In this document: positions 1 through 64,000 of the stretch, in pieces
How positions within the stretch are numbered: the first letter of the stretch is position 1
How the letters are laid out: the number at the start of each line of letters is the position of its first letter
Origin: Rhodoplanes sp. Z2-YC6860
GTDB lineage: Bacteria; Pseudomonadota; Alphaproteobacteria; Rhizobiales; Xanthobacteraceae
DNA: 64,000 bases
Reading direction: 5' to 3'
NCBI RefSeq assembly: GCF_001579845.1
Contig: NZ_CP007440.1
Span: forward strand, 3,618,029-3,682,028
Notes under the pieces: model-generated
The model's input: only the letters and a program-made list of their open reading frames with translations
What the model was told of the DNA's origin: nothing
Database searches by the model: none
Program-made: the position numbers and the translations under genes

Positions 1-1
1 C

Positions 2-2296
2 TACGACGCCAACGTGCCGTATACGCCGGCCTGGGCTGAGAAGATCACCGGCGTGCCACGCGACCAGATCATCACGGTGGCGCGCGAGTTCGCGCTCAAT
101 GCCGAGAAGACCAACGGCCGCTCGATGATCATCATCGGTGCGGCGATGAACCACTGGTACCACTGCGACATGAACTACCGCGGCGTCATCAATATGCTTG
201 TGATGTGCGGTTGCGTCGGGCAATCCGGCGGCGGCTGGTCGCACTATGTCGGGCAGGAGAAGCTGCGCCCGCAATCGGGCTGGCTGCCGCTCGCCTTTGC
301 ACTCGACTGGGCGCGTCCGCCGCGCCAGCAGAACTCGACTTCGTTCTTCTACGCCCATACCGACCAGTGGCGCTACGAGACGGTCGGCGTCGACGAAATC
401 CTGTCGCCGACCGCGCCTCCTGGCCCGTGGGACGGCGCGCTGATCGATTACAACGTGCGCGCCGAGCGCATGGGCTGGCTGCCGTCGGCGCCACAACTCA
501 AGCAGAACCCGTTGGACGTGGCGAAGAAGGCTGCGGCTTCGGGTTTGGAGGCCAAGGACTACGTCGCCAAGGCGCTCAAGTCCGGCGAGTTGCAGATGGC
601 GTGCGAGGACCCGGACCATCCGGACAACTGGCCGCGCAATATGTTCGTGTGGCGCTCGAACCTGCTCGGCTCCTCGGGCAAGGGTCACGAATACTTCCTC
701 AAGCATCTGCTCGGCACGACGCATGGCGTGCAGGGCAAGGACCTTGGCGAGACCGGCAAGAAGAAGCCGAAGGAGGTCTCCTGGCACGACGAAGCGCCGC
801 AAGGAAAGCTCGATCTCCTCGTGACGCTCGACTTCCGCATGTCGACCACCTGCGTATACTCCGACATCGTTCTGCCGACCGCGACCTGGTACGAGAAGAA
901 CGATCTCAACACCTCGGACATGCATCCGTTCATCCACCCGCTGTCGGCCGCGGTCGATCCGGTGTGGGAGTGCAAGAGCGACTGGGAGATTTACAAGGCG
1001 ATCGCCAAGAAGTTCTCGGAGGTGGCGCCCGAGGTGCTCGGTGTCGAGAAGGACGTGGTGATGACCCCGATCCAGCACGACAGCGTCAACGAGATCGCCC
1101 AGGCGATCGACGTCAAGGATTGGAAGAAGGGCGAGGTCGAGCCGATCGCCGGCAAGACGATGCCTGCGGTCGCCGTGGTCGAGCGCGACTATCCGAATGT
1201 CTACAAGCGCTTCACCGCGCTCGGTCCGCTGATGCAGAAGCTCGGCAATGCCGTGAAAGGCATGGCCTGGAACACCGAGCACGAGGTCGACCTGCTCAAG
1301 CGCCTCAACGGCACGGTCACCGCCGAGGGCCCGACCAAGGGGCTGGCGAAGATCGACACCGACATCGACGCCACCGAGGTGATCCTGTCGCTCGCGCCGG
1401 AAACCAACGGCGAAGTCGCCGTGAAGGCGTGGGACGCGCTGTCCAAGACCACCGGCCGCGACCACACCCATCTCGCGATACCCAAGGAAGACGAGAAAAT
1501 CCGATTCCGCGATGTGGTGGCGCAGCCGCGCAAGATCATCTCGGCGCCGACCTGGTCGGGGCTCGAGTCCGAGAAGGTCTGCTACAACGCCGGCTACACC
1601 AACGTCCATGAGCTGATCCCGTGGCGCACGCTGACCGGCCGTCAGCAGCTCTATCAGGATCATCTGTGGATGCGGGCGTTCGGCGAGGCGCTGTGCGTCT
1701 ACCGGCCGCCGGTCGACCTGAAGACCGTCAAGCCGGTGATCGACTCCAAGCCCAACGGCGAAAAGCAGATCGTCCTCAACTTCATCACGCCGCATCAGAA
1801 GTGGGGCATTCACTCCACCTACACCGACAATCTGCTGATGCTGACGCTGTCGCGCGGCGGGCCGATCGTGTGGATCAGCGAGACCGACGCCAGGAAGGCC
1901 GGCATCGCCGACAACGACTGGATCGAGGCCTACAACTCCAACGGCGCGCTGACCGCGCGTGCGGTGGTCTCCCAGCGCGTGAAGGAAGGCATGTGCCTGA
2001 TGTATCACGCGCAGGAGAAGATCGTGAACGTGCCGGGCTCCGAGGTCACCGGCCAGCGCGGCGGCATCCACAATTCGGTGACGCGGATCGTGGTGAAGCC
2101 GACGCACATGATCGGCGGCTATGCCCAGCAGTCCTACGGCTTCAACTACTACGGCACGATCGGCACCAACCGCGACGAGTTCGTCATCATCCGCAAGATG
2201 TCGAAGGTCGACTGGCTCGACAAGCCGACCGCCGACCAACCCGAACCGCTGGCGATTGCGCCCAACAGAGCGCCCAAGATGGAGGCTGCAGAATGA
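2..2296 (+). CDS. narG: Respiratory nitrate reductase alpha subunit NarG (C-terminal 764 residues, 5' end outside window)
   Basis: Catalytic molybdopterin subunit of the membrane-bound nitrate reductase, reducing nitrate to nitrite with electrons passed from NarH. The reading frame is open from the first bases, so the N-terminal part with the FS0 iron-sulfur site and the start lie upstream; the full family length is about 1,250 residues. Visible hallmarks are the MNHWYHCDMNYRG segment, the GQSGGGWSHYVGQEK stretch and the C-terminal molybdopterin-dinucleotide-binding domain (HSTYTDNLLMLTL, then WIEAYNSNGA). The stop overlaps the narH start by four bases (ATGA), which implies translational coupling. 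MoaA at 47.3-48.3 kb makes an early intermediate of its cofactor. Family assignment is secure. Confidence 0.97.
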   Translation, partial: YDANVPYTPAWAEKITGVPRDQIITVAREFALNAEKTNGRSMIIIGAAMNHWYHCDMNYRGVINMLVMCGCVGQSGGGWSHYVGQEKLRPQSGWLPLAFALDWARPPRQQNSTSFFYAHTDQWRYETVGVDEILSPTAPPGPWDGALIDYNVRAERMGWLPSAPQLKQNPLDVAKKAAASGLEAKDYVAKALKSGELQMACEDPDHPDNWPRNMFVWRSNLLGSSGKGHEYFLKHLLGTTHGVQGKDLGETGKKKPKEVSWHDEAPQGKLDLLVTLDFRMSTTCVYSDIVLPTATWYEKNDLNTSDMHPFIHPLSAAVDPVWECKSDWEIYKAIAKKFSEVAPEVLGVEKDVVMTPIQHDSVNEIAQAIDVKDWKKGEVEPIAGKTMPAVAVVERDYPNVYKRFTALGPLMQKLGNAVKGMAWNTEHEVDLLKRLNGTVTAEGPTKGLAKIDTDIDATEVILSLAPETNGEVAVKAWDALSKTTGRDHTHLAIPKEDEKIRFRDVVAQPRKIISAPTWSGLESEKVCYNAGYTNVHELIPWRTLTGRQQLYQDHLWMRAFGEALCVYRPPVDLKTVKPVIDSKPNGEKQIVLNFITPHQKWGIHSTYTDNLLMLTLSRGGPIVWISETDARKAGIADNDWIEAYNSNGALTARAVVSQRVKEGMCLMYHAQEKIVNVPGSEVTGQRGGIHNSVTRIVVKPTHMIGGYAQQSYGFNYYGTIGTNRDEFVIIRKMSKVDWLDKPTADQPEPLAIAPNRAPKMEAAE

Positions 2297-3825
2297 AAAT
2301 CCGCGCGCAGATCGCGATGGTGCTGAACCTCGACAAGTGCATCGGGTGTCACACCTGCTCGGTGACTTGCAAGAACGTCTGGACCAATCGCGAGGGCGTC
2401 GAATACGCCTGGTTCAACAACGTCGAAACCAAGCCGGGCATCGGTTTTCCCAAGGACTGGGAGAACCAGAAGCGCTGGAACGGCGGCTGGAAGCGCAAGA
2501 AGAACGGCAAGATCGAGCCGCGCATCGGCTCGAAGTGGCGGGTGCTGGCGAAGATTTTCGCCAACCCCGATCTGCCGGAGATCGACGACTACTACGAGCC
2601 GTTCACCTTCGACTACGAGCACCTGCAGAAGGCGCCGGAGATGTCGGCGTTTCCGACCGCGCGGCCGCGTTCGCTGATCACCGGCGAGCGGATGGAGAAG
2701 ATCAACTGGGGGCCGAACTGGGAGGAAATCCTGGGCGGCGAGTTCGCGAAGCGCTCGCAGGACATCAACTTCGAAGGGGTGCAGAAGGACATCTACGGCC
2801 AGTTCGAAAACACCTTCATGATGTATCTGCCGCGGCTGTGCGAGCACTGCCTCAATCCGACCTGCGCTGCGGCCTGTCCCTCGGGCGCGATCTACAAGCG
2901 CGAGGAGGACGGCATCGTCCTGATCGACCAGGACAAGTGCCGCGGCTGGCGCATGTGCGTGTCCGGCTGCCCGTACAAGAAGATCTACTACAACTGGTCG
3001 AGCGGAAAATCCGAGAAGTGCATCTTCTGCTATCCGCGCATCGAGGCCGGCCAGCCGACCGTGTGCTCGGAAACCTGCGTCGGCCGCATCCGCTATCTCG
3101 GCGTCGTGCTCTACGACGCCGACCGCATCGAGCAGGCCGCGAGCACGCCGAACGAGCGGGATCTCTATGAGGCCCAGCTCGACGTGTTCATGAACCCGCA
3201 TGACGAGGCGGTGATCGCGCAGGCCCGCGCCGACGGCATACCGGAGGCATGGCTCGAAGGTGCCCGCCGCTCGCCGATCTGGAAGATGGCGATAGAGTGG
3301 AAGGTCGCGTTCCCGCTGCATCCGGAATACCGCACGCTGCCGATGGTCTGGTACGTGCCGCCGCTGTCGCCGATTCAGTCGGCCGCAGCCGCAGGCAAGA
3401 TCGGCCATGACGGCGAGATGCCGGACGTCCGGAGCCTGCGCATTCCGCTGAAGTATCTCGCAAACCTTCTGACCGCCGGCAAGGAAGAGCCGGTGGCGCT
3501 CGGCCTCGAGCGGATGCTGGCGATGCGGGCCTACATGCGCTCGAAGACCATCGACGGGGTGATCGACGAGAGCATCGCCAAGCGCGTCGGCCTGACCTCG
3601 CTCGCGATCGAGGACATGTACCAAACCATGGCGATCGCCAACTACGAGGATCGCTTCGTGATCCCGACCGCGCACCGCGAGGTCGACGAGGACGCCTACG
3701 ACCTGCGTGGCTCGTGCGGCTTCACCTTCGGCAACGGCTGCTCGGGCGGCGAAACCACCACCAACCTGTTCGGCACGCCGAAGAGCGGCAAAACGCGGTT
3801 CAAGACCCCAATGGAGGTCGCATGA
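2293..3825 (+). CDS. narH: Respiratory nitrate reductase beta subunit NarH
   Basis: Iron-sulfur electron-transfer subunit (510 residues) linking the NarI hemes to NarG. The first cluster motif is C16-x2-C-x2-C-x3-C near the N-terminus. Further motifs follow around residues 185-265: CEHCLNPTC, then CRGWRMC, then CIFC and CSETC. The tryptophan inside CRGWRMC replaces the cysteine of a standard [4Fe-4S] motif and marks the [3Fe-4S] site known from NarH. The ATG overlaps the narG stop, and the gene's own stop overlaps the narJ ATG, so G, H and J are tightly coupled. Length and motifs are normal for the family. Confidence 0.97.
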   Translation: MKIRAQIAMVLNLDKCIGCHTCSVTCKNVWTNREGVEYAWFNNVETKPGIGFPKDWENQKRWNGGWKRKKNGKIEPRIGSKWRVLAKIFANPDLPEIDDYYEPFTFDYEHLQKAPEMSAFPTARPRSLITGERMEKINWGPNWEEILGGEFAKRSQDINFEGVQKDIYGQFENTFMMYLPRLCEHCLNPTCAAACPSGAIYKREEDGIVLIDQDKCRGWRMCVSGCPYKKIYYNWSSGKSEKCIFCYPRIEAGQPTVCSETCVGRIRYLGVVLYDADRIEQAASTPNERDLYEAQLDVFMNPHDEAVIAQARADGIPEAWLEGARRSPIWKMAIEWKVAFPLHPEYRTLPMVWYVPPLSPIQSAAAAGKIGHDGEMPDVRSLRIPLKYLANLLTAGKEEPVALGLERMLAMRAYMRSKTIDGVIDESIAKRVGLTSLAIEDMYQTMAIANYEDRFVIPTAHREVDEDAYDLRGSCGFTFGNGCSGGETTTNLFGTPKSGKTRFKTPMEVA

Positions 3826-4547
3826 CGACCATCACCTTCAAGGCGCTGTCGGCGCTGCTCAGCTATCCGACCGCAGAGCTGCAACAGGCGATCCCCGAGT
3901 TGATCGTTGCCCTCGACGGCGAGGCGCTGATCTCCGGATCGATCCGCCGCCAGCTCGATGGCCTTCTGAACGAGATCGCCACCGGCGATCTCTACGACCT
4001 GCAGGAGCGCTACGTGCTGCTGTTCGACCGCACGCGTTCGCTGTCGCTGCATCTGTTCGAGCACGTGCACGGTGAAAGCCGCGACCGCGGTCAGGCCATG
4101 ATCGATCTGAAGAGCCTGTATGAGAGCAACGGGCTCGAGATCCGTGCTGCCGAGCTGCCGGACTTCGTGCCGTTGTTCCTGGAGTTTCTCTCCACGCAAC
4201 CGCGCGCCGAAGCCTACGAGCTCTTGGCCCAGCCGGCGCACATCTTCCAGGCGCTGGCGGAGCGGCTGCGCAAGCGCCACTCGGCCTACGAAGCGGTGTT
4301 CCGTACCCTGGTGTCGCTTGCGGCGTCAAAGCCCAAGGGCGAGGACGTGTCGGCGCTGCTGGCGCTGCCCGATCCGGACGCCGACGATCTCGAGGCCCTC
4401 GACGCCGCGTGGGAGGACGAGCCGGTGAATTTCGGCCCGAACGCCACGAGCTGCAAGGACGGCATCGTCGCAAAAATCAGAGCGGGCCGCAGGCCTGCTC
4501 CGGGTGTCGCCACGGCGGCATCCCGCCCAGTCATCTCGCATTCCTGA
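3822..4547 (+). CDS. narJ: Nitrate reductase assembly chaperone NarJ
   Basis: Cytoplasmic chaperone (241 residues) of the NarJ/TorD-like family, needed for cofactor insertion into NarG and membrane attachment of NarGH. The N-terminal FKALSALLSYPTAEL and the central YVLLFDRTRSLSLHLFEHVHGESRDRGQ region are the family signature. The predicted protein is helical with no signal peptide or membrane segment. The start is the ATG overlapping the narH stop in the usual ATGA arrangement. A possible longer frame upstream lies entirely within narH and is not used. The C-terminal 25 residues are low in complexity and poorly conserved, as is common. Confidence 0.95.
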   Translation: MTTITFKALSALLSYPTAELQQAIPELIVALDGEALISGSIRRQLDGLLNEIATGDLYDLQERYVLLFDRTRSLSLHLFEHVHGESRDRGQAMIDLKSLYESNGLEIRAAELPDFVPLFLEFLSTQPRAEAYELLAQPAHIFQALAERLRKRHSAYEAVFRTLVSLAASKPKGEDVSALLALPDPDADDLEALDAAWEDEPVNFGPNATSCKDGIVAKIRAGRRPAPGVATAASRPVISHS

Positions 4548-4557
4548 GGTCGCCAAC

Positions 4558-5343
4558 ATGCGCGAGACGCTGAATTACATCGTGTTCGGCTGGTATCCCT
4601 ACCTCTGCCTGACCGTGTTCCTGGTCGGCAGCCTCGTTCGCTTCGACCGCGAGCAATACACGTGGCGCAGCGGATCGAGCCAGCTGTTGCGCCGCCGCCA
4701 GCTGATGTGGGGCTCGAACCTGTTCCACGTCGGCATCCTGATCATCTTCATGGGACATGCCGCCGGTCTTCTGACGCCGATCTGGGTGTTCGACGCGCTC
4801 AGCATCTCGCACACCTTCAAGCAATGGCTGGCAATCGTGGTCGGCGGCGTCGCCGGCGTGATGTGCTTCATCGGCACCACGCTGCTGGTGCATCGCCGGT
4901 TGTGCGACTCGCGCATCTTCAAGACGTCGTCGTTCGGCGACATCGCGATCCTGCTGCTGCTCTATGTGCAGCTCACACTTGGGTTGTCGACGATCTTCGT
5001 CTCGCTCGGCCATCTCGACGGCCACGAGATGGTGAAGTTCATGAACTGGGCCCAGGGCATCCTGACGTTGCAGCCCGGCGCATCCGCGCTCGTCGCCGAC
5101 GTGCATCCGATCTTCAAGCTGCACCTGTTCCTCGGCATGACGATCTTCCTGGTGTTCCCGTTCACGCGCCTGGTGCACGTCTTCAGCGCGCCGGTCTGGT
5201 ATCTCGGCCGCCGCGGTTATCAGGTGGTGCGGACCAGGCGGCCGCTGGCGTTGCGCCGTGCGGCGCGTGGTGCCGGCACCGAGCCGGAGCTTGCGCCGGC
5301 GCGACGGCTCGCCGGCCGTCCCAGCCTGAGGCCAGCGGAGTAG
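4558..5343 (+). CDS. narI: Nitrate reductase gamma subunit NarI (cytochrome b)
   Basis: Membrane diheme cytochrome b (261 residues) that oxidises quinol at the periplasmic side and passes electrons to NarH. About five hydrophobic segments are visible. Likely heme-ligand histidines are H57 and H67 in the segment FHVGILIIFMGHAAG, and two more near the C-terminus in the stretch from KLHLFLGM to TRLVHVFSAP. These positions parallel the four ligands known in E. coli NarI. The chosen ATG is 10 bases after the narJ stop. The C-terminal 40 residues are Arg/Ala-rich and cytoplasmic. Fourth gene of the nar operon. Confidence 0.96.
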   Translation: MRETLNYIVFGWYPYLCLTVFLVGSLVRFDREQYTWRSGSSQLLRRRQLMWGSNLFHVGILIIFMGHAAGLLTPIWVFDALSISHTFKQWLAIVVGGVAGVMCFIGTTLLVHRRLCDSRIFKTSSFGDIAILLLLYVQLTLGLSTIFVSLGHLDGHEMVKFMNWAQGILTLQPGASALVADVHPIFKLHLFLGMTIFLVFPFTRLVHVFSAPVWYLGRRGYQVVRTRRPLALRRAARGAGTEPELAPARRLAGRPSLRPAE

Positions 5344-5347
5344 TGCC

Positions 5348-6217
5348 ATGACGCTCGTGATCGACAACACCGGGAACAGCGGCCCTCCCAAGCCCGCAGC
5401 GGTCCGACCCGCTCCTTCGGCTCCGCCGCTGGTCAGCGTCAACGGTGTCGTGATTTCACGCGACGCCATTGCGCGGGAAATCCAGAACCATCCGGCGGAC
5501 AAGCCGCTCGCCGCCTGGCAGAGCGCTGCGCGAGCGCTGGTGGTTCGCGAACTGTTGCTGCAGGAGGCTCGCAGGCTTCGCATTGCGGCCGAGCCGGAAA
5601 CCGATGAGACCGGGCGGCGCGAGACCGACGAAGAAGCGCTGCTCCGCGCGCTCGCCGAACAAGAGATCACCACGCCGGAACCGGACGAAGAGGTCTGCCG
5701 CCGCTATTTCGAACGCAATCTGGCGCGGTTTCGCTCGGCGGACATCTATGAGGCGGCTCACATTCTGTTCTCAGCCCGCCACGATGATCCGGCAGCCTTC
5801 GCCGAAGCGCAGCGGCAGGGCGAGCTCGTGCTCGCAGAGTTGCAGCGTGAGCCCGGGCGTTTTGCCGAGCTGGCCGAGGTGCATTCCGCGTGTCCATCTG
5901 GCGCGCAGGGCGGCAACCTCGGCCAGATCAGCACAGGGCAGACGACGCCGGAGTTCGAGCGGGCGCTGGTGGCACTTCAGCCGGGCGAGCTTTGCCAAAG
6001 CCTCGTGCCGACGCGCTATGGGCTGCACATCGTGCGGCTGGATCGATGTATCGAAGGCCGGCAGCTGCCGTTCGAGATGGTCTTCGAGCGCGTTGCCGAC
6101 TATCTGCGCGAGGGCGTGACCCGGAGAGCCACCGCGCAGTACATCGCGCGGCTGGTGTCGCGTGCCGAGATCAAGGGTGTCGAGATCGAAGGCGCCGAAG
6201 CGCACCGCGTCAATTGA
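5348..6217 (+). CDS. Parvulin-type peptidyl-prolyl isomerase (NifM-like) of the nar operon
   Basis: A 289-residue protein with an N-terminal SurA/NifM-like helical region and a PpiC-type rotamase domain at about residues 130-245; recognisable stretches are YEAAHILFSARHDD, GNLGQISTGQTTPEFERAL and TRYGLHIVRLD. Unlike SurA or PpiD it has no signal peptide or membrane anchor, so it should act in the cytoplasm, where NarG and NarH fold. The ATG lies 4 bases after the narI stop, so it is part of the operon. A role in maturing the nitrate reductase is inferred from context and from NifM, which matures the nitrogenase Fe protein; nothing in the sequence proves the client. Confidence 0.88.
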   Translation: MTLVIDNTGNSGPPKPAAVRPAPSAPPLVSVNGVVISRDAIAREIQNHPADKPLAAWQSAARALVVRELLLQEARRLRIAAEPETDETGRRETDEEALLRALAEQEITTPEPDEEVCRRYFERNLARFRSADIYEAAHILFSARHDDPAAFAEAQRQGELVLAELQREPGRFAELAEVHSACPSGAQGGNLGQISTGQTTPEFERALVALQPGELCQSLVPTRYGLHIVRLDRCIEGRQLPFEMVFERVADYLREGVTRRATAQYIARLVSRAEIKGVEIEGAEAHRVN

Positions 6218-6228
6218 CGGAGTTGCAG

Positions 6229-6510
6229 ATGCTGCTCGGAGATGTCTTGGCGCGGTTCGATGACGAGGCACTCGCCGCCGAAACGATTCTGCATATCGGC
6301 GACCTGTCGCTGATCTCGAAGTTGCGCGAGCAAGCCGACGCCACGGGCGAGCCGCTCGGCGCCTATGCAGCAAGCGCCATGCGGCGCTATGCGGCGGATG
6401 CGTCCGATGAGGAATGGGTCACGCTGATGGGTCTGCTCGGGCGCGCCGAGGATCCAGGCGCGGTCTGTTTGCAGCGCGCCTTCGCCTATGTTCTGAAACA
6501 TGCCCACTAG
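6229..6510 (+). CDS. Small uncharacterised protein of the nar operon
   Basis: A 93-residue, probably soluble, helical protein with no recognised domain. It begins MLLGDVLARFDDEALAAETIL and ends in a repeat-like helical stretch. The ATG at 6229 is preceded by GGAG at 6219-6222. An in-frame TTG at 6214 that overlaps the preceding stop codon is an alternative start adding five residues. It sits between the isomerase and nnrS with tight spacing, so it is almost certainly co-transcribed with narGHJI. The predicted helices resemble a small adaptor or HEAT-like scaffold, but this is weak; no function is claimed. Confidence 0.8.
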   Translation: MLLGDVLARFDDEALAAETILHIGDLSLISKLREQADATGEPLGAYAASAMRRYAADASDEEWVTLMGLLGRAEDPGAVCLQRAFAYVLKHAH

Positions 6511-6521
6511 GTGAAGGACCC

Positions 6522-7763
6522 GTGTTTCTCTCGAATCCATCCGTCACACCCGAATCTCGTCCGCGCGGCGGCATTCCACGGTTGCGGCCCGGCTCGATGC
6601 CGCTGCTGAGCTATGGCTTCCGGCCGTTCTTCCTCGGCGCCGGTGTGTGGGCGTGCATCGCCATGCTGCTCTGGATCGGGCTTCTGTCCGGCCATTGTCG
6701 CTTCGCAACCGGTTACGGCGCCGTCGCCTGGCATTCGCACGAACTCCTGTTCGGCTACGTGTCCGCGGTGCTGACCGGGTTCCTGCTGACCGCGATCCCG
6801 AACTGGACTGGCCGCCTGCCGTTGCAGGGCTCGCCACTGTTGGGCCTGGTCCTGCTGTGGCTCGCCGGCCGCGTCGCCATGCTCATGACGGACCAGATCG
6901 GCAGCGCGGCGGCTGCGATCATCGACGGCGCGTATCTGTTTGTCCTGAGCGGTGCGGTGCTGCGTGAAATCATCACCGGCAAGAACTGGCGCAATCTGAA
7001 GGTCGTGGCGCTGACCGGCTCGATCGCGGTCGCCAACGTGATCTTCCATCTCGAAGTGATCCGCTCTGGTGCGCCGGACTATGGCGTCCGCGCCGCCATA
7101 GCAGGAATCGTCACGCTGATCGTGCTGGTCGGAGGGCGCGTCATCCCAAGCTTTACCCACAACTGGCTGGCGCGCCGGGGTGATCCAAACCGGCCGGCGC
7201 CGCTCGGCCGCCTCGATTTCGTGGCGATCGGAGTCACACTGCTGGCCCTGGTGCTGTGGATGATTGCTCCAGCGTGGCAGGGCAGCGGCGTGGCTCTTGC
7301 GGCGGCGGCGATCATGCAGGCTGTGCGTTTGTCTCGCTGGGCCGGGCTCAGAAGCGCGAGTGAGCCGATCGTTCTTATTCTTCACCTCGGCTACGTCTTC
7401 GTGCCGCTCGGCGCGCTGGCGTTGACCGTCTCGATCATCTGGCCGGAGTTCCTGCCGCCGACCGGCGCGCTTCACGCGTGGACCTCGGGTGCGATCGGCA
7501 CCATGACGCTTGCCATCATGACGCGGGCGATCCGTGGCCATACCGGCCACGACATCTCGTCGCCGCCGACCACCAGCCTGATCTACGCGGCGATTCTACT
7601 GGCGGCGCTCGCGCGCGCGGTTGCGCCGCTTGTGCCGGAATTCACTGCCGGGCTTTTGTACATTGCGGCCGCGGGGTGGTTCACGTCCTTTGCCATCTTC
7701 GTCGCAGTCTACGGACCGATGCTGGTGAAGCGCAGGCGTGACAGCCGCGAATACGGATGCTGA
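6522..7763 (+). CDS. nnrS: NnrS family heme-copper membrane protein
   Basis: A 413-residue polytopic membrane protein with about 12 hydrophobic segments. The N-terminal PLLSYGFRPFFLGAG and the AWHSHELLFGY stretch are NnrS signatures, and GGRVIPSFTHNW is also typical. NnrS proteins accompany denitrification genes and help cells tolerate nitric oxide under low oxygen. The start is chosen at GTG 6522 because the conserved PRLRPGS segment precedes the first ATG at 6597, which would remove it; an AAGGA precedes the GTG at short spacing. It follows the 93-residue gene by 11 bases and extends the nar operon. Confidence 0.9.
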   Translation: MFLSNPSVTPESRPRGGIPRLRPGSMPLLSYGFRPFFLGAGVWACIAMLLWIGLLSGHCRFATGYGAVAWHSHELLFGYVSAVLTGFLLTAIPNWTGRLPLQGSPLLGLVLLWLAGRVAMLMTDQIGSAAAAIIDGAYLFVLSGAVLREIITGKNWRNLKVVALTGSIAVANVIFHLEVIRSGAPDYGVRAAIAGIVTLIVLVGGRVIPSFTHNWLARRGDPNRPAPLGRLDFVAIGVTLLALVLWMIAPAWQGSGVALAAAAIMQAVRLSRWAGLRSASEPIVLILHLGYVFVPLGALALTVSIIWPEFLPPTGALHAWTSGAIGTMTLAIMTRAIRGHTGHDISSPPTTSLIYAAILLAALARAVAPLVPEFTAGLLYIAAAGWFTSFAIFVAVYGPMLVKRRRDSREYGC

Positions 7764-7808
7764 TGGGTGACGCGGGGCGCGTTCCATACAGGCAAAGGAA
7801 TTCGAAAA

Positions 7809-8363
7809 ATGACTCCCTCGATACTCGCATTCTTGTACAGCGATGGGATTGCGGCAGATCGCGTTCTCGCCGATCTCGGTTACAGCCTCAGGGATTCGGG
7901 GGTGAATGTCGGCGGACTGGTCCAGCGCAACACGTTCGTTCGCGACCGTGCAAAATGTGACATGGAAGTCGAGGAATTGCTTTCCGGCGAGATCTTTCGC
8001 ATTTCAGAGTTTCGCGGTTCGCAGGCGCAAGGCTGTCGGTTGGATCGCGGGGCGCTGGCCCAAGCCGCGCATTTATTGGCTGACGCAGTGGCGCGCGGAC
8101 CATCACTTCTCATCATCAACAAGTTCGGAAAGGTCGAAGCGGAGGGAGGTGGCCTGCGGGACATCATTGCCACTGCGGCCGCAGCCGAAATCCCGATCCT
8201 GATTGGAGTGCCCTTCCGAAATCTAGATCAATGGCGCATGTTCACGGCGGGACTGGCAGAGGAAGCGCACTCTTACTTCGAAGTTGCGACGTGGCTTGAA
8301 CGTCATAGATTTGCAATTCCGACTATTGAGATGCCATCAACAAGGCTTTCGGTCGGTGTCTGA
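7809..8363 (+). CDS. DUF2478 family protein (NTPase-like, molybdenum-associated)
   Basis: A 184-residue soluble protein. The beginning (SILAFLYSDGIAADRVLADL), the GGLVQR motif and the LLIINKFGKVEAEGGGLRDII segment match the DUF2478 family. Members are often encoded beside molybdate transport or molybdenum-enzyme genes and resemble nucleoside triphosphatases of the THEP1 type, although no classical P-loop is evident here. Placed 45 bases after nnrS in the same direction, it may be the last nar-operon gene. A link to molybdenum supply for NarG is inference. Confidence 0.75.
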   Translation: MTPSILAFLYSDGIAADRVLADLGYSLRDSGVNVGGLVQRNTFVRDRAKCDMEVEELLSGEIFRISEFRGSQAQGCRLDRGALAQAAHLLADAVARGPSLLIINKFGKVEAEGGGLRDIIATAAAAEIPILIGVPFRNLDQWRMFTAGLAEEAHSYFEVATWLERHRFAIPTIEMPSTRLSVGV

Positions 8364-8557
8364 TTGGAGATGGCGGGGCGGTCACGGCCAATAAAAATGA
8401 TGTAAACGTAGAAACGTCGATCTCTCTTTCTGCTTTGTTCAAAATCCCGTTATTTGCAAGATGTGAAAATTGTGCGCATAGGTCTGGGTTGAACCCAACT
8501 CATACTGCTGGTTCTGTCCGCTGGAGCCAGCGAAGCAAGTGAGCAGACTGCGAAAAG

Positions 8558-9553
8558 ATGCAGCAAAGACGCTTCAGCATTGCACCCATGATGGACTGGA
8601 CTGACCGCCATTGTCGGTTCTTCCATCGTCTGCTGACGCGCCGCACGCTGCTCTACACCGAGATGGTGACGACTGGCGCGGTGCTGCATGGCGACCGCAC
8701 CAGGCTCCTGGGCTTCGACCCCGCCGAGCAGCCGGTGGCGTTGCAACTCGGCGGTTCCGATCCCGCGGCGCTCGCGCAGTGCGCGCGCATCGGCGAAGAG
8801 TTCGGCTATCGCGAGATCAATCTCAACGTCGGCTGCCCGTCGGACCGCGTGCAGGAGGGCCGCTTCGGCGCATGCCTGATGGCGGAGCCTGCGCTGGTCG
8901 GCGACTGCGTCGCCGCGATGAAGGCCGCGGTCGCAATCCCGGTGACCGTGAAGTGCCGCATCGGCATCGACGAGCAGGATCCGGAACAGGTGCTGCCGGC
9001 CTTTGCCGCGATGGCGAGGCGGGCCGGGGCCGACGCGCTGATCGTGCATGCTCGCAAGGCCTGGCTCTCCGGCCTGTCACCGCGCGAGAACCGCGACATC
9101 CCGCCGCTCGATTACGGCATCGTCTATCGACTGAAGGCCGCGTATCCCGACTGGCCGATCGTCATCAACGGCGGCGTGCCGTCGATCGAGGCGGCGCGCG
9201 ATCATCTCGCTCACGTCGACGGCGTGATGCTCGGCCGCGCCGCCTATCAGGAGCCGTGGCGCTTGCTGGCTGCCGATCCCATGCTGTTCGGAGAGGCCGC
9301 GCCGTTTGCCTCGCCGAAGGAGGCGGCGTCGGCGCTGCTGCCTTACATCGAGCGTGAGCTGTCACGCGGCGTGAGGCTGAATTCCATCACGCGCCACGTG
9401 CTCGGCCTGTTTCACGGTGTGCCGGGCGCGCGGGCGTACCGCCGGCATCTCGCAACCGAAGCCGTCAAGCCCGGCGCATGCGCGCAAGTCCTGGCAGAAG
9501 CGCTGGCCCTGGTGGTGGACAGGCCTGCGGAACTGGCGCAAACCGCAGCGTAG
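8558..9553 (+). CDS. dusA: tRNA-dihydrouridine synthase DusA
   Basis: FMN- and NADPH-dependent enzyme that reduces specific uridines of the tRNA D-loop (DusA acts at U20/U20a). The 331-residue protein shows the TIM-barrel order of the family: SIAPMMDWTDRHCR at the N-terminus, EMVTTGAVLHGDR, the LNVGCPSDRVQEGRFGACLM active-site loop with the catalytic Cys, KCRIGID, IVHARKAWLSGLSP, and INGGVPS with GVMLGRAAYQ at the phosphate-binding end. KAWL..LSP is characteristic of DusA rather than DusB or DusC. It stands alone and is not obviously part of the preceding operon. Confidence 0.95.
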   Translation: MQQRRFSIAPMMDWTDRHCRFFHRLLTRRTLLYTEMVTTGAVLHGDRTRLLGFDPAEQPVALQLGGSDPAALAQCARIGEEFGYREINLNVGCPSDRVQEGRFGACLMAEPALVGDCVAAMKAAVAIPVTVKCRIGIDEQDPEQVLPAFAAMARRAGADALIVHARKAWLSGLSPRENRDIPPLDYGIVYRLKAAYPDWPIVINGGVPSIEAARDHLAHVDGVMLGRAAYQEPWRLLAADPMLFGEAAPFASPKEAASALLPYIERELSRGVRLNSITRHVLGLFHGVPGARAYRRHLATEAVKPGACAQVLAEALALVVDRPAELAQTAA

Positions 9554-9575
9554 ATTCGGTTTTCGAGGATATTGG

Positions 9576-10406
9576 ATGCTGCTTGGGGTGCCGCTCGGCG
9601 AGTTGGCTTGGCTCGTCGCGGCCGTGGTCGTGGCCGGCGTCGCGACCGGCATCCTGGCCGGGCTGTTCGGCATCGGTGGCGGCGCCATCATCGTGCCGGT
9701 GCTCTACGAGGTGTTTCGCGTGCTCGGCGTGCCCGAAGAGGTGCGGATGCAGCTTTGCGTCGGCTCCTCGCTCGCCATCATCCTGCCGACCACCATCCGC
9801 TCCTATCTCACGCATCGCGCCAAAGGCGCAGTGCTGACCGAGGTGGTGCGCGCCTGGACGGTGCCGGCCGTGGTGGGCGTTGCGGTCGGCGCCGTGATCG
9901 CGTACTTCGCGCCGAGCGCGGTGTTCAAGATCGTGTTCACGGTCGTGGTGACCGTCATCGCGATCAAGCTTTTGTTCGGCCGCGACAGCTGGCGCATCGC
10001 CGATGATTTTCCAACCGGCATCGGGATGGCAAGCTATGGCTTTCTGATCGGGGTGACGTCGGCGCTGATGGGCGTGAGCGGCGGCTCGATCTCCAACATG
10101 ATCCAGACGCTGTACGGCAAGCCTCTGCACAACGCCGTCGCGACGTCGGCCGGTCTCGGCGTGCCGATCACGATCGCCGGCACCATCGGCTTGATGATCG
10201 CGGGCTGGCCGAAGATGGCGCTCCTGCCGCCGCTGTCGATCGGTTATGTGTCGCTGATCGGCGTCGCCATCATGGCGCCGGTGTCGAGCTTCACCGCGTC
10301 CTACGGAGCCTTGCTCGCGCATCGGCTGTCGAAGCGGCAGCTCGAGGTGGGCTTCGGTATTTTTCTTCTGCTCGTCTCGTCGCGCTTCATGGCGAGCCTG
10401 GTGTGA
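9576..10406 (+). CDS. TauE/SafE family sulfite exporter-like permease
   Basis: A 276-residue integral membrane protein with about 8 hydrophobic segments arranged as two repeats. The first begins GILAGLFGIGGGAIIVPVL and the second holds GVTSALMGVSGGSISN, the paired Gly-rich motifs of TauE/SafE (former DUF81). Members are thought to move sulfite, sulfonates or other organic anions; the substrate here cannot be read from sequence. The ATG at 9576 is preceded by a GAGGA at 9566-9570. A longer upstream frame overlaps dusA out of frame and is not real coding. Confidence 0.9.
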   Translation: MLLGVPLGELAWLVAAVVVAGVATGILAGLFGIGGGAIIVPVLYEVFRVLGVPEEVRMQLCVGSSLAIILPTTIRSYLTHRAKGAVLTEVVRAWTVPAVVGVAVGAVIAYFAPSAVFKIVFTVVVTVIAIKLLFGRDSWRIADDFPTGIGMASYGFLIGVTSALMGVSGGSISNMIQTLYGKPLHNAVATSAGLGVPITIAGTIGLMIAGWPKMALLPPLSIGYVSLIGVAIMAPVSSFTASYGALLAHRLSKRQLEVGFGIFLLLVSSRFMASLV

Positions 10407-10428
10407 GCTTGGCGCCGATGTTGCGTCG

Positions 10429-11136
10429 CTATGGATTGCCGCGCATCGTCAGCTTGTCGCCCTGGACCTGCCAGCTCGCCAGCCGGTTGAGAAACGTCAT
10501 CCCGAGCAGGCTGACGCGAAGCTGACCGGGTTGGGCCACCAGGGCCGGCACCTCGCGCTCGACGATGTCGCCGACCACGAGACGGTCGAGCGTGATCGAA
10601 GCCGCGCGGGTGCGGCCGTTCGCGGTCTCCATCGGCACGGAATAGGACAGGAGCTCCAGCGGCAGGCCCGCGGCCTTGGCGGCGTCCTGCGTCAACACCA
10701 CCGCGCTCGCGCCGGTGTCGAGCGCCATGGCGACGCGGGTGCCGTTGATCTGCGCCGCCACCTGGAAGTCGCCGCCGCGGCCGCGCACGATTTCGACGGT
10801 GCGCTCGGCGCGCTGCGCGGCGCGGCCTGGCATCAGTTCGGCCATCACCCGGTTGGCGATGCCTTTGAGCTCCGCGCGATAGGTGTAGCCGAAGGCGAGA
10901 ATGAAGCCGATCACGGCCCAGAACAGCGCGGCTTCGAGCGCCTGCGTCAACCGCTCGCGGAACATCACCAGCACGCCGCTGCCGACCAGCACCACGAGGC
11001 CGACGTGATAGACCAATGAGCCGAAGTCGTTGGTGTTGAGCCCCGCGATGGTGCCCTGGTCGTGGTTCGCGATCAGCACGCCGAGTGTGAGGGCGATGCC
11101 GATCATGACGACCCATAGGAGGCGGCGGCTCACCAC
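10429..11136 (-). CDS. Membrane-anchored retropepsin-like aspartic protease (clan AA, TIGR02281 type)
   Basis: A 235-residue protein with two or three N-terminal membrane segments (residues 5-22, 42-60 and 70-88) and a C-terminal single-domain aspartic protease at about 118-235. The active-site motif is ALDTGASAVVLT, with the catalytic Asp in DTG, and a second hydrophobic flap-like region ends SLLGMTFLNRL. Such proteins dimerise like retropepsins and occur widely in alphaproteobacteria; substrates are mostly unknown. Translation starts at GTG GTG with a GAGGAT ribosome site upstream. It is followed at a short interval by the DUF1289 gene transcribed towards it. Confidence 0.88.
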   Translation of the reverse strand: MVSRRLLWVVMIGIALTLGVLIANHDQGTIAGLNTNDFGSLVYHVGLVVLVGSGVLVMFRERLTQALEAALFWAVIGFILAFGYTYRAELKGIANRVMAELMPGRAAQRAERTVEIVRGRGGDFQVAAQINGTRVAMALDTGASAVVLTQDAAKAAGLPLELLSYSVPMETANGRTRAASITLDRLVVGDIVEREVPALVAQPGQLRVSLLGMTFLNRLASWQVQGDKLTMRGNP

Positions 11137-11146
11137 AAAACGATCC

Positions 11147-11332
11147 TCATGAATGGGGCGCAGGCCGCGCCGTCATGGCGGTCAGCCGTGCCGGCAATTC
11201 GGCCATGATGCGGCGGCACTCGCCGTCGCTGTAGGCGGTCCAGCGCTCGATCTCGGACAGCGAACGCCCGCAGCCGCGGCAAAGCCCGCTCGCCGTGTCG
11301 ACGATGCAGATTTTCTCGCAAGGGCTTTCCAT
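11147..11332 (-). CDS. DUF1289 small cysteine protein
   Basis: A 61-residue protein with the DUF1289 pattern SPCEKICIVD, then GLCRGCGRSLSEIERW, giving four Cys in C-x3-C ... C-x2-C order, likely a small metal or iron-sulfur site. The assigned start is the ATG immediately before SPC. An in-frame ATG at 11371 would add 13 residues; neither has a convincing ribosome site. It lies 10 bases upstream of the aspartic protease gene on the same strand and may be co-transcribed with it. Function of the family is unknown. Confidence 0.82.
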   Translation of the reverse strand: MESPCEKICIVDTASGLCRGCGRSLSEIERWTAYSDGECRRIMAELPARLTAMTARPAPHS

Positions 11333-11409
11333 CGAGGCGGCGATCCGCGTGAAGGGAATCGAAGCCAACATAGGCTTGGCGCGGCGGAACGCAATCGAGC
11401 CGCAGTCCG

Positions 11410-11495
11410 TTCGTCCCCGCGAAAGCGGGGACCCAGCGTGAAAAGGCAACACTTCCTCCGGGCAGAACTGGATTCCCGCTTTCGCGGGAATGAAC
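11410..11495. repeat. Intergenic palindromic repeat pair (type 1)
   Basis: Two hairpins face each other. The first, 11413-11432, has an 8-bp stem GTCCCCGC/GCGGGGAC with a GAAA loop. The second, 11473-11490, has a 7-bp stem TTCCCGC/GCGGGAA with the same core in reverse orientation. They are separated by about 40 bases and sit between the DUF1289 and histidine kinase genes. This resembles the REP/BIME-like elements scattered through rhizobial genomes. Confidence 0.7.
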
Positions 11496-11511
11496 GGAGC
11501 TTTGGTAAGCT

Positions 11512-13056
11512 TCAGCCGACCATCTTGAACAGCGAACGCCGGTTCTTTTTCGGCGTGTTGAGTTCCTGCGGGTGCTGCGGCTGGATCGGCGGCGCGGTTT
11601 CCGACAGCGGCGGCAGCGCGGCCATCACGCGCTCCGGCGGGAAGGTCGCGATCAGCTCGGTGCCGATGCGGACCTTCGACTTCAGCGTGAAGGTGCCGCC
11701 GTGCATGTCGACGAGGTTCTTGGCGATCGGCAGCCCCAGGCCGGTGCCTTGCTCCGCCGACTTGATGGCGTTGGAGCCCTGGCCGAACGACGACAGCACG
11801 ATCGGGATTTCCTCCTCGGGGATGCCCGGACCGGTGTCCTTCACGCTCATGTACTGGCCGCCGGCCGCGGTCCAGCCGACCTTCAGCCAGATCTCGCCGC
11901 CCGACGGCGTGAACTTGATGGCGTTGGACAAGAGGTTGAGGCACACCTGACGGATCGCACGCTCGTCGGCCCAGAGCCGCGGCAGGTTGTCCTCGAACAC
12001 CTCGTGGATGGTGATGCCGCGGTTCTGCGCGCGCAGCTTGAGCAGATGGTGGCAGTCCTCGACCACCACGGTGAGCGACACCGGCTCTTCATTGAGTTCG
12101 TAACGCCCGGCCTCGATACGCGACAGGTCCAGAATTTCGTTGATCAGGTTGAGCAGGTGCTGGCCGGACTGGTGGATGTCGCCCGAATATTCCTTGTAGG
12201 CCGGCACCTGATGGGCGCCGAACACTTCGGTCTTCATCACCTCGGAGAAGCCGAGAATGGCGTTCAGCGGCGTGCGCAGCTCGTGGCTCATCTGGGCCAG
12301 GAACTGCGACTTCGCGATGTTGGCGCCCTCGGCACGGCGGCGCGCTTCGTCGGAGATCGACTTGGCCTGTTCGAGCTCGCCGATCAGCGCATCCTTCTCG
12401 GCGCGCGCGATCAAGGTGGCGAGGCCCGACGAATAGAGCCGGTGCGCGAGCAACGCGAAGTAGAACTGCGCCGCGACCGCCATGAGGGCGAGGATGTAGT
12501 TGTGCAGGTCGCCCTGCAGCACGAAGTTGAGCGCCACCGCAAACGTCACCGGCACGGTCGCGGCGAACACGGCGACGGGCAGGCTCGAGGCGAGCATGCT
12601 GGACACCGCGATCACCAGCAGCATCACGAACAGCATGAAGGTGCCGAAGCCTTCATCCCTGCCGACCGGATGGATGAGGTTGTACATCCAGGCGATGCCG
12701 TAGAAGAGGTCGAGAAGGATGAAGCGGAAGCGCCAGCGCTTGAGATCGCGGGTGTTGGCGGGCTCGGCGAGGAAATGCCGGCAAGTGGTGATGATGACGA
12801 CGTGAATGACGAGCACCGACACGGTCCACGCGCCGGCCATCAGAGCGCCGGTCCACAGGCTCGACAGGAAGCCCACGGTGCAGATCAGGAGCAGAACCAC
12901 GAGCGACGCCGACAGGCGGTTCTCGGCGAATTGCCGCAACAGCTCGTAATCGAAGGCGACGCGCGTGCCGGTGGTCGAGGTCAGACGTTCGCGCGCATCG
13001 CGCACGCGCTGCGCCGCGAGCCGCCTGCGCTTGGCCAGCGGCTTCTCGCTCGGCAT
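11512..13056 (-). CDS. Membrane sensor histidine kinase, PleC/DivJ/PdhS-like
   Basis: A 514-residue kinase from the chosen ATG. About six hydrophobic segments form a membrane sensor region, followed by a linker coiled coil, a HisKA domain with the H-box AQMSHELRTPLNAILGFSEV and a HATPase domain with N (NLLSNAIKF), G1 (DTGPGIP) and G2 (GTGLGLPI) boxes. H-box wording is closest to the cell-cycle kinases PleC, DivJ and PdhS of alphaproteobacteria, which act on DivK; this is inference. No partner regulator lies beside it. The frame is open to a TTG at 13095, and a GTG at 13086 is another possible start. Confidence 0.9.
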   Translation of the reverse strand: MPSEKPLAKRRRLAAQRVRDARERLTSTTGTRVAFDYELLRQFAENRLSASLVVLLLICTVGFLSSLWTGALMAGAWTVSVLVIHVVIITTCRHFLAEPANTRDLKRWRFRFILLDLFYGIAWMYNLIHPVGRDEGFGTFMLFVMLLVIAVSSMLASSLPVAVFAATVPVTFAVALNFVLQGDLHNYILALMAVAAQFYFALLAHRLYSSGLATLIARAEKDALIGELEQAKSISDEARRRAEGANIAKSQFLAQMSHELRTPLNAILGFSEVMKTEVFGAHQVPAYKEYSGDIHQSGQHLLNLINEILDLSRIEAGRYELNEEPVSLTVVVEDCHHLLKLRAQNRGITIHEVFEDNLPRLWADERAIRQVCLNLLSNAIKFTPSGGEIWLKVGWTAAGGQYMSVKDTGPGIPEEEIPIVLSSFGQGSNAIKSAEQGTGLGLPIAKNLVDMHGGTFTLKSKVRIGTELIATFPPERVMAALPPLSETAPPIQPQHPQELNTPKKNRRSLFKMVG

Positions 13057-13204
13057 GGGAATTTCAGAGGCTTCTGGTACGCTCACGCTACCCAACCAAC
13101 GCTACAGACCAAGATTTCGCGGACGAAACCGCTGTAGAATCCGCCTAAACCCTAAGAACAAGGTTAAGGGGATCACCAAAAACGTGGTTAACAGGACGTC
13201 AACG

Positions 13205-13816
13205 ATGAAGCTCTACGATGGCGGTCGGGCGCCCAATCCGCGGCGGGTGAAGATCTATCTCGCCGAAAAGGGCCTGACGGTTCCGATGGAGCAGGTCGAT
13301 CTCGGCCAGATGGCGCACAAGTCGGCGGAATACACCGCGATCAATCCGATCCAGCAGGTGCCGGCGCTTCAACTCGACGATGGCACCATCATCTGCGAGT
13401 CGATCGCGATCTGCCGGTATTTCGAGGCTCTGCACCCGGAGCCGCCGCTGTTCGGCCGGAACGCCAAGGAGGCGGCCCTTGTCGACATGTGGCAGCGGCG
13501 AATGGAGTTTCGTCTGCTCCTGCAGGTCGCGCACGTGTTCCGCAATTCGCATCCGGCGATGAAGGAGATGGAGGTGCCGCAGGTGCCGGCCTGGGCCGAG
13601 GCCAACAAACCGCGGGTGATGGAGTTTCTGGCGGTGCTCGACCGCGAGCTGAAGGATCGTCCGTTCATCGCGGGCGACCGTTACACCGTGGCCGACATCA
13701 CCGGCCTGGTCGGCATCGATTTCATGAAGCCTGCCAAGCTCGCGGTGCCCGACACCATGAGCAACCTCAAGCGCTGGCATGCCGAGGTCTCGGCGCGGCC
13801 CAGCGCCAAAGCTTGA
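13205..13816 (+). CDS. Glutathione S-transferase family protein
   Basis: A 203-residue cytosolic GST-fold protein. The thioredoxin-like N-terminal domain begins MKLYDGGRAPNPRRVKIYLAEKG and contains the cis-proline region QQVPALQLDDG with CESIAICRYFE for glutathione binding. The helical C-terminal domain contains the N-capping motif FIAGDRYTVADITGLVGIDF. It likely conjugates or reduces electrophiles with glutathione; the substrate is unknown. An AGGA eight bases upstream supports the ATG at 13205. The MBL gene follows after 16 bases, so the two are probably co-transcribed. Confidence 0.92.
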   Translation: MKLYDGGRAPNPRRVKIYLAEKGLTVPMEQVDLGQMAHKSAEYTAINPIQQVPALQLDDGTIICESIAICRYFEALHPEPPLFGRNAKEAALVDMWQRRMEFRLLLQVAHVFRNSHPAMKEMEVPQVPAWAEANKPRVMEFLAVLDRELKDRPFIAGDRYTVADITGLVGIDFMKPAKLAVPDTMSNLKRWHAEVSARPSAKA

Positions 13817-13832
13817 AACTCTGCAATCCAGC

Positions 13833-14576
13833 ATGAAGCTCACAGTCATCGGCTGCGGCGACGCGTTCGGCTCAGGCGGCCGATCCAACACCTGCTTCAT
13901 GATCGAGGAGGGCGGCCGCACCATCCTGCTGGACTGCGGCGCCTCGGCGCCGGTGGCGCTGAAGGCACGCAACGTCGATCTCAACGCGATCGACGGCGTG
14001 GTGCTGAGTCATCTTCACGGCGACCACTTCGGCGGGCTTCCGTTTCTGCTGCTGGATTGGCAGTTTCATCAGCGCCGCGAGCGGCCGCTGACGATTGCCG
14101 GCCCGCCGGGCACTCGTGCGCGCCTTGATGCGGCCTGCGAGGTGTTCTTCCCGCGATCGAGCAAGAACGCCTGGCGTTTCCCGCTCGAGATCCGCGAGCT
14201 CGCGCTCGGGCAGCGGCACGATGTCCTCGATTTCGCGGTCAGCACCGCCGAGGTGGTGCACCAGTCTGGCGCGCCGTCGACCGCGGTGCGGATCGAGCGG
14301 GGTGGCAGGGTGCTCGGCTATTCCGGCGACACCGAATGGACCGACGCGCTCATCCCCGTCGCCGACGGCGCCGACCTCTTCGTCATGGAATGTTACGACT
14401 ATTCGCGCGACCTTCCCGGGCATTCGAGCTTTGCCGTGATCCGGCGCAAGCGGAGCGTTTTGCGCGCCAGGCGGATCATGCTCACCCACATGAATCCGAC
14501 CATGCTGCAGCATATCAAAGACGCTGAGGCTGAAGGCTTTCTGGTCGCCGAGGATGGCTTGACGGTGCCGATATAG
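13833..14576 (+). CDS. MBL-fold metallo-hydrolase
   Basis: A 247-residue metallo-beta-lactamase-fold protein. It starts MKLTVIGCGDAFGSGGRSNT, resembling the RNase Z/PhnP-like branch. Metal-binding motifs are SHLHGDHFGG (HxHxDH), the GYSGDTEW aspartate and LTHMNP near the end. Proteins of this branch hydrolyse phosphodiesters or cyclic nucleotides; the actual substrate is not evident. The gene is 16 bases downstream of the GST gene on the same strand. Confidence 0.88.
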   Translation: MKLTVIGCGDAFGSGGRSNTCFMIEEGGRTILLDCGASAPVALKARNVDLNAIDGVVLSHLHGDHFGGLPFLLLDWQFHQRRERPLTIAGPPGTRARLDAACEVFFPRSSKNAWRFPLEIRELALGQRHDVLDFAVSTAEVVHQSGAPSTAVRIERGGRVLGYSGDTEWTDALIPVADGADLFVMECYDYSRDLPGHSSFAVIRRKRSVLRARRIMLTHMNPTMLQHIKDAEAEGFLVAEDGLTVPI

Positions 14577-14897
14577 GCGAGAGCCAGAAGCGCGTGCGGC
14601 TGGCAACAAAGACAACGCAGCGTCGTAGCGTAGCGTGGTGTTGTGACCGACATCCGCTCAGCGTTCTTGAGCAGCGCAATCGACGATATTGCACCGCATC
14701 GTCGTTGTGACTCGGCCATCGCAAGGATGGACACTTCCGCTCATTCTCACCACAATGCAACGCGTTGAAATTGCAACTGAACGGCTGTTCAGCCGCAATT
14801 CCGCGCCGGTTGCGCCACTGAAGCGCTAAAGTGATTTGTGAGCCTCGTGGCGATACCGACTGCGACAATCGGGGCGGCTGATCCTGGAGGGACGTCT
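14577..14897. other. Intergenic region upstream of the pseudo-caspase gene
   Basis: No credible coding frame. It contains a small hairpin at 14777-14792 (CTGAAC/GTTCAG) and ends in a strong ribosome-binding sequence TGGAGGGA at 14885-14892 that decides the start of the following gene at 14898. A promoter is expected here but no clear -35/-10 pair was recognised. Confidence 0.5.
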
Positions 14898-17339
14898 ATG
14901 CGTCGGATTTGTTTGCTGATGATGGCAGCACTTGCGCTCGCATGCTTGAGAGCGGGCCCAGCAGCCGCGCAACAGCAGGAAGCGCGTATCGCGCTGGTGA
15001 TCGGCAATGCGAACTATCAGGCGGGTCCGCTTGCGACGGCGGCGAATGACGCCGGGCTGATCGCGCAAACACTGCAGGCCGCAGGTTTCGATGTGGTCGG
15101 CGCCAGCGATCTCGATCAGGATTCTCTGCGACGTGCGTTTCGGGATTTTCACGCAAAGGCGCAGCAGTCGGGACCGAACACCATCGCGTTCATCTATATG
15201 AGCGGCTACGGACTGCAGCTCGAAGGCGAGAACTACTTCGTCCCGATCGACGCCCGGATCGCCAACGACACCGATATCGGCGCGGAGGCGGTCCGCGTCA
15301 CCGATTTCACCCGGCCGCTCGCTTCGCTGCAGTTGAAGGCCACGATCGTCGTGATGGACGCCGCGCGGCAGTCGCCGTTCACCGTCGCGGGCCGTCCGCT
15401 GGCCGGCGGCCTTGCGCTCGTGGAGCCCGATCCCGGCACGCTGTATGCGTTCAATGCCGCGCCGGGAACGATTGGTCCTCCGGAGCAGGGCGCCTACAGC
15501 CCTTACGCGCAGGCGCTGGCGGAGATGATCCGCGATGGCGGTTTGCCGCTTTCGGATATCTTCGATCGCGTTCGGCTGCGTGTAAACGATATGACCAAAG
15601 GCGCCGAGGTGCCCTGGAACGCGTCGAAGATCACGACGCAGGTCGTGTTCTTCGAACGCGGGCCGGATGCGCCGCCGCTGCAGGTCTCGCCGGAAGAGAC
15701 CGCCTCGATCCGCACCAAACCGATCCGCGATTTCGACGAACGCGACGCCTACATCGCGGCGTTGGAGCGAGATACGCTCGACGCCTATCTCGATTTCCTC
15801 TCGGCGTTTCCCAATAGCCCTTATGCCAAAAGGGTCCACGCCATCGTCGCGGCGCGCCGTGAGGCGATCGTCTGGCGGCGAACACGTTCGTTCGATACCC
15901 CACAGGCTTACTGGTCTTACCTGAGGCGCTATCCGCGTGGCCCGCACGCGGGCGACGCCGAGCGCCGTCTCGCCTACTTGTCAGCCGATCTCGCACCGCC
16001 GCGCGCGTTTGCGATGGTGGACTATGACGTCCCGCCGCCGCCGCCCGATGAGATGCTCTATGTCGAGCGGCCGGCGATTTATTTCAGCGACCCGGAGTTC
16101 GGGTTCGAGCCGCCGCCGCCACCGCCGGTGTTTTTCCTGCCGCCGCCGGATCCGGATTTCGTCGTGCTGCCGCCGCCGATCGTGCCGCTCGGTCTGTTCC
16201 TGTTGCCGACGCCGATCTACCGGCCGGTGCCGCTGTGGGTCAGGACACCCGCCTATGTGGTGCCGCCGCCGCCGAACAACATCATCTACAACAACATTCA
16301 CAACACGGTGGTGATCAACAACACCACGAGCACCGTGCAGATCACCAGTCGCACCGGTCAGACCAGGACGTTCACGCCCGCGACGATTGCCGCGGCGACG
16401 AGTCCGCAGCAGCAAGCCCTCGCGGCCCGCAACAGAACAGCGCCAGGTGGCGCACCGGGAGGCAGGGCCGCACCGGCGATGGCCTCGATCGGACCCGCGT
16501 TGCCTCCATCGGTGGCGCAGAAGGCCGCGACCATGCCGCCGGGGACGCGACCGGGTCAGCCGGGTGCCGCAACCGGTCCCGGCATGCGCCCGGCCGTTCA
16601 GCCGCTCGGCAAGCCGTTGCCCGGCATGCAGCAAGGTCAACCGCTGCCGCCCGGAGCGCCCGCCACGGCAAGCCGGACGCCGCCCGGCGTGGTTGCGCCC
16701 AACGCGGCCACGGCACCGGGAACACCGGGCAGCCGTCCTCCGGGTTGGGGTCCGCGGCCGGGCACGCCGCCGCAAGGCACTGCGGGCCGCACACCGCCCG
16801 GCACTCCGGGCGCCGCTGCTCCGAACGCCGCGATCGCGCCGAGCACGGTGACGCCGAACACGGCGGCACCGGGTGGCCGTCCGACGTTCTCCGGGAGGCC
16901 GGGCACACCCGGCTCGACAGCACCCGGCACGGCCCTGGCTCCTAGCAACGTCACGCCAAACACGGCTCCGCAACGCGGGCAGCCTCCGAACTTCAACCGT
17001 CCGCCGAGCGGCGGACCGCCGCCGTCGTCGAGCGCAAGCCGCACGCCGCCCTCGGCCCCAACGCCGCCGGCGCCGCACGTGGTCCGGCCAACACCGCCGG
17101 CGCCCGCTATGGCGCGGCCGAGCCCGCCGCAGGCTCCGATGGTGAGACAAGCGCCGCCGCCGCCGGTGGTGCGTCAGGCGCCACCGCCGCCTGTCGCGCG
17201 GCCGGCGCCTCCGCCGCGGCCCGCACCGCCGCCGGTTGCCGCGGCCCGGCCGGCACCTCCGCCGCCACCGCGGCCCGCGCCGGCCGCTGCGCCGAGGTGT
17301 CCGCCCGGCAAATCCTTCGTCAACGGCGGTTGCCGATGA
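14898..17339 (+). CDS. Secreted caspase-fold (peptidase C14-like) protein, catalytically dead, with Pro-rich tail
   Basis: An 813-residue protein. Residues 1-24 form a signal peptide ending PAAAQ. A caspase p20-like domain covers about residues 28-255 (ARIALVIGNANYQ; PIDARI). The catalytic His is replaced by Tyr104 (YMSGYG instead of SGHG) and the catalytic Cys by Ala156 (VVMDAARQSPF instead of DACR). Two helical repeat-like segments follow (AYLDFLSAFPNSPYA, then YWSYLRRYPRGPHA). From about residue 375 to the end the protein is rich in Pro, Gly, Ala and Thr with repeated VTPNTA, ending CPPGKSFVNGGCR. The start is set by TGGAGGGA just upstream; a longer frame from 14838 would hide the signal peptide. 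A binding or scaffold role is inferred. Confidence 0.85.
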   Translation: MRRICLLMMAALALACLRAGPAAAQQQEARIALVIGNANYQAGPLATAANDAGLIAQTLQAAGFDVVGASDLDQDSLRRAFRDFHAKAQQSGPNTIAFIYMSGYGLQLEGENYFVPIDARIANDTDIGAEAVRVTDFTRPLASLQLKATIVVMDAARQSPFTVAGRPLAGGLALVEPDPGTLYAFNAAPGTIGPPEQGAYSPYAQALAEMIRDGGLPLSDIFDRVRLRVNDMTKGAEVPWNASKITTQVVFFERGPDAPPLQVSPEETASIRTKPIRDFDERDAYIAALERDTLDAYLDFLSAFPNSPYAKRVHAIVAARREAIVWRRTRSFDTPQAYWSYLRRYPRGPHAGDAERRLAYLSADLAPPRAFAMVDYDVPPPPPDEMLYVERPAIYFSDPEFGFEPPPPPPVFFLPPPDPDFVVLPPPIVPLGLFLLPTPIYRPVPLWVRTPAYVVPPPPNNIIYNNIHNTVVINNTTSTVQITSRTGQTRTFTPATIAAATSPQQQALAARNRTAPGGAPGGRAAPAMASIGPALPPSVAQKAATMPPGTRPGQPGAATGPGMRPAVQPLGKPLPGMQQGQPLPPGAPATASRTPPGVVAPNAATAPGTPGSRPPGWGPRPGTPPQGTAGRTPPGTPGAAAPNAAIAPSTVTPNTAAPGGRPTFSGRPGTPGSTAPGTALAPSNVTPNTAPQRGQPPNFNRPPSGGPPPSSSASRTPPSAPTPPAPHVVRPTPPAPAMARPSPPQAPMVRQAPPPPVVRQAPPPPVARPAPPPRPAPPPVAAARPAPPPPPRPAPAAAPRCPPGKSFVNGGCR

Positions 17340-17349
17340 CGCAATAAAG

Positions 17350-17384
17350 AAAACGCCGCACTGGATTTTCCAGTGCGGCGTTTT
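17350..17384. terminator. Bidirectional intrinsic terminator
   Basis: A near-perfect 15-bp stem (A-rich start, AAACGCCGCACTGG paired with CCAGTGCGGCGTTT) with a short T-rich loop, A-run on one side and T-run on the other. It lies between the convergent pseudo-caspase and isochorismatase-family genes and can end transcription from both. Confidence 0.9.
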
Positions 17385-17403
17385 GATTCAAGCGTTCGAA
17401 CGT

Positions 17404-18168
17404 TCAGCGCTTCGACGGATGCTTCTCGACCGGCGAGCCGGACGGCAAGTCGTATTGGCCGGACGGCAAGCCATCGAAGAACTCGATCACCTCCGAAGTC
17501 TTCACCACGTCGGCATACTTGGCGTTCATGTCGCACAGGTTGATGGCGTGGCTCGCCTGCGAGCGGTCGAAGCAGCCTTCTTCCGCAAGCGAGATGCGGT
17601 AGTTGAGGCTGAAGGCATCGAGCACGGTGGCGCGCACGCATCCCGACGTCGTGGTGCCGGTGACGATCACGCTGTCGCAACCGAGCAGCGTCAGATAGCT
17701 CGACATGTTGGTGCCGAAGAAGCCCGACGGCTTCTGCTTGTAGATCACGATATCCTTCGGGCCGGGCGCGATCTCGGCGACGATCTCGTTGCCGTCGATG
17801 TTGGTCTGCGGCCGTGACTCGGTGTCCTCGGCGGAGCGGCTGTTCTTCCAGCTCCAGCTTCCGCTGTCCCAATTGTCCTCGCGGCGCACGCCGGTGGTGT
17901 AGATCACCGGGATGCCCTTGGCATGCGCCTTCTCGATCAGCGATTTCAGATAAGGCATCGCAACCCAGGCGTCCTCGCCGCAGGAGTTGCGCCAGCGCTT
18001 GATCGACTCGAGGATCGGCATCGGCCGCTCATCGCAGAACGCGTAGTTGACGTCGATGATGAGCAGCGCCGGACGCTTGCCGAAGCCCTGACGCGCGCCG
18101 TAGCCGGAGGTGCCGAACACGGCCTTGTCGCGTTCGGTGAGGAACTGGTTCCAGACTGGTTCAGACAT
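17404..18168 (-). CDS. Isochorismatase-family cysteine hydrolase (amidase-like)
   Basis: A 254-residue hydrolase of the isochorismatase/N-carbamoylsarcosine amidase fold. Catalytic triad candidates are the Asp in ALLIIDVNYAFC, the Lys in IYKQKPSGFFGT and the nucleophilic Cys in TGTTTSGCVRATVLDA, preceded by the cis-peptide of the family. Residues 1-30 form an N-terminal extension as in carbamoylsarcosine amidases. It is the last gene of a leftward set with an ABC importer, suggesting that an imported amide, ureido or carbamoyl compound is cleaved; the compound is unknown. Maleamate, ureidoacrylate or nicotinamide amidases are alternatives. Confidence 0.85.
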   Translation of the reverse strand: MSEPVWNQFLTERDKAVFGTSGYGARQGFGKRPALLIIDVNYAFCDERPMPILESIKRWRNSCGEDAWVAMPYLKSLIEKAHAKGIPVIYTTGVRREDNWDSGSWSWKNSRSAEDTESRPQTNIDGNEIVAEIAPGPKDIVIYKQKPSGFFGTNMSSYLTLLGCDSVIVTGTTTSGCVRATVLDAFSLNYRISLAEEGCFDRSQASHAINLCDMNAKYADVVKTSEVIEFFDGLPSGQYDLPSGSPVEKHPSKR

Positions 18169-18207
18169 GATTGATCTCCCGGATGAGTGCCGTCGAGCGT
18201 AGCCGAA

Positions 18208-19206
18208 CTACAGGTTCGCGCGAGCGCTTTCGACGAAGCTCATATCGAAGATTTCCTCATACTTGACGTCCGTTTTGAGAATACCTGCCTCCATCACCAC
18301 GGCCTTGGCGGTGTCCCAGGCGGCGCGGCTGACCATGCCGTCCTTGCTCCACATCTCGTCGGCGAACGAGCGGTCGAGCGTGGCCTTCATGTCTTCGAGC
18401 GGCATCGTCGGGAATTGCTTCTTGGCGATCTCGGCGGACTCTTTCTGGTCGGCGTAGAGGAACTTCAGTCCCTTCATCATGCCGCGGACGAAGCCGCGCA
18501 CCACATCCGGCTGCTTTTGAATCGATTCGAGCCGGATGTTGATGGTCGAATAAGCGTACGGGCCGAGCTCCTTCGGCACATTGTAGAAGGGTTCACTCCA
18601 GATGTTCTGGTTGACGCCCTGGGTGATGAACGGCTCGGTCGAGCAGCCGAGCTGGGCACGCTTGCCTTTGACCGCGGCAAGGATCGCCGAGTTGGCGGTC
18701 TCAACCAGCGTGACGTCGTTCTTGGCGTCGAGATTCCATTTCTTCAGGAGATAGCGTGTGATCGAATTCGGCGTGCCGCCGAAGGAGCCGGTCGCCAGCG
18801 ACTTGCCTTTGACGAAGCTCGTGAAGTCGCGGCCGTTTGGGGCGAGGCCCTTCTCGGCGCAGAAGTAGACATTGCCGCGATCGACGCAATTCACGACGCA
18901 GCGCAACTCGGCGCCTTTCGCTTTGGCGAAGGCGTTGTGCTCGGGACCGCCGATGAACGCGAAAGCCTGGCCTGACAGCACCGCATTGGTGTGGCCGGCT
19001 CCGGTCTCGATCGTGACGATCTTCACGTTGATGTCGGATTCGGCGAAAAAGTCTTTCGCCATGGCGATGTACATCGGCAGGTAACCGGTCGAATGCACCG
19101 GTTCGGCGACCAGGAGTTCATGCTTGGCGGCGTGTGCGATGTAGGGCTTGGCCACGAGAGCGGCGCCTGCCGCTGCGGTGGTGCCGAGAAACTTGCGTCG
19201 ATCCAT
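18208..19206 (-). CDS. ABC transporter substrate-binding protein, NMT1/SsuA-like
   Basis: A 332-residue periplasmic binding protein. The N-terminal MDRRKFLGTTAAAGAALVAK is a Tat-type signal (RRKFLG). The mature part begins with the NMT1/SsuA/TauA fold signature GYLPMYIAMAKDFFAESDI followed by TGAGHTNAVLSGQAFAFIGG. Ligand classes for the family include nitrate, taurine, alkanesulfonates and pyrimidines; the sequence does not decide. The hydrolase gene lies 39 bases downstream and the permease gene 17 bases upstream in the same transcript. Confidence 0.9.
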   Translation of the reverse strand: MDRRKFLGTTAAAGAALVAKPYIAHAAKHELLVAEPVHSTGYLPMYIAMAKDFFAESDINVKIVTIETGAGHTNAVLSGQAFAFIGGPEHNAFAKAKGAELRCVVNCVDRGNVYFCAEKGLAPNGRDFTSFVKGKSLATGSFGGTPNSITRYLLKKWNLDAKNDVTLVETANSAILAAVKGKRAQLGCSTEPFITQGVNQNIWSEPFYNVPKELGPYAYSTINIRLESIQKQPDVVRGFVRGMMKGLKFLYADQKESAEIAKKQFPTMPLEDMKATLDRSFADEMWSKDGMVSRAAWDTAKAVVMEAGILKTDVKYEEIFDMSFVESARANL

Positions 19207-19223
19207 ACCGGTCTCCTGTTGAG

Positions 19224-20087
19224 CTATTGGCGTGTGCCTTTGCGCAAGATGTTCTCGAGCCAGGACACCACAACGTACATGAGCACTGCCAGTATCGAGA
19301 GCACGAAAACCGCAACCCAGACCAGCGCGATCTCGTAGGTGGAGCCGGCGTAGAAGATCGTGCGGCCGAGGCCATGCTGCGAGGCGATGAATTCGCCGAC
19401 GATTGCGCCGGTGAGTGCAAGCCCGATGTTGATGCGCAGCACCGAGATGATCCAGGGCAGGCAGAACGGCACGACGAGCTTCTTGAACACCTGCCAGCGG
19501 CTGGCGCCGAGCGAGTAGAACAGCTTCTCGCTGTCGGGATCGAGCGCTTTGACGCCGGCATAGGCGGTCAGCGTCGAGACGACGATGGTCAGCGCCACCG
19601 CAATGACGACCTTGGAGGCAAGGCCGAGCCCGAACACCAGGATGACAAGGGGAGCCAGCGCAAGCTTCGGGATCGACTCCATGCAGATGATGTAGGGCTG
19701 CGCGATGGCCGCGTAGTTTCGCGACCACCAGAACGACAGTCCGAGCAGCGAGCCTGCGGTGGTGCCTATGATGAAGCCCAAAATCGTCGAGCGGAAGGTG
19801 AAGCCGATATCGGTCCAGGCGTCACCTTCGGTGAAGAAGATCACGAAGGTGCGCCAGATCGCGGAGGGCTGCGACCAGAAGAAGCCGTCGATGAGGCCCG
19901 CGCGCGCGCCGATCTCCCACAGCGCGATGATGCCGACCAGGATGCCGATCTGGACGGAGACGATGGCCCAGGACGGCCAGTCTTTCTGCACCGGCAGGCG
20001 GCGAACAGGCCTTGTGGATTTTGTCGATGTTGGCTTTGCGTCGTTGTGCGCGACGCCTGCGACACGAGACGTATCCTGAATGGTCAT
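19224..20087 (-). CDS. ABC transporter permease, SsuC/TauC-like
   Basis: A 287-residue inner-membrane permease with a 40-residue polar N-terminal extension and six predicted membrane segments. The binding-protein-dependent transport motif, the EAA loop contacting the ATPase, is at SLGASRWQVFKKLVVPFCLPWI. The family is BPD_transp_1 of the SsuC/TauC group. It starts one base after the ATPase stop, so it is strongly coupled to it, and precedes the binding-protein gene. Confidence 0.92.
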   Translation of the reverse strand: MTIQDTSRVAGVAHNDAKPTSTKSTRPVRRLPVQKDWPSWAIVSVQIGILVGIIALWEIGARAGLIDGFFWSQPSAIWRTFVIFFTEGDAWTDIGFTFRSTILGFIIGTTAGSLLGLSFWWSRNYAAIAQPYIICMESIPKLALAPLVILVFGLGLASKVVIAVALTIVVSTLTAYAGVKALDPDSEKLFYSLGASRWQVFKKLVVPFCLPWIISVLRINIGLALTGAIVGEFIASQHGLGRTIFYAGSTYEIALVWVAVFVLSILAVLMYVVVSWLENILRKGTRQ

Positions 20088-20088
20088 C

Positions 20089-20868
20089 TCAGGCGGCCTC
20101 CTGCGCGGGTGCTGCGACGGTGAGGAGTTTCAGGCAGCGCTCTTTGATGGCAACGAACTCGGGCGTCAGCGTGATGCTGCGCGGCCGCGGGCGTGGATTG
20201 TCGATTGCGATGGTTTCGAGGATGCGGCCGGGCCGCGTGCCCATCACGTGGATCTCGTCAGACAGATAGATCGCTTCTTCCACGTCATGGGTCACGAACA
20301 CCACGGTTTTGCGGAAGTCGGTCCAGAGCTGCATCAGCCATTCCTGCATCTGCGCCTTGGTCTGCGCATCGAGCGCGCCGAACGGTTCGTCGAGCAGGAT
20401 CACGTCGGTATCGAACAGAAGCGTACGCAAGAGCGCCGCGCGCTGGCGCATGCCGCCCGACAGCGAATTCGGATAGAGGTGTTCGAAGCCCTTGAGCCCG
20501 TAGCGCTGGAGGAGCGGCAGCGCACGTTCGCGCGCTTCCTTCAACGGCTTGCCTTGTATTTCCATGCCGAGGATCACGTTATCGAGCACCGTGCGCCAGG
20601 GCAGCAGCATATCCTTCTGCAGCATGTAGCCGACACGGCCGATGGTGCCGGTGGCATCTTCGCTGTCGATCAGCACGCGGCCTTCGGTCGGCTGCAACAG
20701 GCCGGCTATGACATTGAAGAGGGTGCTCTTGCCGCAGCCGGATGGCCCGACCAGGCTGACGAAACGTCCAGTTTCGATCTTGAGATCGGTCGGTTCGACC
20801 GCGCGAAACGTGCCGTTAGGCGTCGCGAACGCCATGCCGACATGATCGAGGTGCAACTTCACGGGCAT
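20089..20868 (-). CDS. ABC transporter ATP-binding protein, SsuB/TauB-like
   Basis: A 259-residue ATPase. Walker A is GPSGCGKST, the Q-loop is MLQKDMLLPWRTV, the signature is NSLSGGMRQRAAL, Walker B is VILLDEPFGALD and the H-loop is VTHDVEEA. It energises the importer formed with the two downstream genes. The GTG or ATG start gives MPVKLHLDHVGMAF; this is the first gene of the leftward operon, and its promoter should lie at 20870-21130, where no other gene was found. Confidence 0.93.
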   Translation of the reverse strand: MPVKLHLDHVGMAFATPNGTFRAVEPTDLKIETGRFVSLVGPSGCGKSTLFNVIAGLLQPTEGRVLIDSEDATGTIGRVGYMLQKDMLLPWRTVLDNVILGMEIQGKPLKEARERALPLLQRYGLKGFEHLYPNSLSGGMRQRAALLRTLLFDTDVILLDEPFGALDAQTKAQMQEWLMQLWTDFRKTVVFVTHDVEEAIYLSDEIHVMGTRPGRILETIAIDNPRPRPRSITLTPEFVAIKERCLKLLTVAAPAQEAA

Positions 20869-21135
20869 TCATCGCCTCCATTGCGGCGCACCCGTCGGCA
20901 AAAATGGAAAACTGTTATCCGGGTCCGATGTTCGCGCCAGCAAACGGGCTGGCGCGCTCTTCGGACGGAACCAGTCCATCAAGCTTTGAGCGCGCGCAAT
21001 GAGGCTAATGCATCGGATGTGCCAAGTCGATTGGCAGGCGAAATCAATATTTTAGCTGCGCTGATCCGCCGCGCGTAGGCACCGCGTGGCGAAAAATGCG
21101 GCACGGGTGCTCGATTTGAAAGGCAAAGCAGAGCT

Positions 21136-22113
21136 TCAGTCGTTCCTGGAACGCGCCGCGTGGCGAACATCGCTCGGCGTGCAACCGAAGCGCTGCCGGA
21201 ACAGCCGGTTGAAATGCGAGACGTCGGCGAAGCCGCAATCATAGGCGATCGAACTGATCGGTGCGCCCGTGGGAGGGCGGCGGCGAAGCGCCTTGTGGGC
21301 GGCGGTGAGCCGATGCTCGGTGACGTATTGGGTGAAAGTGGACCCGCTGTCCTCGAAAATCCGCTGCACGTAACGCGCGCTCACGCCGTATTGAGCCGCG
21401 ATCGTGTGCACCGACAGATACGGATCGGTGAAAGCCTTGCGAATGTCGTCTTTCATGGCGCGCAATCGCGCAGCCGCGACCGCAGTCAAGCCGCCGTCCT
21501 GCGCGGTGTCCCGGCTGGCGCCAAGCACGAGCGCCGCGAGATCGTGAATGTGGCTTGCCACCGCCTGGCCGATCTCCGGCAAGCCAAGCGCGAAGTCCTC
21601 TCGCACCAGGCGCAGATAGTGGGTCAGCAGCCGCAACGCCTCGTTGTCGTGTGGAATGGCGCGGCCTGCGGCCCGGTCGAGGTCGGCGACGCGCCCCACC
21701 AGCGGCGCGCGAGGCAGCAGGATGCCGAGGTGATTGCTGCTCGTCAGCACCGCGGCTGCGTCCGTGAAGATCGGAAAAGCGTCGCCGGTCTCGAGGGCAA
21801 CATCCTGGCCGTGCTGCGAGACGGCAGCCTTGGGTCCAAGATTGACGACGAGCCCGACCGAGTCGTCGCCGGACGCGGCCATGGCGCGCGTCCGATCGAA
21901 ACGCGCTGCCGAACCGGTGCAGACGGCCGTGCGCACGCCGGGCAGCGCCTGCAGGATCGCTTCGGCATGGAACGGCTCGCTGGACGAAACGGGCTCGATG
22001 TCGACCGACACCAGACCACGACCGAACTCCTCGCGCCAGCGTGGCAGCCGTTCTCGCTCCGGCAGATCCCGCGTCGAAAATCGAACCGGTGCGAAGGCCG
22101 TATTGGGAGTCAT
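21136..22113 (-). CDS. AraC-family transcriptional regulator (first of tandem pair)
   Basis: A 325-residue regulator with an AraC-binding-like sensor domain (about 20-210) and a C-terminal double helix-turn-helix (about 220-325). The DNA-binding part reads LSVHTIAAQYGVSARYVQRIFEDSG, then IAYDCGFADVSHFNRLFRQRFGCTPSDVR. Its start overlaps the stop of the upstream paralogue by four bases. The ABC importer operon begins about 270 bases further left, so it could be the target, but this is inference. The paired gene is clearly a duplicate. Confidence 0.9.
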   Translation of the reverse strand: MTPNTAFAPVRFSTRDLPERERLPRWREEFGRGLVSVDIEPVSSSEPFHAEAILQALPGVRTAVCTGSAARFDRTRAMAASGDDSVGLVVNLGPKAAVSQHGQDVALETGDAFPIFTDAAAVLTSSNHLGILLPRAPLVGRVADLDRAAGRAIPHDNEALRLLTHYLRLVREDFALGLPEIGQAVASHIHDLAALVLGASRDTAQDGGLTAVAAARLRAMKDDIRKAFTDPYLSVHTIAAQYGVSARYVQRIFEDSGSTFTQYVTEHRLTAAHKALRRRPPTGAPISSIAYDCGFADVSHFNRLFRQRFGCTPSDVRHAARSRND

Positions 22114-23102
22114 CGCTCAGCCCTGGAACGCGCCGCATTGCGGACGTCGGTCGGCGTGCAGCCGAAGCGCTGCCGGAACAGACGGTTGAAATGCGAGACG
22201 TCGGTGAAGCCGCAGTCATAGGCGAGGGTGCTGATCGGCAGTCCGGCGGGCGTGCGGCGACGAAGCGCCTTGTAGGCAGCGGCAAGGCGCTGTTCGGTGA
22301 CATATTGGGTGAACGTCGAACCGCCTTGTTCGAAGATTCTCTGCACGTAGCGGGCGCTCACACCGTATTGCGCGGCGATGTCATGGACCGAAAGGCTGTG
22401 ACGATGGCAGGTCTTGCGAATGGCCTCTTTCATGGCGCGCAATCGGGCGGCCGAGACTCCGCGCGTTCGTGCAAGCTCCGCAGCATCGCGCGTCGCACCA
22501 AGCGCCAGTGCGAGCAGGTCGCAGACATGGTCGATGAAGGCCATCTGCAATTCGGGACTCGACGCGAGGTGGTCGTCCTGGCCGAGTTGCAGATATTGCA
22601 TCAGCATCCGCAGAGCGGGGCTTTCAGCAGGGATGCGTCGCGCGAAAACTGCACCGAGGTCCGGCACGAGCGGGGCCACCAGCGCTCTCGGCAGGGCAAA
22701 CACGGTGTAGCGACACTCGTCCGGGAACGTCAGTGCGCCGACATCGCAATTGCTCATGAGCACGGCGTCGCCGGCAGAAAACTCGGCGCTCCGGCCAAGT
22801 TGCGTTGCGCTCCACTGCGTGTCCATCACGCCGCCGAAGCACACATTGTCGTTGGTGATCAGGCTGGGCGAATTGCATTGGTCCGCGGCCGATGTCGATG
22901 CGCGGATCAGGCCGAGATCGGCAACGCGAAACATCGTCGCGCTGGCGCGAAAATCCTCCGGCGACTTCGGAGCGATGTCGATATTCAGGAGCGTCCGGCC
23001 GAAGGCTTCACGCCAGGCCGAAACCCGCTCGTGCTTCCGGAAGGCATCAGTCGAAAACTGAAAGACCTGCGGAAGCTCTGAAGTGACGCCGTCGCCCGCC
23101 AT
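22110..23102 (-). CDS. AraC-family transcriptional regulator (second of tandem pair)
   Basis: A 330-residue paralogue of the neighbouring regulator, with the same layout: an AraC_binding_2-like sensor domain and a C-terminal HTH_18 domain (IAAQYGVSARYVQRIFEQGG; CGFTDVSHFNRLFRQRFGCTPTDVR). DNA-recognition helices of the two proteins are nearly identical while the sensor halves have diverged strongly, so they may read the same sites with different signals. The two genes overlap by ATGA and must be co-transcribed. The intergenic stretch to the right also serves the divergent secreted-protein genes. Confidence 0.9.
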   Translation of the reverse strand: MAGDGVTSELPQVFQFSTDAFRKHERVSAWREAFGRTLLNIDIAPKSPEDFRASATMFRVADLGLIRASTSAADQCNSPSLITNDNVCFGGVMDTQWSATQLGRSAEFSAGDAVLMSNCDVGALTFPDECRYTVFALPRALVAPLVPDLGAVFARRIPAESPALRMLMQYLQLGQDDHLASSPELQMAFIDHVCDLLALALGATRDAAELARTRGVSAARLRAMKEAIRKTCHRHSLSVHDIAAQYGVSARYVQRIFEQGGSTFTQYVTEQRLAAAYKALRRRTPAGLPISTLAYDCGFTDVSHFNRLFRQRFGCTPTDVRNAARSRAER

Positions 23103-23448
23103 TTTAATTTCAATACAAATGCATACGCGAAAAGAATGACCGATAATCTACATCCGGGAGCGGCGACGTCGCAATCTGCAAATGCCGCAGCGCCGCATAC
23201 AAAGCAGGCGCCTCTTAAGTCCTTCGGCCGTCTCTGATTTTGATCGTGAATCGTCTGCGTCGGTTGATTCAGACGGGCGCTTTTTGTCCATGCGGCAGTT
23301 CGCAATCCGCAAAAAAAGGTTCGCTCCAGTTCAAGCTGTCCCCATGTACAGGCGCGGCGCTAAGACGTAGCCTGACGGTGGGGCGATATCATTGATACTT
23401 GTTCAGTCGTCGTTGTGACGACCGCGAATTCCTATTTGGAGGCTCGCG
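23103..23448. other. Divergent intergenic region between AraC pair and first Cys-pair protein gene
   Basis: No credible gene. The left end is AT-rich, as expected for the araC promoter. A 6-bp stem at 23252-23275 (CGTCTG/CAGACG) followed by GGCGCTTTTT at 23276-23285 could be a terminator or attenuator reading right. A hairpin at 23406-23422 (GTCGTC/GACGAC) sits in the presumed leader of the next gene. TTGGAGG at 23436-23442 is its ribosome-binding site. Confidence 0.45.
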
Positions 23449-26400
23449 ATGAGAATTGCCCGGTTTGTCACCGGCAGCCTTGGCTCGCCGTGTCTTTGCC
23501 ACCTTGCGCTCGTCCTGTTGCTGCTTCCATTGATCGCGCTGTTGCCTGATCGCGCGCGCGCGGATGACGCCGACACCGCCGTGCAGCTTTTCGTCGCCGC
23601 GGGGCAGGCGGCCGGGTTGCCGATCACCGATACGGAAGCGACCGTCGTCACGCAGATCGTGCGGTGCGGCGTCGCCAACCAACAGGACGTTGGAGACTGC
23701 GTGAAGAACGCGGCCATCAAGGCTGTGCTGCAACAGGTGCTGCCTGCCGTGACCGACCCACAAACGGCGAACGTGATCACGGGTGCGGTGACCTGCATCA
23801 CCGGCTCAAACAACCCGGCCGGTTGCGCGGCTCAAGTTGCGACCAACCTCTTGCACTTGCCGGCGGACGCGCAGCCGGCGGTGAACTGCCTGGTCGCCGG
23901 AGGCAATGTCGCCGACTGCAGCAAGAAGCTCGCGGAAGGCATGCTGGTCGACAAGCTTCCTCCGCAAATCCAGGGGGCCGCCGTCTGCGCGCTCGAGGGC
24001 GGCAGCGTCCAGAAATGCGCGACCGATTTCATCACCAAACAGGTGGTCCAAGGTCTGCCGCCCAATTTGCAGGGGCCGGCCAGTCAAATCGTGGGTTGCC
24101 TGGGCGACCCGAACGTTCCCAACTGCGTGAAGAACCAGGTGGGAAACCTGGTCGGAGATCAGATCGGCAAGCAGCTTGGACCGAACGTCGGGCAGTTTTA
24201 TTCGTGCGCGACACAGTCGGGCGCCAATGTCGGTCAATGCGCGGCGAACTTTGCATCAGCCGCGGTGCCGGCCCTTCCTGGCACGCCTCCCGGCACAGAC
24301 GTCGTGGCGAAAGCCACGGTCGCATGCATCACCGCGCCTGACGCCGCCAATTGCATCAACGCGGCCGTCGCGGGCTCGAAGATCGTGGCCCAGAACCCGC
24401 CGATCACCCAGGACGCGATCAATCAGATCAACACCACGATTGCCACGATCCAGAAGCTCAGGCCGGATTCCGGTCCCGCGCCGATCGACGCGAGCCCCAA
24501 TGCCAGCAACCAAGCCACGCTCAAGAACATCATCATGGTGGCGGACGGCATTAAGACCGGGAACTGGGGCGAGGTCGTCACGGGAGGCGGCACCGAGATG
24601 GCGATCATGGCCGGCGACATCATCCTGTCGGTCTTCCTGACGCCGGAGGTGGCGAAGCTGCTCGGTCCAGCCGTTGCAGCGATGATCCACAATGACGAGG
24701 CCGCGGCGCAGCAGGCCATCGACGCCATCGGCAAGGGCGATCCGGTGGCGCTCGCGCAGGTGTTGTTCACCTGGTACGAGACGCAATTCATCGACAAGCC
24801 GTGTGCTTTGCTGGGTGACAGCGCCGCCGTCAACACGGTCTGCGGCGACATGTCCAAGGCGATCCAACAGATCAGCACTTGGGGTGGAGATATCGCGCAT
24901 GCGCTGCTGGGCGTGGGCGAGGATATTCTCAAATGGCTCGGCGTCTGGGGGACGGTCGACACGATCGCAACCGACGTCTGGAACACCGTAAAGGGTGCCA
25001 TTGACGACATCGGTCATTTCCTGGGCCTCGGCAGCGACAGCAATGACTGGAAGCCGGCGGCGGATTGCGGAGGTTTCTCGCCGAAGGATTACTTCGCCAA
25101 CAATTATATCGCCTGCGTGCCGGCCGCGGCCCAAGTTTCCGGGAGCCCCGCCTTGAACGCCAGCATCGGCAGCATGAACAGCGCCTGCGAACAGGCGTTC
25201 GATCGTTGCATTCCGCCAGACAAGCGGGGCAGCGTGGCTTCGACCTGCGCCGCCTTTGGCAACTCGCTCAGCGATGTGGCGAACCAGGTGAGCGCCGCCA
25301 TGGGGACCGCCGCGGATTTGTACACCAGCACCATCGGGCCGGCGTCGTACATCAGTCAGCAATTCCAGGCCGCGCAGGACGCCAAGTTCTTGGACACCCC
25401 TGATTTTTGCAGCGCAAATTTCTGGGACGCCAGCGCGATGTCAGTCTACGCGGGCAACTGCGGCGCCTTCGTCAACAAGCAGTTTCCGAATACAACGCCA
25501 GCGCCAGCGGCATGCTTGGGCATCCCCAGCGCCCGCGGCGCAGTTGCGGCCTGCTTCCACAGCATCAGTCAGTTTGCCAGCGCCGGCGCCGGCCAGACCG
25601 CGCTCGTCGGACCGGGAAGCACTTACTGCAACGCGCAAACGAAGTGGATCAATGATCATCACTGCCATGTCGTGACGGGAAAGCCGCAGATCTTCACAGG
25701 CTCGGGGAAGGACATCACGCTCACCCCGAAAAGCTGGCAGTGCGATAGTGACGTGCTCATAAAATTTCCGGGTGATCAGGTCAGCATTCCTATTCTGGTT
25801 CCGCCAAAGTCCGGCAGCGGCTCCCTGCAGACACCGCCATGGGCCCGCGGAATTGGCGTCGGCAAAGAAATATCGATTCTGGGCGGCGCGGGAGTTTCGA
25901 ATCCGCCGGTCAGCAGCTCCGGCATCAGCACGAGCAGGTCGGGCGATCCGAAAATTCCGGTGACATTCCCCGCGCCGGGTGAGGGCGGCCACGGCCCTGT
26001 GGTTATCCCGCCACCCCGGCCCGGCTTGCCGCTCGGGGCGCCGCCGATGAAACCACCGATCACGGCAGGACTCCCGAAGGGCGGCGGCGGCAGCTCCGGC
26101 ATCAGCATGGTCAACGGCTGCAGCGGCAACGCGCCGGCGGCAGGTTGCCCACCGGCAACGAAGAGCGGAAGTGGTGGCGGTAAGAGTGGCGGCAGTTCCG
26201 GCATCAGCATGGTCAATGGCAACACCAACTCGTCGACGACGAAGTCAGGCACTTCGAAAGGCGGCGGTGGCAGCTCTGGCATCAGCATGGTCAACGGCAA
26301 CACCAATTCATCGACAACGAAGTCGAAGAGCGGCGGCAGCTCTGGTGTCAGCATGATCAATGGCAATAGCGGCAACGCACCGAGGCTGTCGCCGGGGTTC

Positions 26401-26634
26401 AAGGACACGCCGCGCGCGGCGCCGATCATAACGGCGCGGCCGCCGGTGAGCAGCAGCGGCACCAACTCGGCGATGGACCGGCTCGGCGGAGGCTCGATCG
26501 GCTCCGTGTCGGGCGGTGGAGGAGGCAGTGCGGCGCGGCGGTCGGGCTTCGGCGCCGGGACCGGCAGCTCAAGCACATTCAAGACCATTCCCGTGGTGCC
26601 CCGCAACGATCCGAATGATCTGCATGTCCACTGA
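23449..26634 (+). CDS. Large secreted protein with seven Cys-pair repeats and Gly/Ser repeat tail (paralogue A)
   Basis: A 1,061-residue protein of a family I do not recognise. A signal peptide ends near residue 38 (PDRARA before DDADT). Residues about 73-302 hold seven C-x(8-10)-C pairs spaced roughly every 35 residues, e.g. CLVAGGNVADC and CALEGGSVQKC, which looks like a disulfide-stapled helical-repeat domain. A conserved mainly helical core follows (about 350-560; AAMIHNDEAAAQQAIDAI, TWYETQFIDKPCALLG), then a second Cys-rich block (CGGFSPKDYF, SACEQAFDRC). From about 780 on, a Gly/Ser/Thr-rich tail repeats GGSSGISMVNGN. TTGGAGG supports the ATG. Paralogue B follows in the same direction. 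Surface or extracellular location is inferred from the signal peptide and barrel neighbour. Confidence 0.85.
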   Translation: MRIARFVTGSLGSPCLCHLALVLLLLPLIALLPDRARADDADTAVQLFVAAGQAAGLPITDTEATVVTQIVRCGVANQQDVGDCVKNAAIKAVLQQVLPAVTDPQTANVITGAVTCITGSNNPAGCAAQVATNLLHLPADAQPAVNCLVAGGNVADCSKKLAEGMLVDKLPPQIQGAAVCALEGGSVQKCATDFITKQVVQGLPPNLQGPASQIVGCLGDPNVPNCVKNQVGNLVGDQIGKQLGPNVGQFYSCATQSGANVGQCAANFASAAVPALPGTPPGTDVVAKATVACITAPDAANCINAAVAGSKIVAQNPPITQDAINQINTTIATIQKLRPDSGPAPIDASPNASNQATLKNIIMVADGIKTGNWGEVVTGGGTEMAIMAGDIILSVFLTPEVAKLLGPAVAAMIHNDEAAAQQAIDAIGKGDPVALAQVLFTWYETQFIDKPCALLGDSAAVNTVCGDMSKAIQQISTWGGDIAHALLGVGEDILKWLGVWGTVDTIATDVWNTVKGAIDDIGHFLGLGSDSNDWKPAADCGGFSPKDYFANNYIACVPAAAQVSGSPALNASIGSMNSACEQAFDRCIPPDKRGSVASTCAAFGNSLSDVANQVSAAMGTAADLYTSTIGPASYISQQFQAAQDAKFLDTPDFCSANFWDASAMSVYAGNCGAFVNKQFPNTTPAPAACLGIPSARGAVAACFHSISQFASAGAGQTALVGPGSTYCNAQTKWINDHHCHVVTGKPQIFTGSGKDITLTPKSWQCDSDVLIKFPGDQVSIPILVPPKSGSGSLQTPPWARGIGVGKEISILGGAGVSNPPVSSSGISTSRSGDPKIPVTFPAPGEGGHGPVVIPPPRPGLPLGAPPMKPPITAGLPKGGGGSSGISMVNGCSGNAPAAGCPPATKSGSGGGKSGGSSGISMVNGNTNSSTTKSGTSKGGGGSSGISMVNGNTNSSTTKSKSGGSSGVSMINGNSGNAPRLSPGFKDTPRAAPIITARPPVSSSGTNSAMDRLGGGSIGSVSGGGGGSAARRSGFGAGTGSSSTFKTIPVVPRNDPNDLHVH

Positions 26635-27105
26635 TGCAAGGCGCTTTGCGCCTTGCCGTCGCTGTTGAAGGTCATTCGGACGCGTCAGTAGCGGCTCGGT
26701 GGCACACGCTGGCGTGCGCCGTGCTGCCGCAGCCAACGCAGGTCGCATGTCGTTTTTGCGATCCGACCCGCGCCACATGCAATCGCGATGCGCCGGAGCC
26801 TTGGTTCGTTGCGAGCCAGGAATTGACCGTCGATGTCGGGAACCGCCAGATAACTCGTGGAAAGGTACGCAATCTGCAAAGTCAGCTTCGCTCAGCGCCA
26901 AGACGCCGGAAGGAATTTATGCAGAAACTAGGTTTGCTTGTCCGGTCTGGCTAAAGGCCTGATTTATCGAATGATACAGGAACCCGCTTTGGGTGGATTT
27001 TGCTGTGGTTGCATGTTGAATGCCGATGTCAGACAATCGAATCTGGTTTAGCGGTATCTCTAATACTGACGATTGTTAATTGGAATAATCGCGAAGGGGC
27101 GCGCG
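26635..27105. other. Intergenic region between the two Cys-pair protein genes
   Basis: No supported gene in 471 bases; the open frames here lack start signals and conserved content. A hairpin begins right after the stop codon at 26636-26656 (GCAAGGCG/CGCCTTGC) without a T-run, perhaps an mRNA 3'-end stabiliser or weak terminator. The right third is AT-rich and probably contains a promoter for paralogue B, whose ribosome site AAGGGG lies at 27094-27099. Confidence 0.45.
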
Positions 27106-30100
27106 ATGAAACAGTTGGTCTTCGGCTTTGTTGCCGACAAGTATCTTCGTCGTTTTCTGTTTGCGCTGTCGTTGTTTGCGCTGAACCCGGCGCCGTTTGA
27201 TTCAGCCCGTGCTGATGACAACACGGATGCCGCCAACACCGCCGTGCAGATTTTCGTCACGGCGGGGCAGGCGGCTGGGCTGCCGATCACACAGGATGAA
27301 GCCGCGATCGTCACGCAGATCGTCGCGTGCGGCGTTGCCGGCTCAAATGTCGCTACGTGCGTCAAGAATGCGGCCGTCACCACGGTACTGCAAAAAGCCG
27401 GCATCACCGACCCCGTCATTACGGATGCGGTCAACTGCCTGACTGATGGCACCAAAGCAGAGACCTGCGCGACCAAAGCCGTTATCGCTGTCGCGAAATT
27501 GCCCCCGGACGTTCAGCCCGCGGCGTCTTGCATGCTCGGCGGCGGGAACGTCGTCGATTGCGGTAAGAAACTCGCCGAAGGCGTGGTGCTCGACAAGGTC
27601 CCGGCCGAAATCCAGCCGGTCGCCAAGTGCGTCATCGAGGGCGGCAAGGCGCAAGGCTGCGTGACCGATTTCGTCACACAGCAGATCGTCAAGAACCTGC
27701 CGACACAGCCGGTCAATTTGCAGACGCTGGCGCCTCAAGTGGTCGGCTGCCTGAGCGCGTCAAACGTCGGCGACTGCATGACCAAGGCTGTCGTCAACTT
27801 GACGAAGGATCAGCAAGGACCACTTGCGCCGCTCATCAGTTGCGCGACGCAGTCGGGTGCCAATCTCGGACAGTGCGCTGCCACCTTTGCGGCGAGCAAC
27901 CTGCCGACCCTGCCGACGGTGGGTGGGGTTGATCCCAATGCCGCAGCCAAGGCCGTTGTCACATGCGCCGGCAGTGCCGACTTCAATAAGTGCGTCACCG
28001 ACGCGGGAGTGAAGCAGGCGAAGGATTTGACGAACCAAGTCGTCAATCAAGCCGGGCTCGCGGGCATCCAGGCGGCGCTCGACACCATCAACAAGCTCAA
28101 GCCCGACGCTCCGCTCACGATCGACGCGGGCGTGGACAGCAAGAACATCGCCACGCTCCAGAATATCCTGAAGGTGGCTGACGGAATCAAACACAAGGAC
28201 TGGGGCGAGGTCGTCATGGCGGCCGGACCTGAGCTCGCAATCGTCGCGGGCAATATTCTTTTGTCGATTTTCCTTACGCCGGCGGCAGCGGACCTGCTTG
28301 GCCCCGCGGTTGCGGCGATGATCCACAATGACGCGGCTGCCGCGCAGCTGGCGCTTCAGGCCATTGCGAAAGGCGACGTCGTCGCGCTCGCCCAGGTGGT
28401 GTTCACCTGGTACGAGACCCAATTCATCGACAAGCCCTGCGCGCTGCTGGGCAAAGACGTGCAGGATACCGTCTGCGGCGCGCTGTCCGACGCGATCAAG
28501 ACGATCAGCGAGGCGGGCGGCGACTTGGCCAAGAAGGTTTTGGCCATGGGTGAGGATATCCTGAAATGGATCGGGATATGGGGAACGGTCGACTCGCTCG
28601 CGACCACGGCCTGGAACGTGGTGTCGGGCGCCATCGACGACATCGGCCATTTCCTGGGCCTCGGCGGCGGCGATGGCGACAAGTGGAAGCCGGCCCCGAG
28701 TTGCGGAAGCTTCTCTCCCAAGGATTATTTCGCCAACAGCTACCTCGCTTGTCTGCCCGCAGCGGTCCAACGCCCGCAGGGTACGATCAACGCCAGCCTT
28801 GCGAACATGAACAGTGCCTGCGAGCAGGCGTTCGATGCGTGCATCGCGCCAGAAAATCGCGGCAAGGTTCCTTCGACTTGTGCGGCAATGGGCAAATCGC
28901 TCAGCGATCTGGCGAACCAGGTCAGCGCCAGCATGGGAACCGCGGCGGACATGTATTCAAATACGCTGGGGCCGGCGGCGTTTGTGAGTGCCGCATTCGA
29001 GAAAGCCAAGCAAGATGGCTTGAAGTGGGGGCTCTTCAAAAACACCGGCATCCCCGATTTCTGCAGCCCCGACTTTTGGAGTTCGGCCATGCAGAATTCC
29101 TATGTCAGCCAGTGCTCGGGCTTCGTGAACCAGCAGTTTCCTGGCATGAAAGCGAGCCCGGCGGCATGCAGCGCCATCCAGACCCAGGCGTATGACGATC
29201 GGGCGGGTGGCTCTTGCCGCTTGAGCCTCCAGGCCGCGCTCGGCGCGATGCAAGCCACCGGGAAAAATCTTGTCGGGCCGAACAGCACTTTCTGCAAAGC
29301 GCAGCAAAAGGAGATCGCGGACAATCCTTGCAGGATCACAAGGACGTTGGATTTCCCTGAGGCCAACGTGTTTGGCGTCGTCGATCCCTCCAGCATTGTC
29401 TGCGATCCACCCAGCCGTCGCACGGACATGCCTCACGACAATCCGCTTCTGCCACTGCCGCCGTCAGGCGACACCTTCAAACCCTTCCCGGGGGGAATGC
29501 AGAGGCCTGACCAGGTTCTCTTCCCTCCGCAAGGCAGCAGCGGTTGGAGCGGCGTCAACAACAACACCAACGAAGGCACCCTGAGAACTTTCCCGGGCGG
29601 AATACCGAAGCCTGGCGACATCCTTTTGCCGGGCAGCAGCTCCGGCTCCAACACGACCAAAGCCACCGATCCGAAGATCAAGCCGCCGATCCTGGGCGCG
29701 CTTCCAAAGGCAAACAGCAGCGGCAGCTCGGGCGTCAGCATGATCAACGGCTGCAGCGGCAACTCGCCGGCGGCGGGATGCCCGCCGTCGAAGAGACAGA
29801 GAGTGATCCGGGTGCCGCGAGGCACACCGGCGCTTGTTGATCGAGGACCGCCGAATGCGGGCAGCAGCGGCAGCAATTCAGCCATGGATCGCCTTGGCGG
29901 CGGCGGCATGGGCAACCTGGACGCGATTTCGGGCAACCGGACCTTCACCAGCGGCCCTGCGAAGATCGACGTTCCGCGGCGCCCCCCCGTCAGAACCGGC
30001 AACAGCAGTGGCAGTTCGGGCATCAGCACCTCGAAGCCGATTCCCGGCAGCGGTGGAGGCGGGCCGGTCAAGCCGAGCAGCAGCAGCGGCGGCAGTTCGG

Positions 30101-30330
30101 GCTACAGCACGTCCAAAGCCGGCAACGCCGGCGGCAGCTCTGGGATCAGCACCTCCAGGCCCATACCCAGCGGCAACAGTGGCGGCAGCTCGGGCGCCAG
30201 CACCTCAAGGCCGGCTCCGGCGCCGACTCGGCCGTCGGCGCCGCGACCGCCGGCACCGAGAAACGATCCGATCGACTATGGCGGCTGCGCGGGTTGCGGC
30301 CAGAAGAAGGACGATCTGATTGTCCGGTGA
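27106..30330 (+). CDS. Large secreted protein with seven Cys-pair repeats and Gly/Ser repeat tail (paralogue B)
   Basis: A 1,074-residue paralogue of the preceding large protein. A signal peptide ends near residue 39 (FDSARA before DDN). The same seven C-x(8-10)-C pairs occur in the same order (e.g. CMLGGGNVVDC, CVIEGGKAQGC, CATQSGANLGQC), followed by the shared core (MIHNDAAAAQLALQAI; TWYETQFIDKPCALLG; WGTVDSLATTAWN) and second Cys block (CGSFSPKDYF; SACEQAFDAC). The tail differs in detail: GSSGVSMINGCSGN, SNSAMDRLGGGGMG and several GGSSGxSTS repeats, ending in GGCAGCGQKKD. The ATG at 27106 with AAGGGG six bases upstream is preferred to a TTG at 27073. Function unknown; the conserved pairs suggest oxidative folding in the periplasm or outside. 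Confidence 0.85.
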   Translation: MKQLVFGFVADKYLRRFLFALSLFALNPAPFDSARADDNTDAANTAVQIFVTAGQAAGLPITQDEAAIVTQIVACGVAGSNVATCVKNAAVTTVLQKAGITDPVITDAVNCLTDGTKAETCATKAVIAVAKLPPDVQPAASCMLGGGNVVDCGKKLAEGVVLDKVPAEIQPVAKCVIEGGKAQGCVTDFVTQQIVKNLPTQPVNLQTLAPQVVGCLSASNVGDCMTKAVVNLTKDQQGPLAPLISCATQSGANLGQCAATFAASNLPTLPTVGGVDPNAAAKAVVTCAGSADFNKCVTDAGVKQAKDLTNQVVNQAGLAGIQAALDTINKLKPDAPLTIDAGVDSKNIATLQNILKVADGIKHKDWGEVVMAAGPELAIVAGNILLSIFLTPAAADLLGPAVAAMIHNDAAAAQLALQAIAKGDVVALAQVVFTWYETQFIDKPCALLGKDVQDTVCGALSDAIKTISEAGGDLAKKVLAMGEDILKWIGIWGTVDSLATTAWNVVSGAIDDIGHFLGLGGGDGDKWKPAPSCGSFSPKDYFANSYLACLPAAVQRPQGTINASLANMNSACEQAFDACIAPENRGKVPSTCAAMGKSLSDLANQVSASMGTAADMYSNTLGPAAFVSAAFEKAKQDGLKWGLFKNTGIPDFCSPDFWSSAMQNSYVSQCSGFVNQQFPGMKASPAACSAIQTQAYDDRAGGSCRLSLQAALGAMQATGKNLVGPNSTFCKAQQKEIADNPCRITRTLDFPEANVFGVVDPSSIVCDPPSRRTDMPHDNPLLPLPPSGDTFKPFPGGMQRPDQVLFPPQGSSGWSGVNNNTNEGTLRTFPGGIPKPGDILLPGSSSGSNTTKATDPKIKPPILGALPKANSSGSSGVSMINGCSGNSPAAGCPPSKRQRVIRVPRGTPALVDRGPPNAGSSGSNSAMDRLGGGGMGNLDAISGNRTFTSGPAKIDVPRRPPVRTGNSSGSSGISTSKPIPGSGGGGPVKPSSSSGGSSGYSTSKAGNAGGSSGISTSRPIPSGNSGGSSGASTSRPAPAPTRPSAPRPPAPRNDPIDYGGCAGCGQKKDDLIVR

Positions 30331-30427
30331 CACCACAACTGCGGCTTGTAAGCCACACCCACGGGGTTTCGTTCTTGATCCCCATCGGAATGTGGCCGGA
30401 ATGGGCCGCAAGGCTGGACAGGGCATG

Positions 30428-30449
30428 GGGAACATTAAAAAATATTCCC
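30428..30449. promoter_or_regulatory. Inverted repeat upstream of the double-barrel OMP gene
   Basis: Arms GGGAACATT (30428-30436) and AATATTCCC (30441-30449) match at 8 of 9 positions around an AAAA spacer. It lies 33 bases before the GTG start of the outer-membrane protein gene and near its AGGGGG ribosome site. The position and symmetry suggest an operator, but a stem in the leader RNA is also possible. Confidence 0.4.
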
Positions 30450-30482
30450 ATTGCACGACCGTTGATTGTAGGGGGCGATAAA

Positions 30483-32525
30483 GTGTCGAGGTCCACGGCT
30501 CGTTCTCGTTTGATATTGCCGGGCGGCGTCGCTGCCGCCATGGCGCTGGTATGCGGCGGGGCCGCTCTCGGTGCGGATATCCCGATGCCGGTGAAAGCCG
30601 TGCCGGTCGCGGCTCCGTCCTGGTCGGGTTGTTATGCCGGCCTTCAGCTTGGCGGCGCGCAGTCCGACACGCGCTGGAATTACCAGAACAACAACCCCTA
30701 CGACGCCATCGATCCGGCTCAGCCCGTTCTGGTCACGGCCCAGACGTTCCGCCAGCTCCGCTTCGCGGGCGGCGCCCAGGCCGGCTGCAATATGAGCTAC
30801 AGCGGTCCGTGGATGCTCGGCATGGAGCTCGGTTGGATCGCGAAACCGGAAGACAAGACGGAAAGCAACGGCGTCAACCCGATCACGGGCCCGGGCCCAG
30901 GCTTTGTCGGCAGCGTTCGCACCGATATCAAATCGATCCTCAGTGTCACCGGCCGGGTCGGCTACAGCTTCATGCCCGACTGGCTGGTTTATGCGAAGGG
31001 CGGCTACGCTGCCGCGTATATCGAGTTGCGCGGCAACATCACGCCCGGCGGTGGCCTCGAGGCCTTCACCTGGAACGACACGAACTGGCACAGCGGCTGG
31101 ACCGCAGGCGCTGGTGTCGAGTACCGGCTGTTCCGCAACGTCACCATCGGCGCCGAGTACAATTATTATCGATTCGGCATGGAGAAATATTCTTCCGGCC
31201 CGCTGGTCGGCGTTCCCGCAGCCAATCAGGTTCAGCTCAAGGCCGATGCCGACGTCCACACCGTGATGGCGCGGCTGAACTTCTACGATCCGAACTCGCC
31301 CGTGGCGCGCGCTGTCAGCGCCAATTCCAATGGACCTCGCGGCGAGTTCTCGTCGTTCCTCACGAGTTCGGTCAACTACGCCTCGTGGTACGGCTCTCGC
31401 GGCCCGAACGTGTTCGCGCCGGACAGGGGCAAAGGCGATCAGGTTTATTCTCCGGTCGCGGCCGGCATCGATTATGTCGAGCCCAACAGCTACAAGCTCG
31501 AATTGCGCGGCAAGGGCGGTTACGTCTACGCCCGGCAGGCAACCGCGGGGCAGAACGCCGTATATGAAGGACCGGTCGACACCCAGACCTCGGTCAACGT
31601 GGTGATGCTGAACTTCGACAACGTCCGGCCGCAGTTCGGCGTGGCGATGAATTTGCCGACCGGCACGTCCTATCTGCCGAACAACCAGCGCTTCACCCGT
31701 ATGGATCCGGACCTCGTCCCGGTGGGCGCCTATGGCGCGGGCTTCAACATCAATCCCACCGCGGGTTTTGTGATGGGCCTCAACAAGGACACCGCGGTGT
31801 CGTTCTCGGTCGGCTACGCCTGGAACGGCAAGTTCGTGCGCGAAGGTGTCGACCTGAATGCCGGCAACGGGTTTGGCACGGGCGCGTTCGATCTCAAGCA
31901 GCACATCGACCCGGCCGATGTGTTCACCGCCAACGCCAATATCACGACGCAGATCGACAACCTTACGCTGCTGGGATCGTTCGCCTACATGTCCGAGGGC
32001 AATACGACCATCGACGGCGTGAACAGCGGCAAGACAGGCGCGCGCTACAACACCAATCTCACCGCCACGTGGCAGTTGACCAAGCAAGCGGCACTCACGA
32101 CCAACACGTCGTGGAGCTTCGCGGAGAAAAACGACATCATCCTGCCGGGCGGCGGCATCGGCACCGAGCCCCACAACTCCAACAGCAATGTCGTGATCGG
32201 CTCGATCGAGCCAAGTTACATGCTGACGGAGCAGTTGCGGCTTGCCGTGTCGTACAGCTTCCTGTGGCGCGACGCGAACTACTACGACCAGATCCAAGCC
32301 CAGTTCATCCCGGCCAAGCAGAAGCACACCGCCGGCGTGTCCGCGATCTATGCGATCTCTCCGACCGCGAGCATCGAGGCCAAGGGCTCGTACTCCTTTA
32401 TCCACCAGGAAGACAGCGCTATTCTGCCGACGTCGCTGGGGCCGCCCGTGGTATCGTCGGCGCAGCCGCCGAGCCTGGACTACAGGGCTTGGGCCGTATC
32501 CACGACAGCGAACCTTCGCTTTTGA
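30483..32525 (+). CDS. Outer-membrane protein with two predicted beta-barrel domains
   Basis: A 680-residue secreted protein. A signal peptide ends at about residue 31 (CGGAALGA before DIPMP). Residues 45-270 resemble an Omp25/Omp31-type eight-stranded porin-family barrel (SWSGCYAGLQLGG; SVTGRVGYSFMPDWLVYAKGG; GVEYRLFRNVTIGAEYNYY). Residues about 290-680 look like a second, larger barrel (FDNVRPQFGVAMNLPTGTSY resembles MetA-pathway/transporter barrels) and the chain ends ANLRF with a terminal Phe, the usual barrel-assembly signal. The GTG start is chosen for the AGGGGG site and the signal peptide; the frame is open further upstream but overlaps paralogue B. It lies directly downstream of the two Cys-pair proteins. 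Confidence 0.82.
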   Translation: MSRSTARSRLILPGGVAAAMALVCGGAALGADIPMPVKAVPVAAPSWSGCYAGLQLGGAQSDTRWNYQNNNPYDAIDPAQPVLVTAQTFRQLRFAGGAQAGCNMSYSGPWMLGMELGWIAKPEDKTESNGVNPITGPGPGFVGSVRTDIKSILSVTGRVGYSFMPDWLVYAKGGYAAAYIELRGNITPGGGLEAFTWNDTNWHSGWTAGAGVEYRLFRNVTIGAEYNYYRFGMEKYSSGPLVGVPAANQVQLKADADVHTVMARLNFYDPNSPVARAVSANSNGPRGEFSSFLTSSVNYASWYGSRGPNVFAPDRGKGDQVYSPVAAGIDYVEPNSYKLELRGKGGYVYARQATAGQNAVYEGPVDTQTSVNVVMLNFDNVRPQFGVAMNLPTGTSYLPNNQRFTRMDPDLVPVGAYGAGFNINPTAGFVMGLNKDTAVSFSVGYAWNGKFVREGVDLNAGNGFGTGAFDLKQHIDPADVFTANANITTQIDNLTLLGSFAYMSEGNTTIDGVNSGKTGARYNTNLTATWQLTKQAALTTNTSWSFAEKNDIILPGGGIGTEPHNSNSNVVIGSIEPSYMLTEQLRLAVSYSFLWRDANYYDQIQAQFIPAKQKHTAGVSAIYAISPTASIEAKGSYSFIHQEDSAILPTSLGPPVVSSAQPPSLDYRAWAVSTTANLRF

Positions 32526-32540
32526 GCCAGGAGCAGGATC

Positions 32541-32891
32541 ATGAACCTCACTCGAGTGTCGGCCGCTTGCTTCGCTCTCGCAGTCGCGTTCTCGGCGGGG
32601 ACTGCTGACGCGCAATCCCAACGCAGGCTCGCGGCGGCTGCTCCGCCTGCGCCACCCGTGCAGAAGTGCCTGAAGGCGCTCGACGGATCGTGCACGAACC
32701 CGGATATGGTCGAGGCCGCGCGCTTGCGCGCGGTCGTGCTGGCGTCGGAGCGCGTCTCCTATTTCGGCACGCCGGCCGGCACGATCGGCGGACCGTTCAT
32801 CTCATTCGAGCGGCTGTTCCAGGATAATGTCTTCCTGTTCGGCCTGCCGACCAGCACCTGCATCACCTGCGGCACGCGGCGCACCAAGTAA
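32541..32891 (+). CDS. Small secreted cysteine-containing protein
   Basis: A 116-residue protein with a signal peptide ending near residue 24 (GTADA before QSQRR). The mature part has two Cys pairs: CLKALDGSC and, near the C-terminus, CITCGTRRTK. No known domain recognised. It begins 15 bases after the double-barrel OMP gene with AGGAGCAGGATC upstream, so the two are co-transcribed, and a strong terminator follows. It could be a periplasmic partner of the barrel or of the Cys-pair proteins; that is inference from position and from the shared cysteine theme. Confidence 0.8.
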   Translation: MNLTRVSAACFALAVAFSAGTADAQSQRRLAAAAPPAPPVQKCLKALDGSCTNPDMVEAARLRAVVLASERVSYFGTPAGTIGGPFISFERLFQDNVFLFGLPTSTCITCGTRRTK

Positions 32892-32935
32892 AGCCGACGG
32901 CACTGCATCTCGAACCGAGGTGTTTGATGGCGGTT

Positions 32936-32959
32936 CGCGCCGCGTGGCGCGTCTTTTTT
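32936..32959 (+). terminator. Intrinsic terminator closing the secreted-protein cluster
   Basis: Stem CGCGCC/GGCGCG with a GCGT loop followed directly by TCTTTTTT. It lies 45 bases after the small secreted protein gene and marks the right end of the cluster that starts at 23.4 kb. Confidence 0.85.
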
Positions 32960-33041
32960 GCATGCGTTGTCCGACACGTCGTTCGACAGCAGAGCGTTGA
33001 GCGGATTTGCGCGGCAGCATCAAAACGAAGTTTGGCTCTCC

Positions 33042-33299
33042 ATGAAGATCGATTGGCTCTGCTTGAAACCAAACGGTGCAGATAAATTCTCGCTGGACCT
33101 TTCATGGACACTCCTGCGCAGTATGGCCTTTTTCACGGCGCCCATGGACTGCCGCGAGCAGCGCTGGGAAGCACTGACGGATTGGCTCATCGTCGTCATC
33201 GCCGTTGTCTCTGTGGTGTTGCTGCTGGTGTTGGAGGTCATCTGTAGCGCGCAAAATCAAATGGCACCGCCGCGCAAGTTCGGATGGCACCAGCTGTAA
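33042..33299 (+). CDS. Possible small single-span membrane protein
   Basis: An 85-residue frame with one strongly hydrophobic segment (DWLIVVIAVVSVVLLLVLEVI) preceded by a charged stretch. A shorter version from the ATG at 33144 would keep the membrane segment. Neither start has a clear ribosome site and no family is recognised. The surrounding 420 bases hold no other gene on this strand, so it is listed as a weak candidate. Confidence 0.3.
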   Translation: MKIDWLCLKPNGADKFSLDLSWTLLRSMAFFTAPMDCREQRWEALTDWLIVVIAVVSVVLLLVLEVICSAQNQMAPPRKFGWHQL

Positions 33300-33313
33300 C
33301 GGCGCTAGGAACA

Positions 33314-33529
33314 CTAAAAGTTCGAAGGCTGGGTGGCTGCGACATACAGGGCCACCTCTTTGGTTAGCAGCGCATCAACTCTGCGCATGAGGTCCCGCGA
33401 CCCTGCAATCGTCTTGGCAGTTTCGGATTGGATAAGGCGCATCTCAGTGCGCCACTTCATATGCGCGAACGTCAACGCGGCTGCTTTGAGTTCCACCATG
33501 CGCAACGTCTCCCAAAAGACGTTCTGCAT
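33314..33529 (-). CDS. Small hypothetical helical protein
   Basis: A 71-residue frame, Ala/Arg/Leu-rich and predicted helical (ELKAAALTFAHMKWRTEMRLI). An AGGGAGAG eight bases before the ATG supports real translation. No domain recognised. It belongs to an island of very small genes between 33.3 and 35.3 kb. Confidence 0.5.
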   Translation of the reverse strand: MQNVFWETLRMVELKAAALTFAHMKWRTEMRLIQSETAKTIAGSRDLMRRVDALLTKEVALYVAATQPSNF

Positions 33530-33693
33530 ACGCGCTCTCCCTGATTACAGGCGGGAGCGCTGTAGCGTCTCTCAGCCACCGGCGCCTGTTGGCACGAGGC
33601 CGCTGCCGGTGATGCAACATCAATACATCAAATGACAAATGGTTCAAAGCAGCCCGCTGCGAACTGGAAAAACAAGCCGCTAGACTGAGGCGC

Positions 33694-33879
33694 CTAACCC
33701 AACTCGTCTTCTTCGCTGGGCGATTTCCCTTGTTTGAGCAGCTGCTTCCTGCGGGCCTCGGCGAGCTGCTCCCAGGTTTGAGCCATCTGCTCAAGTTGGG
33801 TGCGATGGGTGACGGGCGCTGTGCGGGCCATGTCTCGGCACTCGGCGGCGTGGCGCAGATAATCGCGGATCTTCTTCAT
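33694..33879 (-). CDS. Small conserved rhizobial-type helical protein
   Basis: A 61-residue protein of the pattern YLRHAAECRDMARTAP ... HRTQLEQMAQTWEQLAEAR, which I recognise as a type of small uncharacterised protein frequent and multicopy in Bradyrhizobium-like genomes. It is amphipathic helical with a single Cys. The ATG overlaps the stop of the upstream zinc-ribbon gene by four bases, so the two form a mini-operon. Function unknown. Confidence 0.78.
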   Translation of the reverse strand: MKKIRDYLRHAAECRDMARTAPVTHRTQLEQMAQTWEQLAEARRKQLLKQGKSPSEEDELG

Positions 33880-34040
33880 GAGGGTGGATGTGCGGCGTGC
33901 GGTACGGTGCGCTGAAGCTTTGCGTCACACACCTTGCACTCAAACTCTTGCAGATCGGCATCTGGGCTGATTTGCACCTTCACGAGCCACATCGCCACGT
34001 TGCAGGTCGGGCAGCGAAGATGCTTTTGCTCTTGAGCCAT
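33876..34040 (-). CDS. Small zinc-ribbon-like protein
   Basis: A 54-residue protein with two Cys knuckles, LRCPTCNVAMWLVKV and FECKVCDAKL, typical of a minimal zinc ribbon. The ATG at 34040 is chosen because it starts just before the first knuckle; the open frame continues to 34157 without conserved content. It is coupled by ATGA overlap to the following helical protein. Function unknown; nucleic-acid or protein binding is possible. Confidence 0.75.
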   Translation of the reverse strand: MAQEQKHLRCPTCNVAMWLVKVQISPDADLQEFECKVCDAKLQRTVPHAAHPPS

Positions 34041-34214
34041 GGATGTTCCACTTTTTTCATATCGGGCAATCCGCGAGCGCCACGCGAGACCTATTAAGAC
34101 GGCTTCCCGACTTAGCGTCAGGTTGCTCCTGACGGTAAAACTATGCGGCCGATGCATCTTTTTACATACTTGGAAGTTGGGGAGTGCTTACTCTCGTGCG
34201 ATGGACCACCCCCA

Positions 34215-34478
34215 ATGACCGCCGACAGTCCGTTCGTCCCCTGTGAAAAATGCGGGGGACGGACGATTTTTACGACACTTATCCAGCCGCTAGGCGATGA
34301 ACCTGGACACCGCATCTATACGTGCCATGCGTGTAAGCGACTGACGTGGGTTCAATGGTGGGGCTGGCAACCAGAGCCTGAGCCGCAACCGCCTCGAGCC
34401 CCGCAAGAACAGCAGCAACAGCAGCAGCAGCAACAGCAACAGCCTCAGAAAATGCCCGACGGTTCGAGCGGACAGTAG
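34215..34478 (+). CDS. Small zinc-ribbon protein with poly-Gln tail
   Basis: An 87-residue protein. The N-terminal half is a zinc ribbon (VPCEKCGGRTIF ... YTCHACKRLTWVQWW) and the C-terminal half is Pro/Gln-rich with eleven consecutive Gln encoded by mixed CAG/CAA codons at 34410-34442. The ATG at 34215 lies just before the ribbon; an upstream ATG at 34143 would add 24 unconserved residues. Function unknown. Confidence 0.72.
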   Translation: MTADSPFVPCEKCGGRTIFTTLIQPLGDEPGHRIYTCHACKRLTWVQWWGWQPEPEPQPPRAPQEQQQQQQQQQQQPQKMPDGSSGQ

Positions 34479-34601
34479 CGCAATCAAAACACACCACAGT
34501 TCACCTCAAAGTAGGCCACCGGGGATGCTTCGCGCCTTTTGGATTGTCTGGATCATCGTGTTTGATGGGTTGTTTGTCGCTGCCGCGAAGATGATCGCCG
34601 A

Positions 34602-34883
34602 ATGGCCACTTTGAAGAAGTTGCCAGAAATGGCCCGGCAGTTTCAGCTCGACACCAAGCTGGCCTCTCAAATGGGCCGCAAGGGCGGTGCAAGCGCGCGC
34701 AGGCTTACGTCAGAGCAGTGCCATAAGAAGTCTCAGGCGTTTCTCACGAAAGTCGGGACAGCGTTGAATCACAAAGCTCGCGCTGAATATTTGGCACTTG
34801 TCGACCAGTGGGCTCGTCTCGCTGTCGAACTGGAAGCAGTCGAGCGGCTCAAGGCAGATGCCATGGACGAGGCCGCCAACTGA
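34602..34883 (+). CDS. Small hypothetical basic protein
   Basis: A 93-residue basic helical protein with the segment LASQMGRKGGASARRLTSEQCHKKSQAFL, which has the look of a small nucleic-acid-associated protein with a general-stress KGG-like patch, and a C-terminal amphipathic helix. No strong ribosome site. Coding potential is supported by a sensible amino-acid composition and lack of a better frame opposite it. Confidence 0.5.
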   Translation: MATLKKLPEMARQFQLDTKLASQMGRKGGASARRLTSEQCHKKSQAFLTKVGTALNHKARAEYLALVDQWARLAVELEAVERLKADAMDEAAN

Positions 34884-34888
34884 AGCGA

Positions 34889-35062
34889 CTACGTTGACTT
34901 CACGCGCACCGTTTCAACGTGCTTGCATTTGGCGCATTCGAAAGATCGCCATTCGAATTGTTCTCCATCCGCCTCGATGCCGAACAGAAACATGTGCGTC
35001 CCGCACTGTGGGTAATCGAGGCGCTTGGCTGAACTGGAATGCGGCTCTTTTGGCGGCAGCAC
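34889..35062 (-). CDS. Small zinc-ribbon-like protein with one knuckle Cys missing
   Basis: A 57-residue frame from a GTG start. It resembles a common rhizobial zinc ribbon: RLDYPQCGTHMFLFGIE, then SFECAKCKHVETV. The first knuckle reads YPQC where CPQC is expected, leaving three Cys. The open frame extends to 35146 but would then overlap the neighbouring ribbon gene, so the GTG at 35062 is preferred. Confidence 0.55.
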   Translation of the reverse strand: MLPPKEPHSSSAKRLDYPQCGTHMFLFGIEADGEQFEWRSFECAKCKHVETVRVKST

Positions 35063-35075
35063 TGCTAACCCCAGT

Positions 35076-35255
35076 TCACTTCCTGTTTTGCGGCTGCTGT
35101 TGCTGCGTGACTTGAGCGCCAGGACGGTACGAGATCCAATTCTCATTCCCGCAGGCAGTGCAGCGATAAATTATATGCGCAGGCAATCCCACCCGGCCGT
35201 GGTATTCCGCGCGCCCGGTGCATTTCGGACAGACGAATGGATCGAAAGCAGTCAC
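35076..35255 (-). CDS. Small zinc-ribbon protein
   Basis: A 59-residue frame from GTG 35255 with knuckles FVCPKCTGRAEY and YRCTACGNENWISY and a Gln-rich end. The start is chosen just before the first knuckle; the frame is open to 35327. It is one of several such tiny ribbons in this island, here in tandem with the preceding one on the same strand. Function unknown. Confidence 0.62.
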   Translation of the reverse strand: MTAFDPFVCPKCTGRAEYHGRVGLPAHIIYRCTACGNENWISYRPGAQVTQQQQPQNRK

Positions 35256-35395
35256 GATGGCGGTGTATCCGCTGGCGAAATAGACAGAGCGCGCGCCGAG
35301 TTTTCGCTTTGCATTCTGGCAAATCACGAGTAGACGCGATTCTGCCTTGCTCGTTGAGGGCGTCTTCTAGGGACGTCTGGTTGGCGGAGCAGGGT

Positions 35396-35790
35396 GTGGC
35401 GCCTGCAGGCGTGGTTCGTACCCATGTCCCAGGGTGTTCCGCCATCGACCGCCCCCGCTAAAGAGGGGGCCGCCCGCAAGGGCAGGGTGTCCGGATGAAG
35501 GGTCATGGCAACATGGCCTGGATAAGGGTCCGTCCCTCCGGGGTGCACTCTTTCGATGGCCGCGCAAAAAATCGCCGCGGTGGAGCGCCGGAAGGCGTGC
35601 GTGCCGCAAGGCACGCGGGCACCCCTCGCAAGGGTGCTCAACGTAGGCGTGGCGCTGACCGGCGCTCCGCTCCCTCACTCATGTGAGGGACAAAGAAGGA
35701 TAGAGGCGCTGGCCCCGCGCCTGCTTTGAAGGGGGTGATGAATCACGCCTTGATGGATGTTGAAGGGATGCGCGAGAGCGCGGGCTGTTT
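35396..35790. ncRNA. Candidate structured non-coding RNA (multi-hairpin, GNRA-type loops)
   Basis: No convincing gene lies between 35256 and 35864. The stretch contains consecutive hairpins: 35400-35411 palindrome CGCCTGCAGGCG; 35451-35470 (GCCCCC/GGGGGC); 35472-35483 (GCCC-GCAA-GGGC); 35501-35518 (7 bp, GCAA loop); 35586-35597 (CGCC-GGAA-GGCG); 35599-35616 (GCGTGCC-GCAA-GGCACGC); 35619-35637 (GCACCC/GGGTGC); 35671-35690 (TCCCTCAC/GTGAGGGA); 35704-35722 (AGGCGC/GCGCCT); 35770-35781 (GCGC-GAGA-GCGC). Five loops fit the GNRA consensus. The order and density suggest a folded RNA; GNRA loops read on the + strand favour that strand. Family unknown. Confidence 0.45.
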
Positions 35791-35864
35791 GACAATTGAA
35801 TCAGAATGACTGCGCATCTCCTTTGGCTGCTCGAAAGGCGCGCAAGCGCGCTCTCGTCGCGCGT

Positions 35865-36938
35865 TCACAGCAGTCCGGGAACGAAGCGGAACCTCACCTT
35901 GGTTCGATACTCCGCGTAGTCATTGTCGGTCATCAGCAGGTGGCGCTCTTCGGTGATGGCGCGCACCACATAGATCAGCGTCCACACGACAAGGCACGTG
36001 AGAACCCACAGCGCCTTGGATACCGCGTTGTTCGAGAACGCATCGGTCAGTGTGGGGATGGCGGAAATCCAGACGGCAATATTCTTCACAGCGTAGGCTG
36101 GGTGTCGCACCCAGCGATAGGGGCCGCGCGCGACGATCCCGCGATTGGTCAAGTTGCTGGCACGAAAACCGAGGGCGAGCGATGCCCAGGCGAAGACCGC
36201 AACCGCAGCAACGCTGATCGCGGCCAGCGTGGCTTCGAGGATCGGCGGTCCGAAATCCGCGCCATCGATCCGTTGCCAGGCAAAGAATGCAAATCCGACG
36301 TGATTGAACGGCGGATAGCAGATCAGGCACGAAACCCAGCCCAACACCGTCGGATCAACGCTCTTGATCTCGTTGCGCAGCGATCGCGCCTCGACGAGGT
36401 ATCCGAACGTGAAGATGACCACGTCGATGGCGTAGAGCGCGGCCAGCAGCAGGTAAAAGAAGCTCGAGTTCAGCCGGAGCGCCAATCGCGCATCAGTGTC
36501 GTCGGAGGTGATTTCGGTCCAGTGCTGGATCACCTCGCCGATGTTGTTGAGCAGGAATCCCAGCATCAGCGGCACGAAGAACGCTTTCAGCGCCAGGCAG
36601 AGCGCGGCCCGGCGTTTGTCCGCTCCGAACTCCGGCTGCGTTTTCGTAAACGCCCAAAGCCGGAGGTAGCCAAGAATCCGTCGGGCGTCACTGACGTATC
36701 CCGGTCGCATTGCGTAATACGGAATGAGGACGACGGCGTAGAGCGCCGAGAGCCAGATCAGAACATCCAGCGTGCCGACGGCCCGGTCGTCACCGAACAG
36801 CTGGAACTCGATCCTGACGTTGAATTCGGCCCAGAGAAAATTGTCGTCCCTGGTGTAAATCCAGAGACCCAGCAGGATCACGGCCATGGTCGCCGCGTAG
36901 TTCGTCAGGCAGCTGGTGAGCCGTCTCGGATCAGACAT
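35865..36938 (-). CDS. Isoprenylcysteine carboxyl methyltransferase-like membrane protein
   Basis: A 357-residue membrane protein with about eight hydrophobic segments. The C-terminal part carries the ICMT/phospholipid methyltransferase signature RGIVARGPYRWVRHPAYAVKN and the downstream AITEERHLL motif that binds S-adenosylmethionine. Bacterial members methylate unknown membrane substrates, and the long N-terminal membrane region is unusual compared with ~200-residue members. It is followed on the same strand by nothing and preceded by the dehydrogenase gene with a 57-base gap, perhaps co-transcribed. Confidence 0.82.
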   Translation of the reverse strand: MSDPRRLTSCLTNYAATMAVILLGLWIYTRDDNFLWAEFNVRIEFQLFGDDRAVGTLDVLIWLSALYAVVLIPYYAMRPGYVSDARRILGYLRLWAFTKTQPEFGADKRRAALCLALKAFFVPLMLGFLLNNIGEVIQHWTEITSDDTDARLALRLNSSFFYLLLAALYAIDVVIFTFGYLVEARSLRNEIKSVDPTVLGWVSCLICYPPFNHVGFAFFAWQRIDGADFGPPILEATLAAISVAAVAVFAWASLALGFRASNLTNRGIVARGPYRWVRHPAYAVKNIAVWISAIPTLTDAFSNNAVSKALWVLTCLVVWTLIYVVRAITEERHLLMTDNDYAEYRTKVRFRFVPGLL

Positions 36939-36995
36939 GGCTGGATCTTTGGCTGCACCTTTGCCGATGAACCATCCGGCCGCCGTGGTGCGGTG

Positions 36996-37865
36996 CTAGC
37001 GATCCAGGCGCGCGATCAGCGCCGATGTGTCCCAGCGGCTGCCGCCCATCTTCTGCACCTCGGCATAGAACTGATCGACCAGCGCTGCGACGGGGAGGTT
37101 CGCGCCGTTCCGCCGGGCCTCGGCGAGGCAGATGCTCAGATCCTTGCGCATCCAGTCGACCGCGAAGCCGAAGTCGAACTTGTCGTCGCGCATGGTCTTG
37201 TAGCGGTTCTCCATCTGCCAGGACTGCGCCGCGCCCTTGGAAATGGTGGCGATCAGCGCTTCGATGTCGAGGCCGGCCTTCTTGGCGAAGTGGATGCCTT
37301 CCGAGAGGCCCTGAACGAGACCCGCGATGCAGATCTGGTTGACCATCTTGGCGAGCTGGCCTGCTCCCGACGGCCCGAGCAGCTTGCACATCCGCGCATA
37401 GGCCGCGATCACCTTCTCGGCGCGCTCATAGGGGCCGGCATCGCCGCCGCACATCACGGTGAGCACGCCGTTCTCGGCGCCGGCCTGGCCGCCCGAGACT
37501 GGTGCGTCGACGAAGTCGAAGCCGCGCTTCTTCGCCTCGGCATAAAGCGTGCGCGCGATTTCGGCCGACGCGGTGGTGTGGTCGACGAACACCGTGCCCT
37601 TGCCCATGCCGTGAAAGGCGCCGTTTTCGCCGAGCGCGACCTCGCGCACGTCGTTGTCGTTGCCGACGCACATCATCACGAAGTCCTGGCCGGCCGCGGC
37701 CTCCTTCGGCGTCGCGGCCTTTTTGCCGCCGAACTGCTTGACCCACTGGTCGGCCTTCGCGCCGTTGCGGTTGTAGACGGTGACGTCGTGGCCGCCCTTG
37801 GTCTTCAGATGCCCGGCCATCGGATAGCCCATCACCCCGAGGCCCAGAAACGCCACCTTCGCCAT
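36996..37865 (-). CDS. 3-hydroxyisobutyrate dehydrogenase family NAD(P)-dependent oxidoreductase
   Basis: A 289-residue beta-hydroxyacid dehydrogenase. The Rossmann dinucleotide motif is AFLGLGVMGYPMAGHL at the N-terminus, the substrate motif is DAPVSGGQAGAENG and the catalytic Lys is in GAGQLAKMVNQIC. Members oxidise 3-hydroxyisobutyrate, tartronate semialdehyde or related acids; the exact substrate is not determined. Two ATGs are possible (37871 and 37865); GGGAGA lies at a proper distance only from the latter. Confidence 0.9.
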   Translation of the reverse strand: MAKVAFLGLGVMGYPMAGHLKTKGGHDVTVYNRNGAKADQWVKQFGGKKAATPKEAAAGQDFVMMCVGNDNDVREVALGENGAFHGMGKGTVFVDHTTASAEIARTLYAEAKKRGFDFVDAPVSGGQAGAENGVLTVMCGGDAGPYERAEKVIAAYARMCKLLGPSGAGQLAKMVNQICIAGLVQGLSEGIHFAKKAGLDIEALIATISKGAAQSWQMENRYKTMRDDKFDFGFAVDWMRKDLSICLAEARRNGANLPVAALVDQFYAEVQKMGGSRWDTSALIARLDR

Positions 37866-37979
37866 CGCCATTCTCCCTGCAAACCAGTGATCGGGTTCGA
37901 TCATTATCGTGCGGTGGTGCCGTTGACCATAGCGCCTGCGACACTATGGTGACGGCCAAATTGCGCGGGAAAATCGCCT

Positions 37980-39116
37980 ATGCCGGTCACCAAAGACGAC
38001 GTTGTTGCGAGCCTGAACAGGGTGCCGAGCCCCGACGGCACGCCACTGCCCAAAACCGGCACGCTGTCGGAGATCGTGGCAAACGATGGCAAGGTGTTCT
38101 TCTCGCTGACCGTCGATGCCGCTGTGGTGCAGGCCTGGGAGCCGGTGCGAAAGCGCGCCGAGGAGGCCGTGAAGGCCATTCCGGGCGTGCAGTCGGTGAT
38201 GGTGGCGCTGACAGCCGAGCGCAGGGCCGGTGCGGCGCCGGCCGCGGCACGCCCGGCTCAAGGCGGGGCACCCGGCAGGCAGCCGCACGGCCATGGCGGG
38301 CAGGGCCCCTCGGGGGTGCCCGGCGTAGGTTCGATCATCGCCGTGGCCTCGGGCAAAGGCGGCGTCGGCAAGTCGACCACCGCGATCAACCTCGCGCTCG
38401 GTCTGCGCGATCTCGGCATGAAGGTCGGCGTGCTCGATGCCGACATCTACGGACCGTCGCTGCCGAAGCTTCTCGCCATCAAGGACAAGCCGGAGACCAT
38501 CGACGGCAAGCGTCTCAAGCCGATCGAACGTCTCGGTCTCAGGGTGATGTCGATCGGCTTCCTGATCGAGGAAGAGACGCCGATGATCTGGCGCGGCCCG
38601 ATGGTGATGTCGGCGCTCACGCAAATGCTGCGCGAGGTGGAGTGGGGCACGCTCGACATCATGGTGGTCGACATGCCGCCCGGCACCGGCGACGCCCAGC
38701 TCACCATGGCGCAGCAGGTGCCACTCAAAGGTTCCGTGATCGTGTCGACGCCGCAGGACCTCGCACTGATCGACGCGCGGCGCGGCATCGCCATGTTCAA
38801 GCGCGTCAACGTGCCGGTGCTCGGCATTGTCGAGAATATGAGCACCTTCATCTGCCCGAACTGCGGCACGCGTCACGACATCTTCGGCCATGGCGGCGCG
38901 CGGCACGAGGCGGAGCGGCTTGGCGTGCCGTTTCTGGGCGAGGTGCCGTTGGAGATGAAGATCCGCGAAACGTCGGATGCCGGTTCGCCGATCGTGGCTT
39001 CGCAGCCCGACAGTCCCCATGCGGCCGCTTATCGCAGCATCGCCGCCAACGTGCGCGAACAGCTCGGTTCTGGCGCTGCAGCAAAGCCTGTCCCTAAGAT
39101 CGTCATCGAATCCTGA
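37980..39116 (+). CDS. apbC: Iron-sulfur cluster carrier ATPase Mrp/ApbC
   Basis: A 378-residue P-loop ATPase of the Mrp/NBP35 family that carries and delivers [4Fe-4S] clusters in the cytoplasm. An N-terminal MIP18-like (DUF59) domain covers about 1-85, then a low-complexity linker rich in Ala, Gly and His. The deviant Walker A is SGKGGVGKSTT, followed by VGVLDADIYGPSLP and VVDMPPGTGDAQ. The C-x2-C cluster motif is FICPNCGTRH. It could serve the iron-sulfur enzymes encoded nearby (NarH, CysI, MoaA, CysH), but Mrp is a general factor. Confidence 0.95.
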   Translation: MPVTKDDVVASLNRVPSPDGTPLPKTGTLSEIVANDGKVFFSLTVDAAVVQAWEPVRKRAEEAVKAIPGVQSVMVALTAERRAGAAPAAARPAQGGAPGRQPHGHGGQGPSGVPGVGSIIAVASGKGGVGKSTTAINLALGLRDLGMKVGVLDADIYGPSLPKLLAIKDKPETIDGKRLKPIERLGLRVMSIGFLIEEETPMIWRGPMVMSALTQMLREVEWGTLDIMVVDMPPGTGDAQLTMAQQVPLKGSVIVSTPQDLALIDARRGIAMFKRVNVPVLGIVENMSTFICPNCGTRHDIFGHGGARHEAERLGVPFLGEVPLEMKIRETSDAGSPIVASQPDSPHAAAYRSIAANVREQLGSGAAAKPVPKIVIES

Positions 39117-39185
39117 CTTAATCAGCTTGCGCGCCCACAAGCCCCGCGTCATGCTTTTCTCACAGCAAAAGACTCGGGGAGGCCC

Positions 39186-40289
39186 ATGAAACGCCGTCAA
39201 TTTCTGAAGGCCGCAGGTCTTAAGGCGGTAGGTCTGGGGGTGGCCGGTTCCGCGTTCGCCGCGCCGGCGATTGCCGAGTCGATGCCCGAGATCAAATGGC
39301 GCTGCACGACCAGCTGGCCAAAGTCGCTCGACACCATCTATGGCGGCGCGGAGACCTTTGCGAAGGCGGTGGCGGAAGCGACCGACAACAGGTTTCAGAT
39401 CCAGGTTTTTGCGGCGGGCGAGATCGTGCCGGGCCTGCAGGCCGCTGACGCGGTGTCCGCCGGAACCGTCGAGATGTGCCACACCTCGTCGTACTACTAC
39501 TTCGGCAAAGACCCCACGTTCACGTTCGGCACGGCGCTGCCGTTCGGCATGAACAAGCGCATGATGGATGCCTGGCTGTTCACCGGCGGCGGCAACGAGC
39601 TGCTGAACGACTTCTACAAGAAGTACAACATCTACGCGATCCCGGCCGGCAACACCGGCGCGCAAATGGGCGGCTGGTTCAGGAAGGAGATCAAGGAGGT
39701 CTCCGACATGAACGGTCTGAAGATGCGGATCGGCGGCTTCGCCGGGCGCATCCTCGCCAAGCTAGGCCTGGTCGCACAGCAGCTGGCCGGTGGCGACATC
39801 TATCCGGCGCTGGAGAAGGGCACGCTCGACGCCGCCGAATGGGTCGGGCCCTATGACGACGAGAAGCTCGGCTTCCAGAAGGTCGCGCAGTACTACTACT
39901 ACCCGGGCTGGTGGGAAGGCGGCCCGGTGATCCACAACTTCATCAACACGTCGAAATGGAATGCGCTGCCGAAGCACTATCAGGCGACCGTGCACAACGC
40001 CTCGCACGTCGCCAACTGCTTGATGGCGGCGAAGTACGACGCCAGCAATCCGGCGGCGCTGAAGCGGCTGATCGCGGGCGGCGCGCAGCTGCGGGCGTTT
40101 CCGACGCCGGTGCTGGAGGCCTCGTTGAAGGCGGCCAACGAGATTTACGCCGAGATCGGCAGGACCAATGCCGACTTCAAGAAGGTCTATGACGCGTTCG
40201 TTTCATTTCGCAACGACCAGTATCTGTGGTGGCAGGTCGCTGAGTATGGCTTCGATACGTTCATGATCCGAGCACGCACGCGCAGCTAA
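39186..40289 (+). CDS. TRAP transporter substrate-binding protein DctP (tandem copy 1)
   Basis: A 367-residue periplasmic binding protein with a Tat-like signal (KRRQFLKAAG, ending AAPAIAES). Fold signatures are WRCTTSWPKSLDTIYGGAETF, IQVFAAGEIVPGLQAADAV and AEWVGPYDDEKLGF. It belongs to the 2-oxo-acid-binding TakP-like branch of DctP proteins, inferred from the EWVGPYDDEKLGF and WWEGGP segments. First of three tandem paralogues on this strand. Its permeases are probably the DctQ-DctM pair encoded on the opposite strand at 44.1-46.3 kb. Confidence 0.93.
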   Translation: MKRRQFLKAAGLKAVGLGVAGSAFAAPAIAESMPEIKWRCTTSWPKSLDTIYGGAETFAKAVAEATDNRFQIQVFAAGEIVPGLQAADAVSAGTVEMCHTSSYYYFGKDPTFTFGTALPFGMNKRMMDAWLFTGGGNELLNDFYKKYNIYAIPAGNTGAQMGGWFRKEIKEVSDMNGLKMRIGGFAGRILAKLGLVAQQLAGGDIYPALEKGTLDAAEWVGPYDDEKLGFQKVAQYYYYPGWWEGGPVIHNFINTSKWNALPKHYQATVHNASHVANCLMAAKYDASNPAALKRLIAGGAQLRAFPTPVLEASLKAANEIYAEIGRTNADFKKVYDAFVSFRNDQYLWWQVAEYGFDTFMIRARTRS

Positions 40290-40451
40290 GGGGGGGCTTA
40301 ATCCGACTAAAGGTGATCCTCGGCGGCTTACCTCCGGGGTTTCCTTTTTCGGTCGGTGGGTTAGAAGGATTCCGTGGCCGGAGCCGGGGACCTTGGGTCT
40401 GCTGCGGCTCTACGCGCGCCGGGCGCGGCATGAACGAGAGGAAAGCAAGCC

Positions 40452-41543
<1,092 letters not shown>

Positions 41544-41572
41544 CGCGGGTATCAATAGGCGAGCAGCAAATC

Positions 41573-41607
41573 CCGGGCCTTCGCGAAAGCGGAGGCCCGG
41601 TTCTTTT
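41573..41607 (+). terminator. Intrinsic terminator after TRAP binding protein 2
   Basis: A perfect 12-bp stem (CCGGGCCTTCGC with GCGGAGGCCCGG, one T-G pair) capped by a GAAA loop, followed by TTCTTTT. It separates the second binding-protein gene from the small secreted protein gene. Confidence 0.88.
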
Positions 41608-41703
41608 GTGCTCTGTCGGCGGTCGTACGTAAAAATCTATAGTTCAGGAACGCGCATCGCAGCAAAGCGTTCCCCGCTGGGAGGACAACACAAGGAGCCA
41701 TCC

Positions 41704-41970
41704 ATGAGAGGACTGATTGTGCTGACCGCACTCGCGGGCGTGGCGCTGGCGAGCCCGGCGTTTGCTGAAGATGTCTATATCGGCGGAAGGGCCGGTGGCG
41801 TCGGAGTGGGCGTCGATGTCGGCCCGGGATATCACCGCGGCTATCGCGAACGCGACGTGTACACCTCGGGATATGATCGCGGCTATGATCGCGGCTATGA
41901 GCGCTGCCGCACCACAGTCATCCGCAGGGACGACGGATCGGTCAAGAAGATCAGGCGCTGCCGCGACTAA
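41704..41970 (+). CDS. Small secreted Gly/Tyr/Arg-rich protein
   Basis: An 88-residue protein with a clear signal peptide (MRGLIVLTALAGVALASPAFA). The mature part is Gly/Val- then Tyr/Arg-rich with the repeated unit YDRGYDRGYE and ends CRTTVIRRDDGSVKKIRRC, two Cys that may bond. An AGGAG ribosome site lies before the ATG. Similar exported proteins of unknown role are common in Bradyrhizobium-like genomes. Confidence 0.82.
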   Translation: MRGLIVLTALAGVALASPAFAEDVYIGGRAGGVGVGVDVGPGYHRGYRERDVYTSGYDRGYDRGYERCRTTVIRRDDGSVKKIRRCRD

Positions 41971-41992
41971 CACCGAGCTTCCTTCGATTGCA

Positions 41993-42023
41993 AACAAGCC
42001 CCGCCCATCGGACGGGGCTTGTT
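41993..42023. terminator. Terminator-like hairpin after the small secreted gene
   Basis: An 11-bp stem (AACAAGCCCCG with CGGGGCTTGTT) around a short loop, 23 bases after the stop codon. The following sequence has few T residues, so efficiency as an intrinsic terminator is uncertain. Confidence 0.6.
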
Positions 42024-42058
42024 CGCTCGAATCGAGGGCGCATCGAAATTTGCCCTCG

Positions 42059-42160
42059 ATGCGACCCCACGCCAAGCACGGTAACGAGTTCAAGGCGCTG
42101 ATCGGACAATTGCGCGCGGCTTGCAACGGCTGCCATGCGGCGTATCTGAAGACCGAATAA
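42059..42160 (+). pseudogene. Remnant of a cytochrome c gene (C-terminal heme-binding end)
   Basis: A 33-codon frame ending with FKALIGQLRAACNGCHAAYL, i.e. a C-x2-C-H heme-attachment motif in the position where class II-type cytochromes c place it near the C-terminus. No signal peptide or upstream cytochrome sequence precedes it: the region just before is the hairpin and junk-like sequence. It is best read as the surviving 3' end of a lost or truncated cytochrome gene between two TRAP binding-protein genes. Confidence 0.55.
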
Positions 42161-42331
42161 CGCACGGCGGATACGCGAATTCATATTGCACTGCGGGGCC
42201 CGACGAAAGGCTCATTCCTCAGCGCGCCGCATTTGCCTAGACTTGTCCTCGCTGTCGGCGTGAGAAGACGTCGCGGTTCGCTTTTGTGCCCCTTCTTGCG
42301 CCGACAAAAAAACAGGCAAAGGGGAAACGTC

Positions 42332-43420
<1,089 letters not shown>

Positions 43421-43442
43421 GCGCGGTTCTGAATGGAAAAGA

Positions 43443-43472
43443 AAAGCCCCGGAGCGCAGGTTCCGGGGCTTT
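43443..43472. terminator. Terminator between TRAP binding protein 3 and the TMEM175-type gene
   Basis: An 11-bp stem AAAGCCCCGGA/TCCGGGGCTTT with an A-run before and T-run at its end, between two convergent genes. It can act in both directions. Confidence 0.85.
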
Positions 43473-43488
43473 GTCGTTGGGGAGCGCT

Positions 43489-44064
43489 CTACGCCTTCAA
43501 CTCCCGTTCGATCCGGCGATCCGGGCAGAGCCACATCAGCGCCACCGCCACATACAACGCCTGTGCGAGCCACGGCGCAAAGAATGCCGCCGCGATCGCA
43601 ACCAAGTATAGGACGGTGGAAAGCTTACCCTTGTAGTCTCGACCGAGTGCTCTCGCCAGAACGCCGTCGCGGCCCTGAAGCCGGACGATGGTCCATTGGA
43701 GGATGAAGTAGGCGACCGCAGGCATGAGCAGCGAAACGCCATAGAGCGCGGTCGGCAGCGCGGCAAAATGATTTTCACCCATCCATCCGGTCGCGAACGG
43801 GATCAGCGACATCCAGAACAGCAAGTGCATGTTCGCCCAGAGGATGGTGCCGTCGACCTGCTCGCAGGTTTGGAACAGATGGTGATGGTTGTTCCAGTAG
43901 ATCCCGACGTAGGCGAAGCTCAGCACATAGCTCAGGAACGTCGGGACGAGCTTTGCGAGGTCCGCCCAGTTCTCGCCGTGCGGCACCTTCAACTCCAGCA
44001 CCATGATGGTGATGATGATGGCGACCACGCCATCGCTGAACGCCGTCAATCGCTCTTTTTGCAC
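43489..44064 (-). CDS. TMEM175 family potassium channel-like membrane protein
   Basis: A 191-residue membrane protein with about six hydrophobic segments (DUF1211). The channel-lining signature is RLTAFSDGVVAIIITIMVLELKVP, containing the R-x3-FSD motif of bacterial TMEM175 channels, and a His-rich segment WNNHHHLFQ follows. The start is set at the GTG at 44064 because GAGGGG lies six bases before it; an upstream GTG at 44097 would add 11 residues. It is convergent with the TRAP genes and not obviously related to them in function. Confidence 0.88.
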   Translation of the reverse strand: MQKERLTAFSDGVVAIIITIMVLELKVPHGENWADLAKLVPTFLSYVLSFAYVGIYWNNHHHLFQTCEQVDGTILWANMHLLFWMSLIPFATGWMGENHFAALPTALYGVSLLMPAVAYFILQWTIVRLQGRDGVLARALGRDYKGKLSTVLYLVAIAAAFFAPWLAQALYVAVALMWLCPDRRIERELKA

Positions 44065-44122
44065 AAGATCCCCCTCAACGGTTGCAGCCGCGCCCACGCG
44101 AGGCGCGGATGAAGCACCGGAT

Positions 44123-45553
44123 TTAGAACTTCGGCGGGCCCAATTCCAGCGGCGGCGGCGTGTCGAGGCCGGGCAGGTTGCGGAGCTGCTGCTCGATCAT
44201 GGCCGGATCGACCTTGGCGGGGGCGTCGAGCATGAAGGTCACGGTCTGCGGCCAGATGATCAGGATCGCCACCAGGATAAGCTGCAGGATCACCCAGGGG
44301 ATTGCGCCGAGATAGATGTCCGAGCTTTTAACCGACGGCGGTGCGATGCCGCGGATGTAGAACAGCGCGAAGCCGAACGGCGGATGCATGAAGCTCGTCT
44401 GCACGTTCGCGCAGATCAGCACGCCGAACCAGATCAGGTCGATGCCGAGCTTGCTCGCAGCCGGCGCCAGCATCGGGATGATGATGAAGGCGATCTCGAA
44501 GAAATCGAGGAAGAACGCGATGATGAAGACGAAGATGTTGACGAAGACGAGGAAGCCCACCACGCCGCCTGGCAGCGCCGTGAGCATATGTTCGATCCAA
44601 TCGCGGCCGCCGACGCCCTGGAACACCAGGCTGAACACGCGGGCGCCGATCAGGATGAACACCACCATGGCGGTGATCCGCATGGTGGACGACATGCCCT
44701 GATACACCAGGTCCCAGGACAGCCGGCCGTTGACCCAGGCGAGCGCGAAGCCTCCGACCACGCCCATGGCGCCGGCTTCGGTCGGCGTGGCAAGGCCCAT
44801 GAAGATGGTGCCCAGCACCAGGAAGATCAGGATCAACGACGGCACCATGCCGCGGACGCAGCGCCCGATCAGCGCCCAGCCATGGAGCGTCCGCGCCTCG
44901 GGCGGCAGCGCCGGCACGTCCTGCGGACGGATGTAGGTCAGCAGCAGCACGTAGCCCGCGAACAGCGCGATCTGGATGAAGCTCGGGCCGACCGCGCCGA
45001 GATACATGTCGCCGACCGACTTGCCGAGCTGGTCGGCGAGCACGACCAGCACCAGCGACGGCGGAATGAGCTGGGTGATGGTGCCGGAGGCTGCGATCAC
45101 GCCGGTGGTGTGCCGGATCGAATAGCCGTAACGCATCATCACCGGCAGCGAGATGATGCCCATGGCGATCACGGATGCCGCGACGGTTCCGGTGATGGCG
45201 CCCAGCACCGCGCCGACCAGGATCACTGCGTAGGAGAGGCCGCCACGCACCGGACCAAACAGTTGCCCAAAGCCTTCCAGCAAATCCTCAGCCAGCCCGC
45301 ATCGTTCGAGGATCGTCCCCATCAGCGTGAAGAACGGGATCGCGAGCAGCAGATCGTTGGAGATGATGCCGTAGAGCTGGAAGGTGAGGTTGCCGAGGAA
45401 GTCCGGACGGATCAGACCCAGCTCGATGCCGATGAAGGCGAAGAACAAGCCGACCGCGGCGAGCGAGAACGCCGCCGGATAGCCGATCACCATGAACAGC
45501 ATCATGCCCACGAACATCAGCGGGGCCATGTTGTGGGTGACGAAATCGATCAT
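44123..45553 (-). CDS. dctM: TRAP transporter large permease DctM
   Basis: A 476-residue polytopic membrane protein with about 12-14 hydrophobic segments, the transport subunit of a TRAP system that uses the sodium or proton gradient. Family hallmarks are AIPFFTLMGTILERCGLAEDLL, GAVLGAITGTVAASVIAMG, GLATPTEAGAMGVVG and ANVQTSFMHPPFGFALFYIRG. The ATG overlaps the dctQ stop by four bases. The Pro-rich C-terminal 25 residues lie outside the domain. Confidence 0.94.
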   Translation of the reverse strand: MIDFVTHNMAPLMFVGMMLFMVIGYPAAFSLAAVGLFFAFIGIELGLIRPDFLGNLTFQLYGIISNDLLLAIPFFTLMGTILERCGLAEDLLEGFGQLFGPVRGGLSYAVILVGAVLGAITGTVAASVIAMGIISLPVMMRYGYSIRHTTGVIAASGTITQLIPPSLVLVVLADQLGKSVGDMYLGAVGPSFIQIALFAGYVLLLTYIRPQDVPALPPEARTLHGWALIGRCVRGMVPSLILIFLVLGTIFMGLATPTEAGAMGVVGGFALAWVNGRLSWDLVYQGMSSTMRITAMVVFILIGARVFSLVFQGVGGRDWIEHMLTALPGGVVGFLVFVNIFVFIIAFFLDFFEIAFIIIPMLAPAASKLGIDLIWFGVLICANVQTSFMHPPFGFALFYIRGIAPPSVKSSDIYLGAIPWVILQLILVAILIIWPQTVTFMLDAPAKVDPAMIEQQLRNLPGLDTPPPLELGPPKF

Positions 45554-46308
45554 TGCAGCGGCTTCTCGTAGGCGTGCTCGCGCCTGTAGCCGATCGTAAG
45601 CGCCGCGATGCATTTGATGATTTCGGACACGCCCTGGAGCGCGACCAGGCCAAAGCCGATCGGCAGCACCAGCAGGACCGGCCAGCGGATGAGCCCGCCA
45701 GCATTGGTCGAGACCTCGCCAGACTTGAAGGCCCCGAGGAACCACGGCCAGGTGAAGTAGATCATCACGAGGCACATCGGCATCAGGAACAACAGCCCGC
45801 CAAGCAGGTCGATGTAGATGCGGGCGCGGTCGCTGACCATGCCGTAAACGAGGTCGACGCGGACATGCTCATTGACCTTCAGCGTCCAGGCCGCGCCGAG
45901 CATCACCATGGCGGCGAACATGTACCATTGGCCTTCCAGGAAGGCGTTGGAGTTGTTGCCGTACCAATGGACCAGGGTCTGGATGCCGGACAGGAAGTGG
46001 TAATCGCGGCTGAGCTCGATCAGGCCGTTGATGCCATAGCGGAAGGCCGCGTTGGCGGCGCTGAGCAGTGCCGAGAACAGGACCAGATAATTGGCGATGA
46101 TGCCGAACCGATAGTTCACGGCATCGATGCCGCGGCTGAACTTCAGCAGCGTGTGAATGGTCCCGTCCAAAATCTGGTTTCCCCTCCGGGCGACCAACCC
46201 TCGGCCCGGCTTTTCGTCCCCCCGCCGGACCTGCCGCCACCTAATCCGAACGGCCTGCGGGTCGTCAATCCAATCTTGGTCGAAGGCCTCATTGTGCGCC
46301 GCGGTCAC
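45550..46308 (-). CDS. dctQ: TRAP transporter small permease DctQ
   Basis: Small membrane subunit with four predicted helices, starting at about residue 60 (NYLVLFSALLSAANAAFRYG; AAMVMLGAAWTLKVNEHVRVDLVYGMVS is the DctQ core). Annotated from a GTG at 46308 (252 residues), but the first 45 residues are Arg-rich and unconserved; an in-frame TTG at 46170 with GGAGGGG upstream may be the true start and would give about 206 residues. It precedes dctM with an ATGA overlap. No binding-protein gene lies on this strand; the three convergent copies to the left are the likely partners. Confidence 0.88.
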   Translation of the reverse strand: MTAAHNEAFDQDWIDDPQAVRIRWRQVRRGDEKPGRGLVARRGNQILDGTIHTLLKFSRGIDAVNYRFGIIANYLVLFSALLSAANAAFRYGINGLIELSRDYHFLSGIQTLVHWYGNNSNAFLEGQWYMFAAMVMLGAAWTLKVNEHVRVDLVYGMVSDRARIYIDLLGGLLFLMPMCLVMIYFTWPWFLGAFKSGEVSTNAGGLIRWPVLLVLPIGFGLVALQGVSEIIKCIAALTIGYRREHAYEKPLQ

Positions 46309-46347
46309 CCCACGGATGTCATTCCGGGGATACGTCGAAGGCGTGAA

Positions 46348-47250
46348 TTAAGCCGCGGTCGTGCTTTTCATGGTGAGATCGCGGCGTCTCACCGCTTCGC
46401 GATGCAGCGTATAGATGCCGCCGGCGACGATCAGCAGCGCGCCGACCACGGTCCATTCGTCGGGCAGCTCGCGGAACATGATGTAGCCTCCGACCGCAGA
46501 CGTGATCAGGTAGCTGTACCGGAATGGCGCGACGACCGAGAGATCGACGTCGCGAAAGCCCAGAGCCATCAGGTAAAGCGCGATGCACATGAAGATTGCG
46601 GCCGTGCATAACTGCGCCAGGTCCCAAGCCGCAAAGGCGCGCCAGTCCTCGCTCGCAAGGAACACGAGGCCGAACAGGCCGATGCCGGCCGAGCTCCAGA
46701 AGGCAAGCACCGCCACTGGCAGCGCCCGACCGATCCGTCGCGTCAGGATTTCACGGAGCGCGGCGGCCATGGCCGAGCCGGCTGCCACCAGGGACCAGAT
46801 GTTGAACTCGGAGGGGATCGGCTTGATCACGAGGAGTGCGCCAAGGAAGCCCACGCCGATCGCCGCCCAACGTCGCCAGCCGACGATCTCACCGAACAGA
46901 AGAACCGAAAGCGCGATGATGAAGAGCGGGGCGATTTGCAGCACGGCCGCGATGTTGGCGAGCTTCATGTGCGCCAGCGCCGCAAGAAAGGCCGCGGTGG
47001 AAAGCCCGTCGACCAGGGAGCGCAGGGCGACCGGGCCGCTCGGGCCTGCCGCAAGCTGCCGGCCGAGGCCCATCGCCAGCGCGACTGCGCCGATCAGCAC
47101 GGTCGTGATCACGCCGCGCAGAAAGATGACTTCGCCCACCGGGTAGGTCATCAGAATCTTCTTCACCAGCGCGTCGTTGACGGTGTACGAGGCCATGCAG
47201 GCGCAAATGGCCAACACGCCGCGCTGGTTCTTGCTCAAGCTCGATGGCAC
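46348..47250 (-). CDS. EamA/DMT family transporter
   Basis: A 300-residue inner-membrane protein with ten predicted helices in two EamA halves (GVLAICACMASYTVNDALVKK; second half beginning ALREILTRRIGRA). Such drug/metabolite transporters export amino acids, sugars or other small metabolites; the substrate is unknown. The GTG start is supported by GGGGGAG at proper distance. It is transcribed in the same direction as moaA, 34 bases downstream of it. Confidence 0.9.
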   Translation of the reverse strand: MPSSLSKNQRGVLAICACMASYTVNDALVKKILMTYPVGEVIFLRGVITTVLIGAVALAMGLGRQLAAGPSGPVALRSLVDGLSTAAFLAALAHMKLANIAAVLQIAPLFIIALSVLLFGEIVGWRRWAAIGVGFLGALLVIKPIPSEFNIWSLVAAGSAMAAALREILTRRIGRALPVAVLAFWSSAGIGLFGLVFLASEDWRAFAAWDLAQLCTAAIFMCIALYLMALGFRDVDLSVVAPFRYSYLITSAVGGYIMFRELPDEWTVVGALLIVAGGIYTLHREAVRRRDLTMKSTTAA

Positions 47251-47284
47251 GGAAAGCTCCCCCGGCGTCCGACCGCAATGAAGG

Positions 47285-48328
47285 TCAGCCGCCGGTGACG
47301 CTCATATGGCGCGCAAGAGCCGGGCGTTTGTGGCGCCGGTCGATGACGAAGTCGTGGCCCTTGGGCTTGCGGGTGATCGCGTCGTCGATCGCGGCGTACA
47401 CCGCGTCATTGGATTCCGAAGCGCGCAGCGGCGCACGGAGATCCGCAGCGTCCTCCTGGCCGAGGCACATATAGAGCGTGCCCGTGCAGGTGATGCGAAC
47501 GCGATTGCAGGATTCGCAGAAGTTGTGGGTCATCGGCGTGATGAAGCCGAGCCGTCCACCGGTCTCGTTGACGCGCACGTAGCGCGCGGGCCCGCCGGTC
47601 TTGTAGTCGATGTCCTCGAAGGTGAAGCGCTGCGCCAGGCGGGCACGGACCATCGACAGCGGCAGATACTGATCGAGCCGGTCGCCGACGTCGCCGAGCG
47701 GCATCACCTCGATGATGGTGATGTCCATGCCGCGGCCGTGCGCCCACGCGACGAGGTCGCCGAGTTCGTCCTCGTTGACGCCTTTGAGCGCCACGGCGTT
47801 GATCTTGACCTTGAGCCCGGCGGCCTGCGCTGCGTCGATGCCGGCCATCACCTGGCCGAGGTCACCCCAGCGCGTGATGGCGCGGAACTTGTCCGGATCG
47901 AGCGTGTCGAGCGAGACGTTGATGCGCTCGACGCCGCAGTCCTTCAGTTGGCTGGCGTATTTCACGAGCTGCGAGCCATTGGTGGTCAGCGTCAGCTCGT
48001 CGAGCGCGCCGGACTGCAGGTGCCGCGACAGCGAGGAGAACAGCGTCATGATCCCGCGCCGGACCAGCGGCTCGCCGCCAGTGAGGCGGAGCTTGCGCAC
48101 GCCCTTGGCCACGAAGGCCGAGCAGAGCCGGTCGAGTTCCTCCAGGGTCAGGAGTTCGGCCTTGGGCAGGAACGACATGTGTTCCGCCATGCAATAGACG
48201 CAGCGGAAGTCGCAGCGGTCGGTCACCGACACCCGCAGATAGGTGATGGCCCGGGCAAACGGGTCGATCAGCGGCGCCATGGGTGCGGCAGGGCGATCGA
48301 GAGCGGCGATGGGACCGGCAAAATTCAT
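47285..48328 (-). CDS. moaA: GTP 3',8-cyclase MoaA
   Basis: Radical SAM enzyme (347 residues) that converts GTP to the first intermediate of molybdopterin synthesis together with MoaC. The radical-SAM cluster motif is C-x3-C-x2-C in [12 protein letters not shown]. The second, substrate-binding cluster is [19 protein letters not shown], and the C-terminal GG needed for activity is present (SVTGG). GAGGAAC precedes the ATG. The product is required by the nitrate reductase at the left end of the window. Divergent from the DUF971 gene, with a 102-base shared promoter region. Confidence 0.96.
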
Positions 48329-48430
48329 TGGGTTCCTCAGCGCCCGGATTGTGACGGGAAGCGCACCCGTCGTCCAGGTTCGTGGTTCCGGCTATATATA
48401 GGACCGGACTTGCGTTTTTGGGAGATCGAA

Positions 48431-48805
48431 ATGGCCGCAGCTGCGGATACGAGGCCCTGGCCCACGGAATTGCGGCTCGCCAAGGACCGCCGGTCGCTGA
48501 CCGTGAGCTTTGACAGCGGCGAGAGCTATGCCCTGGAGGCCGAGTATCTGCGGGTTCTAAGCCCCAGCGCCGAGGTGCAAGGCCATTCGCCGGCGGAGCG
48601 GAAAACCGTGCCCGGCAAGCGGCAGGTGGCCATCCTGGAGGTCCAGCCGATCGGCAATTACGCCGTGAGGCTGGTCTTCGACGACACGCATTCCACCGGA
48701 ATCTACAGCTGGGACTATCTGGCCGAGCTCGGCCGCGACCGCACCGCAAAATGGCAGGGTTATCTCGACGAGCTGAAGAGCAAAGGACTCAGCCGAGAGC
48801 CCTAA
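48431..48805 (+). CDS. DUF971 protein (gamma-butyrobetaine hydroxylase N-terminal-like)
   Basis: A 124-residue soluble protein of the DUF971 family (PTELRLAKDRRSLTVSFDSGESYALEAEYLRV; IGNYAVRLVFDDTHSTGIYSWDYL). In other bacteria this domain is fused to or encoded near Mrp/ApbC, hinting at iron-sulfur cluster work. The ATG at 48431 is preceded by GGAGAT. The long open frame to the left lies antisense to moaA and is not coding. Confidence 0.9.
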   Translation: MAAAADTRPWPTELRLAKDRRSLTVSFDSGESYALEAEYLRVLSPSAEVQGHSPAERKTVPGKRQVAILEVQPIGNYAVRLVFDDTHSTGIYSWDYLAELGRDRTAKWQGYLDELKSKGLSREP

Positions 48806-48815
48806 ATCTCTCCGT

Positions 48816-48925
48816 GGTCATTCCGGGGCGCACGCGTCAGCGTGCGAACCCGGAATCCAGTTCAGGAGGAAATCCTTGCGGGTTTGGATTCCGGGTTCGG
48901 CCCTGCGGGCCGCCCCGGAATGACC
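48816..48925. repeat. Long intergenic palindromic repeat (type 2)
   Basis: Nested inverted repeats. An outer perfect 15-bp pair joins 48816-48830 (GGTCATTCCGGGGCG) to 48911-48925, and an inner perfect 15-bp pair joins 48845-48859 to 48885-48899 (TGGATTCCGGGTTCG). Each arm also holds its own small hairpin (CACGC/GCGTG; GGCC/GGCC). It fills the gap between convergent genes and resembles mobile REP-like elements. Confidence 0.8.
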
Positions 48926-48934
48926 GACCGAGAG

Positions 48935-49522
48935 CTACCGCACGATCACCGTCGTGCCGACGGCGACCCGATTATAGAGGTCCTGCACGTCGTCGTTGGT
49001 CATACGGAAGCAGCCTGACGACACCGCCTGACCGATGGTCTCTGGCTCGTTCGAGCCGTGGATGCGGTAGAGCGTGCTGCCGAGATACATCGCTCGCGCG
49101 CCGAGCGGATTGTCGATGCCGCCTGCCATTTGGGCCGGCAGTCCGCGGACGCGCCTGCGCATTTCCGGCGGCGGGGTCCAGGTCGGCCATTCCTTCTTGG
49201 CGGTGATCCTGTGGGTGCCCTTCCAGGTGAAGCCGATGCGGCCGACGCCGACGCCGTACCGCAGCGCGGAGCCGCCTTCTTCAACCAGATAGAGCCTCCG
49301 CTCGGCGGTGTTGATCACGATCGTGCCGGGCCGCTCGCTGCCGCTGTAGTTCACGCGGCTCTTGGTGGTGTCGGTGCCGCTGAAACCGAAGAAATTGAAG
49401 TTGTTGGCCCGCGGCGCTCCGCCGTTCAGCATCAACATGCGTTCGGCCTGGGCATTGGCGACATCCACCGAGCCGGCCAGTGCGGCCAGCGCCAGCACCG
49501 CAGAAACAAGTCGCAACAGCAT
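48935..49522 (-). CDS. L,D-transpeptidase (YkuD domain)
   Basis: A 195-residue exported protein with a signal peptide (MLLRLVSAVLALAALAGSVDVANA). A YkuD domain covers about 75-195 with the catalytic motif IHGSNEPETIG ... SSGCFRMTNDDV, in which His and Cys form the active site. It cross-links peptidoglycan or attaches proteins to it in the periplasm. The ATG at 49522 is chosen because it gives the signal peptide; the open frame continues upstream without support. Confidence 0.9.
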   Translation of the reverse strand: MLLRLVSAVLALAALAGSVDVANAQAERMLMLNGGAPRANNFNFFGFSGTDTTKSRVNYSGSERPGTIVINTAERRLYLVEEGGSALRYGVGVGRIGFTWKGTHRITAKKEWPTWTPPPEMRRRVRGLPAQMAGGIDNPLGARAMYLGSTLYRIHGSNEPETIGQAVSSGCFRMTNDDVQDLYNRVAVGTTVIVR

Positions 49523-49761
49523 TCCTATCGCTCCCCAACATTCCAAATCGCCCGGCTCACTGTGTCCATATTTCGGCAATTGCAGCAATCGGGCTGGACC
49601 GGAGCGCGCGTGGATGTGAACGGGTTTGCGGGGAAAAGTGGCTGCGTTGCAACATGAGGAGGCGGCCAGCCGTTTGCCGGTTGTGCCTCAGCTCTGCGGA
49701 CCTGATAGGGAACTCTCGGGGAGACAAGCCCGCCGGCCGATCAGCTCCGGCCTGGAGGGCG

Positions 49762-50529
49762 TCAGGTGCGCGGCAGATGCAGCCCGCACTCTTTCTTCTG
49801 GTCGCCTTCCCACCACCAGCGGCCGGCGCGTTCGGGCTCGCCTGGCGCCACGGCACGCGTGCACGGCGCGCAGCCGATCGAGACGAAGCCCTGCGCGTGC
49901 AGCTTGTTGAGCGGCACGCGGTTGGCGGCGGCGAAGTCGGCGACAGCCTGGCGGGTCCAGTCGAACAGTGGACTGACCTTCAGCAGCTTGCGCCCGGCGT
50001 CGAATGTCACCACGGAGGATTGGGCGCGAAACTCCGACTGGTCGGCGCGCAATCCGGTGATCCACGCCTGCGCGCCGTCCAGCGCGCGTTTGAGCGGGTC
50101 GACCTTGCGGACGTTGCAGCAGGCCTCGCGGGCGGCGCTTGAGTCGTAGAATCCGTTGATGCCCTGTTGCGCGATCAAGCTCTCGAGCTGGGTGCGCTCC
50201 GGATAGATCGCGCGGATGCGGCGGCCGTAGCGCTGCTCGGTCTCGGCCCACAGCTCGTAGGTCTCCGGAAACAGCCGGCCGGTGTCGAGCGTCACCACGT
50301 CGATGTCGAGATCCTGCTCGGCGATCCAATGCAGCATGACCTGACCTTCCATGCCGAACGCGGTGGTCATCGCGATCCTGCCCGGAAGGTCTTGTCTCAG
50401 CTGTTTCAGCCGCTGTGGCGCTGGAAGCGCAGCGAGCGATGTCAACAGCGCGGCATGATCCCGAAGCTCGATCAGTCCCTCGGCCGCGGTTTGAACCGGG
50501 GAGGGGGGCACGATTTCAATTTTGCTCAT
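49762..50529 (-). CDS. cysH: Phosphoadenylyl/adenylyl-sulfate reductase CysH (Fe-S type)
   Basis: A 255-residue assimilatory reductase that converts APS or PAPS to sulfite using thioredoxin. The PP-loop-type fold is visible around TTAFGMEGQVMLHWIAEQD and DTGRLFPETYELW. Cysteine pairs EACCNVRK and IGCAPCTRA form the [4Fe-4S] site of the APS-reducing type, and KKECGLH at the end carries the catalytic Cys. The gene starts 6 bases after the GTPase gene's stop; the pair diverges from the sulfite-reduction operon. Confidence 0.94.
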   Translation of the reverse strand: MSKIEIVPPSPVQTAAEGLIELRDHAALLTSLAALPAPQRLKQLRQDLPGRIAMTTAFGMEGQVMLHWIAEQDLDIDVVTLDTGRLFPETYELWAETEQRYGRRIRAIYPERTQLESLIAQQGINGFYDSSAAREACCNVRKVDPLKRALDGAQAWITGLRADQSEFRAQSSVVTFDAGRKLLKVSPLFDWTRQAVADFAAANRVPLNKLHAQGFVSIGCAPCTRAVAPGEPERAGRWWWEGDQKKECGLHLPRT

Positions 50530-50535
50530 GATGCT

Positions 50536-51156
50536 TCAAGCGACGGACGACATTTCCATTGAGGCGGGTGCGACGAAGGGCTTGCGCATCGCGGGCGCGG
50601 GGGACAGCTGGTCGAGCGCTTCGATCAGCGTCGGGCGATACCATTCGGCGGTGGTGGCTTGCCGGGTCAGGCCTTCGCCGTGACGCGCCGACACCAAAAT
50701 GATGTCGGTTGGCCGGAGCCCGAAGCTCTTCATGTCATCCGTGATTGCGGTCTCGATCTCGCGGAGGCGGCCGGCGTCGTAATTGACGGCGTCGAGCTTG
50801 CTGATCACCACGACGACTTGGCGGATGCCGAGCAGCTTCAGGAGCTGACCGAAGAGCAGGGCGGAATCGCGTCGGCGTTCGGTCGCGTCCACCACCAGCA
50901 CCGCAGCGTCGGCCTGGGCGATGCCGGCCACGCTGTCACGGAGAAGCTCGTTCTGGTCCGGATCGTCGAGCAGCAGGACATCGTGCGATTGCGTGTGCAG
51001 GGCGCTGACGCCGTCCGCGCGGCAACCGGTTTCGGCGAGCAGCCGGCTGATGACCGTGGACTTGCCGTGCCCGGCCGCGCCGATGACGGCAACGTGAAGG
51101 GTGCGGCGGTGGGAAACTGTGGCGCCGAGCGCCGGCTTGATGGCGACCGCGTTCAT
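50536..51156 (-). CDS. Reduced CysN-like GTPase with degenerate G motifs
   Basis: A 206-residue single-domain GTPase resembling only the G domain of CysN (sulfate adenylyltransferase large subunit, about 430+ residues). The P-loop is intact (GAAGHGKST, residues 26-34). G3 reads DDPDQ instead of DTPGH and G4 reads SKLD instead of NKMD, so GTP binding or hydrolysis may be altered. The following part still resembles CysN (AVNYDAGRLREIE; VSARHGEG). No cysD is present in the window. Immediately upstream of cysH in one transcript; a role in sulfate activation is inferred from position only. Confidence 0.75.
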   Translation of the reverse strand: MNAVAIKPALGATVSHRRTLHVAVIGAAGHGKSTVISRLLAETGCRADGVSALHTQSHDVLLLDDPDQNELLRDSVAGIAQADAAVLVVDATERRRDSALLFGQLLKLLGIRQVVVVISKLDAVNYDAGRLREIETAITDDMKSFGLRPTDIILVSARHGEGLTRQATTAEWYRPTLIEALDQLSPAPAMRKPFVAPASMEMSSVA

Positions 51157-51312
51157 CGCGCGCGCTCCGTTTTCGGGCGAACGAAGCCGCGTTTGGCAGC
51201 GATGAGAATATCCATCCCGATTTTGAAGTTTTTGCGCATCGGACTTCCCAAGACTCAGTTCGCTCGTAGTAGAAGATTTTTCTATTCAAGAGCAGTATCA
51301 GAGACTTATATA

Positions 51313-51325
51313 GAAAATAATTTTC
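51313..51325. promoter_or_regulatory. Palindrome in the divergent cys promoter region
   Basis: The perfect palindrome GAAAATAATTTTC lies 21 bases before the cysG start in an AT-rich stretch (51250-51330) between the divergent GTPase/cysH and cysG operons. Its place fits an operator controlling sulfur assimilation, but no regulator is known from this sequence. Confidence 0.4.
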
Positions 51326-51346
51326 GTCAACCGGAACTTTCATCCG

Positions 51347-52372
51347 ATGGGTTTCCTTCCGGTGTTCTTCGACGTCTCGGCCGGTCCGGTGCTGCTGGTC
51401 GGCTCCGGCGGCCAGGCGCAAGCCAAGCTGCATCTTCTGCGCGCCGCGGGTGCGCAGGTGCGGTGGTTCTCGGTTGAGGGCAACGTCGGGGCGCAAGCTG
51501 CGCTCGGCGACCACTACGCGGGCCGCATCGAGAAGCGCACAGGCGAGCCCGGCGACGCCGACATCACGGCGGCACTCGCGGTGGTCAGCGCCGCAGGACG
51601 CGGCACCGACGATCGGATCGCGGCGCGTGCCCGTGCGCTCGGTGTGCCGGTCAACGTGGTCGACCGGCTGGACTTATCGACCTTCATCTTTCCGGCCATC
51701 GTCAATCGCGGCGATGTGACGGTGGCGATCGGCACCGGCGGCGCGTCGCCGGTGCTGGCGCGCCGCATCCGCGAGCGGATCGAGGCGATTCTTCCGGCGC
51801 GCATCGGTGAGTTCGCCGCGCTGATGCGGCGGCATCGCGAAGGCGTCGTCGCGGCGCGCAAACGCGTTGCAGGTTTCTCGTCGCGAAAGTTCTGGGAGCG
51901 CGTGATCGACGGGCCGATCGGCGCGGCGTTTCTGGCGGGCCGCGCCGAGTATGCGGCAGAACAATTGTCCGGCGCGATCGAACAGGCGGAATTCTTTGCG
52001 CGCGACAGCAAGGGCGTCGTGCATCTGGTCGGCACCGGCCCTGGCGATGCCGACCTGCTGACGCTGCGCGCGCTGAACGCGATGCAGAACGCCGACGTGG
52101 TGTTCCACGACGAACTGGTCGGTGCGGACATTCTCGATCGTGTGCGCCGCGACGCTGTGCTCGTCTCGGTCGACAAGCGCAAGGGCGCGACCGGTATCGG
52201 TCCGTTGCTCGCCGAGGCCGCCAAGGCCGGCGACCGGGTCGTGCTGCTGAAGGGCGGCGATCCCGCATTCAATCGCGAGCTCGAACACCTGCGCAGCCAG
52301 GACATCACCGTCACGGTGGTGCCGGGCATCTCGCATTCCATACAGCATCGTCCCATCGAGGTGGTCCTATGA
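51347..52372 (+). CDS. cysG: Siroheme synthase CysG with truncated methyltransferase half
   Basis: A 341-residue protein; family length is about 460-480. Residues 1-215 form the precorrin-2 dehydrogenase/sirohydrochlorin ferrochelatase module (GPVLLVGSGGQAQAKLHLL; NVVDRLDLSTFIFPAIV). Residues about 223-341 are the first part of the uroporphyrinogen-III methyltransferase domain (VHLVGTGPGDADLLTLRAL; VVLLKGGDPAF), which breaks off after VVPGIS, so the C-terminal ~150 residues with much of the substrate/SAM site are missing. The stop overlaps the next ATG (ATGA), so the operon structure is intact. Siroheme would serve CysI; methyltransferase activity is doubtful. Confidence 0.88.
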   Translation: MGFLPVFFDVSAGPVLLVGSGGQAQAKLHLLRAAGAQVRWFSVEGNVGAQAALGDHYAGRIEKRTGEPGDADITAALAVVSAAGRGTDDRIAARARALGVPVNVVDRLDLSTFIFPAIVNRGDVTVAIGTGGASPVLARRIRERIEAILPARIGEFAALMRRHREGVVAARKRVAGFSSRKFWERVIDGPIGAAFLAGRAEYAAEQLSGAIEQAEFFARDSKGVVHLVGTGPGDADLLTLRALNAMQNADVVFHDELVGADILDRVRRDAVLVSVDKRKGATGIGPLLAEAAKAGDRVVLLKGGDPAFNRELEHLRSQDITVTVVPGISHSIQHRPIEVVL

Positions 52373-52677
52373 CCGCACCCGCACAGCAGAAGCTCAAAGT
52401 CCACGGTCCCGTTGTGGTGACCGCCAACCGGTTGCGCGATGGCGCCGTGGTCTATCGCGCGGCGCCCGGCGGCTGGACCACCGATATCGAAGCGGCAGCC
52501 ATCGTCCACAACGCCACCGACGCCAAGGCGCTGCTGACCGCGGCTTCGACCGAAGACCTGGAAGCCGTCGGGCCCTACGTCGCGCCGGTCGAGACCACGG
52601 GTGGCCGCATCATGCCGGGAAATCTGCGCGAGCAGATTCGCGTCGCCGGGCCGACGTTTGCGTTGCCGGGTCACTGA
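52369..52677 (+). CDS. DUF2849 protein of the sulfite reductase operon
   Basis: A 102-residue soluble protein (VVTANRLRDGAVVYRAAPGGWT ... VGPYVAPVETTGGRIMPGNLREQIRVAGPTF). DUF2849 proteins are encoded between cysG and cysI in many alphaproteobacteria; their function is unknown. The start overlaps cysG by four bases and cysI follows after 14 bases, so expression is tied to sulfite reduction. Confidence 0.9.
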   Translation: MTAPAQQKLKVHGPVVVTANRLRDGAVVYRAAPGGWTTDIEAAAIVHNATDAKALLTAASTEDLEAVGPYVAPVETTGGRIMPGNLREQIRVAGPTFALPGH

Positions 52678-52691
52678 GCAGGAATTCTCTC

Positions 52692-54350
52692 ATGTACGTC
52701 TACGACAATTTCGACCGCACGCTGCTCGCCGAGCGCGTCAGCGAATTTCGCGACCAGGTCGGGCGCAGGCTGTCCGGTGCGCTGACCGAGGACGAGTTCA
52801 AGCCGCTGCGGCTGATGAACGGCGTCTATCTGCAGCTTCACGCCTACATGCTGCGCGTCGCCATTCCGTACGGCACGCTGTCGTCGGCGCAGTTGCGGAC
52901 GCTGGCGCATATCGCGCGGCGCTACGACCGCGGCTACGGCCATTTCACCACGCGCCAGAACATGCAGTTCAACTGGATCAAGCTGTCCGACCTGCCGGAC
53001 GTGATGGCCGATCTCGCCGAGACCGGGCTGCACGGCATGCAGACCAGCGGCAATTGCGTGCGCAACGTGACCACCGATCAGTGGGCGGGCGTGGCGCCGG
53101 ATGAGCTCGAGGACCCGCGCATCTATGCGGAAATCCTCCGCCAGCACTGCACCATGCACCCCGAGTTCTCGTTCCTGCCGCGCAAGTTCAAGATCGCCGT
53201 GACGGCCGCGAAGCACGATCGCGCTGCGATCCGCGTCCACGACATCGGGCTGTGGCTGCACAGGAACGGCGCCGGCGAACTCGGTTTCGAGGTGGTGGTC
53301 GGTGGCGGGCTCGGCCGCACGCCGTTCGTCGCCAAGACCGTGAAGCCGTTTCTGCACAAGCGCGACCTTCTGAGCTATGTCGAGGCGATCCTGCGCGTCT
53401 ATAATCAGTACGGCCGCCGCGACAACATCTACAAAGCGCGCATCAAGATCCTGGTGCACGAGCTCGGCGCCGAGAAGTTCGCCTCCGAGGTCGAAGCGGA
53501 ATGGCAGTCGATCAAGGACGGCCCGCTGGCGATCGGCCCGGAGCTTTTGGAAGACGTCGCCTCGCGCTTCAAATATCCGGCCTATGAGCGGCTGGCGAAC
53601 GGTCCTGTCGAATTGCAGCGGGCGCAGAGCATCAAGCCGCAGTTCGCGCGCTGGTTCAGGAATTCCGTATCGCAGCACAAGGTGCCGGGCTATGCCATCG
53701 TCACGCTGTCGCTGAAGCCGGAAGGCGGCCCGCCGGGCGACGCCACCGCCGAGCAGATGGATGCCATCGCTGATTTGGCCGATCGTTATTCGTTCGGCGA
53801 AATCCGCGTCGGCCATGAGCAGAACATCGTGCTGCCGCACGTGCCGCAACGCGATTTGCCGGCGTTGTGGGAGGCGCTGGATGCGATCGGCGTGGCAACG
53901 CCCAATGTCGGGCTTGTATCCGACATCATCGCGTGCCCCGGGCTCGACTATTGCAGCCTCGCCAACACGCGCTCGATTCCCGTGGCGCAGGAGCTGACGC
54001 GGCGTTTTCGGAACCTCGAGTCGCAGCACAACATCGGACGGCTGCACATCAACATCTCGGGCTGCATCAACGCCTGCGGTCATCACCACGTCGGCCACAT
54101 CGGCATTCTCGGTGTCGAGAAGAACGGCGAGGAGTTCTTCCAGATCACGCTCGGCGGCCGTGCCGACGAGCAGGCCGAGCTCGGTGCGCTGCTCGGGCCG
54201 GCTGTGCCTTACAACGAGGTCGCCGACGTCATCGAGGACGTCGTTGCGGCCTATATCGAACTTCGCGAGCGGCCGAATGAGCTGTTCGTCGAGACCGTCA
54301 AACGTCTGGGTGTCGAGCCTTTCAAGGATCGTGTCTATGCCGCTCGTTAG
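52692..54350 (+). CDS. cysI: Sulfite reductase hemoprotein CysI (nitrite/sulfite reductase family)
   Basis: A 552-residue siroheme/[4Fe-4S] enzyme that reduces sulfite to sulfide in assimilation. The two-repeat nitrite/sulfite reductase fold is seen, with the substrate-site segment FTTRQNMQFNWIKL and SGNCVRNVTTDQWAG. The cluster/siroheme ligands are CPGLDYC and GCINACGHHHVGHIG. The family also contains nitrite reductases; the cys context (CysG, DUF2849, DUF934, CysH) favours sulfite. The stop overlaps the DUF934 gene by 14 bases. Confidence 0.93.
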   Translation: MYVYDNFDRTLLAERVSEFRDQVGRRLSGALTEDEFKPLRLMNGVYLQLHAYMLRVAIPYGTLSSAQLRTLAHIARRYDRGYGHFTTRQNMQFNWIKLSDLPDVMADLAETGLHGMQTSGNCVRNVTTDQWAGVAPDELEDPRIYAEILRQHCTMHPEFSFLPRKFKIAVTAAKHDRAAIRVHDIGLWLHRNGAGELGFEVVVGGGLGRTPFVAKTVKPFLHKRDLLSYVEAILRVYNQYGRRDNIYKARIKILVHELGAEKFASEVEAEWQSIKDGPLAIGPELLEDVASRFKYPAYERLANGPVELQRAQSIKPQFARWFRNSVSQHKVPGYAIVTLSLKPEGGPPGDATAEQMDAIADLADRYSFGEIRVGHEQNIVLPHVPQRDLPALWEALDAIGVATPNVGLVSDIIACPGLDYCSLANTRSIPVAQELTRRFRNLESQHNIGRLHINISGCINACGHHHVGHIGILGVEKNGEEFFQITLGGRADEQAELGALLGPAVPYNEVADVIEDVVAAYIELRERPNELFVETVKRLGVEPFKDRVYAAR

Positions 54351-54846
54351 GAATCTGAAGATCGTCGAAGACCCGTTTGTCCGCGTTCTCGACGATGCGC
54401 CGATCTCGGATGATGGCGCGGTGCTGGTGCCGGCGGCGCGGCTTATGGCCGACGCCGATGAGCTGCTGCGGCGATCCGGCCGAACCGGCGTGATCTGGCC
54501 GAACAACCGCAACATCGCCGAGCTCGCGCCTTATCTCGATCGGCTCGATGTGGTCGCGCTGGTGTTTCCGAAATTCCAGGACGGCCGCGCCTATAGCCAG
54601 GCGCGCCTTCTGCGCGAACGCTATGGCTTTCGTGGCCAACTGCGCGCCACCGGGCAGGTGCTGCGCGACCAGTTCCTGTTCCTCATTCGCGCCGGCTTCG
54701 ATACCTTCGAGGTGACCAAGCCGGCCGATGCCGAGGCATTTGCCGAGGCCTCGCGCCGTTACAGCGCGTTCTATCAGCCGGCGGGTGACGGCCGCGGACC
54801 TGCGCTGCGCAAGCGCATGGCTGAGGCGGTCGTCGCGGCGGAGTGA
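54337..54846 (+). CDS. DUF934 protein (CysX-like, sulfite reduction operon)
   Basis: A 169-residue soluble protein of the DUF934 family (GVIWPNNRNIAELAPYLDRLDVVALVFPKFQDGRAYSQARLLRERYGFRG is split over the core; FLIRAGFDTFEV near the end). Such proteins occur next to cysI in proteobacteria and probably deliver electrons or a cofactor to sulfite reductase, though this is unproven. Its ATG lies inside the last codons of cysI. Confidence 0.9.
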   Translation: MPLVRNLKIVEDPFVRVLDDAPISDDGAVLVPAARLMADADELLRRSGRTGVIWPNNRNIAELAPYLDRLDVVALVFPKFQDGRAYSQARLLRERYGFRGQLRATGQVLRDQFLFLIRAGFDTFEVTKPADAEAFAEASRRYSAFYQPAGDGRGPALRKRMAEAVVAAE

Positions 54847-54880
54847 CGACGAAGCGAAAGTGCGCCGCTGGTGCAGCGGC

Positions 54881-55020
54881 GCTCACCCTCCCCTGGAGGG
54901 GGAGGGTCGACCGCCGTAGCGAAGCGAAGGCGGTCGGGGTGGGGTGATCTTCGCTCGCTTCGCGATTCACCCCACCCCGCTCGCTTCGCTCGCGACTCTC
55001 CCCTCCAGGGGAGGGTGAGC
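54881..55020. repeat. Long intergenic palindromic repeat (type 3)
   Basis: Outer arms GCTCACCCTCCCCTGGAGGG (54881-54900) and its complement at 55001-55020 are perfect over 20 bases. Inner arms CGGGGTGGGGTGA (54935-54947) and TCACCCCACCCCG (54967-54979) are perfect over 13. Between them are GCGAAGCGAA/TTCGCTTCGC-type short repeats. It fills the gap between the cys and kdp operons and may also stop transcription. Confidence 0.8.
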
Positions 55021-55186
55021 ACCGCCGATGCCGCGCCGGTCCGCGTCTTTATAAGATTCCTATATCGTCGCCGACTGCCTCATCTCGAAAACCTATGCCC
55101 TGAGTGGCACTTCATCGCTCGATCGCAGGCGCGACTCGTTCGTGCTCGATCAGATGCGCGCCGATGCGCGCTCGAGGAGCATTCCA

Positions 55187-55270
55187 ATGCTGGACATCAT
55201 TCTCTTGGCGCTCGGCTTAGGCCTGTTCGCGCTGACCGTTGGCTATGCCTACGCCTGCGAGCGGCTCTGA
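55187..55270 (+). CDS. 27-residue membrane peptide preceding kdpF
   Basis: A 28-codon frame (ATG to TGA) encoding one hydrophobic helix: MLDIILLALGLGLFALTVGY followed by a short YACERL end. GAGGAG lies 8 bases before the ATG, and kdpF starts 10 bases after its stop. Similar tiny genes precede kdpF in related genomes. A regulatory or stabilising role for the Kdp complex is inferred; it is too short for most gene finders. Confidence 0.78.
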   Translation: MLDIILLALGLGLFALTVGYAYACERL

Positions 55271-55280
55271 GGAGGCAGCC

Positions 55281-55370
55281 ATGATCTTCGACTATTCGCT
55301 CGCCGCCCTCGTGACCGCAGGGCTCCTGTTCTACCTCACTTACGCGCTGCTGCGGCCTGAGCGCTTCTGA
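55281..55370 (+). CDS. kdpF: Potassium-transporting ATPase KdpF subunit
   Basis: A 29-residue single-helix protein ([20 protein letters not shown] then YALLRPERF). Length, the hydrophobic helix and the YALLRPE(R/K)F end are the KdpF signature. KdpF sits at the KdpA-KdpB interface and stabilises the complex. GGAGG precedes the ATG at 7 bases. Confidence 0.9.
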
Positions 55371-55383
55371 AGGATTGATAACC

Positions 55384-57096
55384 ATGAACGTCGTCGGCTG
55401 GATTCAGATCATCCTTTTCTGCGTCGTCGTGACCGCGCTGGTGAAACCGTTCGGCTGGTATATGACGCGCGTCTTCAACGGCGAGCGCACGTGCCTCTCG
55501 CCGGTGCTGCGGCCCCTCGAAAGAGGGCTGTATGCAATCGGCGGCGTCGAGGAGAAGCAGGAGCAACATTGGCTGACCTACACGGTGGCGATGCTGCTGT
55601 TTCACGTCGCGGGCTTCCTCGTTCTCTATTTCCTGATGCGCTTCCAGGCGTCGCTGCCGTTCAATCCGGCGGAGCAGTCGGCGGTTGCGCCCGATCTCGC
55701 CTTCAACACGGCGATCAGCTTCATCACCAACACCAACTGGCAGAACTACGGCGGCGAAAGCACGATGTCCTACCTCGTGCAGATGCTGGGCCTGACGCAC
55801 CAGAACTTCCTGTCGGCCGCGACCGGCATCGTGCTGGCGGTGGCGCTCATTCGCGGCTTCGCCCGCGCGTCCGCGAGGACTGTCGGCAATTTCTGGGTCG
55901 ATGTCACCCGCTGCACGCTCTACATCCTGCTGCCGATCTGCGTGGTCTACGCGTTGGTGCTCGTCGCCATGGGCATCCCGCAGACGCTCGGCCCCTATGT
56001 CGAGGCCACGACACTCGAAGGCGCCAAGCAGACCATCGCGGTCGGGCCGGTCGCCTCGCAGATCGCCATCAAGATGCTCGGCACCAATGGCGGCGGGTTC
56101 TTCAACGCCAACGCCGCGCATCCGTTCGAGAACCCGACCGCGCTGTCGAATTTTCTGCAGATGCTGTCGATCTTCGCGCTCGGCGCCGGCATGACCAACG
56201 TGTTCGGCCGCATGGTCGGCAATCAGCGTCAGGGCTGGGCGATCTTCGCCGCGATGGGTGTGCTGTTCATCGTCGGTGTCTTCGTCTGCTACTGGGCCGA
56301 GGCGCGCGGCAACGACATCCTCAACGCCATGGGGCTCACCGGCGGTAACATGGAGGGCAAGGAGGTCCGCTTCGGCATCGTCGCCTCCGCGCTGTTCGCC
56401 GTCATCACTACTGCGGCATCGTGCGGCGCCGTCAACGCCATGCACGACGCGTTCACCGCGTTGGGCGGCATGATCCCGCTGATCAACATGCAACTCGGCG
56501 AGATCATCATCGGCGGCGTCGGCGCCGGCCTCTACGGCATGCTGCTGTTCGTCGTCCTGGCGATCTTCGTTGCCGGGCTCATGGTCGGCCGCACGCCGGA
56601 ATACGTCGGCAAGAAGATCGAGGCCAAGGAAGTGAAGATGGCGATGCTCGCCATTCTCGTCCTGCCGCTGATGTATCTCGGCTGGACCGCGGTTGCGGTG
56701 GTCTATCCGCCCGCGGTCGCCTCGATGGGCAATCCGGGGCCGCACGGCTTCTCCGAGGTGCTTTACGCTTTCACGTCGCAGACCGCGAACAACGGCTCGG
56801 CCTTCGGCGGCCTCACCGGCAACACCCTGTTCTACAACGTGACCGGCGCCATCGCGATGCTGGTCGGGCGCTTCTGGATGATCGTGCCGGCGATGGCGAT
56901 CGCAGGCTCGCTCGCCGCCAAGAAGTCGGTGCAGCCGTCGCTCGGCACGTTCCCGACCACGAGCCCGCTGTTCGTCGGCCTGGTTGTCGGCGTGATCCTC
57001 ATCGTTGGCGGTCTCACCTTCTTCCCCGCGCTGGCTCTCGGACCGCTCGTCGAGCACTTCGCGACGGTCGCCGGCAGCACCTTTGCTTCGAACTGA
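55384..57096 (+). CDS. kdpA: Potassium-transporting ATPase KdpA subunit
   Basis: A 570-residue membrane protein with about ten helices that selects and translocates K+. Selectivity-filter-like segments are [51 protein letters not shown] and [14 protein letters not shown], the four P-loops of the family. The ATG at 55384 with AGGA nine bases upstream is preferred to a TTG at 55375. Second core gene of the kdp operon. Confidence 0.97.
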
Positions 57097-57111
57097 CTCG
57101 GAGTTCTTCCC

Positions 57112-59223
57112 ATGAACGCCTCAAACACCCGCAGACGGACCCCGGCGTCGACACTGGTCGACCCCAAGATCGTGCTGCCCGCGATCGGCTCGGCCTTCGC
57201 CAAGCTCAATCCGCGCACGCTGATGAAGAACCCGGTGATGTTCGTTCTCGAGGTCGTCAGCGTGCTGACCACGGTCATCCTGGCTCGTGACCTGATCACC
57301 GGCGGGCAGACGCTCGCCTTCGAAGTCCAGATCGTAGTCTGGCTGTGGTTTACGGTGCTGTTTGCGAACTTCGCCGAGGCGGTGGCCGAAGGCCGTGGCA
57401 AGGCCCAGGCCGAGACGCTGCGCCGCCAGCGCTCCGAGACGGAGGCCAAGCTTTTGACCGGCCCGGAGGGCAGGGCACACAAGCTCGTGCCTGGCACGAG
57501 CCTGAAGGTCGGCGACGTCGTGCTGGTCGAGGCTGGCGACACGATCCCGTCCGACGGCGAAGTGGTCGAAGGCATCGCCTCGGTCAACGAGGCAGCGATC
57601 ACCGGGGAATCCGCCCCCGTCATCCGTGAGTCCGGTGGCGACCGTTCGGCGGTCACCGGCGGCACCCAGGTGCTGTCCGACTGGATCAAGGTGAAGATCA
57701 CGGCCGCGCCAGGCTCGACCTTCATCGACCGTATGATCCGCCTCGTCGAAGGCGCCGAGCGGCAGAAGACGCCCAACGAAATCGCGCTCGACATCCTGCT
57801 CGCCGGCCTCACCATCATCTTTGTATTCGCGACAGCGACCATCCCGAGCTACGTCACCTACGCGGGCGGCGCGGTGTCGGTGGTGATTCTGGTGGCGCTG
57901 TTCGTCACGCTCATTCCGACCACCATCGGCGCGCTCTTGTCCGCCATCGGCATCGCCGGCATGGACCGCTTGGTGCGTTTCAACGTGCTGGCGATGTCGG
58001 GCCGCGCGGTCGAGGCCGCAGGCGATGTCGACACCTTGCTGCTCGACAAGACCGGCACCATCACGCTCGGCAACCGTCAGGCCACGGAGTTCAGGCCGCT
58101 GCGCGGCGTGTCCGAGCAGGAACTCGCCGACGCGGCGCAACTCGCGTCGCTCTCGGACGAGACGCCGGAAGGCCGCTCGATCGTGGTGCTCGCGAAAGAG
58201 AAGTACGGCATCCGCGGCCGTGATCTGGTTGAGATGAAGGCCAAGTTCGTGCCGTTCACCGCGCAGAGCCGCATGAGCGGCGTCGACATCGGCGACTCGT
58301 GGGTTCGGAAGGGCGCCGTGGATTCGGTGCTGAACTTCCTCAGCCCGGCGCCGGTTTCAGTGGGATCGAGCGCAATGCGGCTTGCGCCCGCGTCGGTGAG
58401 CCCAGACACGGTGCGCGAGATCCAGGCTATTGCGGAGAGCATCGCCAAAGCCGGCGGCACGCCGCTTGCGGTTGCCAAAGACGGCAAGCTGCTCGGCGTC
58501 ATCCATCTCAAGGACATCGTCAAAGGCGGCATCCGCGAGCGCTTTGCCGAATTGCGCCGCATGGGCATCCGCACGGTGATGATCACCGGCGACAATCCGA
58601 TGACCGCCGCGGCCATCGCGGCTGAAGCCGGGGTCGACGATTTCCTCGCCCAGGCCACGCCCGAGGACAAGCTCAAGCTCATTCGCGACGAGCAGGCCAA
58701 GGGCAAGCTCGTGGCGATGTGCGGCGACGGCACCAACGATGCGCCGGCGCTCGCCCAGGCCGATGTGGGCGTCGCCATGAACACCGGCACTCAGGCGGCG
58801 CGCGAAGCCGGCAACATGGTCGATCTCGACTCCAACCCGACCAAGCTCATCGAGATCGTCGAGATCGGCAAGCAGCTCCTGATGACGCGCGGTGCGCTGA
58901 CCACGTTCTCGATCGCCAACGACGTGGCGAAGTATTTCGCCATCATCCCGGCGATGTTCGTGGCCTTCTATCCGCAGCTTCAGGCGCTGAACATCATGGG
59001 GCTGTCGAGCCCGCAGAGCGCCATTCTGTCGGCGATCATCTTCAACGCTCTCATCATCATCGCGCTCATTCCGCTCGCGCTGAAGGGCGTGCGCTATCGG
59101 CCGATCGGCGCGGCCGCGCTTCTTCGCCGCAACCTCTGGATCTACGGCGTCGGCGGCGTGGTCATTCCATTCCTCGGCATCAAGGCGATCGACATCGCCG
59201 TCACCGCCCTGCATCTCGCGTAA
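57112..59223 (+). CDS. kdpB: Potassium-transporting P-type ATPase KdpB subunit
   Basis: A 703-residue P-type ATPase that energises K+ uptake. It has the phosphorylated Asp in DKTGTITLG (about residue 310), the TGES actuator loop ([13 protein letters not shown]), the hinge [20 protein letters not shown] and the [22 protein letters not shown] stretch typical of KdpB. About seven membrane helices. Follows kdpA by 15 bases. Confidence 0.97.
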
Positions 59224-59234
59224 GGAGAACGATC

Positions 59235-59840
59235 ATGTTGCGCGAAATCCGTCCGGCCATCGTGCTGCTCATCGCACTCACGCTGATCACCGGTCTCGCT
59301 TATCCGCTGGCAATCACCGGCATTGCCGAAACGATCTTCCCGGCCCAGGCCCAAGGCAGCCTGATCGAGAAGGACGGCAAGGTGATCGGCTCGGCGCTGA
59401 TCGGTCAGGCCTTCACCGAGGACAAGTACTTCCACGGCCGTCCGTCGGCGACCACCGCGCCGGACCCGAAGGATTCCACCAAGACGGTCCCGGCGCCGTA
59501 CAACGCCGCGAATTCGGGTGGCGCGAATCTCGGTCCGACCAACAAGGCGCTCGCCGATCGCGTCAAGGAAGACGTCGACAAGCTCAAGGAGGAAAACCCC
59601 TCGACGCAGGTGCCGATCGATCTCGTCACCACGTCGGGTAGCGGGCTTGATCCGCATATCTCGCCGGAGGCGGCGCTGTTCCAGGTATCCCGCGTCGCCA
59701 AGGCGCGAAAGCTGCCGGAGGATCGCGTGCGGCAGCTCGTTCAGGACCATGTCGAGGGCCGGGCCTTCGGCGTCTTCGGCGAGCCGCGGGTCAACGTGCT
59801 GCAACTCAATCTCGACCTGGACAAGGTTTCGGCCGGGTAG
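59235..59840 (+). CDS. kdpC: Potassium-transporting ATPase KdpC subunit
   Basis: A 201-residue protein with one N-terminal membrane helix ([21 protein letters not shown]) and a soluble periplasmic domain. Family segments are [35 protein letters not shown] and [20 protein letters not shown]. The start is ATG 59235 with TAAGGAG upstream; the longer frame to the left is antisense noise over kdpB. KdpC tunes K+ affinity of the complex. Confidence 0.96.
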
Positions 59841-59898
59841 GGCGGACACCCCGGTTGTCGCCTGACAAGGCGGCAGTCGGAGGACTATATGTCTATCC

Positions 59899-62613
59899 AT
59901 GGACGATTCCCGGCACGACCACAGGCCTTCGCCGGACGCGCTGCTGGAGGCGGCGCGGAAGGAGGAGCGGCGTTCGGGCAAGCTGCGGATTTTCGTCGGC
60001 GCGGCCCCCGGCGTCGGCAAGACCTACGAGATGCTGCAGCAGGCCCGCGCCCGCAAACGCGACGGCTATGACGTCGTCATCGGCGTGGTCGAGACCCACG
60101 GCCGCAAGGAGACCGAAGCGCTGTTGGACGGTCTCGACGTCGTGCCGCGGCGGCCGCTCGAATACAAAGGCCAGGCGCTGGATGAGATGGACCTCGACGG
60201 CATCATCGCCCGGCGGCCGCAGCTCGTGCTGGTCGACGAGCTTGCCCACACCAACGCGGCGGGCAGCCGCCATCCCAAGCGCTATCTCGATGTCGAGGAG
60301 CTGCTCAACCGCGGCATCGACGTCTACACCACCGTCAACATCCAGCACATCGAAAGCCTCAACGATGTGGTCGCGCAGATCACCCATGTGCGGGTGCGTG
60401 AGACCGTGCCGGACGCGATCTTCGATCGCGCCGATGCCGTCGAATTGATCGACCTCACGCCCGACGACCTGATCCAGCGCCTGAAAGAGGGCAAGGTCTA
60501 CGTCCCGCGTCAGGCGGAACGCGCGCTCGAGCATTTCTTCTCGCCGGCCAATCTCACGGCGCTGCGCGAACTGGCACTTCGTCGCACGGCCGACCGTGTC
60601 GACGAACAGCTTCTCACCGAAATGCAGGCCCGCGCCATCCAGGGGCCGTGGCCGGCGGGCGAGCGGATTTTGGTCTGCATCAGCGAGGACCCGCGCGCTG
60701 CCGGCCTCGCGCGCTATGCCAAGCGGCTCGCGGACCGGCTGCACGGACCCTGGGTCGCGCTTTACGTCGAGAGCCGGCGGAGCCTGCAATACACTGAGGA
60801 GCAGCGCGACCGCATCGCCGACACGCTGCGGCTTGTCGAGACGCTCGGCGGCGAGGCGGTCACGATCCCGAGCGCGGACCAGCGCCTTGCCGACGACGTG
60901 ATCGGCTATGCGCAGTCGCACAACGTCACCCAGATCGTGATCGGCAAGTCCACCCGCTCGCGCTGGTTCGAGATCCTGCATGGCTCGGTGGTCCATGATC
61001 TGGTGCGGCGCACCGGCAATATCAGCGTGCACGTCATTGCCGGCGATGCGCTGGCCGGCGAGCCCGTGCCGAAGAAGACGGTCCGCTCCGCGGAGGGCGC
61101 CCAGGCGCTCGATCCTCGGCCTTATCTGGTCGCCATACTCGCCGTTGCGCTCGCGCTCGGGGCTGGCGAGATCATTCACCCCTGGCTTGGCATCGAGAAC
61201 GTCGACCTCGTGTTTCTGACCGCGGTCGTCGGCGTCGCGGTTCGCTACGGCCTGTGGCCCTCGCTGTTCACGAGCATCGTCTCGTCGCTTTGCTACAACT
61301 TCTTCTTCATGCCACCGCTCTATCAATTCACCATTGCTGACCCAAACAATGTCGCGGCGTTCTTCTTCTTCATCGTGATGGCGATCATCGTCTCGAATGT
61401 CGCAGCGCGCGTCCGCACCCAGGCGATCGTCGCAACCGGCCGGGCGCGCACCACGGAGTCGCTTTATTCGTTCAGCCGCAAGCTCGCCGGCACGGGCACG
61501 CTCGACGACGTGCTATGGGCGACCGCTTATCAGACCGCGCTGATGCTCAAGGTGCGCGTCGTGCTGTTGCTGCCGGAAAACGGCAAGATCGCCGTCAAAG
61601 CCGGCTATCCGCCGGAGGACATGCTCGACGATGCCGACATCGCGGCCGCCAACTGGGCCTGGCACAACGACCGCCCGGCCGGGCGCGGCTCCGACACGCT
61701 GCCGGGCGCCAAACGGCTGTTCCTGCCGATGCGGACCGGCCGCGGCGCGATCGGCGTGGTCGGCATCGATAGCGACAAGCCCGGGCCGCTGCTGACGCCC
61801 GACGAGCGGCGGTTGCTCGACGCGCTGATCGATCAGGGCGCGCTCGCCATCGAACGTGTACACCTCGTTGAGGACATGGACCGTGTCAAACGCACCGTTG
61901 AGACCGAGCGGTTGCGTTCGGCGCTGCTGACTTCGATCTCCCACGATCTGAAGACGCCGCTCGCGGCCGTGCTCGGCTCCGCCGGCACGCTGCGCGACCT
62001 GGCCGACAAGCTCAGCGAGAGCGAGCGCGCGGAGCTTCTTTCGACCATCGTCGACGAATCGGAGCGGCTCAACCGGTTCATCGCCAACCTGCTCGATATG
62101 ACCAAGCTTGAATCCGGTGCCATCGAGCCCAAGCTCGCGCCCCATGACATCGGCGAGATCGTTGGATCGGCGCTGCGCCGCGCGGCCAAAATCCTGACGG
62201 GGCATAAAGTCGAGCTCGATCTTGCCCGTGATCTGCCGATGATTTCGGTCGACGCGGTGCTGTTCGAGCAGGCGCTGTTCAATCTGCTCGACAATGCCGC
62301 GAAGTACGCGCCCTTGGGCACCACGGTCGCGGTACGGACGTGGCAGGACCGCGATCGGGTCTATCTGCAGATCATCGACGAGGGCGGTGGTATCCCTGCG
62401 GGCGATCTCGAGCACATCTTCGACAAGTTCTACCGCGCGCAGAAGACCGACCAGGTCAAGGCCGGCACCGGGCTGGGCCTTGCGATCGCGCGGGGCTTTG
62501 TCGAGGCGATGCACGGCACGGTCATCGCGGCGAACCGGCCGGATCGGCCGGGCGCGATGTTCACGATCACGCTGCCGAACGCGGACGCCGGGCAATTGGA
62601 AACCGCCGCATGA
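59899..62613 (+). CDS. kdpD: Osmosensitive K+ channel histidine kinase KdpD
   Basis: A 904-residue sensor kinase. The N-terminal KdpD domain has Walker A GAAPGVGKTYEML (about 34-46) and VDELAHTNAAGSRHPKRY. A universal-stress-protein-like region follows (LVCISEDPRAAGLARYAKRL), then four membrane helices (about 405-505), a GAF-like region, the HisKA H-box SISHDLKTPLAAVLGSAG (His near 681) and a HATPase domain (DEGGGIP; GTGLGLAIARG). It senses K+ need and phosphorylates KdpE, which activates kdpFABC. The stop overlaps the kdpE ATG by four bases. Confidence 0.96.
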   Translation: MDDSRHDHRPSPDALLEAARKEERRSGKLRIFVGAAPGVGKTYEMLQQARARKRDGYDVVIGVVETHGRKETEALLDGLDVVPRRPLEYKGQALDEMDLDGIIARRPQLVLVDELAHTNAAGSRHPKRYLDVEELLNRGIDVYTTVNIQHIESLNDVVAQITHVRVRETVPDAIFDRADAVELIDLTPDDLIQRLKEGKVYVPRQAERALEHFFSPANLTALRELALRRTADRVDEQLLTEMQARAIQGPWPAGERILVCISEDPRAAGLARYAKRLADRLHGPWVALYVESRRSLQYTEEQRDRIADTLRLVETLGGEAVTIPSADQRLADDVIGYAQSHNVTQIVIGKSTRSRWFEILHGSVVHDLVRRTGNISVHVIAGDALAGEPVPKKTVRSAEGAQALDPRPYLVAILAVALALGAGEIIHPWLGIENVDLVFLTAVVGVAVRYGLWPSLFTSIVSSLCYNFFFMPPLYQFTIADPNNVAAFFFFIVMAIIVSNVAARVRTQAIVATGRARTTESLYSFSRKLAGTGTLDDVLWATAYQTALMLKVRVVLLLPENGKIAVKAGYPPEDMLDDADIAAANWAWHNDRPAGRGSDTLPGAKRLFLPMRTGRGAIGVVGIDSDKPGPLLTPDERRLLDALIDQGALAIERVHLVEDMDRVKRTVETERLRSALLTSISHDLKTPLAAVLGSAGTLRDLADKLSESERAELLSTIVDESERLNRFIANLLDMTKLESGAIEPKLAPHDIGEIVGSALRRAAKILTGHKVELDLARDLPMISVDAVLFEQALFNLLDNAAKYAPLGTTVAVRTWQDRDRVYLQIIDEGGGIPAGDLEHIFDKFYRAQKTDQVKAGTGLGLAIARGFVEAMHGTVIAANRPDRPGAMFTITLPNADAGQLETAA

Positions 62614-63299
62614 CAGCCTCCCCCCTGAAAGTGCTGGTGGTCGACGACGAGCCGCCGATCCGCAAGCTCCTGCGGATGGGACTGGCGACGCAAAGCTACC
62701 AGATCCTCGAAGCGCCGAACGGAAAGACCGCGCTGGAACTGATGAGCGAGCAGCCCGATCTCGTCATTCTCGACCTCGGCCTGCCGGACATTGCGGGCCA
62801 CGAACTCCTCCGGCAGATCAGATCGAAGAACGACAGCGTGCCGATCGTGGTGCTGTCGAGCCGCGGCGATGAGGCCGGCAAGGTGCAGGCACTCGATCTC
62901 GGCGCCGACGACTATGTCACCAAGCCATTCGGCATGGACGAACTGCTGGCGCGGATGCGCGCCGCGCTCCGGCATCAATTGCAGGTCCATGGCGAGCGGC
63001 CGGTGTTTCGCACCGGCGAACTCTCCGTCGATCTGGTGCGGCGCATCGTCAAGGTCGGCGACAAGGAGGTGAAGCTGTCGCCCAAGGAATACGACCTGCT
63101 GCGCATCCTGGTGCAGCACGCCGGCAAGGTTCTGACGCACAGATTCCTGCTCGGCGAGTTGTGGGACGATCTCACCGACGCACAGTATCTGCGCGTCTAT
63201 GTGCGGCAGCTGCGGCAGAAGATCGAAGCCGATCCGAACACGCCGCAATACGTGCTGACCGAAACCGGGATTGGGTATCGGCTAAGGGCGCCGGATTGA
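62610..63299 (+). CDS. kdpE: Transcriptional response regulator KdpE
   Basis: A 229-residue OmpR/PhoB-type regulator. The receiver domain has the acidic pair in VVDDEPPIRK, the phosphorylated Asp55 (LVILDLGLPD) and Lys105 (VTKPFGMDE). The winged-helix DNA-binding domain covers about 130-229 (LSPKEYDLLRILVQHAGKVLTHRFLL; LRVYVRQLRQKIE). It is coupled to kdpD by a four-base overlap and should activate the kdp promoter upstream of 55.2 kb. Confidence 0.96.
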   Translation: MTASPLKVLVVDDEPPIRKLLRMGLATQSYQILEAPNGKTALELMSEQPDLVILDLGLPDIAGHELLRQIRSKNDSVPIVVLSSRGDEAGKVQALDLGADDYVTKPFGMDELLARMRAALRHQLQVHGERPVFRTGELSVDLVRRIVKVGDKEVKLSPKEYDLLRILVQHAGKVLTHRFLLGELWDDLTDAQYLRVYVRQLRQKIEADPNTPQYVLTETGIGYRLRAPD

Positions 63300-63332
63300 G
63301 GTGCTGACCGTTCGTCGGCGCGGGCAGATCAT

Positions 63333-63447
63333 CCCCGTCAACCTGAGGCGCGAGTGAGCGAAGCGAACGAGCCTCGAAGGATACGGCCCGGGATTTCGGG
63401 GCCGTATCCTTCGAGGCTCGCTGCGCTCGCGCCTCAGGATGACGGGG
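63333..63447. repeat. Long intergenic palindromic repeat (type 4)
   Basis: A perfect 22-bp inverted repeat joins 63368-63389 to 63399-63420 (core CGAAGGATACGGCCC), giving a strong hairpin, and flanking arms CCCCGTCA...TGACGGGG (63333-63340 with 63440-63447) and CCTGAGGCG...CGCCTCAGG (63342-63350 with 63430-63438) pair outside it. It sits between convergent kdpE and the polyphosphate kinase gene and can end transcription from both sides. Confidence 0.82.
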
Positions 63448-63487
63448 TGAGAGCGTGCTTGTTCACAATGAGGAATCTAATGTCAGC

Positions 63488-64000
63488 TTAATACTTCGCC
63501 GGGACGTACATCTCCTTCGGCACGGGCCCGCGATGATAGTCCGGGTTGCGCACGCGCGGCGGCAGCACCACCGGCACGTGCGAGACGTCGTGATACGGGA
63601 TCTGGTCGAGCAGGTGACTGATACAATTCAGCCGGGCGCGCTTTTTGTCGACCGCCTCGACCACCCACCACGGTGCCTCGGGGATATGCGTGCGCTCCAG
63701 CATGGTTTCCTTGGCCTTGGTGTATTGCTCCCAGCGGCTCCTGGCCTCGACGTCCATCGGGCTGAGCTTCCACTGCTTGAGCGGATCGTGAATCCGCATC
63801 GTGAAGCGGAACTGCTGCTCCTCGTCGGTGATCGAGAACCAGTATTTGAGCAGGATGGTGCCGGAGCGGACCAGCATCCGCTCGAACTCGGGCACCGAGT
63901 GGAAGAATTCCTCGTACTGCTCGTCGGTGCAGAAGCCCATCACGCGCTCGACGCCTGCGCGGTTGTACCAGCTCCGGTCGAACAGCACGATCTCGCCGCC
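63488..64000 (-). CDS. ppk2: Polyphosphate kinase 2 (PPK2), C-terminal part (5' end outside window)
   Basis: The C-terminal ~170 residues of a PPK2-family kinase that phosphorylates nucleotides with polyphosphate (or the reverse). Key features are FDRSWYNRAGVERVMGF, which follows Walker B, then ILLKYWFSITDEEQQFRF and the Arg/Lys-rich helix KKRARLNCISHLLDQIPY. The frame stays open to the window edge, so the N-terminal half with Walker A lies outside. Substrate class (GDP or ADP/AMP) cannot be assigned from this part. Confidence 0.92.
   Translation of the reverse strand, partial: GGEIVLFDRSWYNRAGVERVMGFCTDEQYEEFFHSVPEFERMLVRSGTILLKYWFSITDEEQQFRFTMRIHDPLKQWKLSPMDVEARSRWEQYTKAKETMLERTHIPEAPWWVVEAVDKKRARLNCISHLLDQIPYHDVSHVPVVLPPRVRNPDYHRGPVPKEMYVPAKY

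What the first reader, a model, noticed from the sequence alone, without database searches (positions are those of the whole stretch)
23449..32891. Candidate undescribed secreted system: two giant Cys-pair-repeat paralogues, a double-barrel OMP and a small Cys protein
Seen: two tandem ~1,070-residue secreted proteins share seven C-x(8-10)-C pairs, a conserved helical core, a second Cys block and a Gly/Ser tail. They are followed in the same direction by a protein with features of an outer-membrane barrel, a 116-residue secreted Cys protein and a strong terminator. I recognise no known family for the large proteins. Inference: a surface or secretion module with disulfide-rich passengers and a barrel partner.
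Basis: partly seen in the sequence, partly recalled or inferred. Interest (0 to 1): 0.78.

Follow-up and report, generated by a model that had tools for sequence, protein, structure and literature searches.

The report
Rare disulfide-clasped helical envelope protein pair
Two neighbouring genes make large exported proteins built from helices that are probably stapled by regularly spaced cysteine pairs; the family looks very rare, shares its own control element, and seems to be separate from the outer-membrane channel genes that follow it.

Summary
The sequence observation holds. A (23449-26634) and B (27106-30330) are tandem paralogues (52% identical). Each has an export signal, seven C-x(8-10)-C pairs (0 of 100,000 shuffles), a helical core, a second Cys block and a Gly/Ser/Pro tail. 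Neither significantly matches a Pfam, NCBIfam, PHROGs, PADLOC or PDB family. The proposed four-gene module is not supported. The barrel (C) and small Cys protein (D) are a conserved pair of their own: a D-like gene lies directly behind the barrel in 10 of 11 loci read from other genomes, with no A/B nearby. The only A/B relative found elsewhere (G502, 895 aa) has no recognisable C/D in the 16 kb read. A and B instead share an element, CGCAATCYGCAAA, twice before A and once before B. It is not found elsewhere in the window and has no exact copy in 800 kb of the same genome. Two tandem AraC-type regulators are transcribed divergently beside it. Best reading: A and B are co-regulated, Sec-exported, disulfide-clasped alpha-helical scaffold proteins of the cell envelope. 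They resemble Hcp and CagY repeats in principle but are not detectable members of either. Cell location and function are inferred. The tertiary model failed (pLDDT 39).

The parts
21136..22113 (-). AraC-type regulator 1 (AraC_binding_2 + HTH_18)
   Evidence: Pfam; 48% identical to regulator 2
22110..23102 (-). AraC-type regulator 2, divergent from A
   Evidence: Pfam; only 5 matches at E<=1e-20 in the whole genome, both of these included
23170..23182 (+). shared element CGCAATCTGCAAA, copy 1 before A
23301..23326 (+). shared element, copy 2 before A, long form CGCAATCCGCAAA-N4-G-N-TTCGCTC
23449..26634 (+). A: exported 1061-aa protein: signal peptide about 1-38, seven Cys pairs 73-302, helical core about 345-535, second Cys block 540-765, Gly/Ser/Pro tail with basic pI
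26868..26893 (+). shared element before B, long form CGCAATCTGCAAA-N4-G-N-TTCGCTC
27106..30330 (+). B: exported 1074-aa paralogue of A with the same layout
30483..32525 (+). C: outer-membrane protein, N-terminal small barrel (PF13505) fused to a larger porin/CymA/FadL-like barrel; probably a separate unit with D
   Evidence: the GTG start at 30483 is a judgement (ATG at 30540 is possible)
32541..32891 (+). D: small exported Cys protein with the C-x(n)-G-x-C-[VT]-N motif, partner of the barrel
   Evidence: D-like gene directly behind the barrel in 10 of 11 other loci
32936..32951 (+). intrinsic-terminator-like stem followed by TCTTTTTTGC
   Evidence: 17 terminator-like sites found in the region against a shuffled mean of 9.9, sd 3.3

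Best explanation
A and B are a tandem-duplicated pair of Sec-exported structural proteins. SHOWN by sequence: a signal peptide-like start, seven repeats with paired cysteines, a conserved core, a second conserved Cys block and a low-complexity tail; a shared 13-26-bp element before both genes and not before C; C and D as an independently conserved gene pair. INFERRED: in the oxidising periplasm each C-x(8-10)-C pair forms a disulfide across the turn of a helix hairpin, giving a stiff array of clasped hairpins. The array and core serve as a binding or structural scaffold, and the flexible Gly/Ser/Pro tail acts as a spacer or tether at or beyond the outer membrane. Expression of A and B is switched together by the divergently encoded AraC-type pair acting at the shared element. 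C and D are an outer-membrane channel plus small partner that lie next to A/B, perhaps reached by read-through from B, but are not their exporter.
For: Cys pairing beyond chance and 27 of 28 mature Cys kept between paralogues of about 52% identity. Repeat flanks alike beyond the Cys. The distant relative G502 L037:6464-9151 keeps four pairs, the core and the start of the second Cys block but carries a different tail, so the repeats plus core are the conserved unit and the tail is exchangeable. In the predicted secondary structure each of the 7 first Cys lies within 3 residues of a helix end and each of the 7 second Cys is 3 residues into the next helix, where about 32% of all positions lie in either such zone (from a model of very low confidence). 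Element CGCAATCYGCAAA: 3 sites in the window, none elsewhere in it at <=1 mismatch; 0 exact and 5 one-mismatch sites in 800 kb of the same genome; 160 of 20,000 shuffles of the two upstream regions share some exact 13-mer, but 0 give the triple seen; the 26-bp form fits only the second A site and the B site. Barrel and D-like gene together in 10 of 11 other loci, with no A/B match there by tblastn at E<=1.
Against: No disulfide, location, expression or binding has been measured. The A4 model has mean pLDDT 39, so the clasped-hairpin geometry is not established. The element could partly be leftover homology from the tandem duplication, its pattern was derived from the sites themselves, and nothing shows that the AraC proteins bind it; the regulator-barrel stretches examined in L047 and L041 have no copy with fewer than 3 mismatches. 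A regulator of the same AraC group lies near the barrel in 2 of 11 other loci (L047, L041), which leaves room for one shared locus with C/D.
Confidence: 0.5

Rival explanations
1. A, B, C and D are one surface or secretion module: the double barrel exports or anchors the Cys-rich passengers and D assists.
For: Same strand, B-C gap of 152 bp, no terminator-like site on the plus strand between B and C; a related AraC regulator also sits near the barrel in L047 and L041; G502's A-relative has LuxR-like regulators that fall in one BLAST cluster with genes near the barrel in L040, L041 and L042 (the LuxR domain was tested and found in two of these five).
Against: C/D-like pairs occur without A/B in 10 of 11 other loci; the A-relative in G502 has no recognisable C/D beside it; the shared element is not found before C; a sigma-70-like site lies between B and C at 30415-30443, though one such site is no more than chance; C's Pfam matches include no POTRA or Omp85-type domain, and its C-terminal barrel is porin/CymA/FadL-like.
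Confidence: 0.15
2. A and B are membrane-active proteins: the moderately hydrophobic core segment inserts into membranes (colicin-like), with the Cys array as receptor-binding part.
For: A hydrophobic stretch in the core (peak mean hydropathy 1.62-1.98 at A 384-409 and B 369-406) is kept in the G502 relative (232-254).
Against: Borderline hydropathy that fits a buried helix equally; no significant family match to any toxin or phage group; two tandem copies with no immunity-like gene recognised by eye.
Confidence: 0.07
3. A and B are decaying or recently arisen orphan genes without a settled role.
For: Very sparse distribution: of the genomes sampled only the window's own and G502.
Against: Long intact frames, 27 of 28 Cys conserved, codon-position bias and a shared upstream element; homologous core in a genome of another family of the order.
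Confidence: 0.08

Closest known systems
Helicobacter cysteine-rich proteins (HcpB/HcpC), disulfide-bridged Sel1-like repeats
   Same: Tandem helix-turn-helix repeats of about 36 residues with disulfides, in exported proteins; seen in passages of PMC3851747 and PMC2581425
   Different: No Sel1 profile match at E<=1; the A4 profile lists only two unrelated weak PDB matches at E<=5, no Hcp entry. A/B are far larger and add a core, a second Cys block and a tail. The passage in PMC3851747 places the Hcp disulfide between one repeat and the next; here the pair spans the predicted turn.
CagY repeat region of the H. pylori Cag type IV secretion filament
   Same: Tandem alpha-helical repeats with regularly spaced Cys in a large surface protein (passages of PMC2581425)
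   Different: No Pfam match; no type IV secretion genes were recognised by eye among the window genes read
   Same: Four Cys pairs, core and start of the second Cys block align (A3)
   Different: Tail made of modules such as CPASRPVGRPPYCCPxxTRYxxGxC; preceded by a 1586-aa DUF11 protein with similar modules and followed by a peptidoglycan-binding-domain protein
Barrel plus small Cys protein pair in other genomes of this bacterial family (L038-L041, L043-L048)
   Same: Homologues of C's C-terminal barrel and D-like proteins in the same order
   Different: Except in L038, the match covers only C's C-terminal barrel, not the N-terminal small barrel; no A/B

Membership tests
Sel1-like / Hcp repeats | Sel1 repeat profile match | tested here: not met
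   No Sel1 match for A or B in Pfam at E<=1; the A4 profile gives only two unrelated weak PDB matches (E 0.28 and 0.36)
Sel1-like / Hcp repeats | 36-38-residue alpha/alpha superhelix | tested here: inconclusive
   Helix-turn-helix pattern predicted, but model pLDDT 39
CagY | CagY repeat profile | tested here: not met
   No Pfam match for A/B to any such family at E<=1
CagY | type IV secretion context | tested here: inconclusive
   Judged only by eye from the window genes read; none recognised
Two-partner secretion / Omp85 exporter (for C) | POTRA or Omp85-type domain | tested here: not met
   Pfam lists OMP_b-brl, OmpA_membrane, Porin_2, DUF7840 and OMP_b-brl_2 only, the last three below their cut-offs
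OMP_b-brl (PF13505) for C's N-terminal half | Profile match above cut-off | tested here: met
   51.1 bits against a cut-off of 28.7, residues 104-308 of the frame from 30294
Porin/CymA/FadL-type barrel for C's C-terminal half | Fold match | tested here: inconclusive
   Model pLDDT 78.5; best E 6.6e-10 but TM only 0.32-0.51 by query length in the 50 rows shown
AraC-type regulators | HTH_18 and AraC_binding_2 matches | tested here: met
   Both window genes
AraC-type regulators as controllers of A/B | Binding to CGCAATCYGCAAA | not testable with these tools
   Needs a binding assay

The most novel reading that the evidence does not exclude
A and B found an undescribed class of disulfide-clasped helical-hairpin envelope scaffold, with a conserved repeat-plus-core head and exchangeable tails. 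It would form a surface or cell-wall-linked layer or fibre switched on by a dedicated pair of AraC-type regulators.
Probability: 0.25. Interest if true: 0.7.

Novelty: new variant of a known kind. Interest (0 to 1): 0.45.

Why it matters
It comes with a testable regulatory switch and a relative whose tail has been exchanged, which shows where the conserved working part lies. It also corrects a tempting operon reading: the neighbouring barrel and small Cys protein look like an independent, repeatedly paired unit of unknown role.

Tried and rejected
Searches for relatives of A/B. Genus, with A: 1 of 11 genomes, the window's own. Family, with A1: 1 of 198. Order, with A: 2 of 397, own and G502. 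Family of G502, with its own protein: 1 of 103, G502 itself. Class and phylum, with A3: 1 of 385 and 1 of 299, own only. Two genome-contig scans (A, A1) and one viral-contig scan (A1), all by a few short peptide patterns: none. Plasmids and phages by tblastn with B: none. In some searches at most 2 to 6 first-look candidates per genome were scored, and I cannot tell whether G502 was in the class and phylum draws, so absence is not proof. The draws overlap and cannot be added up.

A second family search with A3 gave 2 of 391. The extra one, G015 L052 (E 9e-4), lies antisense to another long frame, beside what looks by eye like a HemA-type synthase on the same minus strand; rejected as chance.

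Fold of A/B: model pLDDT 39, so no fold search was made with it. Weak matches not used: Beta-prop_SPT8, DUF4872 and DUF2560 in Pfam, pheromone-binding protein and ATP synthase b in the PDB, PHROG matches of G502 (tail tape measure, E 0.099) and of D (E 0.035, function unknown), EpsL for C, far below its cut-off. Search of the window's genome for the G502 DUF11 neighbour: none (the tool warns that an empty answer there shows nothing). Element near the barrel or A-relative in L047, L041, L038 and L037: nothing with fewer than 3 mismatches. Papers: of three searches aimed at such a family one listed a single unrelated review and two listed nothing; one search listed the Hcp and CagY papers, of which only passages were read.
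Full report
What is there. Four genes lie on the plus strand. A (23449-26634, 1061 aa) and B (27106-30330, 1074 aa) are paralogues of 52% identity. After a signal-peptide-like start, each has exactly 14 cysteines in residues 60-310, all in seven pairs with 8 to 10 residues between. None of 100,000 shuffles of either stretch gives seven such pairs. With the cysteines and loops left out, the flanks of the repeats still resemble one another more than in any of 5000 shuffles in A, B and the G502 relative. In the aligned first ~780 residues 27 of 28 mature cysteines are shared, and third codon positions change most (346 of 754 against 254 and 203), which fits genes kept for their protein. Then follow a core that is predicted helical, a second Cys block and a tail rich in Gly, Ser and Pro. 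The tail of A has a computed pI of 10.9, while its N-terminal part and core are acidic (4.6 and 4.2).

No known family. A and B give no significant match in Pfam and none in NCBIfam (E<=1), PHROGs or PADLOC (E<=0.1), and the profile of A, B and G502 matches no PDB sequence significantly (best E 0.28). The structure model of residues 38-785 of A, with three sequences, has a mean pLDDT of 39 and is not used beyond its helix boundaries. In those, each first Cys of the seven pairs lies 2 or 3 residues before a helix end (in one of seven, one residue after it) and each second Cys lies 3 residues into the next helix; about 32% of positions lie in either kind of zone. This suggests a disulfide across the turn of a helix hairpin, but weakly.

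Distribution. It keeps four pairs, the core with its two cysteines and the start of the second Cys block (spacings 13, 25, 6, 11 against 15, 23, 6, 12 in A). Its tail is quite different: modules such as CPASRPVGRPPYCCP-x(2)-TRY-x(2)-G-x-C, shared with a preceding 1586-aa DUF11 protein whose frame overlaps it by 4 bases, and a peptidoglycan-binding-domain protein follows. So the head is conserved and the tail is exchangeable. Searches of 11, 198, 391, 385 and 299 genomes from genus to phylum found no other relative that I accept; these draws overlap and the first look may miss relatives.

The barrel is another unit. C has an N-terminal small barrel (PF13505) fused to a larger one. The model of the larger part (pLDDT 78.5) resembles CymA, FadL, AlgE and porins at modest TM-scores of 0.32-0.51. 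The list is capped; all 11 rows printed there that cover the larger barrel in other genomes (9 genomes) were read with 6 to 9 kb on most sides, less where a contig ended. Six have a D-like gene directly behind the barrel by a fixed motif, and four more were recognised by eye with a looser scan, so 10 of 11; L042 has none. No A/B match at E<=1 occurs in these 11 stretches. Only in L038 does the match extend over the N-terminal barrel (C 53%; D 48%). At the G502 locus, blastp of C and D against the called genes found nothing.

Regulation. Two tandem AraC-type genes (48% identical) run divergently from A. The upstream regions of A and B share CGCAATCYGCAAA: 23170 and 23301 before A, 26868 before B, all in the same direction. 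There is no further site in the window with up to one mismatch and no exact site in 800 kb of the same genome, about a tenth of it (5 with one mismatch). Of 20,000 shuffles of the two upstream regions 160 share some exact 13-mer and none gives the triple. A longer form with TTCGCTC fits the second A site and the B site only. None lies before C. The pattern was read off these sites, and that the AraC pair binds it is inference. Against a clean split, a related AraC gene also lies near the barrel in L047 (38%) and L041 (28%), and the group has only five matches at E<=1e-20 in the window's genome. One BLAST cluster of regulators holds genes near the barrel in L040, L041 and L042 and two beside the A-relative in G502; the LuxR-type domain was confirmed in the two of these five that were tested. 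How common that family is could not be counted.

Verdict. Best reading: co-regulated, exported, disulfide-clasped helical scaffold proteins. The principle recalls Hcp and CagY repeats (passages of PMC3851747 and PMC2581425), without detectable membership in either.

Noticed in passing
window 23170-23182, 23301-23326, 26868-26893: Element CGCAATCYGCAAA (long form with TTCGCTC in the last two) shared by the upstream regions of A and B and found nowhere else in the window.
   Followed up: yes
window 21136-23102: Two tandem AraC-type paralogues (48% identical) beside two tandem A/B paralogues (52%): possibly one regulator per target.
   Followed up: partly
L037:1707-6467: 1586-aa DUF11 protein whose C-terminal Cys modules match those of the neighbouring A-relative; the frames overlap by 4 bases.
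   Followed up: partly
L038-L041, L043-L048: Repeated pair of a larger outer-membrane barrel and a small exported protein with a motif like C-x(n)-C-[VIAT]-[ND]; no Pfam family for the six small proteins tested, D included.
   Followed up: partly
window 39186-43420: Three tandem genes, 64-69% identical to one another, with starts that look by eye like Tat signals of binding proteins.
   Followed up: no
window 34143-34478: Small frame with a run of about a dozen glutamines near its end.
   Followed up: no
window 35595-35685: tRNA-Ala (CGC) about 2.7 kb downstream of D.
   Followed up: no
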